A DNA stretch of 42,426 bases, taken from a bacterium. GTDB lineage: Bacteria > Oederibacteriota > JAAXVQ01 > JAUVAV01. This document shows, in pieces, positions 1-42,426 of this stretch (position 1 is the first letter of the stretch; the number at the start of each line of letters is the position of its first letter). A program made the translations under genes and the position numbers. The notes below the pieces were generated by a model. It worked only from the letters and a program-made list of their open reading frames with translations. It did not search any database and had not been told where the DNA came from. The stretch is taken from positions 84,352 through 126,777 of the forward strand of contig JAIORK010000037.1 of the NCBI GenBank assembly GCA_021108215.1. The letters are read 5' to 3'.

Positions 1-613
1 GCCCCTTGACATATTCCTCAGGTGTATACTGGGCATCGTAGATTAAAAGATCCGCCCCTTGGGATAATTTTAGGAGCTTTTGGTCCATGCCCTTCTCAAA
101 ATGCTCTGTATCGGTTGCAAAAACAACAGATTTATTCTTCCAGGTAAATTTATAAATATATCCTCCGGCCGGATGATTATTCGGACAATTATCAATCGTC
201 ACGCCGCGTACCTGGATTGATTTATTTTTTAGTACGGTATGGAATGTATGGTCACTCGGCATCTGCTTGAATGCCACCGGAAAAGTGATGAACTCCTGCT
301 GGCGCAGCAAAACATTTTTCATCTGGTATGATCCATAGTGGTTCATTTTATTCCCTGGAATAAAATTGGGCACAAAAAAAGGAAACCCCATAATATGATC
401 CCAATGAAAATGGGTCCAGAAAAAAAAATACTCTCCTTTTTTCTGCTTCCCAAAAAGTTCATTCCCCAAAACCCGTAAGCCTGATCCACCATCCACAATA
501 AACTGTGTATTGTTGGCGCGAATAGAGAGACACGTTGTGTTGCCGCCATAGTGAAGCGTGTTCTTGCCCGGGGTCGGCAAAGAACCTCTTGGCCCGTAAT
601 ATTTAATGCGCAT
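1..613 (-). CDS. MBL-fold metallo-hydrolase (3' end outside window)
   Basis: The reading frame starts at an ATG at 613 and runs off the left edge, so only about 204 N-terminal residues are seen. A ribosome-binding site (GGGAGG, 621-626) precedes the ATG. The protein begins MRIKYYGPRGSLPTPG, followed by a YGGNTTC stretch and the metal-binding motif THFHWDHIMGFPFF (HxHxDH), the hallmark of zinc metallo-beta-lactamase-fold hydrolases. A later segment with D-T-E-H supplies a further metal-ligand candidate. This N-terminus is typical of the small MBL hydrolases related to RNase Z and cyclic-nucleotide phosphodiesterases; the substrate cannot be read from sequence. It lies 95 bases downstream of the NUDIX gene on the same strand and may be the last visible gene of the metX operon. 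The fold is certain; the reaction is not. Confidence 0.85.
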   Translation of the reverse strand, partial: MRIKYYGPRGSLPTPGKNTLHYGGNTTCLSIRANNTQFIVDGGSGLRVLGNELFGKQKKGEYFFFWTHFHWDHIMGFPFFVPNFIPGNKMNHYGSYQMKNVLLRQQEFITFPVAFKQMPSDHTFHTVLKNKSIQVRGVTIDNCPNNHPAGGYIYKFTWKNKSVVFATDTEHFEKGMDQKLLKLSQGADLLIYDAQYTPEEYVKG

Positions 614-708
614 GTTTAACCTCCCATGCGAACTGGAGTCGCCATCTCGTAAAGGTTGTCATTTTAACAATTGTGTCCAAAAGGTACAATCCCGTTTTTC
701 ATTTTCAA

Positions 709-1245
709 TCATTTTTCTCGCGCCAACATCAAGCCCAATACCGTCTTGCCATCCTCAATTTCCCCTTTTCGAACCAGCGTCAGCGCGGTCCTCCATGCCA
801 TGACTTTTGCCACTAAAAATTCATCACTATCCAACGCCGGATCTGAAACTTTTTTTAGATCACGGGCAATAAAAAGATGGATTTTTTCTTGGCTGAATCC
901 CGGTGAACTGTACACGGAAACCAGGGAATGCATTTTTCCCGCCTGATACCCGGTCTCCTCCAGCAACTCACGTCGGGCTGCTTTGAGCGGTGTCTCGCCC
1001 CGGTCAATCAGCCCGGCCGGGAGTTCCCAAAGATATTTTTTTACCGCATAGCGATACTGCCGGATAATCACTATTTTTCCCTTGGGTAAAACAGGAACGA
1101 TCGCAACTGCCGGTCGGTGTCCTACGACCTCCCGGATATGTTCGCCGCCCCCCGGCACACGTACCGTATCCACAAAAACATCTAAAATACGACCACGATA
1201 GAGTACCCGGCCTTTTATTTTTTTTTCCCGTGCCGGCTTGATCAA
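709..1245 (-). CDS. NUDIX hydrolase, ADP-ribose pyrophosphatase type
   Basis: The 178-residue protein contains a complete NUDIX box, GX5EX7REUXEEXGU, seen as GLIDRGETPLKAARRELLEE followed by TGY, around residues 77-99. The N-terminal KGRVLYRGRILDVFVDTVRVPGG and the KIVIIRQYRYAVKKYLWELP segment match the NudF/ADP-ribose pyrophosphatase group, which cleaves ADP-ribose to AMP and ribose-5-phosphate. Length is normal for that group. The start is TTG at 1245, overlapping the TGA of the NFU gene (TTGA), so translation is probably coupled; no ATG lies nearby to replace it. Substrate preference within the family is inferred. Confidence 0.9.
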   Translation of the reverse strand: MIKPAREKKIKGRVLYRGRILDVFVDTVRVPGGGEHIREVVGHRPAVAIVPVLPKGKIVIIRQYRYAVKKYLWELPAGLIDRGETPLKAARRELLEETGYQAGKMHSLVSVYSSPGFSQEKIHLFIARDLKKVSDPALDSDEFLVAKVMAWRTALTLVRKGEIEDGKTVLGLMLAREK

Positions 1246-1460
1246 ACAGCCTCCACGCTTTCAATTTCGGGAATGGCTTCCTTAATTTTTTTTTCAATAA
1301 CCTGCTTCAGTGTCACGGTCGCCATGGGACAGTTGCCGCAAGCACCCTGTAAACGCACTTTAACAATCGCCCCTTCTACAGCGACCAATTCTACGCTCCC
1401 GCCGTCGGCTTGCAGTACAGGACGTACCGCATCCAATACCTTCTCAATTTTCTCTTTCAT
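1242..1460 (-). CDS. NifU C-terminal (NFU) domain Fe-S scaffold/carrier protein
   Basis: This 72-residue protein consists of a single NFU domain. It starts with an ADGGSVELV segment and carries the CGNCPMA motif (CxxC) that holds a 4Fe-4S cluster at a subunit interface. NFU proteins assemble or carry Fe-S clusters to target enzymes in the cytoplasm. A strong ribosome-binding site (AGGAGG) sits just upstream of the ATG at 1460. The gene overlaps the NUDIX start by four bases and follows the lipoprotein gene by 36 bases on the same strand. Standalone NFU domains of this size are common. Which enzyme it serves is unknown; placement behind metX-metW hints at, but does not prove, a link to sulfur metabolism. 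Confidence 0.93.
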   Translation of the reverse strand: MKEKIEKVLDAVRPVLQADGGSVELVAVEGAIVKVRLQGACGNCPMATVTLKQVIEKKIKEAIPEIESVEAV

Positions 1461-1496
1461 AAAACCTCCTGTTTTGTTTAAAAACCCGGCAACGCA

Positions 1497-1901
1497 CTAA
1501 CGCTTGCTCGGCACCTCAATAAAAAAACGTGCTGGAATTTTTTCTTGTGACTTTGCAGCAAAGGTCACCAACACCTCGTATTTTCCCGGTTTGGGAATCA
1601 CGATCCAACCGCGCCAATCCCGGCCGGGTCCGGATTTAAGTATAATGCTTTTACCCTTATCCTGACCCCTTTCCCGCAGTTCAAGTTCCGCTGCTGCGAT
1701 CTCTAAAATCCGGTAATCCCTGTCCTGAATTCGAATGGCCGCTTGTATCTCGCCCACCTGTGCCTGCCGCGGGGTAGTATAAAATGTAGCCAAATGATCC
1801 TGCGTCCAGACAGTCTGTTTTTGCAACCCGCAACCGGCTAAAAGGGATACGAGGCTCATCAGCACCAGCAATCTTTTTCCTTGAGCGACCCAAAAATTCA
1901 T
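1497..1901 (-). CDS. Predicted lipoprotein of unknown function
   Basis: The protein has 134 residues. Its N-terminus has a positively charged start, a hydrophobic core and the lipobox LLAGC, so it is expected to be lipid-anchored after cleavage before Cys24. The rest is a small predicted beta-rich domain ending PGKYEVLVTFAAKSQEKIPARFFIEV. This looks like an immunoglobulin-like or YtkA/FixH-like periplasmic fold, but I do not recognise a firm family. The ATG at 1901 overlaps the metW stop (ATGA), implying translational coupling inside the metX-metW transcript, an odd place for an envelope protein. No catalytic motif is visible. Confidence 0.75.
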   Translation of the reverse strand: MNFWVAQGKRLLVLMSLVSLLAGCGLQKQTVWTQDHLATFYTTPRQAQVGEIQAAIRIQDRDYRILEIAAAELELRERGQDKGKSIILKSGPGRDWRGWIVIPKPGKYEVLVTFAAKSQEKIPARFFIEVPSKR

Positions 1902-2536
1902 GACGGGTCCTGACTTGTAATCACAAACAACCCTTCATCTGCAAAAAAATTGGGTAGAAAAGAAACTGTGTTGGCTTTGTCACGCCGATTATTTTTCAAT
2001 AGACTGATTTTCTTTAAAATAGTGATCTTCCGTGCCTTACAAAAGTGTATAAAATCTTGAATCGTCAAAAGATGAATATTGGGCGTATTGTACCAGTCAA
2101 AAGGTAATTTATTGGTTCTGGGCATACAACCGCGCAGCATAAGATTTTTTCGAATTCGCCAATAGCCAAAATTCGGAAACGATATAATTGCTTTTTTTCC
2201 AACCCGCAGCATTTCCTCAATAACAAAATCCGGCCGATGAATTGCCTGGAGGGTTTGATTGAGCACCACATAATCATAGGTGGCATTCCCATAATCCGCC
2301 AAACCGGCATCGATATCTCCTTGAAAAACGGATAACCCTTTATGAATACAGGCAATCACCGCATCCTGTTTAATTTCCACGCCCCTGGCATGAACCTGAC
2401 GTTCTTTAATCAATCGTACCAGCAGGGAACCATTGCCGCAACCCAGATCCAAAACCCGGCTTCCCTTCTCTATTAAAGAGACCACAACATCATAATCAGA
2501 GAGTAAAATATTTTCATAAATTCTATTCTGCACCAT
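1898..2536 (-). CDS. metW: MetW methyltransferase-like protein
   Basis: The 212-residue protein matches MetW. It shows a class I SAM-binding glycine-rich motif VLDLGCGNGSLL at about residues 29-40, the VVLNQTLQAI segment, and FPNFGYWRIRKNLMLRG, which is highly characteristic of this family. MetW works with MetX in methionine synthesis in many proteobacteria and relatives and is thought to be needed for full homoserine acetyltransferase activity. The start codon overlaps the metX stop by one base (TGATG), a standard coupled arrangement, and the gene end overlaps the following lipoprotein by four bases. Length is typical. Confidence 0.95.
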   Translation of the reverse strand: MVQNRIYENILLSDYDVVVSLIEKGSRVLDLGCGNGSLLVRLIKERQVHARGVEIKQDAVIACIHKGLSVFQGDIDAGLADYGNATYDYVVLNQTLQAIHRPDFVIEEMLRVGKKAIISFPNFGYWRIRKNLMLRGCMPRTNKLPFDWYNTPNIHLLTIQDFIHFCKARKITILKKISLLKNNRRDKANTVSFLPNFFADEGLFVITSQDPS

Positions 2537-3714
2537 CAGGCACCACCGGATTGATATAGATTATCCAGAAAACTATCCACCACCCGATTAAGTGTTTCCG
2601 AAGAGATTAAAAATGCATCATGCCCGTAATCCGAGTCCATCTCCAGATAAGAAACATCGCTGTTGTTCTGTCGAAGTGCCTTCACCAGCTCTTTCGACTG
2701 CCTGGAAGGAAAAAGCCAATCCGAAGTAAAAGACAGGACCAGGGTCTTGGCCTGAATACGGGCACACGCTTTCTCCAGACTTCCTTTGCCCCAGTCCGCA
2801 GCCGCATTGTAATAATCCATCGCCTTGGTGATGTATAAATAGGTGTTCGCGTCAAAACGCTGTACAAACCGGAGGCCCTGATAATGTAAATAACTTTCCA
2901 CCTCAAATTCTTTGCTGAATTCATACCCATATTCTTCCCGGTTTTGAAGACGCCTTCCAAATTTTTTATCCATCGATTTTTCGGAAAGATAGGTTATATG
3001 ACCGATCATTCTGGCAATTGCCAGTCCGGTTTCCGGACGGCTTTCCTTATCATAATAGTCCCCCTTTTGCCAATGGGGATCAGAAATAATTGCCTGCCGA
3101 CCGACCTCATTAAACGCTATTGATTGCGGCGAAAGCTGTGACGTGGAAGCAAAAATCATCGCAGAGCGCACACTGTCCGGGAAACGCAGCATCCATTCCA
3201 ATACTGCCATCCCTCCCATCGAGCCTCCGGCCATGGAAAAAAGCTGCTGAACACCAAATTCTTCGACCACCATTTTTTGTGCCCTGACCATATCTCCAAT
3301 GGTCAACATGGGAAACGCCATGCCGTAGGGTTTCCCTGTCTCCGGATTGACGGAAGAAGGGCCGGTCGATCCCTGGCATCCGCCAAGTACATTGGTGCAA
3401 AGGATAAAATAGCGGTTGGTATCAAATGCCTTTCCCGGCCCAATCATAAAATCCCACCATCCGGTTTTTTTATCTTCAGGTTGATGCCGGCCGGCAGCGT
3501 GGGCATCGCCGGTTAACGCATGAAGGATTAAAACAGCGTTATCCTTTTGCGCATTCAAGTGTCCATAGGTCTCATACGCAATCTCGATCTCCTTGAGCGA
3601 ACGACCGCATTCCAGGTTAAATCCTTCCGCTGGAAGCTTCAACCGCATTTTCCGGAGCTCAATAATCCCTGCAGAACCTGATTCAGCAATGATTGGATTG
3701 GTCTTCTCAGCCAA
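2536..3714 (-). CDS. metX: Homoserine O-acetyltransferase MetX
   Basis: The 392-residue alpha/beta-hydrolase converts homoserine and acetyl-CoA (or succinyl-CoA in some clades) to O-acylhomoserine, the committed step to methionine. Visible landmarks are NAVLILHALTGDAHAAG, the LGGCQGSTGPSS segment, the nucleophile elbow GGSMGGM (catalytic Ser near residue 167), and the C-terminal DYGHDAFL containing the catalytic His. The start is TTG at 3714, supported by an AAGGAG ribosome-binding site eight bases upstream; the first internal ATG would cut into the conserved N-terminus. The gene lies directly behind a SAM riboswitch and terminator, and is followed by metW with a one-base overlap. Acyl donor specificity is not resolved. 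Confidence 0.96.
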   Translation of the reverse strand: MAEKTNPIIAESGSAGIIELRKMRLKLPAEGFNLECGRSLKEIEIAYETYGHLNAQKDNAVLILHALTGDAHAAGRHQPEDKKTGWWDFMIGPGKAFDTNRYFILCTNVLGGCQGSTGPSSVNPETGKPYGMAFPMLTIGDMVRAQKMVVEEFGVQQLFSMAGGSMGGMAVLEWMLRFPDSVRSAMIFASTSQLSPQSIAFNEVGRQAIISDPHWQKGDYYDKESRPETGLAIARMIGHITYLSEKSMDKKFGRRLQNREEYGYEFSKEFEVESYLHYQGLRFVQRFDANTYLYITKAMDYYNAAADWGKGSLEKACARIQAKTLVLSFTSDWLFPSRQSKELVKALRQNNSDVSYLEMDSDYGHDAFLISSETLNRVVDSFLDNLYQSGGA

Positions 3715-3777
3715 AAAATAACTCCTTTTGTGTAAAAATTGCCCTGGCGCGGAGCCGCCCGATGATGGCCCGCATTT

Positions 3778-3806
3778 AAAAAAACCTCTCCGAAAATCCG
3801 AAGAGG
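3778..3806 (-). terminator. Riboswitch-controlled intrinsic terminator before metX
   Basis: On the minus strand a hairpin (stem about 10 bp with two G-U pairs, 3785-3806) is followed by seven T residues (3784-3778). An alternative pairing, GGAGAGGC (3831-3838) with GCCTCTTC (3800-3807), would act as antiterminator and excludes both the terminator and the lower part of P1. This is the expected off-switch when SAM is bound. Confidence 0.85.
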
Positions 3807-3942
3807 CAACTTTGGTTTTCCAAATCCCACGCCTCTCCTTATCTTTCCGACCCTTCCAGCGGACCGAGAAATTGGCACCATTTATTTTTCAGCGCGGACT
3901 CGAAAAACCGGTTGCCGTGGCGTACGCCACTCTGGATAAGGA
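3778..3942 (-). promoter_or_regulatory. SAM-clan riboswitch (SAM-I-like core, abbreviated P2) with expression platform
   Basis: Read on the minus strand, the leader of metX has a P1 helix made of CTTATC (3935-3940) and GATAAG (3838-3843). The conserved SAM-I core pieces follow in order: AGAG, GGCAACC (3908-3914), GGTGCCAATT (3871-3880), a P4 hairpin (about 3848-3868), and GGAAAGATAAG. P2 is only a short palindromic hairpin (GTGGCGTACGCCAC, 3919-3932). The kink-turn, P2b and loop of classical SAM-I are absent. P3 is TTTTTC/GAAAAA with a loop at about 3891-3900. A terminator follows P4 and P1. Position in front of metX fits SAM-dependent repression of methionine synthesis. Core recognition is firm; assignment to SAM-I/IV rather than reduced SAM-I is inference. 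Confidence 0.88.
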
Positions 3943-3979
3943 AGATTACTGGGGCTCCCAGTGAATCTCGAATGCACCC

Positions 3980-4009
3980 AGCATATCAAAACAGCGAATC
4001 ATTTGGCAA
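3980..4009 (-). promoter_or_regulatory. Candidate sigma-70 promoter of the metX operon
   Basis: On the minus strand TTGCCA (4004-4009) and TATGCT (3980-3985) are separated by 18 bases, with a TG extending the -10 element. Transcription would begin about 30 bases before the riboswitch P1 helix. Confidence 0.55.
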
Positions 4010-4051
4010 TCATTATTTTCAGGCAGCTTGTATTGGCGGGGATTTATCGTC

Positions 4052-4684
4052 TTAATTAAACCATCGGCTGTTTGAATACTGTAAACTCGATTTCATATCC
4101 AATTGTTCAATCGCCTCTACCAGGGTTCCGGGGGATGGTACTACCGGTCCCGGTTCAAACGTCATTGCCGGCTCCGATCCGTCACCGATTTCCGATGCCT
4201 GATCATGAAGCAGCGCAAATTCCTGCGCAGCGGGCAATACACGAACCCATTTCCCACCCAACCCGTCTTCCAATAATTGTTGACGCGTTTCTTCTGAATC
4301 AACAATAACCAGATGGGCCGCCTCAATCGCCAAGCGTCTTAGCCCCCGTTTTCGCGGAACAAAATACCGCCCTCTGGTGATGGAAATGATAACATCATGA
4401 CGAACAATTTTTTTTGCCAGCAGCAACGCACCGGCAATGGAATCCAACAAACACGCCTCCACCACCAGCGTGCTCCGCAATGTCAAACACAATAAAACAC
4501 CATAATAAAGCGTGGCAAAAACACTACTGCGCTGGACCCATTTATTTTTTTTACAATGGCGCCATACTGTTACCGGCCAATTGCGATCATCCAAATAATT
4601 GAAAACAGCAGAATAGAATTTCCTTTCCGGATTATCGCGGTGATGATTCCCCGCAAGAATTGCCAAATAGCGATTGGAAATCAT
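4052..4684 (-). CDS. Glycosyltransferase-like protein, N-terminal half only
   Basis: From the ATG at 4684, which has a good AGAGGTGG ribosome-binding site, the product is 210 residues; a TTG/ATG pair 54-57 bases upstream has no such site. The segment HLVIVDSEETRQQLLEDG followed by WVRVLPAA is the kind of strand-helix boundary seen between the N- and C-terminal Rossmann domains of GT-B (family 4) glycosyltransferases. The C-terminal donor-binding domain, normally another 170-200 residues with an EX7E motif, is missing, and the sequence ends in low-complexity residues. It may be a degenerate or truncated glycosyltransferase, or a small protein sharing that half-fold. It is transcribed away from the rhomboid gene. 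Function is unassigned. Confidence 0.5.
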   Translation of the reverse strand: MISNRYLAILAGNHHRDNPERKFYSAVFNYLDDRNWPVTVWRHCKKNKWVQRSSVFATLYYGVLLCLTLRSTLVVEACLLDSIAGALLLAKKIVRHDVIISITRGRYFVPRKRGLRRLAIEAAHLVIVDSEETRQQLLEDGLGGKWVRVLPAAQEFALLHDQASEIGDGSEPAMTFEPGPVVPSPGTLVEAIEQLDMKSSLQYSNSRWFN

Positions 4685-4840
4685 TTTTCCACCTCTTTCT
4701 AAAACAGGTGTATTAAAACGTGCGTCTAGTATCGTCATCAAGCGAAAATCATTAAGCCGGACCGGACAACCGTCAAACCGCTCAAAAACCCACCTTCAAC
4801 GCGGTCACTTTTTTTCTTTGCCGGGAAAACATTTTCAGAC

Positions 4841-4870
4841 TTGCATCTGCTTCATAAAATGACGTATGAT
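4841..4870 (+). promoter_or_regulatory. Candidate promoter of the rhomboid gene
   Basis: TTGCAT (4841-4846) and TATGAT (4865-4870) are 18 bases apart. The predicted start of transcription, about 4878, falls upstream of the ATG at 4929. It argues against the earlier in-frame ATG at 4866, which would lie inside the -10 element. Confidence 0.5.
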
Positions 4871-4928
4871 AATCCAACTTATTCAGCACCAGTCCGGCTG
4901 TACGCCGTTATTTCAGGAGTATCCTTTC

Positions 4929-5765
4929 ATGCCAACTTATCACTATACGAGTTCATCACCCGGTTACAGTGTGGGCCAACCTTGGACACCCGCTGTCAAA
5001 AAACTTATTATCGCCAATGTTGTCGTCTTTCTTCTTCAACTTCTATTTGGGAAAAATTCCTGGATGGATCTTATGGCTCTCCAGATTCCCCAGGCCGTCA
5101 CCGAGATGCGCCTCTGGCAGCCTTTTACCTATATGTTTCTCCACGGCGGTTTTTGGCATCTGGCATTTAACATGTTTGCCTTATGGATGTTCGGTTGTGA
5201 TGTGGAACAAAAACTCGGAACCCGCTTATTCTATATTTATTATATCGTCAGCGGACTTGGGGCGGGAATTTGTGTTGCCGTGGTCGGTAAACTTGCCGGG
5301 GAACAAAGCATCACGGTGGGTGCTTCCGGGGCGATCTTTGGAATTCTTATGGCGTACGGCATCCTTTTTGCGGAAAAAATCATCACCCTGCTGGTCTTTT
5401 TCATCTTACCTGTACGCATGAAAGCCAAAACCATGGTGTTGCTCTTTGGTGCTTTTGAATTTCTTGCCGGGGTTGGCAATGCTCTGGGGAATGTCTCGCA
5501 TCTGGCACATTTAAGCGGATTATTGGTTGGTTATCTTTTTTTCCGCTACCGCTTACCGCAGTATGCTCCGCAATTCTCCCTTTTCCAGCAGCTTAAACTG
5601 TGGAAAGCGGGAAAAAATGTCCGGAAAATGGACTCCGAATTGGAAATCGATCAAATTCTAGATAAAATTTCACGCGAGGGTATCGGTTCTCTCTCGCGCC
5701 GGGAACGGGAAATTTTACATCAAGCCTCACAGCGCAAACGTGGTAATGGACCCGGTGCAAATTAA
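4929..5765 (+). CDS. Rhomboid family intramembrane serine protease
   Basis: The product is 278 residues from the ATG at 4929, chosen because AGGAG lies nine bases upstream and the promoter excludes the ATG at 4866. It shows the rhomboid order: HGGFWHLAFNMFALWMFG (TM2 region with conserved His and Asn), then VGASGAIFG with the catalytic Ser, and VSHLAHLSGLLVGY with the catalytic His. These are enough to predict an active Ser-His dyad in a six-helix membrane core. The charged C-terminal tail of about 70 residues (KMDSELEIDQILDKIS and onward) is cytoplasmic and resembles tails of many environmental rhomboids. Substrates are unknown. Confidence 0.95.
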   Translation: MPTYHYTSSSPGYSVGQPWTPAVKKLIIANVVVFLLQLLFGKNSWMDLMALQIPQAVTEMRLWQPFTYMFLHGGFWHLAFNMFALWMFGCDVEQKLGTRLFYIYYIVSGLGAGICVAVVGKLAGEQSITVGASGAIFGILMAYGILFAEKIITLLVFFILPVRMKAKTMVLLFGAFEFLAGVGNALGNVSHLAHLSGLLVGYLFFRYRLPQYAPQFSLFQQLKLWKAGKNVRKMDSELEIDQILDKISREGIGSLSRREREILHQASQRKRGNGPGAN

Positions 5766-5872
5766 ATAGTCCCTCACCAAAATCCAACGTGACATCTTAA
5801 TTGCGGAACATGCCGGGGCCTTCGGCTTTGCAGGGTAAAATAGCCACATCAACACAGTATCCCTGCCTACTT

Positions 5873-7177
5873 TTATCCGTTAACGCGTCGCTTAAAAGGA
5901 ATGATCTCTGCCTGCCCGGAGCGTTTCCCTGCCTTTTTCCTTTTTTTCACTACTTTGCGTTTCTGTGCCGCCAGTGACACAACATTATTTTTTTTACTAA
6001 CCGCAGTTTTCTTTTTCACCACAGTTTTTTTCTGTACTACTTTTTTTGCCACAGTTTTCTTGACTACTTTTTTCTTGACCGCTTTTTTAACGTTTTTCTT
6101 TAGTACCGTTTTTTTTACCACTTTTTTAGTCGGTTTCTTTTCACGGCGCTTTTTTACAATTTTTTTAACTGCTTTCTTTTTAGTCCGTGCTGCAGCTGCC
6201 TGACGCACTTTCACCACCGCAGAGGCCTTCTTTTCTTCAAGCTTCGCAGCAATACCCGGCAAATCATCCTGCTTGGGCTTCGCCATAACGAAAGGTTTGG
6301 CTGTAACAACCGGTTTGGCTGTAACAACCGGTTTGGCTGTGACAACCGGTTTGGCTGTGACAACCGGTTTGGCTGTGACAACCGGTTTGGCTGCCACCGT
6401 CTCCGACGGATGACGCTGTGGTTTCCCAACAACCTGGGGCTGTGCTGTATGCTGCGAAACGGCCTTCGCTTTCATTTGAACTTGGCGAGACATTTGCTTC
6501 CGATTTCTGATAATGATAAAAGCAATCACAACCACGAGGATTAAAATAATACCGGCAATCACCGCCAACAGGGAATATGATTTTCCCAAAGACCTGTCTT
6601 TTTTTTCCGGCACCGATACAATCGGAGCCGCCATCTTCCCTACGCTGGATTCATCTTCCGGAAACACAGCTTGCATATCAACAGGTCCGGACTTACGAGC
6701 TGATTCCAAAACAACTTCATCTTCACCAACACCAGTGCTTTGGCTTCCCATAGACATCAAAACATTTTTTTCTGCCGGAGCCTCTGTATCCGGAAGTCCG
6801 GAGGAATACTCTGATATCCCTGCCCGTTTTGGCACATTGTCTGTAGAAATTTTCTCCAACGCATCTGATACAGTGTGTGTTGCTGATGATGTTTTTTCCC
6901 GTTGCGCTGTCGGGAGTTTCTTTGTCCTAAGTTTTTCCTTGGCGCTGCTTTTTGAATACTTGGAAACCGCCTTCTGAGATTTTCTGATAACATTTGTTGG
7001 TTGTGCAGTTGCTGCAACTTGTTTAACCACCGGTTGCGTTACCGGGACAACGGTAGGACTCTGCAGGGTTATAACCTCTGCTTTTTCAACAACCTCTTTT
7101 TTCTGGGATGTTGTACACGCAATGATACCCAGTAGTCCACCTACCACAATCAAAAGTGCAATTTGCCGCAGTTTCAT
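5873..7177 (-). CDS. Lysine-rich, repeat-containing membrane lipoprotein
   Basis: The 434-residue product starts with a signal peptide and lipobox (GIIACTTS), followed by a low-complexity Ser/Thr/Glu-rich region. A strong transmembrane helix lies near residues 202-225 (LLAVIAGIILILVVVIAFII) with RNRKQ directly after it, and then tandem VVTAKP repeats (about residues 262-297). A long C-terminal tail of about 110 residues is dominated by Lys, Ala and Val in AVKKKVVKK-type units, like histone H1 or AlgP tails. If the N-terminus is exported and lipidated, the transmembrane helix would return the basic tail to the cytoplasm, where it could bind nucleic acid or acidic surfaces. I recognise no named family. 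It follows the NtrC-like regulator gene by 34 bases. Confidence 0.75.
   Translation of the reverse strand: MKLRQIALLIVVGGLLGIIACTTSQKKEVVEKAEVITLQSPTVVPVTQPVVKQVAATAQPTNVIRKSQKAVSKYSKSSAKEKLRTKKLPTAQREKTSSATHTVSDALEKISTDNVPKRAGISEYSSGLPDTEAPAEKNVLMSMGSQSTGVGEDEVVLESARKSGPVDMQAVFPEDESSVGKMAAPIVSVPEKKDRSLGKSYSLLAVIAGIILILVVVIAFIIIRNRKQMSRQVQMKAKAVSQHTAQPQVVGKPQRHPSETVAAKPVVTAKPVVTAKPVVTAKPVVTAKPVVTAKPFVMAKPKQDDLPGIAAKLEEKKASAVVKVRQAAAARTKKKAVKKIVKKRREKKPTKKVVKKTVLKKNVKKAVKKKVVKKTVAKKVVQKKTVVKKKTAVSKKNNVVSLAAQKRKVVKKRKKAGKRSGQAEIIPFKRRVNG
6294..6393 (-). repeat. 18-bp tandem repeat encoding VVTAKP units
   Basis: Five to six near-identical copies of an 18-base unit (plus-strand GGTTTGGCTGTRACAACC) run through this stretch and encode a VVTAKP array inside the lysine-rich lipoprotein. 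Copies differ at one third-position base, so the array is young and prone to length change. Confidence 0.9.
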
Positions 7178-7211
7178 TTTTTTTCCCCTTTAAAATAATT
7201 TGAAACCGGCC

Positions 7212-8642
7212 TTAGCCAATACAATATTCCCTCATCTTGTTATATAGGGTTTTATAATCAATTTCCAGCTTTTTCGCAGTTGTTGAGCGATTCCAGTGAC
7301 AGGCTTCCAACGTCTCTAAAATAACACGGCGTTCAATCTTGGTAACCGCCTGTTTGACAATATCCTTCAAGGTTGTTTCTTCAATATCCACAACATCTTC
7401 TTCCGGCTCTGATGCGGATTGCGGTTGCGTTAAACCGGGGGTCTGCAAAAGTCCGCGCTCCTGCATTTCAGGCAGATGGTGAAAATGAACCATATCATCG
7501 GCCAGTACCACTGCCCGTTTAATGATATTTTTCATTTCCCGTACATTGCCGGGCCAGTCATGTTGCATAAAATAATTCATGACCTCAGGAGATACATCTT
7601 TAACGTTTTTTTCAAACTTCCGGTTGAAGGAATCAATAAAACTTTTGATTAAAAGTGGAATATCTTCTTGACGCTCTCGCAACGGCGGAAGCCGTAAAAC
7701 AAATTCATTCAGTCGATAGTAAAGGTCTTCCCGAAAACGCCCTTCATGAATGGCACGTTCCAAATTAACATTGGTCGCAGTAAAAACCGTCGCCTGAAAC
7801 GAAAGCTCTTCTTTACCACCCAACCGGCAAAAACGCCGTTCCTGTAATACACGCAATAATTTCACTTGAACAGAAATATCTAAATTTCCGATTTCATCTA
7901 AAAACAGAGTCCCTTTACCCGCATGCTCAAAACGCCCGATCTTCCTTGCCGTGGCACCGGTGAAGGCCCCCCGCTCATACCCAAACAGTTCACTTTCTAC
8001 AAGGGTTTCAGGCAATGTGGCACAATCAACTGAAACAAACGGTTCTTTTGCGCGTCGACTATGGGCATGCAATGCACGCGCGGTTAGCTCCTTACCTGTG
8101 CCGGATTCACCACGTATCATGACCGTTATATCATGCCGGGCAATTTGTTCAATGGTTTTTAAGAATTCCTTCATCTTACCTGACTCGCCCAACAGCTGAT
8201 CCGTGCTTTTTTGTATTTTTATCTGGGAGCGAAGGTTTTTTACCTCAAGCTGCAACTGCATGGACTTCATTGCATTGGCCACCGTTATCAACAGTTCATC
8301 CAAGTTGAGCGGTTTAGAAAGAAAATCATAGGCACCCAGCTTCATACATTTAACCGCCACATCAACGTCACCGAGCGCAGACAACATAATGGCATAAATT
8401 TCAGGATGAAGGCTTCTGATCTCTTTCAAGACCTGAATGCCGTCTATGGGCTGCATACGAATATCCAAAAGATATAAATCATATTTTTTTTGCTGACTCA
8501 ACTCAATGGCCCTGGGTCCGTCATTGGCCACCTCGGTAATATATCCGGCTGAACTCAGCGCGCGGGAAACAACCATACAATGTTCAGGTTCATCATCAAC
8601 AATGAGAATATTTCGACTCGTGTTCAAGCTGCCCCCCTGCAT
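7212..8642 (-). CDS. Sigma-54-dependent response regulator (NtrC family)
   Basis: The 476-residue protein has three domains. A receiver domain (about 10-125) has the acidic pair D16/D17, phospho-acceptor D60 and K110. The AAA+ sigma-54 activator domain (about 150-385) carries Walker A GESGTGKE (178-185), the GAFTGA loop (225-230) that contacts sigma-54, and Walker B GTLFLDEIGN. A Fis-type helix-turn-helix (about 435-470) follows (ETLEACHWNRSTTAKKLEID). No histidine kinase gene lies alongside, so it is an orphan regulator here. The ATG at 8642 has no ribosome-binding site; TTG at 8627, just after AGGGGGG, may be the true start. The target genes are unknown, and the only close downstream gene is the lysine-rich lipoprotein. 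Confidence 0.96.
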   Translation of the reverse strand: MQGGSLNTSRNILIVDDEPEHCMVVSRALSSAGYITEVANDGPRAIELSQQKKYDLYLLDIRMQPIDGIQVLKEIRSLHPEIYAIMLSALGDVDVAVKCMKLGAYDFLSKPLNLDELLITVANAMKSMQLQLEVKNLRSQIKIQKSTDQLLGESGKMKEFLKTIEQIARHDITVMIRGESGTGKELTARALHAHSRRAKEPFVSVDCATLPETLVESELFGYERGAFTGATARKIGRFEHAGKGTLFLDEIGNLDISVQVKLLRVLQERRFCRLGGKEELSFQATVFTATNVNLERAIHEGRFREDLYYRLNEFVLRLPPLRERQEDIPLLIKSFIDSFNRKFEKNVKDVSPEVMNYFMQHDWPGNVREMKNIIKRAVVLADDMVHFHHLPEMQERGLLQTPGLTQPQSASEPEEDVVDIEETTLKDIVKQAVTKIERRVILETLEACHWNRSTTAKKLEIDYKTLYNKMREYCIG

Positions 8643-8724
8643 TTCATTGCCGTGGCATTATTCTATGCACAATTACCCACCCATGCAAGCCTTTTATCCC
8701 GAATGCCGGCAAACACTTTTATTC

Positions 8725-8762
8725 AAAAAAAACGCCCGGAAGCAATTCTCCCAGGCGTTTTA
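8725..8762 (-). terminator. Intrinsic terminator downstream of tRNA-Cys
   Basis: On the minus strand AACGCC..GGGAG pairs with CTTCC.GGGCGTT (8729-8760), and a run of eight T follows (8732-8725). It ends the tRNA-Gly/tRNA-Cys transcript just before the divergent space to the response-regulator gene. Confidence 0.8.
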
Positions 8763-8768
8763 ACTTCT

Positions 8769-8842
8769 TGGAGGCGGCACTCGGAATCGAACCGAGGATG
8801 AGGGTTTTGCAGACCCTGGCCTTACCACTTGGCGATGCCGCC
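8769..8842 (-). tRNA. tRNA-Cys (GCA)
   Basis: The minus strand folds as a full cloverleaf: acceptor GGCGGCA/TGCCGCC, anticodon stem AGGGT/ACCCT with loop CTGCAAA (anticodon GCA), and TC loop GGTTCGATTCC. U is at the discriminator position, as usual for Cys, and CCA is encoded. Confidence 0.95.
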
Positions 8843-8972
8843 ATAAAAATTCGCAAACTTATATTTCACGATAAAAATCCGCAGGCTACAAAGCGTCCCG
8901 AGGATCGATATTTATTCCCGTCGGGGAATCACTCGGCACCCTGCATTCAACATTCGCCGGACACAAGCCGGA

Positions 8973-9156
8973 CAGGCTGCCCCGACCTGATGGATGGTAT
9001 CTTTGGGATGCTTCACAGCCCATTGTGTTCGCGCTGGCACGATAACAAATCCACAGGCTTACCCGGCATTCGCCGGGCAGGCTGCCCCGACCTGATGGAT
9101 GGTATCTTTGGGACGCTTCGCAGCCCATTGTGTTCGCGCTGGCACGATAACAAATC
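8973..9156. repeat. Two direct repeats of about 79 bp with 105-bp period between tRNA genes
   Basis: Copy one (8973-9051) and copy two (9078-9156) differ at two positions only. Each is introduced by a GC-rich CATTCGCCGG-type palindrome like those at 24.1 and 31.4 kb. No convincing reading frame lies in them; a long plus-strand frame here crosses both tRNA genes and is not real. The 345-bp space between the two tRNA genes otherwise holds nothing I recognise. Confidence 0.85.
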
Positions 9157-9190
9157 TGCCGGCCAAACAATCGGCCGGCAGTTTATAAAT

Positions 9191-9265
9191 TGGAGCGGGA
9201 AATGGGGTTCGAACCCACGACATCTACCTTGGCAAGGTAGCGCTCTACCACTGAGCTACTCCCGC
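9191..9265 (-). tRNA. tRNA-Gly (GCC)
   Basis: The minus strand gives acceptor GCGGGAG, D arm AGCTCAGTGGTAGAGC, anticodon stem CTACC/GGTAG with loop TTGCCAA (anticodon GCC), T arm GTGGGTTCGAACCCCAT, and encoded TCCA end. Confidence 0.97.
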
Positions 9266-9446
9266 ATAAAAATCCATAGGCTGCGCCTGCATCCCTTGAA
9301 TCAAGATTTTTTCCGAGTGGGACTTACGCCTATACGATTGAGTGTTTTTGTTCTGAACTGCCGGCTTTTAATAATCCTCACGCATTTCATGGACGACTTG
9401 ATGCCCAGCCTTTTCGCGTTATTCAAAATAAAAATTTCAGAGCGAT

Positions 9447-9475
9447 ATTTTAATGATTCAGGCTTGATCTGTCAA
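9447..9475 (-). promoter_or_regulatory. Strong sigma-70-type promoter for tRNA-Gly/tRNA-Cys
   Basis: On the minus strand TTGACA (9470-9475) and TAAAAT (9447-9452) are exactly 17 bases apart. It lies just after the stop of the ExeA-like gene, giving a leader of roughly 175 bases before tRNA-Gly. Confidence 0.65.
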
Positions 9476-9478
9476 GAT

Positions 9479-10300
9479 TTATTCCATTTTTAATCCAAGA
9501 TCATTTCCCACGCCATCAATAATCTCTTCATCCACAATTTCTTTTTTAATTAAAAAACTTTCCAGCAGACCATTGTCACAAACCGTATTAATCAACCGCG
9601 GAATCCCCTTGGAATAGAGGAATATTTTCTTATACGCTCCTGCTGTAAAAAGTTCTTTTGGACTTCCCCCGATGACGATGCGATGCTTGATATATTCAGT
9701 AACATCCGCCTCCAACAGACTTTGCAGTGTAAATTTCAATGCAATCCGCTGCTGCAAAGGCGGGTCCAATGCAATGTTTTGTTCCAACTCCGGCAACCCA
9801 ATCAGATTGATGGAAAGCAGCTTGTGTCCGGGTGCTTCGAGGTTAAGCAACCCGCGAAACTCCTCGAAAATTTCACGGGTGAGCAGCATATTCGCCTCAT
9901 CAATAATCACCACAGCTTTTCTACCCTCATCATAAATCTCCATCAATCTTTCATAAAGCTGTGGTAATATAACCGCCTTTTTATCGCCTGGCTCTTTGAC
10001 CCCGAGTTGAGCTGCAATTTTTTTCAGCAACCATTCCGCCGTTATCTCCGAGTGTACAATCACCAACAAGGCCGCCTCGTATTGCTCATCGTTTTCAAGA
10101 CTTTCCAGTAATTTTCTGGCCAAAAGTGTTTTACCGCATCCAATCTCGCCTACCATGACAGCCAACCCTTTCATGGTGTTGATGGCATGCATAAGCCTGA
10201 TCAGTGCTTCGGAATGCTGCCGACTCTCATAAAAAAAACGTGATTCGGGTGCATTGGAAAAAGGCTGTTCTTTCAAATTAAAAAAGGCTTCATAACTCAA
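9479..10300 (-). CDS. ExeA/GspA-type AAA ATPase
   Basis: The 273-residue protein begins MSYEAFFNLKEQPFSNAPES, the signature opening of ExeA/GspA ATPases. It has Walker A GEIGCGKT (about residues 52-59), Walker B KAVVIIDEAN, and the sensor/arginine region DPPLQQRIALKF. Related proteins power peptidoglycan insertion of type II secretion or pilus assembly components; shorter versions without the peptidoglycan-binding tail, like this one, occur next to many envelope and TPR genes. It sits 18 bases downstream of the TPR gene on the same strand, so the two are probably one operon. No secretin or GspB gene is in the window. Confidence 0.9.
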   Translation of the reverse strand: MSYEAFFNLKEQPFSNAPESRFFYESRQHSEALIRLMHAINTMKGLAVMVGEIGCGKTLLARKLLESLENDEQYEAALLVIVHSEITAEWLLKKIAAQLGVKEPGDKKAVILPQLYERLMEIYDEGRKAVVIIDEANMLLTREIFEEFRGLLNLEAPGHKLLSINLIGLPELEQNIALDPPLQQRIALKFTLQSLLEADVTEYIKHRIVIGGSPKELFTAGAYKKIFLYSKGIPRLINTVCDNGLLESFLIKKEIVDEEIIDGVGNDLGLKME

Positions 10301-10318
10301 AAAAGGTTCCTCCTGCAG

Positions 10319-12448
10319 TTATACATAAGATACGCGGCCCCGCCTGCCTTTGGACGGCGGTTCCTGACGGTCATCGTCTTTTGTGGATTTTGGTTTTTCT
10401 GTTCCCATTTCAGGTGTCTTACTTTTTTTTACATCCTCACCCTTTTTTTCCACCTTTTTTTCCGGTTCTTCTTTTTTGGGGTCCGGTTTGCTTTCCCCGG
10501 CAGGCGGCACACTTGGTTTCTCTGGTTTTGTTCTGGCTTGGGTCTGTTTGCTGAGTTTTTCCTGTTCCGCCATCTTTCCTTCAAGCGATTGTTTTTTAAC
10601 CTGTGCTTCCATATTGCCCGGTTCTATCTCAAGTATTTTTTGATAAATTTTGAGTGCTTCGTTGAGCAATCCCTGTTTCGTGTAAATTTCCGCCACTGTA
10701 ACCGTCATGAATTCATCCTGGCTATCCCCGGCGACTTCATCCCCTTGTGTATTGCTTATGGATTGCAATAATTCCGGCTCTTTTGACAGCACTGTGGTTT
10801 GCTGTGGTTCCTGAGCCGTACTGCGCTGCGCCCTCACCTGCGCCTCACGCAACGCCCGTTCCCGAGCCTCTCTTTGAACCCGTTGTTCTTCTTTTTCTTC
10901 ATCGTTATTCACAACCGGTTCAGACACTTTTTTTCTGGCAATGGCTGTTTCCGGATTAATCCCGGCAAACATGGCATAAACTCTGGTTAAGGCATTTTTT
11001 ACGTTTATATTTTTTGGATCAGATTTTAAAATTTTCTGATAAATTTCAATCGCCTCATCCAGCGAACCTTGTTGAACATAGGTGTCGGCTATATTAAGCA
11101 TCACTTGCGTCTCTGTCTTCTCGGGTGAAGGCTTGGGCTTGGGTGCGGGCGCTTGCGATGCCGCCGGTGGCGGTGGTTCCACGGGTTTGGCTGCAGACGA
11201 TGCCGGCTGCGGCATTTTACCGCCGGTCAATTCCGCCGCTTTGGCGCGCATATTTTCCGCATCCGCGATTTTACCTTGGGCTTCCAAAAGATCGGCCAAT
11301 GCATTACAAGCTCCGGCGGCTTGTTCCTCAAGACCGGCATTGTAGGACGCATCCGCCAGTTTTAAATACAGCTCTTGGTTGTTGCTGTCCTGTTTAACCG
11401 CCTGGCTTGCACAAATGGCGGTTCTCTCCCATTCTTCCTTGGTGGCAAACATATCCATCGCTTTAATAAAATTATCCCGGGCACCGGCAATATCATTCTT
11501 CTCAATGGCAATGTTGGCGATACGTTCATGGGCCGTGGCATTTTTGGCATCTTTTTTAATCAATCGTTCATACAATTTACCGGCATCATCCCATTGTTTC
11601 ATTTGTGTAAAAATACGTGCCAATTGGGTCAACCCGCCCATATGACTGACCTTAAATTTTAAGAGTGTCTCAAATTCCTGACGCGCATCCTCGGTTTTTT
11701 GATTATGCAAATGAACCAGTCCCAAATAATAATGTGCTTCAATACTTTTGTGCTGAATTGCTTTTTGAGCAAATTGTTTTCCTCTATCAAAATTGCCCTG
11801 GCGGATGAACTCCTCAGCGGCATATAAAAATTCCTTCTTGGCATCCGAATCAGAACCTTCCTTTACATAAATTTCTCCCATAGCAATCCGCGCAGGCAGG
11901 CATGCTGAATCCAACTGGATAATTTTCCTAAAAACCGCCCCGGCTTTTTTGTACATTCGGTTGTTATAAAGGGCATTCCCGATAATCAGATAGTACTCGG
12001 CAGCTTCTTGATTTCTCCCGTTTTTTGCCAGCAAATCACCTAATTTTTGATAATTTTCAAAATTTTTAGGATCACGGGTAATGGCATTTTTTAGTTGTTC
12101 AACAGCTTGATTAAGTTCCGGTGAATCTTGCTTGGCTTTTTCCGCTTGGGAAACCGGTGGCGTAATATCATCCACACTGTCCGGGTCCAGTTTGGTCATT
12201 TTATTTTTAATCATCTCAATTTTTTCCCCTGAATCGGGTTGAGAGAAAAGCAACAGAATGGCATCTTTATAATAGCGCAGAGCATCCGAAAGTTGACCCA
12301 ACCACTCACTCACATCACCCAAAATAATAATGGTATTGATGTCCGCCGGGTCCATCGAAAGCATTTGCTTGTACTTTTTCAGTGCAGCCTCATAGTGCCC
12401 TTCTCGGAAATCTTGAAAGGCCTGCTTGGCCAATTTTTTTTTATCCAT
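10319..12448 (-). CDS. TPR-repeat protein, cytoplasmic scaffold
   Basis: From the ATG at 12448 (MDKKKLAKQAFQDFREGHYE) the protein is 709 residues. The frame is open upstream, but those 43 residues are non-conserved and contain a hairpin, so I prefer the internal start; its ribosome-binding site (GGGGG) is weak and distant. It holds about a dozen TPR units, such as GQLSDALRYYKDAILL, GSLDEAIEIYQKILKSDPKN and GLLNEALKIYQKILEIEPGN. These are split by Pro/Ala-rich (about 430-460) and Glu/Arg-rich linkers, and the protein ends in a Lys/Glu/Pro-rich tail. No signal peptide is present. With the ExeA-like ATPase downstream it likely organises an envelope or secretion assembly; that role is inference. 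Confidence 0.85.
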   Translation of the reverse strand: MDKKKLAKQAFQDFREGHYEAALKKYKQMLSMDPADINTIIILGDVSEWLGQLSDALRYYKDAILLLFSQPDSGEKIEMIKNKMTKLDPDSVDDITPPVSQAEKAKQDSPELNQAVEQLKNAITRDPKNFENYQKLGDLLAKNGRNQEAAEYYLIIGNALYNNRMYKKAGAVFRKIIQLDSACLPARIAMGEIYVKEGSDSDAKKEFLYAAEEFIRQGNFDRGKQFAQKAIQHKSIEAHYYLGLVHLHNQKTEDARQEFETLLKFKVSHMGGLTQLARIFTQMKQWDDAGKLYERLIKKDAKNATAHERIANIAIEKNDIAGARDNFIKAMDMFATKEEWERTAICASQAVKQDSNNQELYLKLADASYNAGLEEQAAGACNALADLLEAQGKIADAENMRAKAAELTGGKMPQPASSAAKPVEPPPPAASQAPAPKPKPSPEKTETQVMLNIADTYVQQGSLDEAIEIYQKILKSDPKNINVKNALTRVYAMFAGINPETAIARKKVSEPVVNNDEEKEEQRVQREARERALREAQVRAQRSTAQEPQQTTVLSKEPELLQSISNTQGDEVAGDSQDEFMTVTVAEIYTKQGLLNEALKIYQKILEIEPGNMEAQVKKQSLEGKMAEQEKLSKQTQARTKPEKPSVPPAGESKPDPKKEEPEKKVEKKGEDVKKSKTPEMGTEKPKSTKDDDRQEPPSKGRRGRVSYV

Positions 12449-12508
12449 AAAAAATAATGCCCCCATAAAAAACAGGTAAAAAAGGTATTTACTATGCCAC
12501 CGCGAATT

Positions 12509-12530
12509 CCCCGGTTTTTGAAACCGGGGA
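12509..12530. repeat. Perfect GC-rich hairpin upstream of the TPR gene
   Basis: The palindrome TCCCCGGTTT, three-base loop, AAACCGGGGA has a 10-bp stem. It would fold in the mRNA leader about 60 bases before the chosen TPR start. The motif GTCCCCGGTTT is a common mobile or REP-like remnant in many genomes. The remainder of the 12449-12764 gap holds only a candidate promoter. Confidence 0.7.
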
Positions 12531-12628
12531 CAGTCTATTTGAGAAACAAACTGCGGGATAGTAACAATGGTTTTCAATTCAGATCATATCTAAATCCCCA
12601 TTCTTTCGAATAAGAAATTAAACATTTT

Positions 12629-12658
12629 ATACTATCATTCAATTTCAGCCAATGTCAA
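12629..12658 (-). promoter_or_regulatory. Candidate promoter of the TPR-ExeA operon
   Basis: On the minus strand TTGACA (12653-12658) and TAGTAT (12629-12634) are 18 bases apart, about 180 bases upstream of the TPR start. Confidence 0.4.
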
Positions 12659-12764
12659 GGCAAAAACGGTTTTCTGGATTGTTGACAAATAACCTGCCCT
12701 TGTTGTTCGAAAATTTTTCCATTATTTTTTTATTCAAGGTTATTCAGTAAATTCATTAAAAAAA

Positions 12765-12793
12765 TTGACAAAAAAGAATATTTTGCTTAATAT
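12765..12793 (+). promoter_or_regulatory. Promoter of tRNA-Leu
   Basis: TTGACA (12765-12770) and TAATAT (12788-12793) are separated by 17 bases, with the tRNA beginning 14 bases after the -10 element. Near-consensus elements at this distance make this the best promoter in the window. Confidence 0.8.
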
Positions 12794-12806
12794 CTTCTAC
12801 ATTCGT

Positions 12807-12893
12807 GCCGGAGTGGTGAAATTGGTAGACGCAGTGGACTCAAAATCCACCGCTCTTCGGGGCATGTCGGTTCAAGTCCGACCTCCGGCACCA
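12807..12893 (+). tRNA. tRNA-Leu (CAA)
   Basis: Acceptor GCCGGAG/CTCCGGC, anticodon stem GTGGA/TCCAC with loop CTCAAAA (anticodon CAA), long variable arm (CGCTCTTCGGGGCATG), T arm TCGGTTCAAGTCCGA, and encoded ACCA. The long variable arm confirms a class II tRNA. Confidence 0.95.
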
Positions 12894-12978
12894 TCCTGCA
12901 CCCTTGGTGCGGGATGAAGTACCGCGCAACAAAGCGGGGCGTCTATTGCTCTATTTTTCATCCTTTCCAATAAAAAAA

Positions 12979-13007
12979 GGGGACGGTTGTTACCGTCCCC
13001 TTTTTTT
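12979..13007. terminator. Bidirectional intrinsic terminator
   Basis: GGGGACGGT pairs with ACCGTCCCC, with A7 on the left and T7 on the right. It can end both the tRNA-Leu transcript (plus) and the MerR-GGDEF gene (minus). A second hairpin without a T tract (CATCC.GCACC/GGTGC.GGATG, 12892-12917) abuts the tRNA 3' end. Confidence 0.9.
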
Positions 13008-13021
13008 ATTAATAATTTTTT

Positions 13022-13891
13022 CTACGATGCCCGCTTATCCACTACAAAATCACTTTTCTTCAATTTTTGAGCATATTGCTTCAATTCATTTGCAATATCA
13101 TCAATTTGCGCATAATGTGCCAAATTTCTCCGCTCATTGGTAACAACCGCAACAGATAAATTCATAATCGAATATTTTAAAACCTCACCCTTCCGGTTAA
13201 TATTAATGATGTATCCCTGCTTACGGTCTTCTTTGTCATACTGCTGTGCAATGAGTCGATCAAAATTCTCAATTAATTTAGAACAAACCAACGGGTACTT
13301 TTCAGGTGTCGTAACAATAACAAAATTATCCCCGCCCAAATGACCAACGATATCATTGGGGTTACCATGATCGCGGGTTACATCGAAAATAATCAATGCC
13401 GTAAATTTAAGTAATTTATCCCCCCGCTGGTAGCCATAGCGTAAATTATACGCCCGAAAATTATCAAGATCTATATAGCAAATCGCTGTTTTCTGTCCCT
13501 CGGACAACCGACGATCAATTTCTTGCTGAATAAAAAAGTGATCAGGAAGATTGGTAAGCGGATGAACACGATTGGTGCCTTTGGAATCGGCATAACCATC
13601 CTCAATTTCAGAACCAACATTGAACTGATTGATATCTTTGACTTTACGCTTAAGCATCTCGTCTTGTAAAAATGCCGACGAGGTAAGCAGATCATTGATT
13701 CTAAGATTATTATGCTCAAGTGTCTCTTTGAGCGCAATAATCTTTTTCACCATTTGCTTGTTGTATTTTCTGTGTCCTGATGGAACACGAACAGGTGTAA
13801 TGAGACCCAAACTCTCCCAATATCGAAGGGTTCGTTCAGAAAGACCACTAAGTTTTGCAGTAGCACCAATTCCAATTAATTTTTCTTTCAT
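13022..13891 (-). CDS. MerR-type DNA-binding domain fused to a variant GGDEF domain
   Basis: The product is 289 residues from the ATG at 13891; a GTG nine bases earlier is possible. Residues 1-70 form a MerR winged helix (GATAKLSGLSERTLRYWESL, then GLITP, then SGHRKYN). Residues about 110-285 are a GGDEF-family domain: NLPDHFFIQQEIDRR, metal-site YIDLDNFRAYNLRYGYQRGD, and the signature HLGGDNF. The GGDEF motif is thus GGDNF, and the RxxD inhibitory site is replaced by NPND. The C-terminal part (KQGYIININRKGE, MNLSVAVV) matches the GGDEF subclade that usually reads GHIGGDDF. Loss of the second acidic residue suggests nucleotide binding rather than c-di-GMP synthesis, giving a transcription factor with a built-in nucleotide-sensing domain. 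That function is inferred. Confidence 0.88.
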   Translation of the reverse strand: MKEKLIGIGATAKLSGLSERTLRYWESLGLITPVRVPSGHRKYNKQMVKKIIALKETLEHNNLRINDLLTSSAFLQDEMLKRKVKDINQFNVGSEIEDGYADSKGTNRVHPLTNLPDHFFIQQEIDRRLSEGQKTAICYIDLDNFRAYNLRYGYQRGDKLLKFTALIIFDVTRDHGNPNDIVGHLGGDNFVIVTTPEKYPLVCSKLIENFDRLIAQQYDKEDRKQGYIININRKGEVLKYSIMNLSVAVVTNERRNLAHYAQIDDIANELKQYAQKLKKSDFVVDKRAS

Positions 13892-13958
13892 GATGAACAC
13901 CTTTTCATAATTTCGTTTAATATAACAAATTAAATACCATTCTATTTTTCATATAACA

Positions 13959-13988
13959 ATTATAATCAATTACTAACTTTTTTGTCAA
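13959..13988 (-). promoter_or_regulatory. Promoter of the MerR-GGDEF gene with direct repeats
   Basis: On the minus strand TTGACA (13983-13988) and TATAAT (13959-13964) have an 18-base spacer. The longer-than-17 spacing suits MerR-type control. Direct repeats of TTGTTATAT (13951-13959 and 13920-13928) lie 31 bases apart from the -10 edge into the leader, a candidate autoregulatory site. Confidence 0.6.
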
Positions 13989-14063
13989 GTTTCGATTAAT
14001 TGTTTTTGTAGATTATTTTGAGTTATTTGATATTCTCATTAAAAAACAATGCTAAAATTATCA

Positions 14064-15284
14064 CTAGTATAGCTTGATACGTACAAATTTTCTTTTCCCA
14101 ACCTGAATCACAAGTCCATCCTCAACCACAATATCCCTATCTTGGTCGCTGATTTTTTGTTGATTAATCTGTACGGCACCTTGCTTCAACATGCGCTGCG
14201 CTTCGGACTTGCTGGAAACCAATCCGCTTTCATGTAAAAGTTTAACAACCCAAAGCTTTCCATTTTGTAATTTTTGTGTAGATATTTTTTTCTCTTGAAT
14301 ATCCTCTGGAAGCCCACTATTTTTAAAAACACGATCAAACGCTTCTGCGGCCAGATCAGCTGCCTGAGGACTATGATAAAACGTAATAATATGCTTGGCC
14401 AAATCCGCCTTTGCATTCCTCGGATGAAGACTTCCGGATTCTAAATCGTTTTCAATCACTGCCAATTTTTCATCACTTAAATCAGTCAGAAGTCTGTAAT
14501 ACTTCATCATCAGCGCATCAGGTATACTCATCATTTTCCCGAACATTTCCTTGGGGTCCTCGGCAATCCCAATATAATTGCCAAGACTTTTCGACATTTT
14601 CTGGACACCATCAAGTCCTTCCAACAGCGGCATGGCTATAATGGTTTCCGGCGTCTGATTGTAATCCTGCTGCAAGGAACGCGCAACCAAGCAATTAAAT
14701 ATCTGGTCTGTACCGCACAATTCCACATCGGATTTTAAAACAACCGAATCATAACCTTGAATCAATGGATATAAAAATTCATGTAATCCAATCGGTTTCC
14801 CTTCCCGAAAGCGTTTAGAAAAATCATCCCGTTCAATAATTCTGGCAACAGTATACCGGGCCGTAAGCCGTATCACGTCGGAAAAATTCATGGCATTACA
14901 CCATGTACTATTAAAAACAATCTCGGTCTTTTCCTTGAGCAGGATTTTAAACACCTGCTCCTGATACGTTTGCGCATTCTCCTTGATTTGTTCCGAAGTA
15001 AGTGGCGGACGGGTCACCGATCTCCCGGTTGGGTCACCGATCATACCGGTAAAATCTCCGATCAAAAATTGGACAGTATGTCCCATTTCCTGTAATTGGC
15101 GTAATTTCCGCAATACCACTGTATGTCCCAAATGCAGGTCCGGGGCGGAAGGGTCGGCACCATACTTTATTCTTAGTGGTTTCCCGGTCTTGAGTTTGAC
15201 AACCAATTCTTCCTCGCCAATAAATTCCGAAACACCTCTGCGCATCAACTGTAAGGTCTGTTTGATATCCAAAAGAGTACACAC
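14064..15284 (-). CDS. tyrS: Tyrosyl-tRNA synthetase
   Basis: This class I synthetase is 406 residues long. It charges tRNA-Tyr in the cytoplasm. The HIGH motif is HLGHT (residues 51-55), the tyrosine pocket is marked by KYGADPSAPDLHLGH, and KMSKS appears in full near residue 230 (VQKMSKSLGN). An S4-like RNA-binding domain occupies the C-terminus (LVSSKSEAQRMLKQGAVQIN). This is the TyrRS group with a shorter insertion, as in TyrZ-like enzymes. The start is uncertain: GTG at 15284 lies almost on the AGGAG site, so TTG at 15272 is an equally good start. Confidence 0.97.
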   Translation of the reverse strand: MCTLLDIKQTLQLMRRGVSEFIGEEELVVKLKTGKPLRIKYGADPSAPDLHLGHTVVLRKLRQLQEMGHTVQFLIGDFTGMIGDPTGRSVTRPPLTSEQIKENAQTYQEQVFKILLKEKTEIVFNSTWCNAMNFSDVIRLTARYTVARIIERDDFSKRFREGKPIGLHEFLYPLIQGYDSVVLKSDVELCGTDQIFNCLVARSLQQDYNQTPETIIAMPLLEGLDGVQKMSKSLGNYIGIAEDPKEMFGKMMSIPDALMMKYYRLLTDLSDEKLAVIENDLESGSLHPRNAKADLAKHIITFYHSPQAADLAAEAFDRVFKNSGLPEDIQEKKISTQKLQNGKLWVVKLLHESGLVSSKSEAQRMLKQGAVQINQQKISDQDRDIVVEDGLVIQVGKRKFVRIKLY

Positions 15285-15366
15285 TCCTATCCTTAAAATG
15301 AAAAATACTCTAGCATTTCCAGGGGTTCTTTTTCAATGGAAAAGTCACGAATTTGGATGGGATTTA

Positions 15367-15375
15367 TGTTACAAT
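15367..15375 (+). promoter_or_regulatory. Candidate extended -10 promoter of the PBP gene
   Basis: TGTTACAAT is an extended -10 element about 55 bases upstream of the PBP start codon. No good -35 is present. Confidence 0.35.
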
Positions 15376-15430
15376 TGCCCTTCAATTTTTATGCTCATAA
15401 AATAACATCCTACGGAGGCGGCTCCTTCGC

Positions 15431-17683
15431 ATGCAAGATGATTTTAGTAAACCCGATCCAGCAAGCACCCACCCGCCTGATCAGCGTCGTGCGGAAACCA
15501 GCAACGCAAAATACCGGTTTCCGGCCAAACCCGCCCTATCCTTCTGGACCTGGAAACGTATACTTATTCTTTGTTTTTTCGTAATTTTTTCCGCAGGTAC
15601 AGGCATCGGTTTGGGGATTCTTTTTACCTATTTGGGAGAAATCCCCCTGGTCTCGGATTTAAAGGCCTACAAACCTTCGCTTTCCACAAAAATATTTGAC
15701 GCCAAGGGAAGAAAAATCACTGAGCTTTTTTCAGAAAAAAGGACCTTGGTTGGCTTGGATGACATTCCTCTGCACCTGCAAAATGCCATTCTCGCCATTG
15801 AAGACAAAAATTTTTACCATCATTTTGGCGTCGATTTTTCGGATGTCGTACGCTCTTCCATTGTCAACCTCATGAGTGGAACCTATCGCCAGGGTTTTTC
15901 CACCATCACCATGCAGCTTCCCCGGAATATGTTCCTAACCAAAAAGAAAACGCTTGAACGAAAAATCAAAGAAATTATCCTGGCATTCCAAATCGAACAA
16001 ACGTATACCAAGCGTGAAATTCTTGAAATGTACCTGAACCAAATTTATCTGGGCAGCGGTGCCTATGGTGTCGAGGCTGCCGCTCTAAAATATTTCGGCA
16101 AACATATTGCAGACCTCACGCTCCCGGAATGCGCACTCATTGCGGGACTGCCGAGAGCCCCCAACCGTTACAACCCTTACCGCAACCCGGACAAAGCGCT
16201 ACAGCGCCGAAATTTAGTTCTCTCCCAGATGCATCGTCTGGACTATATCACCATGGATGAAATGATTGAAGCCAAACTTTCGCTCATTGAGCTTTCCTCA
16301 GTCCAGGATATTATTGCACCTTATTTCATTGAGCATGTCCGCCGTCAGTTGGAAGACCGCTATGGCAGTAATGCTATTTACAAATCAGGCCTCAAAGTTT
16401 ATACCACCCTGGATATTGACCTACAAAAGATGGCCCAGACCGCAATGGCTGACGGCATCCTCGAAGCCGAAGCTTTTATCAAACCGCGTATGCAGGTGGT
16501 TGCCGGACAGGAACCGGAAACAATTCAATGTGCCCTGGTCTTAATTGAACCTTCCAGTGGTGAAATTAAGGCGTTCATCGGCGGCCGCGATTTCAAAAAA
16601 AGTAAATTCAATCGCGCCATTCAAGCGCAACGCCAGCCTGGATCGGCATTTAAACCGTTTATCTATGCCACCGCTTTTGAACACGGATTTACCCAAGCTG
16701 ATATCATCTTAGACACACCGGTTGTTTTCAAGGATGATAATGGCAATGTCTGGAAACCGGAAAATTTTTCGAATAAATTCCGGGGACCTACCACACTGCG
16801 AACCGCCTTGACCAAATCGCGTAATGTCATCGCCGTCAAACTGTTGGATAAAGTCGGTATCCGCAATGTGATCGCCCTGGCAACGACCCTTGGCATCAAA
16901 AGCCCTTTGAAACCCTATCTTACACTGGCACTGGGCGCCTCGGAGATCAACCTGCTTGAATTGGTCTCTGCTTACGGTTGTTTTCCCAATCGTGGAATCC
17001 ACGTTGATCCATTTAGCATTCGTAAAGTTGAAAATGACAACGGTGAAATTCTTGAAGAAACCACTCCCTATCAACAGGAGGTTTTAAATCCGGTTACAGC
17101 CGCCTTAATGACAAACCTCTTGGAAAATGTTGTCAATCGCGGTACCGGCTACACGGTGCGGCGTCTGGGCTTCAAATATCCTGCCGGAGGTAAAACCGGA
17201 ACCACCAATGATTACACGGATGCCTGGTTTCTCGGCTTTACCAGTGAGTATGTTGGTGGTGTCTGGATTGGCCTTGATTCCCACAATAGCATGGGCCGGG
17301 GAACCACGGGCGGCAAAGTCGCCAGTCCGATCTGGACCCGTCTTTTTTTAAGTATTTATGAAAACCGAGCTCCAAAAAATTTCGTATATCCTGAGAGTGT
17401 TGAATTAACCCGATTTTGCAACCAATCCGGTCTACTTCCCAATCCCGGATGTAAACAACACCTATCCCAAGGCGCCTTTGCCATTGGAACCGCGCCGACT
17501 GAGCATTGTGATATTCATATCAACGGTGGCGCGCAGGAACTGCTTTTACCGCCTGACCTGGCTGATGTTCCGGCTGCGCCGACCGGCAATGCACAACCCG
17601 ATGCGGGATCCGGCGCCCCATCCCATCCCGGTATTCAACCCACCCCGCAAATCATTGATCCGGACCGTCCCTTGATGTTTTAA
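15431..17683 (+). CDS. mrcA: Class A penicillin-binding protein 1A (transglycosylase/transpeptidase)
   Basis: The 750-residue bifunctional murein synthase is anchored by one transmembrane helix (about residues 43-68). The GT51 transglycosylase domain contains EDKNFYHHFGVD (catalytic Glu near residue 123), GFSTITMQLPRN, the ILEMYLNQIYLGSGAYG segment and ALIAGLPRAPNRYNP. The transpeptidase domain has SAFK (active Ser near residue 404, SxxK), SRN (about 461) and KTG (about 588, GGKTGTTND). All active-site motifs are intact. A Pro-rich tail ends the protein. A GGAGG ribosome-binding site precedes the ATG. The gene is divergent from tyrS and convergent with ppdK. Confidence 0.97.
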   Translation: MQDDFSKPDPASTHPPDQRRAETSNAKYRFPAKPALSFWTWKRILILCFFVIFSAGTGIGLGILFTYLGEIPLVSDLKAYKPSLSTKIFDAKGRKITELFSEKRTLVGLDDIPLHLQNAILAIEDKNFYHHFGVDFSDVVRSSIVNLMSGTYRQGFSTITMQLPRNMFLTKKKTLERKIKEIILAFQIEQTYTKREILEMYLNQIYLGSGAYGVEAAALKYFGKHIADLTLPECALIAGLPRAPNRYNPYRNPDKALQRRNLVLSQMHRLDYITMDEMIEAKLSLIELSSVQDIIAPYFIEHVRRQLEDRYGSNAIYKSGLKVYTTLDIDLQKMAQTAMADGILEAEAFIKPRMQVVAGQEPETIQCALVLIEPSSGEIKAFIGGRDFKKSKFNRAIQAQRQPGSAFKPFIYATAFEHGFTQADIILDTPVVFKDDNGNVWKPENFSNKFRGPTTLRTALTKSRNVIAVKLLDKVGIRNVIALATTLGIKSPLKPYLTLALGASEINLLELVSAYGCFPNRGIHVDPFSIRKVENDNGEILEETTPYQQEVLNPVTAALMTNLLENVVNRGTGYTVRRLGFKYPAGGKTGTTNDYTDAWFLGFTSEYVGGVWIGLDSHNSMGRGTTGGKVASPIWTRLFLSIYENRAPKNFVYPESVELTRFCNQSGLLPNPGCKQHLSQGAFAIGTAPTEHCDIHINGGAQELLLPPDLADVPAAPTGNAQPDAGSGAPSHPGIQPTPQIIDPDRPLMF

Positions 17684-17833
17684 TCCGCTTCACACCTGTA
17701 AGCAATTCAAAGGCATACACTTTCCTTTGATGCATTGTACTGTCATCACCCTTAAAAATTTTATTATTTGGTTCCCTTTTCCAGCGATCGTATTCGGTTC
17801 CATTTTGTTACAAATATCAGGAGTTACGTTAGC

Positions 17834-17870
17834 AAAAAAAAGCCCTGCACCATATCGGTGCAGGGCTTTT
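17834..17870. terminator. Bidirectional terminator between the PBP gene and ppdK
   Basis: AGCCCTGCAC and GTGCAGGGCT form a 10-bp stem with a seven-base loop. A8 lies on the left and T4 on the right. The stronger T tract is on the minus strand, ending ppdK; the PBP transcript meets the same hairpin. Confidence 0.85.
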
Positions 17871-17885
17871 CCAATAAACCGCACT

Positions 17886-20708
17886 TTATTTGCCTTTTTT
17901 CGCAACCTTTTTCTTAACAACTTTTTTCACTTTCTTCACAGCCTTAGTTGCTTTCTTCACCGCTTTAGCTACTTTTTTCCCGGCAGTTTTTGCTTTTTTA
18001 GCAGACTTTTTCTTACTGCCTTTTGCTGCCGCCTTATCTCCCAATGTAGCATGTGCTGCTGCTAAACGCGCAATGGGCACACGATAGGGTGAACAGGATA
18101 CATAGTCCAATCCAACTTTATGACAAAACTTGACTGAAGTCGGATCGCCGCCATGCTCACCACAGATGCCTAATTTGATTCCCGGCCGGACCATACGACC
18201 CTTATCCACCGCCATTTCAACCAATTGACCAACACCATTAACATCAATTGTTTGAAATGGATCTTTTTCCATAATTTTATTATCAACATATTGTGTAATA
18301 ATCGAGCCAGTATCATCGCGAGAAAACCCAAATGTTGTCTGCGTCAAATCATTGGTGCCAAATGAGAAGAATTCCGCTTCTTTGGCAATTTCATCCGCTG
18401 TCACTGCCGCACGCGGTAATTCGATCATCGTACCAATCATATATTTAAACTTAATACCTTTTTCTTTTTTGACTTCAGCAATAATACGTTCCGCAACTGC
18501 TTTTTGATTATTGTATTCCAATACATTCCCAACCAATGGAATCATAATTTCAGGAACAACTTTGTTTCCTTCTTCATTACACTTCGATGCCGCTTCGGCA
18601 ATCGCGCGAACCTGCATTTCAGTAATTTCCGGATAGGCTATGCCAAGACGGCAACCGCGATGACCCAACATTGGATTAAGTTCATGCAATTGATTAACGC
18701 GTTCCAGCAGTTTTTTCTTTGCAGCCATATCTTCCGCATTTGCATTTGTTGCTTCCAGCCTTGCGATTTCAACCATCAATTCTTCGCGTTTTGGTAAAAA
18801 TTCATGCAGCGGAGGATCCAACAGACGAATGGTTACAGGATAACCTTTCATGCTGTCAAAAAGACCTTTAAAATCACTGCGTTGCATCGGCAATAATTTC
18901 TCGAGTGCTGTGCGGCGGCCTTCTTCATCAGGCGCAAGAATCATCGCTTGCATGTGTGCCAAACGATCTTCCGCAAAAAACATATGTTCTGTTCTGCAAA
19001 GACCAATGCCTTCCGCACCAAAGGTACGCGCTTTATCGGCATCACGCGGGATATCCGCATTGGCACGGACCTTCAATTTACGCGTTTGATCCACCCATGT
19101 CATAAATTCATCGTACTCAGCAGAAAAATCCGGATCTTTTGTGGGCACTTTACCTTCAATAACGCGGCCTGTACCACCATCCAGCGTGATCCAATCACCT
19201 TCCTTAAATACTTTTCCACCAACTTCAAATGACTTATTGCCTTCACCGATTCTAACATCTTCACAACCGGCCACACAGCATTTACCCATACCGCGCGCAA
19301 CAACCGCAGCATGAGACGTCATGCCGCCACGCGCTGTAAGAATACCTTTTGCAACTTCCATTCCATGAATATCATCCGGGCAGGTTTCTTCACGCACTAA
19401 GATAACATCTTCATCCATTTCTTCCGCCCACTTCACTGCATCTTCTGCAGTGAAAACAACGCGGCCGGCACCCGCACCCGGAGACGCCGGAAGGCCTTTG
19501 GCTACCACAAGAAAATCAGCTTTAGGATCAATAATCGGATGCAATAACTGATCCAATTGCGAGGGTTCAACACGTTTGATTGCTTCATCTTTTGTAATAA
19601 GCTTTTCTTTCATCATTTCAACCGCAATACGAATTGCTGCTGCTGCAGTACGTTTCCCGGAACGTGTTTGCAACATAAATAATTTACCTTTTTCAATGGT
19701 AAATTCAAAATCCTGAATATCTTTATAGTGTTTTTCCAATTTCATGGTAATGGCATGCAACTGTTTAAATACTTTGGGCATTTCCTCTTCCAGCTTTGCA
19801 ATCGGCAGCGGCGTCCGTACGCCGGCAACAACATCTTCGCCCTGGGCATTGGTCAAATATTCTCCATAAAAAACATTCTCCCCGGTAGAGGGATTCCGGG
19901 TAAATCCAACACCGGTTCCCGAATCATTCCCCATATTACCGAATACCATGGCCTGAATGTTGACCGCGGTTCCCAAATCATCGGGAATGCCGTTCATTTT
20001 GCGATAATAAATAGCCCGATCATTGTTCCATGATCTAAACACCGCATCCCGCGACATCGTCATCTGCTTCATGGGATCTTGAGGAAAATCCTGCCCGGCT
20101 TTTTCACGGGTTATTTTCTTATAGATCATAATCAAATCTTTTAAATCATCGGAAGTAAGTTCCGTATCCAGCTTGGTGCCCACCTCCCGTTTCTTGGCAG
20201 ACAGTGCTTTTTCATAATCTTCTTTTTCAATATCCAAAACAACATTTCCAAACATCTGGATAAACCGGCGATAACTGTCATAAGCAAACCGGTCATTGCC
20301 TGTTGCCGAAACCAATCCCTGAACCGTCACATCATTGAGTCCCAAATTTAAAATAGTATCCATCATACCGGGCATGGAAAACTTAGACCCGGAACGCACC
20401 GACACCAGAAGCGGATTTTTCGGATCCCCGAATTTTTTATTCATGGCTTTTTCCAATTTAACCAGATACACCTTGATCTGATCATCCAAACCAGCAGGAA
20501 CCTTACGGTTGTTGTCATAGTACAGATTGCAGGTCTCGGTCGTGATGGTAAATCCGGCTGGTACGGGTACACCTGTATCAGTCATTTCCGCCAATCCGGC
20601 ACCCTTGCCTCCGAGTAAATCACGCATTGTGCCATTGCCCTCGGCTTTTCCATTTCCGAAGAAATAGACGAACTTTTTCTTTGCGGCTTTTTTCGACTTT
20701 GTTGACAT
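17886..20708 (-). CDS. ppdK: Pyruvate phosphate dikinase with lysine-rich C-terminal tail
   Basis: The 940-residue enzyme interconverts pyruvate, ATP and Pi with PEP, AMP and PPi. The N-terminal ATP-grasp domain starts at KFVYFFGNG and contains LLGGKGAGLAEM. The phosphohistidine domain has GGMTSHAAVVARGMGK (catalytic His near residue 460), and the PEP/pyruvate barrel ends in GICGEHGGDP (catalytic Cys near 848). Normal bacterial PPDKs stop at about 880-890 residues, after the YRVPIARLAAAHATL segment. This one continues for about 50 residues of Lys/Ala/Val (GSKKKSAKKAKTAGKKVAKA and similar), an H1-like basic tail. It is followed by the bidirectional terminator and lies downstream of glyQ-glyS. 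Confidence 0.97.
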   Translation of the reverse strand: MSTKSKKAAKKKFVYFFGNGKAEGNGTMRDLLGGKGAGLAEMTDTGVPVPAGFTITTETCNLYYDNNRKVPAGLDDQIKVYLVKLEKAMNKKFGDPKNPLLVSVRSGSKFSMPGMMDTILNLGLNDVTVQGLVSATGNDRFAYDSYRRFIQMFGNVVLDIEKEDYEKALSAKKREVGTKLDTELTSDDLKDLIMIYKKITREKAGQDFPQDPMKQMTMSRDAVFRSWNNDRAIYYRKMNGIPDDLGTAVNIQAMVFGNMGNDSGTGVGFTRNPSTGENVFYGEYLTNAQGEDVVAGVRTPLPIAKLEEEMPKVFKQLHAITMKLEKHYKDIQDFEFTIEKGKLFMLQTRSGKRTAAAAIRIAVEMMKEKLITKDEAIKRVEPSQLDQLLHPIIDPKADFLVVAKGLPASPGAGAGRVVFTAEDAVKWAEEMDEDVILVREETCPDDIHGMEVAKGILTARGGMTSHAAVVARGMGKCCVAGCEDVRIGEGNKSFEVGGKVFKEGDWITLDGGTGRVIEGKVPTKDPDFSAEYDEFMTWVDQTRKLKVRANADIPRDADKARTFGAEGIGLCRTEHMFFAEDRLAHMQAMILAPDEEGRRTALEKLLPMQRSDFKGLFDSMKGYPVTIRLLDPPLHEFLPKREELMVEIARLEATNANAEDMAAKKKLLERVNQLHELNPMLGHRGCRLGIAYPEITEMQVRAIAEAASKCNEEGNKVVPEIMIPLVGNVLEYNNQKAVAERIIAEVKKEKGIKFKYMIGTMIELPRAAVTADEIAKEAEFFSFGTNDLTQTTFGFSRDDTGSIITQYVDNKIMEKDPFQTIDVNGVGQLVEMAVDKGRMVRPGIKLGICGEHGGDPTSVKFCHKVGLDYVSCSPYRVPIARLAAAHATLGDKAAAKGSKKKSAKKAKTAGKKVAKAVKKATKAVKKVKKVVKKKVAKKGK

Positions 20709-20752
20709 CCTGTCTGATACCCCTTTTCTTATAAAATTATAGTGCTTATATT

Positions 20753-20811
20753 AAAAAAAAACAGCGCAAATTCGCGCGATTTTAACATACTTGTTCAAAC
20801 ATCCGCAAGTA
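20753..20811 (-). terminator. Weak candidate terminator after glyS
   Basis: On the minus strand a 7-bp hairpin (ATACTTG/CAAGTAT) and a short GCGC/GCGC hairpin are followed by TG and a run of nine T (20761-20753). It may partially end the glyQS transcript before ppdK, whose start lies 45 bases further on. Confidence 0.4.
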
Positions 20812-20834
20812 TTTTTCCCTAATTACTCTGATTA

Positions 20835-22928
20835 TTATTCAGTGACAACCAGCTTGGAAAAATCAGCCAGTCTCCAGATGGTGCGTGCCAGATTCGTCAA
20901 TAAATTCAGGCGATTTCTTCTGACCTCCGAATTTTTATCCATCACCATTACTTTGTCAAAAAAGCTGTCTACCTGGGGCTTCATTTCTGAAAGTTTTCGA
21001 AAAGCCGCGACAAAATCGCCGGATCGGGAATACACTGCAATTTCCTGACCCATGTTTTTGTAAACGGTATACAGCACCTTTTCATCCTCATCCGTCAATA
21101 ATACCGCTTGAACTTCAAGCTCCGGCTCATCCGGCGCTATACGACGCTCCGTATCCTTGGGTAAAATATTAACCACCCGGGAAAAAGTAATTATATTTTC
21201 AGTAAATCCTGCTTCTTTGCGAAGCAAATGAATCGCTTCTGCCCGTTTCACCAGTTCAGTCAGATCATCCCACCAGACCCCCAAAACAGCTTGAATTAAA
21301 TCCGGGAGTATGCCTCGATTCCCAAGCACGGTCTCCATACGACCTTGAACAAACCGGCTGATTTCCTGCGCAAGCTCTTCTGCCCGCTCTGCCAATGATG
21401 GATATTGTTTAATACTATAGTACAACGCTTCCAAAATGGAATACCGGTAGCCGGCATCGAGTGAAATTGCAATGATTCCCTGCGCCGCGCGACGCAAGGC
21501 ATAGGGGTCCTTGGCGCCGGTGGGAGAAAACCCCGCCCCCCAGCATCCCACAACATGATCAAACCGGTCAGCCAACGCTAAAATTTTCCCTGCCGACGTT
21601 TGCGGCAATCTGTCTCCCGCCCAACGCGGCAAATACTGTTCTCCCAAGGAAGCTGCCACATCCTGTGGAATCCCTTGTTCCAGGGCATAAAACATTCCCA
21701 TAACACCCTGGAGAGAATTAAATTCTTTTTCCTGAACCATATTGGTAATTAAATCAGCCTTGGACAACTGGGCCGCCTGCCCGGCGGATTCTTTTACCCC
21801 GGGCTCCAGTTTTTCAGCCAGAAAACCGCACACCGTTTTCAGGCGTTCTGTTTTATCCAAAAGCGTCCCGAGCCCCTTCACCCAGCGAACCCGCTCCAAT
21901 TTAGGCACCAATGCCTCAAGCTTTATTTTCATGTCTTCTTGATAAAAAAACTCAGCATCCTTCAAACGGGCCAGCAGCACCTTTTCACACCCGGGACGAA
22001 TGGTATCCACTTTTGCAATCGGATTATCATGCACCGCAAGAAAGCTCGGCAGCAACTTCCCCTGGTTATTTTCTACCGCAAAATAACGCTGATGCTCGCG
22101 CATCGCGGTTGTAATAATCTCCCGCGGCATTTGCATAAACCGTTCTGAAATAGTACCGGCCAAGACACCTGAATGTTCGCACATCATGGTGACCATTTCC
22201 AGCAATTCATTGTCTTCCACCAAGCGGCCACCGCAATCTTTCGCAGCTTTGTCCAACGCGGTCTTTAACTGTTTTTTTCGCTCCGCCACCGACAGGGTCA
22301 CAATACCTTGCGCAAGTGTTTTAAAATAAGTTTTAACATCCTCCACTTGTGCCCACTGAACAGAATGCAATGGATGCAGCATCGTCCTATTCCCGGATGC
22401 CACATCTGCAAACGAAACCGGAATAACCGTCCGGCCTTGCAATGCAAGAATCCAACGAATCGGGCGTGCAAACCGCGCCCCGCTCGCTTCCCAGCGCATC
22501 GACTTTGGAAAAGGAATTTCTTTAATTACCTTAAAAAACAACGAGGCCAATATTTCAGTTCCCGGTTGTCCCGGCTCCTTCACGCAGGCAAAAAGCCGGT
22601 CATCCTTCCAGGCAATATCATCCGGCCCAAGACCAACCTTTCGGAGAAACCCTTGACCTGCCGGACTCAAACTGCCGTCCTCTTTGAAAGCAACTGCTTT
22701 TTTCGGCCCTAAAACTTCTTTCTGAATCGTTTCCTGCGCAGTATCCAGATCCCGGATCATGAGAACCAGCCGGCGGGAGGTTGCTTCACAAACAACCTCC
22801 GAATAGTCCAACCGGGCCGTGGTAAGTTTATCTTTGATATTTTTAACCATATGCAGCAGGGCCGGTTGAATATAATCCACCGGCAATTCTTCACAGCCGA
22901 TTTCAAGCAATGCGTCTTTTTTTTCCAT
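20835..22928 (-). CDS. glyS: Glycyl-tRNA synthetase beta subunit
   Basis: The 697-residue protein matches the GlyRS beta chain. It starts with ALLEIGCEELPVDYIQPAL, has the RRLVLMIRDL segment and the PKSMRWEASGARFARPIRWI block, and continues with the MREHQRYFAVEN and GCEKVLLARLKDAEFFYQED motifs. The C-terminal anticodon-binding (DALR-like) region follows. It pairs with GlyQ as an alpha2beta2 enzyme charging tRNA-Gly. GlyQ ends 36 bases upstream, so the pair is co-transcribed. Length is typical. Confidence 0.98.
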   Translation of the reverse strand: MEKKDALLEIGCEELPVDYIQPALLHMVKNIKDKLTTARLDYSEVVCEATSRRLVLMIRDLDTAQETIQKEVLGPKKAVAFKEDGSLSPAGQGFLRKVGLGPDDIAWKDDRLFACVKEPGQPGTEILASLFFKVIKEIPFPKSMRWEASGARFARPIRWILALQGRTVIPVSFADVASGNRTMLHPLHSVQWAQVEDVKTYFKTLAQGIVTLSVAERKKQLKTALDKAAKDCGGRLVEDNELLEMVTMMCEHSGVLAGTISERFMQMPREIITTAMREHQRYFAVENNQGKLLPSFLAVHDNPIAKVDTIRPGCEKVLLARLKDAEFFYQEDMKIKLEALVPKLERVRWVKGLGTLLDKTERLKTVCGFLAEKLEPGVKESAGQAAQLSKADLITNMVQEKEFNSLQGVMGMFYALEQGIPQDVAASLGEQYLPRWAGDRLPQTSAGKILALADRFDHVVGCWGAGFSPTGAKDPYALRRAAQGIIAISLDAGYRYSILEALYYSIKQYPSLAERAEELAQEISRFVQGRMETVLGNRGILPDLIQAVLGVWWDDLTELVKRAEAIHLLRKEAGFTENIITFSRVVNILPKDTERRIAPDEPELEVQAVLLTDEDEKVLYTVYKNMGQEIAVYSRSGDFVAAFRKLSEMKPQVDSFFDKVMVMDKNSEVRRNRLNLLTNLARTIWRLADFSKLVVTE

Positions 22929-22964
22929 AGTCCTATTGATACCCTTTCATCATCAACCCCAGGA

Positions 22965-23834
22965 TTACTGTTTCATCAGAGGAAATTTCAATTCCTCACG
23001 ATGATTGACATAACCTTGCGCCACTAACTTCGCCAGCGTACGCAAGCGGCCAATATATCCCACCCGCTCCGTAACAGAAATAGATCCGCGGGCATCCAGC
23101 AGATTAAATAAATGTGAAGATTTCACCAGTTGATCGTAAGCGGGCGTGACCAATTGCAGATGAATTAACCGCGCGGTTTCTTTCTCGCAGGTATTGAAGG
23201 CTTCAAATAAAGCATCCGGATTTGACGCTTCAAAATTATACCGTGACCACTGGACTTCATTGTCCAAAAACAGTTCTCCGTAGCGAATGCCATGTCCCCA
23301 TTCAATATCAAACATGGAATTAACATTTTGCAAAAACATTGCAATACGTTCCAAACCATAGGTTATCTCAACCGTAACCGGATTGAGTTCAATGGATCCC
23401 ATTTGCTGAAAATAAGTGAATTGGGTGATTTCCATACCATCAAGCCATACCTGCCAACCCAATCCCCCTGCTCCCAACGTAGGAGACTCCCAATCATCCT
23501 CTGTAAAACGGACATCATGATCTTCAATTTTCAACCCCAGGTTCATAAGACTTTGCCGGTATAAATCCTGAATATTTTTTGGCGAGGGTTTGATAACAAC
23601 CTGAAATTGATAATAGTGCTGCCCCCGATTGGGATTTTCTCCATAGCGACCGTCTTTGGGTCTCCGGCAAGGTTCGACATTGGCAGATGCCCACGGTTCA
23701 GGCCCCAAAACCCTTAAAAACGTTGCCGGATTAAACGTCGCAGCACCTTTTTCAAGATCATAAGGCTGTACCACCAAACAACCCTGCTCTGCCCAAAATT
23801 GCTGTAAATGGTGAATAATTTCCTGAAACGTCAT
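22965..23834 (-). CDS. glyQ: Glycyl-tRNA synthetase alpha subunit
   Basis: The 289-residue catalytic subunit opens with [20 protein letters not shown] and contains the hallmark [19 protein letters not shown] and [15 protein letters not shown] (class II motif 2 region). It also has [17 protein letters not shown] near the C-terminal part. It activates glycine and needs GlyS for tRNA binding. An AGGAG site sits eight bases before the ATG. The gene lies upstream of glyS and downstream of recO, in the recO-glyQ-glyS-ppdK order I recall from several deltaproteobacteria. Confidence 0.98.
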
Positions 23835-24044
23835 GCCTACTCCTCATAAAAAGCACTACCGGCTCATTTCGCCACTGCCTGACCAAAATAAAGATGATAC
23901 TTATTTTTTAGTTTTTTGTATAGTCTTTTCCTGTTTTTCATCACTGCTGGGTGAATTGTAACCACAAGTGCAACAGTTTATAAGTTAGAAGTTAACCTAA
24001 TAACCGGTACTGAATGATATTCAGAATTCAAGGATGTTTTAGGT

Positions 24045-24153
24045 CGTCATTCCGGCAATCCTTTAGCCGGAATCCAGGACTTATGCTAATAAACAAAGTG
24101 TTTTCTGGACCCCGGATCACCCGGCATACGCCGGGCAAGAGTCCGGGGTGACG
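24045..24153. repeat. GC-rich palindromic intergenic repeat
   Basis: The element runs from CGTCATTCCGG to CCGGGGTGACG. It contains nested inverted repeats (ATTCCGGC/GCCGGAAT and CCCGGCATACGCCGGG) around an AT-rich centre. It resembles widespread noncoding palindromic repeats, with partial copies near 8.95 and 31.4 kb. The rest of the 421-base gap (23835-24255) shows no gene or RNA that I recognise. Confidence 0.75.
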
Positions 24154-24255
24154 ATCTTTTGTGCTATTAATGCTATGATAAAGTCTTTAGAGAGAAAAAA
24201 AACATTCTTTTTTCTAAACATTACTAATGTTGCAATATGAGTTACAATCTGCCTA

Positions 24256-25005
24256 TTAGATATTTATTCTGGAAACAGCTTGACGAAATTTATCACTGTT
24301 CAGTCCCCGGCCCACTTGATATCGCAAAGCCGCATTTAAAAATAACGTAATTTCTTTTTCCATTTTTCTTTCCAGCTTGATAGTCTTAACAGTATCTGAT
24401 TTCGAACAACGCAACTTTTCCAATAAGGCCCGTGCGCCGCGTGAAAGAAATAATAAACTTGTACTCCCGCAGGCAGCACAAACAATCCCGCCTTTTTCCG
24501 GAACATATGCCACACGGTCCTTGACCTGATCACATGTCATACATTTTCCCAACAAAGGTCCATACCCCATATAGTCAAGCAACGTCATCTCAAACCAAAT
24601 ACCGGTCACAATCGGCGCATATCCGGATTCCAAAAGTTGCATTGCCTCGCTCAGTAGCAAAAAAATTTCCGGAAGCGGCTGATGATCGGGTGTTAATCTG
24701 TCAACCAACTCATAAAAACGTGCCGCCTGACCAAGTAAGGATAAATTGGATTTAATGGCGGGATAGGACGTCACCAGCTGCCCTTGGGTGATCAAAAATA
24801 AATCCTGATGTGTTTTACCGTAACACTGCAATTCAGCCTGATTTAAAAGGCCGACACTCCCTGCCAAACGGCTGCGTAACTTTCGAACACCTTTGGCAAT
24901 TCCCTTTATTTTTCCTTTCTCCTTGGAAAAAAGCACAAGAATACGGTCAGCTTCTGAAAAATTATAATTTCTTATTATAAAAGAGGTTGCTCGAAAGGAA
25001 GGCAC
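24256..25005 (-). CDS. recO: DNA repair protein RecO
   Basis: The 249-residue protein has the RecO layout. An N-terminal OB fold (ATSFIIRNYNFSEADRILVL, then FSKEKGKIKGIAKGVRK) is followed by a helical domain with a zinc-binding site, seen as CMTCDQ and CAACGS (two CxxC pairs). RecO anneals single-stranded DNA and loads RecA with RecR. The start is GTG at 25005; no in-frame ATG exists nearby, and AGGGT lies upstream. It follows the small membrane protein gene by nine bases. Confidence 0.95.
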   Translation of the reverse strand: MPSFRATSFIIRNYNFSEADRILVLFSKEKGKIKGIAKGVRKLRSRLAGSVGLLNQAELQCYGKTHQDLFLITQGQLVTSYPAIKSNLSLLGQAARFYELVDRLTPDHQPLPEIFLLLSEAMQLLESGYAPIVTGIWFEMTLLDYMGYGPLLGKCMTCDQVKDRVAYVPEKGGIVCAACGSTSLLFLSRGARALLEKLRCSKSDTVKTIKLERKMEKEITLFLNAALRYQVGRGLNSDKFRQAVSRINI

Positions 25006-25014
25006 GCCATGACC

Positions 25015-25359
25015 CTAATAATAACCGCCCACCAGACCGCCTGATGGACCCGTACTCGTCAATCCTTGCATGATTCCAGCCACACCCCAACAAAAAAATA
25101 AACCAAGGAGTCCGACACCGGCGTAAATCATGCAAACCCGGCCAAAATGCCCGGCCTCTTGCTCAGACTGAGAAAAAAAGATAATCCCTAAAAGAAATCC
25201 GCAGGGAGGAAAAAGGGACAGAAGGTAAGCAAAAACCCGAAGACCGCCCTGAGGAACCTGAAAAGCCGCTCCCTTGCTTAGTTGCTTTTCCGGATTGCGT
25301 TGTTCTGAACCGCTTCCTTTTCTGCTTGCGGTAAATCCGGATATTCCATTTTTTTTCAT
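25015..25359 (-). CDS. Small membrane protein of unknown function
   Basis: The 114-residue product has a basic N-terminal region of about 40 residues and two predicted membrane helices (FAYLLSLFPPCGFLLGIIFF and VCMIYAGVGLLGLFFCWGVA). It ends in a Gly-rich tail (GGLVGGYY). I recognise no domain. It lies immediately before recO on the same strand, probably in one operon with it. Confidence 0.65.
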   Translation of the reverse strand: MKKNGISGFTASRKGSGSEQRNPEKQLSKGAAFQVPQGGLRVFAYLLSLFPPCGFLLGIIFFSQSEQEAGHFGRVCMIYAGVGLLGLFFCWGVAGIMQGLTSTGPSGGLVGGYY

Positions 25360-25400
25360 AGATTTTTTTTTCGCGATTCAGGCATATGTGATCACTCCGA

Positions 25401-25443
25401 ATATAAAAGAACCACGCCTCTGGTCATACAGAAGCGTGGTTCT
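25401..25443 (-). terminator. Intrinsic terminator after the YIP1-like gene
   Basis: On the minus strand an 11-bp perfect stem (AAGAACCACGC/GCGTGGTTCTT, 25408-25443) is followed by TTTTATAT. It separates the YIP1-like gene from the membrane protein-recO pair. Confidence 0.85.
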
Positions 25444-25463
25444 TAGTGATTCCTATAAAACGC

Positions 25464-25988
25464 TTAACCAGCCGGAACGTATCCTGTAATTCCAATCCCG
25501 ATAATGGCTAATAGTACAACAATAACAAAAACAATGGCAATCGCAATAGCAACAGCAATAATTGCTTTGGCGGTGGTTAATTTGTGAATTTCCTTCATTC
25601 CTAAAACAGTAATAATTAAACCATAGATGGAACCCAAAACAGAGATAATCGGAATCCAACCAATAATATTCACGATATTGGCATACGCAGCAAGACGGAA
25701 TGTTCCTTCATACGTTCCGGTTCCACCAACAATTTTTGCACAAATCAAGAGAAGCAATGCTGCCAGATAAAGACTGATTGCAACGGCAATGGGTGCAAAC
25801 ACAATTGCTAAAAATCCAACACCCAATGTAATAATGGTAAGACCGACACCCATAATAATCGCGGTAATGATCGCAAAAATGAGAGGATCTTTATATCCTC
25901 CGGTTACCGGCATTTCTTTAAAGAAATCCGCCGGTTTGAGGAGTACTTTTTTACCTGTATCGTAATAATTTTTTAGAAAGCCTGCCAT
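25464..25988 (-). CDS. YIP1-family membrane protein
   Basis: The 174-residue protein has the N-terminal motif LLKPADFFKEMPVTGGYKDPLIFAI, typical of bacterial YIP1/DUF1282 domain proteins, followed by five predicted membrane helices. The SVLGSIYGLIITVLGMKEIH segment is also typical of this family. It has a GGGGG ribosome-binding site right before the ATG. Function is not known for bacterial members. It is monocistronic, with a terminator directly after it. Confidence 0.85.
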   Translation of the reverse strand: MAGFLKNYYDTGKKVLLKPADFFKEMPVTGGYKDPLIFAIITAIIMGVGLTIITLGVGFLAIVFAPIAVAISLYLAALLLLICAKIVGGTGTYEGTFRLAAYANIVNIIGWIPIISVLGSIYGLIITVLGMKEIHKLTTAKAIIAVAIAIAIVFVIVVLLAIIGIGITGYVPAG

Positions 25989-26328
25989 TGTTTACCCCCT
26001 ATTTTCTATTAAGATTGAAATTGTATTTAACTATTAATCAAGCTATCACTGATAGTGGTCAAAGTCAATAGCAAACTCCTTTTATTCTTAAAAAAGTTCA
26101 CAAAAAAATTCGTCTTCATCCCGTCGATATGACCCCAACTTAAATAGAGGCAATTTAGCAACACTAAAATAGAATTAACCAAAAAGCAGTCGTCCCAATT
26201 CCACTGGTCCAAGCTGTATAAGCGTATGCAAAAATTCGAAAATTCGCCCAAACAGCAAAAAAGATGGCGGCTGACACAAACAAACGCTAAAAACAATCAC
26301 ATTTGATACATCAAGCAAAAAATGTTGG
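25989..26328. other. 340-base gap without a recognised gene
   Basis: This AT-rich stretch between the CNNM/CorC gene and the YIP1-like gene holds short minus-strand open frames without ribosome-binding sites or familiar sequence. I see no tRNA, strong hairpin or repeat. Confidence 0.6.
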
Positions 26329-27627
26329 TTAGGCTTCGGAGCTTTGTTCAGAAGAACCCGGCATAATTTGAATCTGAATTTTCTCGACACGGGTATTGCT
26401 CGCGGCCATAATCGTAAACTGAATGTTTTTATGAAAAATTTGCTCTCCCTTTTTAGGCAGGTGCCCGAGCAGGTGCACCACATACCCACCGATGGTATTA
26501 ATATCTTTCATATCCGGTAATCCAATATCAAGACCCTCATTGATTTCCTTACTATCGGTCTGAGCATCCACCAACCAAATATTCTCTTCGATTTTTTCAA
26601 TATTTTTTTCTTCCACATCATATTCATCGCGGATCTCGCCGACAATTTCCTCAATAAGGTCTTCCAACGTCACCAACCCCGATGTCCCGCCGTATTCATC
26701 CACCACAACCGCCAAATGTAATTTTCCCCGCTGAAATTCATGCAGTAAATCATCCACCTTTTTAGTCTCCGGTACGAAGTACGGTTGACGCAAAATATCC
26801 TGAAGAACAATTAACTCCCGATTTTGTAATACGGAAATAATGTCCTTGGTGTAAACCACCCCCACAATATTATCAACATTCTCCTGAAAAACCGGCATAC
26901 GGGAATAACCCGCTTGAACAATTTGGTTAATAATTTGGTCCATGCTGGCATCCGAATCAATACACTCCATCTCAGTTCTCGGAATCATCACCTCGCGAAC
27001 CTGGGTTTCCCCCAGACTGATCACGCCATGGATCATCTGATGTTCCTGGTCTTCCAAAATACCTTCATCCGCCCCCATTTGAATAAGCGCGTGAATTTCA
27101 GCTTCCGTCACCATGGGAATGGAGCTTCCGGGTTTTAGACCAAACGGTTTTAAAAATACGCCGGCTGCCAGCAGCAGCAACCGGCTCAAGGGATAAAGAA
27201 TCTTTGCCAGCAGCACCAGAGGGCGAATGATGAAAAGTGCGATTTTTTCCGATTTATGGATTGCCAGGACCTTCGGGGTCACTTCTCCGAAAATAATAAT
27301 CACCAATGTGACGATGGTTGCCACTACGGCACCCATTTGTGCACGATTCAATAAAAACAGTTCGGAAATATGAATTGCTATAAATGCTGCAATCGTTGTG
27401 GCGGAAATATTCACGGCATTATTGAGAATTAAAATTGTCGTTAATAGGCGGTTGGGGTCCTTCTTCCATTGTTCCAATGCAATCCCGCGAGCACCGCCCA
27501 ATTCAATGGCACGTGCCAACCGGCTCCGTCCCAAACCCATTAATGCGGTTTCACTGGCCGAAAAAAAACCCGACAGAAAAAATAAGATAATCAAAATAAA
27601 AATATTTATCAACATGAATGGCGCCAC
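26329..27627 (-). CDS. CNNM/CorC-type transporter (DUF21, CBS pair, CorC-HlyC domain)
   Basis: The 432-residue membrane protein begins with a DUF21 domain of about four helices (ILFFLSGFFSASETALMGL is its signature). A tandem CBS pair follows (REVMIPRTEMECID, GYSRMPVF and VDDLLHEFQRGKLHLAVVVD, DEYGGTSGLVTLEDLIEEIV). The C-terminal CorC/HlyC domain follows, with INTIGGYVVHLLGHLPKKGE. Such proteins are Mg/Co efflux or Na-coupled transporters, sometimes called hemolysin-like. The start may be GTG (27627) or ATG (27615). YbeY ends six bases upstream, a pairing common in bacteria. Confidence 0.93.
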   Translation of the reverse strand: MAPFMLINIFILIILFFLSGFFSASETALMGLGRSRLARAIELGGARGIALEQWKKDPNRLLTTILILNNAVNISATTIAAFIAIHISELFLLNRAQMGAVVATIVTLVIIIFGEVTPKVLAIHKSEKIALFIIRPLVLLAKILYPLSRLLLLAAGVFLKPFGLKPGSSIPMVTEAEIHALIQMGADEGILEDQEHQMIHGVISLGETQVREVMIPRTEMECIDSDASMDQIINQIVQAGYSRMPVFQENVDNIVGVVYTKDIISVLQNRELIVLQDILRQPYFVPETKKVDDLLHEFQRGKLHLAVVVDEYGGTSGLVTLEDLIEEIVGEIRDEYDVEEKNIEKIEENIWLVDAQTDSKEINEGLDIGLPDMKDINTIGGYVVHLLGHLPKKGEQIFHKNIQFTIMAASNTRVEKIQIQIMPGSSEQSSEA

Positions 27628-27633
27628 TATACC

Positions 27634-28086
27634 TCACTTCATACGACAAGCCTGAAACAGGGCCGTATGTATTCCTTCCATTTGCAACTTTTGTTTTTGA
27701 CTTGCATGATCATAACCCAATAAATGTAAAATACCATGAATGACAATAAAATCCAACTCTTCCTCAACCGCCACATGCCGTTTGACTGCCTGGCGCTGAA
27801 TCGCCGGAACCGAAATTGCCAAATCTCCCAGAATTTCAGGATGGGGCGGCATGGGATCCTGCTTTTTTTTCTGCTCCCGCATACCAAAAGACAAGACATC
27901 CGTCGGCCGATTGATTCCCCGGTGAAGCCGGTTTAATTCTTGAATAGTGTGGTCATCGGATAAAAGAATTGAAATTTCAGCCTTGGGCCGGTTCATCTTC
28001 CCAAGACATTTTTGCGCCATCTTTTTCAATGCCGTTTGGTTTACCCGGATTTTTTTTTGCTCATTGCGGATTTGAACCGGCATCAT
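27634..28086 (-). CDS. ybeY: Endoribonuclease YbeY
   Basis: The 150-residue metalloprotein has the YbeY zinc-binding motif HGILHLLGYDH (three His) near residues 115-125, plus the preceding LNRLHRGINRPTDVLSFGM signature. YbeY acts in 16S rRNA 3'-end maturation and ribosome quality control. It starts with two ATG codons and leads directly into the CNNM/CorC gene. Confidence 0.96.
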   Translation of the reverse strand: MMPVQIRNEQKKIRVNQTALKKMAQKCLGKMNRPKAEISILLSDDHTIQELNRLHRGINRPTDVLSFGMREQKKKQDPMPPHPEILGDLAISVPAIQRQAVKRHVAVEEELDFIVIHGILHLLGYDHASQKQKLQMEGIHTALFQACRMK

Positions 28087-28299
28087 AAACCAGCCTGAAG
28101 GCTGAAAAAAATGAAATTACGATACCCATGCTTATCAAAGTAAAAAAAACCGGAAATAAATAAATAATTGTTGATATCCTGAATAAGGATGGTGGCATCC
28201 GCCTTGGAATTCAACAAAGTATGAATGAAAATTTTACGCAATCCTTCAAGTGGGTTACTCAAAAGAAATCAGTGTCTCCTTCGAATCCGGCAAAACATG

Positions 28300-28329
28300 A
28301 AAAAGGGACCCTCAAGAGGGTCCCTTTTT
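28300..28329 (-). terminator. Intrinsic terminator after the LysM lipoprotein gene
   Basis: GGGACCCTC/GAGGGTCCC form a perfect 9-bp stem with a two-base loop and T5 on the minus strand. The run on the plus side makes it usable in both directions. Confidence 0.85.
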
Positions 28330-28345
28330 CCGAATAATGGATTGA

Positions 28346-28768
28346 TTAATACTCAATCGGTAAACGACGACGCGGTGTGGTATGAGGCACATAGCGCGGC
28401 GTTTGTCTTGCATTTTCAATCGCCATTTCAACTTCTTCCTGGGTAAACTCCTGCGAGATTGCCAGGTCCTGGTCGATTTCAATGATATCCGGATCCTCGA
28501 TCTGATCGCGGTTGGCCTTAAAAATCAAGGGCCACTGGAAGTTATCCCCGTAAATATCAGCATTTCCGGAAATATCCCAAAGGGTATCTCCCGGCATAAC
28601 AGAGTACCGCTGCATCTCCGGTTCCGGTTCTGGTGTAGGTTCAGGTTCCGCAACAACTACAGGTGTTGGTTCGGGTTGAACTTCTTTTGCTCCGCACCCA
28701 ATCATCCCAACCATGCCGCTTACCAAAACCGCTACCACTGAAAATTTAACCATCTCATCAAACTTCAT
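28346..28768 (-). CDS. LysM-domain lipoprotein
   Basis: The start at 28768 is chosen because GGAAGGAGGTG lies just upstream; longer versions add non-conserved residues. The 140-residue protein has a signal peptide with lipobox MIGCG, a Pro/Glu-rich spacer (EPEPTPEPEPEM), and then a LysM-type fold: RYSVMPGDTLWDISG, then QWPLIFKANRDQIEDPD and IIEIDQDLAI. LysM domains bind peptidoglycan, and this arrangement is typical of small cell-envelope lipoproteins. It is monocistronic with a terminator. Confidence 0.92.
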   Translation of the reverse strand: MKFDEMVKFSVVAVLVSGMVGMIGCGAKEVQPEPTPVVVAEPEPTPEPEPEMQRYSVMPGDTLWDISGNADIYGDNFQWPLIFKANRDQIEDPDIIEIDQDLAISQEFTQEEVEMAIENARQTPRYVPHTTPRRRLPIEY

Positions 28769-28842
28769 ACTTATTTCACCTCCTTCCAGATTAGGGTGGT
28801 TTTTCTTTTTGGGAACCACCGCCGGCATTGCAAAACCCAATT

Positions 28843-29451
28843 TTAAAAAGTTAACGCCACCAGCCGGCAACAGACTACTGGTTCCCTGGTTGCTTCCGGT
28901 ATATATTTCACTAACCCGACTGCCTCATGCTGAAGACCTATTTTTCCGGACAGAAGCATATCGTCTCCTTGACCTGAAGAATCGGTACTTATGTCAATTG
29001 CTGCAAAACCCAGACCGACGACCGCACCAATGATGCCACCGAGCCCCAATCCAATCGTAAAATCTTCAGGATTGTTGTCACGCATATACGGAACAGTTGC
29101 CACCACCAGTCCCAACAAAGCACCTATACCGGTTCCGCCAACCGCATATTCAGCCACTGTAAATCCTGAAGCATTGGTCCGGTTGGTTATTTCATACACC
29201 CCAACCCCGGTGCCAAGCACTGCCCCGGTTAAAAAACCGTAAACAGCGCCATTAACCAAAAAATCAGGATTATAATTATTTCCCATACCATAGGCGAATA
29301 CCCCGACCGAAAGACCTACCACAGCCCCGGCCCCGGCCCCGCCCAATATATTGTTTGCAATAATCGGACCGCTGCTTTGTGCCTTGCTTACCGTACTAAG
29401 CAGGAGCACAGAAAAAACGACAACGATCCATCGACTAATCTGCTTTTTCAC
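28843..29451 (-). CDS. Glycine-rich membrane or secreted protein of unknown function
   Basis: The GTG at 29451 is the likely start: a GAGGAA ribosome-binding site precedes it, and the first residues (MKKQISRWIVVVFSVLLLST) then form a normal signal peptide cleaved near AQS. The mature part of about 180 residues alternates glycine-rich hydrophobic segments such as ILGGAGAGAVVGLSVGVF, VGGTGIGALLGLVVATVP and LGLGGIIGAVVGLGFAAI. This is a glycine-zipper pattern of four to five membrane-inserting helices or amphipathic elements. It has no recognised family. It is followed by the LysM lipoprotein gene, 74 bases downstream. Confidence 0.7.
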   Translation of the reverse strand: MKKQISRWIVVVFSVLLLSTVSKAQSSGPIIANNILGGAGAGAVVGLSVGVFAYGMGNNYNPDFLVNGAVYGFLTGAVLGTGVGVYEITNRTNASGFTVAEYAVGGTGIGALLGLVVATVPYMRDNNPEDFTIGLGLGGIIGAVVGLGFAAIDISTDSSGQGDDMLLSGKIGLQHEAVGLVKYIPEATREPVVCCRLVALTF

Positions 29452-29570
29452 TAAATTCCTCACAAGAAAAATTAAAAAGTATGGTTCTTTGTATAAAATA
29501 CTTTTTTTGTAAATTATCATGTAAAGTTCGGGTTTGTCAACCCTTAGTTATTAAATCACTCTATATTTTT

Positions 29571-31355
29571 TTACAATGTCTCCTCAACAACTTCCAGACT
29601 GAGCTCTTTTAATTGATCATGATGCAGGATACCCGGCGCGCCCGTTAGCAAATCTTGCGCTTTTTGCGTCTTGGGAAATGCGATTACATCCCTAATTGTT
29701 TTCTCTCCCGTCAGAAGCATGACCAGGCGGTCCAAACCAATTGCCATGCCGCCATGGGGTGGTGCGCCATATTCAAATGCTTCCACTAAAAAGCCGAATT
29801 TTTCTTTAGCATCTTCATCCGTCATACCGATCAAGCTGAAAATTTTCGCCTGCAACTCGGATTGATGAATACGGATGCTGCCTGATGCGATTTCCACGCC
29901 ATTGAGAACCAAATCAAAACTCAAAGAGCGTACTTTTCCCGGATCACTCTCCAAAAGCGAAATATCATCCGGGTGGGGAGCGGTAAAAGGATGGTGCTCT
30001 GAGTCCCAGCGCCGGTTAACGTCATCATGCTTAAACAATGGAAAATCAATAATCCATGCCAAATGCCACTGATCCTTGGGAATCTTGTTCGTTTTTTCAC
30101 CCAAGTGAAGTCGTAACCGCGAAAGAACATCATGGGTAATGCCTGGTTTATCAGCAATGAAAACCAACAAATCCCCAGGCCGTCCTTCCAATGCCGCCTG
30201 TATCTCGGCTAAAAGTTCCGGAGAAAAATACTTTGTCAGATTGGATTCCAGTCCCTGGTCCGTCACTTTAAACCAGGCCATCCCTTTGGCACCGAATTTC
30301 TGGGAAAAACCAATCAATGAATCAATTTCCATGCGTGAAAAGGAAGCCCCTTGAGGAACACAGATACCCTTTACCAATCCCCCTGATCGAACCACCTCGG
30401 CAAAAACCTTAAAATCAGCTTTACCGGCCAGAGACGTAATATCTTTTAATTCCAGACCAAAGCGTTGGTCCGGTTTATCTGAACCAAATCGCAGCATGGC
30501 TTCGTGATAAGACAACCGCGGTAAAGGTTGTTTCACTTCCGGAAGTCCAACTACTTGAAAAATCGCGGCCATCATCCCTTCTGCCTTTTCCAGTATGTCA
30601 TCAATATCCACAAAAGACATTTCCATATCAATCTGGGTAAATTCCGGTTGGCGGTCCGCTCTTAAATCTTCGTCACGAAAACACCGGGCAAGCTGATAAT
30701 ATTTATCACACCCTGCAACCATTAAAATTTGTTTTAACATTTGAGGTGACTGCGGCAGCGCAAAACAATTTCCCGCATAAATTCTCGAAGGAACCACATA
30801 ATCCCGCGCACCTTCCGGAGTACTTTTTAATAAATAAGGCGTCTCCACCTCAAGAAAACCCTCTCCAGCCAGATAATGATGTACCGTCCTGACCACCTGA
30901 TGACGAAACTTAAGATTCTGCTGCATCCGGAGACGTCTTAAATCCAGATACCGATATTTCAAACGCAAGTCCTCGGACACCTCCACCTCCTCGGATACTT
31001 GAAACGGTGGTGTTTTGGCGCGATTAAGAATCTGTAACGCCTCTACCCGGACCTCAATTTCACCGGTGGGTAGTTTGGGGTTAATGGCTTCCTGGCTGCG
31101 GGCAGTGACCTTGCCTTTGACCAGAATAACAAATTCACTGCGCAAGCCGGCGGCTGTCTGATGCGCCTCGGCAGACAATGCCGGATCAAACACCAGCTGG
31201 GTTTTCCCCTCCCGGTCACGCAGATCAATAAAAATCAACCCGCCATGATCTCGATTGGTATCCACCCACCCGCAAACTGCGATGTCTTTATTCACATCCG
31301 CTTTGCGCAGCTCCCCGCAATGATGGGTTCTTTTAAACCGCATACTAAATTCCAT
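29571..31355 (-). CDS. aspS: Aspartyl-tRNA synthetase
   Basis: The product is 594 residues from the ATG at 31355, which has AGGAG six bases upstream; an ATG two codons earlier is less well placed. It shows the bacterial AspRS order: OB-fold anticodon domain (THHCGELRKADVNKD and DTNRDHGGLIFIDLRD), class II motif 2 (ARCFRDEDLRADRQPEFTQI), the GAD insertion, and motif 3 (GLDRLVMLLTG). The DHGG sequence matches the form I recall for non-discriminating AspRS, which also makes Asp-tRNA-Asn. That assignment needs the second diagnostic position and the presence of GatCAB elsewhere. Confidence 0.97.
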   Translation of the reverse strand: MEFSMRFKRTHHCGELRKADVNKDIAVCGWVDTNRDHGGLIFIDLRDREGKTQLVFDPALSAEAHQTAAGLRSEFVILVKGKVTARSQEAINPKLPTGEIEVRVEALQILNRAKTPPFQVSEEVEVSEDLRLKYRYLDLRRLRMQQNLKFRHQVVRTVHHYLAGEGFLEVETPYLLKSTPEGARDYVVPSRIYAGNCFALPQSPQMLKQILMVAGCDKYYQLARCFRDEDLRADRQPEFTQIDMEMSFVDIDDILEKAEGMMAAIFQVVGLPEVKQPLPRLSYHEAMLRFGSDKPDQRFGLELKDITSLAGKADFKVFAEVVRSGGLVKGICVPQGASFSRMEIDSLIGFSQKFGAKGMAWFKVTDQGLESNLTKYFSPELLAEIQAALEGRPGDLLVFIADKPGITHDVLSRLRLHLGEKTNKIPKDQWHLAWIIDFPLFKHDDVNRRWDSEHHPFTAPHPDDISLLESDPGKVRSLSFDLVLNGVEIASGSIRIHQSELQAKIFSLIGMTDEDAKEKFGFLVEAFEYGAPPHGGMAIGLDRLVMLLTGEKTIRDVIAFPKTQKAQDLLTGAPGILHHDQLKELSLEVVEETL

Positions 31356-31408
31356 TTGCATCTCCTAACTCAATCATCTTTCTGATCAGGGCGACATCCC
31401 GCGAAGCG

Positions 31409-31506
31409 TTATGACGCATTCATCCCCGGATCACCCGGCACCCGGCACTCGCCCCCGCATACGCGGGGCAAGCTGGGCAAGTGCGCCTGGCAAAAACCCG
31501 GGGTAT
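31409..31506. repeat. GC-rich intergenic palindromic repeat
   Basis: The stretch contains CCCCGG..CCCGG..CCCCCGCATACGCGGGG blocks similar to the elements at 24.1 and 8.95 kb, with nested stems. No reading frame is credible. The whole 313-base gap (31362-31674) otherwise holds only the hairpin below. Confidence 0.65.
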
Positions 31507-31526
31507 TCTGCGGAGCGGGATAACAA

Positions 31527-31557
31527 CATAAAGGCGGGTCCGCGACCCGCCTTTATG
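31527..31557. terminator. Strong hairpin, probable terminator of the BNR gene
   Basis: CATAAAGGCGGGT/ACCCGCCTTTATG form a perfect 13-bp stem with a five-base loop. It lies about 120 bases past the BNR-protein stop codon. The T run is weak, but the stem is exceptionally stable. Confidence 0.6.
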
Positions 31558-31674
31558 TAATAATTCACGAACAATATAGACAAAACAGACCTAAAAAACA
31601 AGCTGAATCTTTTCCTTTTTAAACAAAAACCGTTTTTTCATACACCAACTTTCTGCGATAGGATATTGGATCAT

Positions 31675-33999
31675 CTATTTAGTAATTGCCAGCTTGGACT
31701 GATAACAATTGCTGGTACCATCTGTATAAACCACTTTTACCTTTACAATATAAATACCTGCACCCACCTGGTGGCATTCCCATTTTGTAGAAACACCTCG
31801 TGAATTTTGTTCTGCGTTTTGTTTGATTTCAGCAATTTTCTCCCCTGCCATATTGTAAATCCTTATAAAAACCGTTCCTGTCGCGGGCATCGGATGGGCA
31901 AAATATATTTCTTCCCTGGCAGGATTGGGAAAGACCATCAAATCACCTTCACTGAAATCCGCAGTGCGAGGCGTCCGTATCGCTGTAGGTGTTTCTGTCG
32001 CTGTCACTGTTTGTGTCCATGTGATCGTTGCGGTTCCGGTGATGGTCACAACCGGCGTCCGTGTCGCTGTAGGTGTTTCTGTCGCTGTCACTGTTTGTGT
32101 CCATGTGATCGTTGCGGTTCCGGTGATGGTCACAACCGGCGTCCGTGTCGCTGTAGGTGTTTCTGTCGCTGTCACTGTTTGTGTCCATGTGATCGTTGCG
32201 GTTCCGGTGATGGTCACAACCGGCGTCCGTGTCGCTGTAGGTGTTTCTGTCGCTGTCACTGTTTGTGTCCATGTGATCGTTGCGGTTCCGGTGATGGTCA
32301 CAACCGGCGTCTGCGTACCGGTGGGTGATATTGTTGCTGTCGGACTCACTGTGGGTGAAATCGTGATGGTCGGTGACGGTGTAAACACATCCTGCGCGGT
32401 TGCCGGCGGACTGTTTGAAACCGTTGCGCTGTTTCCCGCCTCATCTACGGAAAGTACGGAAAAATAATAGCTGTTCCCCGGAACCAGGCCGGAAACCGTA
32501 TAACTTTCACTCTGACCTGCACTTTGCGGTACCATGTTCTGAACCACTTGGGTTGCATTGTTTCTAAAATCCCAAATCGTTGTTATCACTGCGCCGTCAT
32601 GCCCAATATCATAGATCCAAACCGGATCCGAAACATCATCCGCCGGGGCGGTCCAAACAAGATCAACCTCTCCGGGATTACTCCCGGTTACTGCCGCTAA
32701 ATCGGTGATCGCGGCCGGTCCGTTTTGATCTGTGCGTTTAAAATAGATTTCATAATTACTGTCACGATTATCCGCCCAGGCAATATAGTGTATGCTCACT
32801 GATGTTGAAAAAGGATCATTGCCCGTAATCGACGGCAGAATTGAATCAGCAGCATTCGACGTTAACCTCACCACCGGATCAAACATAATGGCACCGCCGC
32901 CCATGCCTTCACGCATATATAATTCATAATTGCCGTCACGATTGTCCTGCCAAACAACCAAGTGTTCCGAGCTGGTGGAACACATGGCCAACCAATCAGG
33001 TGCGACTGCAAAACTAGTTAAGGTATTGGGCGCAATTCCCGAAAAAAACATGCCATCATCCCAAATGATTGGCAACCCTGAATCAGTGCGCCCGGTTTCC
33101 CAATAGACCTGGTCCGTGCCTTGACGATTATCTAAAAAACCAACTTCAACACCTGTCGCCGTATCGCCGGAAACAACAATATCCGGATGACGCGCTGAAC
33201 TGGCGCCAAATTTAAAACTAATATCGTACGATCCCGGCGCACCATTTCCGTCTGTCCAGATCACGCCGCCATCAACGCTCTGCGTGAAATAAATACTGCC
33301 GGCTGCTCCCGGTGTTTCCTCCCAGGCAATATAAAGGTTCGGATTAGATCCCATACCGCCATTGAGTGTTGAAATGGCAGGCAGCGTCGCACTGCTTGAA
33401 TCCACTTTAATAGACACAGTCGCAGCCACAGTTACATTTCGATAATAAATTTTTGAACTGCCGGAAGTATTATCCGCCCAGACAACGTGTGTCCCAAAAG
33501 TATTGATGACTGTACGCGGCCGGCTAAAAGCAGCGCCGCTGTCTCCCCGGTTCGACACATTGGTAACCTGACCCGGGATATTTTGTAAATCCATCCAGGT
33601 AGATCCTTGATCCAAACTTTTCATGGTATAAATATCCGGTGCGCCATTACGGTAATCCAACCAGGTCAGCAGCAGTGTATTGGGCGCATACCAATAAAGC
33701 TGAGGATAAACAGCATCAGCCGTATGATTGGTGATGTTGGTTGCAGCCGACCAGGTCAACCCTTGATCATAACTGCGACTAAAATAAATTCCCCAATAAC
33801 CATTGCGATCATCCGTCCAAGCCGCATAAACGGAATTACCCGTAGCATTACAGATGATGGTCGGATAAAGGGATTGCCCGGCATCATTGGTCAACCGATG
33901 ATCATTTGTCCAACCGGTTGGCATGGCAAACACCTGCGAGAACAGAAAAAAGACAACACCAAAGAAAAAAAGAGCACAAAACATTTTTTTTGTACGCAT
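31675..33999 (-). CDS. Secreted BNR-repeat/fibronectin III protein with Thr-Pro linker and FlgD-like C-terminus
   Basis: The ATG at 33999 is preceded by GGAGGGG and gives a clean signal peptide ([20 protein letters not shown]); the longer frame adds no useful sequence. The 774-residue protein has BNR/sialidase-like units to about residue 425 ([28 protein letters not shown]). A fibronectin type III domain follows (about 428-535: [20 protein letters not shown]), then a Thr/Pro-rich region with four perfect 28-residue repeats (about 543-678). A FlgD-like/secretion-sorting beta domain ends it ([34 protein letters not shown]). No sialidase active-site arginines are evident, so it is likely a binding or adhesion protein. 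Confidence 0.85.
31971..32312 (-). repeat. 84-bp tandem repeat array in the BNR-protein linker
   Basis: Four copies of an 84-base unit (period seen at 31985, 32069, 32153, 32237) encode 28-residue units containing [20 protein letters not shown]. They are near-perfect, differing mainly at the first copy. This is a coding minisatellite subject to expansion. Confidence 0.93.
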
Positions 34000-34182
34000 A
34001 TTACCCCTCCACTTATTGGATACTGGTAAGACATGTTCACTTAAACTGCGGTTCCGGGGTGGCAGCAAAATCTATAATTTCCAGTGAACCATTTTTTTTA
34101 TCCGCCCACACACCCTATTTTCCGCCTAAAAAAAGAAAAATACGCTATACTTAATCATAGCATTAAACGAGGTTATAAAGAA

Positions 34183-35196
34183 ATGTTTGCTTATCCATCA
34201 ATTCGCTTTTCCACTCACTATCCATACCGACACATTCTCCCAATAATTTTGCTGATGTTTGTCGCCTTGCCCGCCATGGCGGCCACCATCAGCCTGCATA
34301 TCACTGTGCTCGGCACCTATCATGAACATTTCGCGCAGTCGTCCGGCCAGCAACCCGACGGCTGGACAGATGAAACCAATGACGGTGCAAACAATGCTGA
34401 ATTAGCTGCCAACGGACTCGGCTCCGCCAAGCTGACCAAAGTTGATGCCAATAACTCCGGCCAGGCCGTCTCCGCCAACATGACCATGGACCTGGATACG
34501 TTTGATACCCTGCGCGTGGTAGTCACCGAGGTAGACAGCACTGATTATATTGTCTCGCTTTTATTAGATGGCCAATCAACACCTGTGCGGATTTCCACCG
34601 CCCTGACCGGCACTGGAATTTATGAATATGATATTAAAACCATCACCGGTTGGAGCGGGATTCAAACATTTGCCATTGTCCTGACGGTTGAGAGCGCCAC
34701 CAATGGTCTGGGAACCCGTTTTGATGAACTTGTCATTTATGAACAGGGCTCCTATACACCCTATCTTGAGCATTTCGAGGAAGCCGCCGGACAACCCGGC
34801 GGTTGGTGGGACGAGACCAATGACAGCAGCAACAATGCTGAAATTGACGGCAATGGCTTGGACTCAGCCTATGTCACAGAAGTGGGACCTGATGTCTGGG
34901 GCAAGGTCCTTTCTGATACGATGACACTCAATTTGGATACATACGGTTATTTATGTACTGTGGTAACCGCAGTGGACAGCGGTACATCTTACAAAGTATC
35001 ACTAAAACTGAGCAGCGGCCCCACTTTGTATGACTTGTATGCTGGAAACGGCACCGGTAAATATTGTTTTGATATTAAAGCCGCCACCAGCTGGAGCGGT
35101 TCACAGACCTTTTCAATTGTCTTAATCTCTGAAACCGGCACCAATGGTCTCGGCGCCCGGTTTGATGAAATTAAAATTGACCGGATCGGCTTCTAA
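34183..35196 (+). CDS. Secreted protein with two tandem copies of an unknown beta domain
   Basis: From the ATG at 34183, with a GAGGTT ribosome-binding site upstream, the product is 337 residues. It has a signal peptide (HILPIILLMFVALPAMAA). Two copies of a domain of about 140 residues follow. Each copy opens Y-x-E-H-F, then GWTDETNDGANNAEL or GWWDETNDSSNNAEI, a conserved middle (NMTMDLDTFDTLRVVVTEVDS and TMTLNLDTYGYLCTVVTAVD), and an end GLGTRFDELVI or GLGARFDEIKI. The copies are about 45-50 percent alike. The pattern resembles a carbohydrate-binding-type jelly roll. I recognise no family, and no anchor or enzyme domain is present. Confidence 0.72.
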   Translation: MFAYPSIRFSTHYPYRHILPIILLMFVALPAMAATISLHITVLGTYHEHFAQSSGQQPDGWTDETNDGANNAELAANGLGSAKLTKVDANNSGQAVSANMTMDLDTFDTLRVVVTEVDSTDYIVSLLLDGQSTPVRISTALTGTGIYEYDIKTITGWSGIQTFAIVLTVESATNGLGTRFDELVIYEQGSYTPYLEHFEEAAGQPGGWWDETNDSSNNAEIDGNGLDSAYVTEVGPDVWGKVLSDTMTLNLDTYGYLCTVVTAVDSGTSYKVSLKLSSGPTLYDLYAGNGTGKYCFDIKAATSWSGSQTFSIVLISETGTNGLGARFDEIKIDRIGF

Positions 35197-35212
35197 CAAA
35201 TTTCCTAATCCA

Positions 35213-35938
35213 CTATCTATCCACCAAATAATATTGGACTGTTGTCACCACCCGGATTTTTTTATACTCCGGCGAATTACGATCACGGTCCGCGATTGAA
35301 AAAAAACCCTGATTGGCATGACGAATTTTTCCGAGTTTGCTGCCTGAATCTTTGGCAAATTTCTTAGCCGCTTCCCGGGCATTAAGCGTCGCGGCTTCGA
35401 TCATTTCCGGCTTAATTTTATTCAGACCGGTAAATAAAAATTCCGTCCGGTTTTCCCAGTTTTCCACCATGACCACACCTTTTTTTACAAGTTCCCCGGT
35501 TTTTTCCATACCAATCTTCACGCGCGCTACATCACTGGAACGCAGTGTAAGCGTGGTTTCTGCAAGGTAGCGATAGGTTAAACGCACTTTTTCACCATAG
35601 TGACGTTCTGCCTGGGTATCGGTTATTTTTGGTGAAGCATTCGAGATCATCTCATCATGAAAACCCGAGTTAATTAAAAAAGCCGTGATAATCTTACGTT
35701 TTTCATCAATATGACTTTGCAAAGACGCTAAATCATTACTGGCAACTTTGAATGTAATCGGCCATATCGCCAGATCTGCCGGTAGTTCCTTCTCCGCCAG
35801 TCCTTTCACCGTCACAAAACGGTCCGCCGACCTGATTTTGTATAATGCCGAACCCAGGCTCATCCCGGCAATAATCAGTCCAAGCCCCACCGCAATACCG
35901 GCAATCGCCGGAGAATGCCAGATTGATTTGTTTTCCAT
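35213..35938 (-). CDS. SIMPL-domain (DUF541) membrane-anchored protein
   Basis: The product is 241 residues from the ATG at 35938; GTG at 35947 is possible. An N-terminal signal anchor (SPAIAGIAVGLGLIIAGMSL) is followed by the SIMPL domain with the family opening FVTVKGLAEKELPADLAIWP. The later segment LNKIKPEMIEAATLNAREAA matches the conserved second half. Family members are periplasmic or outer-envelope proteins of unknown role; some relate to oxidative-stress or kinase-interacting proteins. It is convergent with the duplicated-domain protein, only 16 bases away. Confidence 0.88.
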   Translation of the reverse strand: MENKSIWHSPAIAGIAVGLGLIIAGMSLGSALYKIRSADRFVTVKGLAEKELPADLAIWPITFKVASNDLASLQSHIDEKRKIITAFLINSGFHDEMISNASPKITDTQAERHYGEKVRLTYRYLAETTLTLRSSDVARVKIGMEKTGELVKKGVVMVENWENRTEFLFTGLNKIKPEMIEAATLNAREAAKKFAKDSGSKLGKIRHANQGFFSIADRDRNSPEYKKIRVVTTVQYYLVDR

Positions 35939-36090
35939 GAATCGCACACTCCTTTTTCAAAAGATGTATTTGGCGATTTTATACCACAGAATCACAAAAT
36001 CGTCTTTATTTTTCCGTGACTCTCAAACATATTTATTCTAAATTCGTCGTGGAATTAACCTGACATTGGCTGTACTGGTTTGATGATAGA

Positions 36091-36224
36091 AGCACCCAGG
36101 GATTAATCATTTTTTCAGTGGAACGAAGAAATTGTTCTCAAACACCTGTCATACAAACAGCATAACAGAACATCTTCCATGAATTTTCGTTTTCCAATGA
36201 AAAAATGATTAATCCCTGGGTGCT
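36091..36224. repeat. Long inverted repeat (27-bp perfect arms), possible MITE-like element
   Basis: The left arm (36091-36117) AGCACCCAGGGATTAATCAT plus TTTTTCA is repeated exactly in reverse at 36198-36224, with a further five matched bases inside. The 80-base centre contains an inner TGTTCT/AGAACA pair. No clear target duplication flanks it. It lies in the 394-base gap 35948-36341, with a separate hairpin at 36262. No gene is seen in the rest of this gap. Confidence 0.8.
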
Positions 36225-36261
36225 ATTCTTTCTCGTCGATTACTGTAGGCGGGTTGACAAC

Positions 36262-36339
36262 CAAAAGAAAGAGGCGGCTGCAATCGGATCATCCTGTCCC
36301 TGCATCAGACAAAAAATGAACAGCCGTCTCTTTCTTTTG
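36262..36339 (-). terminator. Long hairpin after the collagen-like lipoprotein gene
   Basis: CAAAAGAAAGAGGCGGCTG (36262-36280) and CAGCCGTCTCTTTCTTTTG (36321-36339) are 19-bp arms with a single G-U-compatible mismatch and a 40-base loop. On the minus strand it begins two bases after the stop codon of the lipoprotein gene and has T-rich arms. It is a plausible terminator or mRNA 3'-end stabiliser. Confidence 0.55.
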
Positions 36340-36341
36340 TA

Positions 36342-36779
36342 TTAATTAACAACAGTAACAACCAGTTCAAAATCTCCCGGTGTCGTGGTTGCACTGTTGA
36401 TCCACCCGAGAATGACTTTGCCGTGCTCAACCGAATAGAAATAATTGGTTGTAGAGTCGTCGGTTTCCGTTTCTGTATACGGAACCAGCGGGGCATCGTC
36501 ATACCCGGTAAAATGAAGATAACAACTGACTGTAGAATAATCACCATGCACATTATCCACGACCACTGCAGGACAAACAGCATCATAGGTCCCGCTGGAT
36601 CCTGCCGGGGATATTGCATAAACATACGTTGTTTGGGTCCCGGCACCGGCCGCACCGGTCGGCCCCATGGGACCTTCCGGTCCGCGGCATGCACTCAAAA
36701 ATCCCAGTGCCGAAATTGCCAAACCAACCATCAAGATATTCAACGATTTTCGATATTTTACAGGCCGATTGTTCCCCAT
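36342..36779 (-). CDS. Lipoprotein with a short collagen-like segment
   Basis: The 145-residue product has a signal peptide and lipobox (LSAC). Immediately after the lipidated Cys comes a collagen-like run of Gly-X-Y triplets (GPEGPMGPTGAAGAG, five triplets). The rest is a small beta-rich domain (TTYVYAISPAG, VVDNVHGDYSTVSCYLHFTG, VILGWINSATTTP, FELVVTVVN) with two Cys that may form a disulfide. Collagen-like stretches at this position occur in surface lipoproteins of several environmental bacteria. The gene begins only three bases after the YXXGXW gene, so both are translated from one mRNA. A relic of a paralogue sits at 38319-38396. Confidence 0.75.
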   Translation of the reverse strand: MGNNRPVKYRKSLNILMVGLAISALGFLSACRGPEGPMGPTGAAGAGTQTTYVYAISPAGSSGTYDAVCPAVVVDNVHGDYSTVSCYLHFTGYDDAPLVPYTETETDDSTTNYFYSVEHGKVILGWINSATTTPGDFELVVTVVN

Positions 36780-36782
36780 GGT

Positions 36783-38147
36783 TTATTGCTCCTTTTCCGC
36801 AACTGCAGCTTTAATTTTAGACTTTGATTTATTTTGCTTCCCTTTCGCATCCTGTTTTTGTTTCGCTTTACTTTTTACAACGCGACCGGGTTTAACCTTT
36901 TTCCGTGATTTTTCTTGTTTATATTCCTGCTCTTTTTCCATCTTGTCTTTTTTGTATCGATATTTTTTCCGGGACGGCTTTTTTCCGTCTAACACCTCTT
37001 CATCCGGCTGTGCTTTGATGATAACCTTGGTCTTTTTCCCGTTTTTTACAACAACCTTCCTCACCTTACTTTTTTTGTGCTTGTATCTGGTCGGTCCCTC
37101 GTATTCCTCATAATAATCATCATAGCGTTCCTGTTCTTTGCGCGCGTCTTCCGTCTCAACTTTTTCAGATATTTTTGAGTGCCGGGGTGATTGCTGCGCA
37201 ACTTGTTCTTTCACCTTGCTTCTGCCGTATTTGGGTGATGGCCGGTCATGCTGAGATTTCCCTTTTTGCCAGTTCCCGTTGAGCCAGCGGCCTTTATGAT
37301 CATACTGTCCTGGTCGGTAAACATGTCCTGTACGTTCACGTGCCCGCCAATGACCTTTTACCCAGCGGCCGTCATGACCCCAGTGACCTTTTGCCCAGAC
37401 TTTTCCGGCAGGAATACGCTTCCAGCCACCGATGTTCCAAATACCGCGATGGTTATAATATCCGGCAACCCAGCGCTGACCAGTGCGAACAGCAGGACGC
37501 CAAAAACCCTTGATCCAATAGCCGCGGTGATTCCAATAACCCGGCACCCATGTATAATGATGCCTTACTTTCCTTGGCTGCCAATAACCATAGACCCAAT
37601 CCCCCGCACGGTTCCAGTGACCTGACACCCAATAATAGCCGGATCGGTTTGCCTTACGCCACCGTCCTTTGAGCCACTGTCCGCCATGCCAGTAACCCGG
37701 TACCCAGGCATACCCGGAACGATGATGCCGAACCGGTCTCCAGAAGCCTGGAATATACACCCCGCCTTCCCAAAAACCGTTGGACCAGGAAAATCCCACC
37801 CGGATACGCGGACGCCAAAAACCGGGAACAATGATGTGTTCCGCGATTTCCAGAGCATCAACCCAGACCTGTTCCTCCGTGTAGGTATCTTCCGGCGCTT
37901 GAACAACAACCGTATGTGATTCAGAATAATTTTCTCCCGGCGCTTCTGTTTCATGTTGTGAAGAATACGTCTGTTCCGGTTGCGGTTGCGAGTTCGGCTG
38001 CGGGTTGGGGACTTGATAGGTTGGATAAGGTGTCGGCTGATAATAAGAATAACGTCCGGCAGGTGGTGCGTCTTTTTTATGTACAACGACGGTGCATCCC
38101 GTACTTAAAACAATGATACTCAGTAAGCCAATCAGTGCTCGTTTCAT
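36783..38147 (-). CDS. YXXGXW-repeat lipoprotein with lysine-rich C-terminus
   Basis: The 454-residue protein starts with a lipobox signal (LSTGC). A Tyr/Pro/Gln-rich spacer follows, and then a long region (about residues 110-310) of units such as YAWVPGYWHGGQWLKGRW, YTWVPGYWNHRGYWIKGFW and KVWAKGHWGHDGRWVKGHW. This is the YXXGXW repeat of envelope proteins of unknown function, in about ten copies. From about residue 320 it becomes strongly basic (KKSKVRKVVVKNGKKTKV, then PGRVVKSKAKQKQDAKGKQ). It precedes the collagen-like lipoprotein by three bases in one operon. The aromatic repeats suggest a cell-wall or surface-layer binding role, unproven. Confidence 0.87.
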   Translation of the reverse strand: MKRALIGLLSIIVLSTGCTVVVHKKDAPPAGRYSYYQPTPYPTYQVPNPQPNSQPQPEQTYSSQHETEAPGENYSESHTVVVQAPEDTYTEEQVWVDALEIAEHIIVPGFWRPRIRVGFSWSNGFWEGGVYIPGFWRPVRHHRSGYAWVPGYWHGGQWLKGRWRKANRSGYYWVSGHWNRAGDWVYGYWQPRKVRHHYTWVPGYWNHRGYWIKGFWRPAVRTGQRWVAGYYNHRGIWNIGGWKRIPAGKVWAKGHWGHDGRWVKGHWRARERTGHVYRPGQYDHKGRWLNGNWQKGKSQHDRPSPKYGRSKVKEQVAQQSPRHSKISEKVETEDARKEQERYDDYYEEYEGPTRYKHKKSKVRKVVVKNGKKTKVIIKAQPDEEVLDGKKPSRKKYRYKKDKMEKEQEYKQEKSRKKVKPGRVVKSKAKQKQDAKGKQNKSKSKIKAAVAEKEQ

Positions 38148-38261
38148 TTTTTTCTCACCCCTTCGGTTCTGTCCTTTTCTAAACGTGTTTCGTAGCTACA
38201 GAAAAGTAGACCCCCAAAGGACTGTTTGGTTCATCGCATTGAACTTTTGTATGGGACATAA

Positions 38262-38291
38262 AAAAAAGGGGCGTAAAAACGCCCCTTTTTA
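38262..38291 (-). terminator. Terminator downstream of the relic gene
   Basis: AAAAGGGGCGT/ACGCCCCTTTTT form an 11-bp stem with a four-base loop and a run of seven T on the minus strand. It lies about 25 bases past the relic stop codon and could also end the FG-GAP transcript. Confidence 0.85.
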
Positions 38292-38318
38292 TCTGTTTTT
38301 ATTACTTCCAAAAAGCCG

Positions 38319-38396
38319 TTAATTAACCACCGTCACAACCAGTTCAACTGCCAGCGGTGTGGTTGTAAACACAATTACTTCTTTACATCCAATTCC
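38319..38396 (-). pseudogene. Relic C-terminus of a collagen-like lipoprotein paralogue
   Basis: Read on the minus strand, 25 codons ending in VFTTTPLAVELVVTVVN and TAA resemble the end of the gene at 36342 (INSATTTPGDFELVVTVVN). The nucleotide match is visible over about 60 bases. The frame is closed by a TGA at 38397-38399 with no start. This is a remnant of duplication, left next to a functional-looking terminator. The rest of the 323-base gap (38148-38470) contains only that terminator. Confidence 0.6.
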
Positions 38397-38470
38397 TCAC
38401 TACCCGACTGCCATTATTACCTAGGTCAGTACTTTTCATCTAACTAACCGAGCAGCAGCTTGCTTGGCAT

Positions 38471-39385
38471 TCATTTGACCAAACCAATCTTTTTAATAAT
38501 CCTTTCTTTAATATGGCCGCTTTCCGCCTCACCGATATAGAGGTATACCCCATTTGCCATGCCTGAGGTATTCCAAATAACTTCAGTCCATCCCTGTGGA
38601 TAATGACCCTCCCTTGACCATACAAACCTATTTCCAGGTGTATAAACTTTGATACTCACCCGCGCGGCCTGGTCGAGGAAAAATTTAAATTTTACATTCA
38701 CTCCCCGGGTGGGGTTGGGATATACAAAGAAATATTTTTTATCAATGATCTGTCCCTTAAAATCAGCTATCCTCGGAACGGGAGTTGCTGTTGGAATAGG
38801 AGTTGTTGTTGGAATACTGGTTGGTGTCGCGGTAGCCGGAGTTACCGGCCCGGTGCGAAAATCTGCATTCCCACTAAGACTACCCCACGACATACTGTAC
38901 CAAGGACTATACAACTGATCAGTGCTTGTCTGGCTCGGATCATACATCAATCGAGCGCGCCACCGATATGCTTGTGAAGTATCCAATCCCGTTATTGTAA
39001 AATTTAAATCAGTACCTAATACACCCACATCCGTATACATTGACTGATTAAAAAGCGTCCCACTTGAGAGTGGTTGACCCATGCGTGCGACTTGTACTTG
39101 TAATTTTGTTCTTACAGATCCTTGACTGCTTTGAGCGAATAGACGAACAAGAAAATCCTGATTACCGCTGGAAATTGATGCTTGCCCAGCAGGACCTATC
39201 AAGCTTAATTCATCCGCACGAATCTGACGCGGTATCCGGCTCAACCCAGACTGCTCATTACCATAGTAAAGAAATGCCCGACCTTCACTCGTTTGCCCAT
39301 TATCATACGCAGGAGCACTAATTATTACATCTCCATAGCCATCACCGTTTACATCACCTGCGCTCGCAACAGAAAAACCATATTG
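38471..39385 (-). pseudogene. C-terminal part of the FG-GAP protein, cut off by a stop codon
   Basis: This 304-codon frame is in exactly the same phase as the FG-GAP gene and continues it after a TAA at 39386-39388. It begins with QYGFSVASAGDVNGDGYGD, the fourteenth repeat, and goes through a SRIPRQIRADELSL linker. A fibronectin-like domain follows (QGSVRTKLQVQVARMGQPLS, SQAYRWRARLMYDP), then a Thr/Pro linker and a FlgD-like C-terminal domain (FFVYPNPTRGVNVKFKFFLD). It lacks its own signal peptide and credible ribosome-binding site (TTG at 39244 is the only in-frame start in the region), so it is probably untranslated unless the stop is read through or is a sequence error. Confidence 0.85.
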
Positions 39386-42370
39386 TTAACCTGCCTGGTC
39401 GCCTTCTCCCGCCCATTCCGCACTACCTACCAATCCACTGCTGCTGCCATGATATACATAAGCCCGGCCATTGGGGAATTGATACGCACCGACCACAACA
39501 TCACCATAGCCATCGTTATCTACATCCCCGGCAGTGGCAACTGAGTACCCGAACTGTACACTATTTTGACCGCCATATGCGGTCCAAGAAAAATTGGTGC
39601 CGAGCCCACCAGATCCACCATGATAGATATATACTCGCCCTTCATTGCTCTGCGTACCGTCATACAAATTAGCTCCAACAACAACATCACTATACCCATC
39701 ACTATTCACATCGCCGGCTGAAGCCACAGAATGTCCATATTGGGCGTTAGTCTGATCGCTCTCTTGAGACCAATCCGCCACACTGCTCAGTCCTCCCGCA
39801 TGCCCTAAATACAGAAACGCGCGCCCTTCATCGGTCTGACCGTTGTCATAAAGAGGCTCACCAATAATTACATCACTAAAACCATCGCCATTTACATCAC
39901 CGGCTGACGAAACAGAATATCCAAATTGCGAATTGACTTGTCCTCCATCCGCAAACCATAAAGAATTACTATCCAGACCGCTTGCGCTTCCAGTATGAAG
40001 ATATACCCGCCCTTGATTATCATAATAAGGTGCTCCAAGAAGAATATCACTGTACCCATCACCATTTACATCCCCTGTACAAGCAACACTATAGCCCAAC
40101 TGCGCATTGGCTTGGTTGCTTTCCACAGTCCAAGCCGGGCTGGCACCTACACCGCTGGCATTTCCTAAATAAACATAGGCCCGGCCTTCATTTGTCTCAC
40201 CATTGCTGTATTGGGGTGAACCCACCACAATGTCACAAAATCCATCACCATTCACATCGCCGGCGGTTGATACAGAAAAACCAAAAAATTCATCAGCCAA
40301 AGTTCCTTCCAAAATCTGATCTGCAATGGTACTCAACCCATCGGATTTGCCATGAAAGATAAATACATTTCCAATATTTGAAAGACCTGTATCATAATAA
40401 GGCACGCCTAGCATAACATCCCCATACCCATCACCATTCACATCCCCAGCACTCGCCAGACAATATCCCAATTGTGCGCTTGTTTGATTACTCTCCGCTG
40501 TCCATACAGCGTTGGATGTCAAACCAGATGATGAACCATGATAAACATACGCTCGGCCTTCATTTGTTTCACCATTATCATACTCAAGAGCGCCTACAAT
40601 AACATCGCTATAGCCATCACCATTTACATCTCCGGCGCTGCTCACCGAGCATCCATATTTTGCATCTATTTGGTTGCCCTCTGTTACCCAGATTGGATTT
40701 GTGTCTAACCCAGACGAAGAACCTTGATAGATAAATGCCCGGCCCTCTCCTGATTCTCCATTATTGTAGTTAAGTGCACTTACAATAACATCTCCATAAC
40801 CATCACCATTCACATCCCCGGCATTGCCAATTGAATGCCCAAACCAAACATTTAATTGATCTCCATTTGCTGTCCAAACAGGCGTTGTGGATAACCCGGA
40901 GGATGAGCCGGGATAAACAAATACCCGGCCGCCTCTATATAACCCATTGTTATAGTATTTTGCGCCAACAATAACATCACTATAACCATCGCCATTCACA
41001 TCTCCGGCACTGCTCACTGCATTTGCAATGTTTCCGTCCTCCTGATCACCATCTACAATCCAGGCCGGATTTACGGCCAAACCGGCAAGCGACCCTAAAT
41101 ATACATATACTCGGCCTTCATTGGTCTGACTAGTAACCGGCTCATTGTCATACAGATATGCCCCAACAATGACATCTCCATAACCGTCGCCATTCACATC
41201 TCCGGCACTACTTACAGATATACCGAACTGAGCATATGCTTGATTACTCTCAGCAGTCCAGTTTGCTGTGGCTGATAAACCTGTCGCAGACCCTAGATAC
41301 ACATACGCGCGGCCTTCATCATCTTCCCCATTATCAAAATACTGAGCACCTACAATCACATCTCCATAACCATCTCCATTTACATCTCCGGCACTACTCA
41401 CTGAGGTTCCAAATCTTGCTTGATCCTGATTACTCTCGGCAGTCCAATCGGGTGTAGATGCCAAACCAGTTACTGATCCGAGATATATATACGCTCGACC
41501 TTCCAAACTCTGACCATTACTAAAGGTACTCGCACCTATAATGATATCCCCATAGCCATCATCATTCACATCTCCAGCACTGCCTACAGAAAAACCAAAG
41601 GAAGCGTTTGCGGCATTGCTCTCGGCTGTCCAAATCGGATTAATAGCCAGGCCGGATGTTGAACCAAGATACGCATACACCCGCCCTTCATTGCTCTCAC
41701 CGTTGTCATAACCAGTTGCGCTAACAATCACATCACTATAACCATCTCCATTCACATCTCCGGCTGAAGCCACAGAATATCCAAAAGCAGCACCTTCCTG
41801 ATTGCTCTCTGCGGTCCAGGCCGGTGTGGTTAAGAGTGGATCAATCATGATAGGATAGTGAGCTCCCTGATCATTAATACTCAACACAATAGCATGATTT
41901 TCCAGCGCCATGCTTGCCTGCAATTTCCGTCCGCGAGCATCCCAGGCTTTAAGTTTGGCATATTTCAATACCACAGCTCCCTGATTATTAATAAATTCAA
42001 TGAATCGGCCTTTGATATCTACTCGGCCTTCTAGCCCCTCAATCGGTTGCGAGACAATTCTGACCGGTTTTCCCAAAACTTCACCCACTACACTTCTTGG
42101 ACTCGACTTCAGAATAAAACCCTGCTCCAATCCTTCCGGCTTGTTCTCATACCATTCAATTAATTCATCCCGTATGTATTCGACCCGGTTATTGTTTGCC
42201 TGTATCCGCGACTCTCCGGTTGGATGCATCGCACCTGCACGCCCAATAAATACGGTTTGCCACTGCCAATTCCACGTATTCTCCACACCAACAATGCTCT
42301 TATCCCGAGGCTCAAGCTCCACTTTATTGGATGAAAAACGTGCACGAAAATTGTGTTCCCGGTTTGGCAT
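39386..42370 (-). CDS. FG-GAP (integrin-like) repeat protein, interrupted
   Basis: The 994-residue product carries an N-terminal region (PNREHNFRARFSS, GLEQGFILKSSPRS) typical of secreted FG-GAP proteins. Thirteen FG-GAP repeats follow, each with a Ca-binding loop DVNGDGYSD or close variant and a YDNGE..EGRAYVYLGS motif. Such repeats fold into beta-propellers, often in surface or adhesion proteins. The protein stops at TAA in the fourteenth repeat, which continues in frame afterwards. The start is also doubtful: no ribosome-binding site or signal peptide is visible, and the frame upstream is open only to a TAA at 42413, although relatives extend further. The gene may be decaying. Confidence 0.82.
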   Translation of the reverse strand: MPNREHNFRARFSSNKVELEPRDKSIVGVENTWNWQWQTVFIGRAGAMHPTGESRIQANNNRVEYIRDELIEWYENKPEGLEQGFILKSSPRSVVGEVLGKPVRIVSQPIEGLEGRVDIKGRFIEFINNQGAVVLKYAKLKAWDARGRKLQASMALENHAIVLSINDQGAHYPIMIDPLLTTPAWTAESNQEGAAFGYSVASAGDVNGDGYSDVIVSATGYDNGESNEGRVYAYLGSTSGLAINPIWTAESNAANASFGFSVGSAGDVNDDGYGDIIIGASTFSNGQSLEGRAYIYLGSVTGLASTPDWTAESNQDQARFGTSVSSAGDVNGDGYGDVIVGAQYFDNGEDDEGRAYVYLGSATGLSATANWTAESNQAYAQFGISVSSAGDVNGDGYGDVIVGAYLYDNEPVTSQTNEGRVYVYLGSLAGLAVNPAWIVDGDQEDGNIANAVSSAGDVNGDGYSDVIVGAKYYNNGLYRGGRVFVYPGSSSGLSTTPVWTANGDQLNVWFGHSIGNAGDVNGDGYGDVIVSALNYNNGESGEGRAFIYQGSSSGLDTNPIWVTEGNQIDAKYGCSVSSAGDVNGDGYSDVIVGALEYDNGETNEGRAYVYHGSSSGLTSNAVWTAESNQTSAQLGYCLASAGDVNGDGYGDVMLGVPYYDTGLSNIGNVFIFHGKSDGLSTIADQILEGTLADEFFGFSVSTAGDVNGDGFCDIVVGSPQYSNGETNEGRAYVYLGNASGVGASPAWTVESNQANAQLGYSVACTGDVNGDGYSDILLGAPYYDNQGRVYLHTGSASGLDSNSLWFADGGQVNSQFGYSVSSAGDVNGDGFSDVIIGEPLYDNGQTDEGRAFLYLGHAGGLSSVADWSQESDQTNAQYGHSVASAGDVNSDGYSDVVVGANLYDGTQSNEGRVYIYHGGSGGLGTNFSWTAYGGQNSVQFGYSVATAGDVDNDGYGDVVVGAYQFPNGRAYVYHGSSSGLVGSAEWAGEGDQAG

Positions 42371-42426
42371 CCCCGTTTTCTCAGCGATAGTGACCTCAAG
42401 CCCAAGGGAGAATTAACTATTCAGGA

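Follow-up and report, generated by a model that had tools for sequence, protein, structure and literature searches.

SAM-I, SAM-IV and SAM-I/IV riboswitches have one common binding pocket and differ in the peripheral contacts around it. How one set of peripheral contacts comes to be replaced by another is an open question. SAM-IV RNAs have PK-1 and P5 and lack P4, while in SAM-I/IV RNAs P2 is undivided, PK-1 is absent and P4 is present (PMC6890682). The SAM-I/IV variants are also described as being without the P2 internal loop (PMC2864571). In them, PK-2 joins the loop of P3 to RNA on the 3' side of P1 (PMC6890682, PMC2864571), a topology found in SAM-IV as well. In the solved SAM-I/IV RNA 4L81, whose sequence is given in PMC5393176, a hairpin separates P1 from the PK-2 strand. 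SAM-I/IV RNAs are free of PK-1 and use this same pocket to bind SAM (PMC6890682, PMC5393176). Here we describe metX leaders from one bacterial order in which a swap of such contacts may be traced within the leaders of a single gene.

The locus lies in a stretch of 42,426 nucleotides, analysed as a whole and called the window below. The initial annotation had placed a SAM-type riboswitch in front of metX, with an intact SAM-I core, a 14-base palindrome as its P2 arm and neither kink-turn nor PK-1, and the sequence bears out each of these points. The SAM-I model RF00162, whose cut-off is 44.4 bits, matches the minus strand at 3942-3836 with 47.5 bits (cmscan; E = 6e-8 in the window), and on that strand we find P1, AGAG, GGCAACC, GGUGCCAAUU, the P4 helix and GAUAAG all in place. 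No second SAM element is found by cmscan in the window, nor any other RF00162 match in the whole genome. The range first annotated, 3778-3942, also includes the terminator and its U tract. Coordinates of all features are collected in Table 1.

Table 1. Features of the metX leader and the genes that follow it, in window coordinates.
Feature	Position	Strand	Basis
Sigma-70-like promoter, TTGCCA-18-TATGCT	3980..4009 (-35 4009-4004, -10 3985-3980)	-	consensus scan
5' hairpin ACUGGG-AGC-CCCAGU (6 bp), just upstream of P1	3948..3962	-	sequence
Aptamer core, P1 through P4	3835..3943	-	RF00162 match and predicted structure
P1	3943-3935 paired with 3843-3835	-	predicted structure
P2, 14-nt palindrome GUGGC-GUAC-GCCAC (GUGGCGUACGCCAC)	3917..3930	-	sequence; P2 comparison over parsed SAM-I elements
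P3 arm, about 10 bp, 3-nt 3' bulge (AAA), conserved GGCAACC and UGGUGCC	3874..3916	-	RF00162 match, predicted structure
Putative PK-2 5' strand UCCGCGCU, P3 loop	3891..3898	-	8-bp helix with 3833-3826
P4, CGGUCC / GGGUCG	3848..3866	-	predicted structure
Antiterminator 5' strand GGAGAGGC	3831..3838	-	duplex with 3807-3800, -14.9 kcal/mol
Putative PK-2 3' strand GGCGUGGG	3826..3833	-	alignment of leaders, loop/flank pairing
Intrinsic terminator GCCUCUUCGG-AUUU-UCGGAGAGGU and U tract	3777..3807 (hairpin 3807-3784)	-	sequence, folding
metX, homoserine O-acetyltransferase	2536..3714	-	NCBIfam NF001209, E = 4e-162
metW	1898..2536	-	TIGR02081, E = 2e-75

To see how this leader relates to others, we compare the metX leaders of the order, in which seven of the eight genomes have metX. 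The window's genome (G000), G002 and G003 represent three genera of one family; G001 and G005 belong to a single genus of that same family, and G006 and G007 to the sister family. In G006 and G007 the leader is a classical SAM-I element (86 and 78 bits) with a 29-nt P2 that carries the kink-turn and with a PK-1 formed by CAGA of the P2 loop and UCUG of J3/4. The leaders of G000, G002 and G003 have promoter, P1, core and terminator in common, but the kink-turn between P2a and P2b is missing from all three, and in none does the P2 loop match J3/4 to make PK-1. The junction J3/4 itself, usually CUG, reads CUC in the window RNA and in G002 and CUA in G003. Between AGAG and GGCAACC, where P2 lies, there are 13 nt in G000 (P2 is 5 bp closed by a tetraloop), 25 in G002 (with a 2-nt bulge in P2) and 24 in G003 (where P4 is weak). 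Spacers, P3 loops, P2 and P4 have all diverged among the three, and with RF00162 G002 and G003 reach 40.8 and 35.0 bits, below the cut-off that the window RNA passes.

What has been retained is the ligand pocket. By direct reading of 3943-3836, every residue on the SAM-I pocket list (PMC6890682), namely 6-8, 11-12, 44-47, 57-59 and 87 in SAM-I numbering, is kept, as AUC, GA, CAAC, UGC and the A of GAU; SAM is the predicted ligand of the window RNA. The E-value, the promoter and terminator on either side, metX downstream and the same reduced architecture in two further genera, which is what comparison of homologous metX leaders brings out, make the aptamer more than a chance match. Judged from its sequence and that of its relatives, the element is a real, conserved and functional-looking new variant of the SAM-I riboswitch.

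The direction of change can be read from the wider distribution. Because branching within the order stays unresolved in the MetX tree, the direction rests on the classical SAM-I of the sister family and of the rest of the phylum, where the other SAM-I elements above cut-off are classical. The remaining parsed SAM-I elements likewise have a classical P2 of 28-32 nt, with the sole exception of L081, a parsing error. The classical SAM-I of the sister family occupies the corresponding metX locus, and promoter, P1, flank start and terminator are the same there; this marks the reduced RNAs as descendants of SAM-I. Given that the sister family and the rest of the phylum are classical, the loss of kink-turn and PK-1 is most simply a derived state in the window's lineage. 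A further outcome is seen in G001 and G005, whose MetX is apparently about 70% identical to that of the window: their metX leaders give no SAM element with Rfam, even at E = 0.1, and no other Rfam family either. In these two leaders (L047 and L046), up to about 230 nt before metX, the promoter TTGCCA...TATTCT is kept and there are hairpins of their own; possibly metX is under another kind of control there.

With PK-1 gone, a second long-range contact may clasp the core. The loop of P3 is complementary to the strand that follows P1, from which it is separated by a 2-nt link (P1 being counted here as 8 bp), and this pairing, which the initial annotation had not mentioned, can be written for all three reduced RNAs: UCCGCGCU with GGCGUGGG in G000, UCCGCGCC with GGCGUGGA in G002 and UUUUCGCGU with GCGUGGAAA in G003. 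Directly 3' of P1, GGCGUGG is invariant in the three, where the classical sisters have GGUUGA(G/U) instead (in the alignment, GGAGAGGCGUGG as against GGAGAGGUUGA). The conserved block after P1 goes no further than the pairing strand, and the antiterminator helix does not include the GUGG portion of the block.

We compare this complementarity across 35 parsed SAM-I elements. The uninterrupted loop/flank helices are 8, 8 and 9 bp long in the reduced RNAs and at most 6 bp in the 32 others. When both strands are shuffled to control for composition, G000, G002 and G003 rank 1, 2 and 3 of 35 (p = 0.018, 0.031 and 0.083), with G003 marginal (p = 0.05-0.08) and its pairing rich in G-U and A-U. Three independent RNAs would take the top three of 35 ranks with a probability of 1 in 6545; common descent makes these three non-independent. 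By gapped duplex energy they rank 1-2, 2-4 and 3-7 (the last for G003) of 35, varying with the limits chosen. The gapped-duplex and shuffle tests repeat the first helix comparison independently of its table of stacking energies. Shuffling the short hairpin loop that RNAfold leaves over is by itself a weak test, because the minimum free energy fold closes part of the P3 loop. The duplex energies are -15.6, -18.1 and -9.8 kcal/mol, compared with -9.8 kcal/mol for the PK-2 strands of 4L81. The three related sequences are identical in the 3' strand, which therefore offers no covariation for the pseudoknot; covariation statistics on these three sequences lend weak support to P3 and P4, and at PK-2 the alignment places the G003 loop out of register. 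The signal is thus real, though not overwhelming, and we consider a new pseudoknot, formed by the P3 loop with the 3' flank, the probable clasp of the core fold.

The leader runs, on the minus strand, from promoter through aptamer and terminator to metX and then metW. A promoter pair like TTGCCA/TATGCT stands at the same site before metX in G001, G002, G003, G005, G006 and G007. By eye, the relatives' leaders have hairpins in seemingly the same place before the aptamer as the 5' hairpin of the window RNA, unrelated to it in sequence. Downstream, the terminator's 5' arm (3807-3800, GCCUCUUC) doubles as the 3' strand of an antiterminator whose 5' strand, GGAGAGGC, begins in the 3' end of P1, runs through the 2-nt link and takes in the first three bases of the putative PK-2 strand. 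The duplex of the two has the same energy in the window RNA, G002 and G003. When P1 is forced, the leaders fold into aptamer plus terminator, and when the antiterminator is forced, into a competing state that is 1 to 17 kcal/mol less stable (-56.7 and -55.6 kcal/mol, respectively, in the window). That the fold with P1 is the more stable of the two fits an OFF state stabilised by SAM.

Putting these elements together, we consider it probable that the leader is a SAM-binding transcriptional OFF switch of metX-metW, derived from SAM-I, in which PK-1 has been replaced by a PK-2 like that of SAM-I/IV. In this scheme a classical SAM-I ancestor would have lost, in the window's family, the kink-turn of the P2 arm and the loop that forms PK-1, and the new pseudoknot of UCCGCGCU with GGCGUGGG, with no P5 between, would hold the core. 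When SAM is bound, P1 and PK-2 would sequester GGAGAGGC, so that the terminator forms and metXW is off; when it is not, GGAGAGGC would pair with GCCUCUUC, the terminator would be disrupted and metXW transcribed. On the broader history, we lean slightly towards a course in which the metX leaders of one order went from classical SAM-I to PK-1-less RNAs with an independently gained, P5-less PK-2, and the element was lost in another genus.

The same data can be read in other ways. The window RNA could be a SAM-I that merely tolerates the loss of P2, with no second pseudoknot, the complementarity having arisen by chance in a G+C-rich loop and flank and been inherited by all three RNAs. Such a reading draws on there being just three related sequences, with an invariant 3' strand and a marginal G003, and on the similar gapped duplex energies attained by the GC-rich classical elements L008, L092 and L007. 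We nevertheless judge it unlikely, because the longest helices of the 35 all fall in P2-reduced RNAs, from three genera whose loops, P2 and P4 have diverged, and because the conservation of GGCGUGG exceeds the demands of the antiterminator, in a place where the sister family differs.

Slightly less probable again, in our estimate, is that the pairing is part of an alternative fold of the ligand-free RNA and not of a pseudoknot in the bound one: the P3 5' strand (GGCAACC...) and the loop would pair together with the 3' flank and so dismantle P3 and the pocket. For the full leaders of G000 and G002, the pseudoknot-free minimum free energy fold does contain that helix (-57.4 against -56.7 kcal/mol with P1 forced in G000, -81.3 against -76.3 in G002). 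Complementarity also continues beyond the loop, in the window between the P3 5' strand at 3916-3900 and the stretch that follows the pseudoknot strand, at 3825-3803 (-), and this exceeds what shuffled sequences show, with p = 0.0095 for G000 and p = 0.0005 for G002. It is absent from G003 (p = 0.73), however, whereas the loop part is found in all three RNAs; moreover, the terminator still forms in the predicted G002 fold, which would thus give no ON state, P3 is transcribed first, and the fold energies omit any pseudoknot. On these folding models, the alternative pairing of P3 strand and flank might also be a further layer of the switch. Finally, a decayed riboswitch on its way to loss, no longer sensing SAM, would have a parallel within the family in G001 and G005, which keep the metX promoter without a recognisable SAM element; yet pocket nucleotides, P1, terminator and antiterminator are retained in three genera despite diverged spacers, and we regard decay as very improbable.

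The reduced form appears to be rare. Among 384 genomes across the bacteria, a strict pattern for SAM-I with a P2 of at most 25 nt (which misses G002) picks out, apart from G000 and G003, a single and apparently fortuitous locus in G278. The three reduced RNAs also served to build a covariance model, which scores them at 117-146 bits and every other match in those genomes at 69 or less; it adds no new RNA from a further 68 genomes, all of one other phylum. Our search of open-access literature, a set short of key papers on the clan, found no description of it. The initial annotation had also offered the element as a new minimal form, which is half right: on present sequences, the 14-nt P2 stands at the far end of a small group in which the other P2 arms, also free of a kink-turn, measure 24-25 nt. 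With the standard models, such RNAs score close to the cut-offs or fall short of them, and more of them may therefore be missed.

Elsewhere in the window we note several repeats. A 105-bp unit, present in 1.8 copies that are 96% alike, occupies 8967-9156, between tRNA-Cys (8769-8842) and tRNA-Gly (9191-9265). An 84-bp unit is repeated 4.1 times at 99% identity at 31970-32311, within an ORF (31675-34068, minus strand) that encodes fibronectin III and Por secretion-tail domains, apparently a secreted protein in which the repeat has expanded recently. The lysine/alanine/valine-rich protein of 5873-7177 (-), with one hydrophobic stretch and a very basic tail, contains VVTAKP repeats, whose 18-bp unit occurs in 5.6 copies at 98%, and matches no Pfam family at E 1e-5. 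A 994-aa protein with FG-GAP repeats (39386-42370, -) has a 186-bp tandem repeat.

If the favoured switch and its history are right, these leaders would include a living intermediate between riboswitch classes, and an architecture like that of SAM-I/IV could arise from SAM-I through the swap of a tertiary clasp; G006 and G007 stand as a ready control of ancestral type beside derived RNAs from three genera. Against SAM-IV (RF00634), the likeness is one of PK-2 topology, and membership is rejected because the window RNA has P4 and no PK-1 and RF00634 gives no match in G000; nor does it match at the element in the relatives. With SAM-I/IV (RF01725; 4L81) the window RNA has in common a P2 without the division by a kink-turn, the absence of PK-1 and the presence of P4, and its P3 loop may pair 3' of P1 as theirs does. 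In this topology the description 'SAM-I/IV-like' given at first stands, down to the missing P2 internal loop; as a statement of membership it does not. RF01725 reaches 19.3 bits against a cut-off of 41.1 (and fails to match the elements of G002 and G003), the P5 hairpin that lies between P1 and the PK-2 strand in the RF01725 hits L050, L052 and L054 is missing, P1 has 8-9 bp as compared with about 5 in SAM-I/IV, and the closest relatives are classical SAM-I. With SAM-I (the S box, RF00162), the window RNA shares P1, AGAG, the GGCAACC/GGUGCC core, P3, P4, GAUAAG and a terminator-type platform; it lacks the P2 kink-turn, P2b, PK-1 and the CUG of J3/4, and gains the complementarity of P3 loop and 3' flank. 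Taken together, this RNA would at most work like SAM-I/IV without being a member of that class, and both its core sequence and its descent are those of SAM-I.
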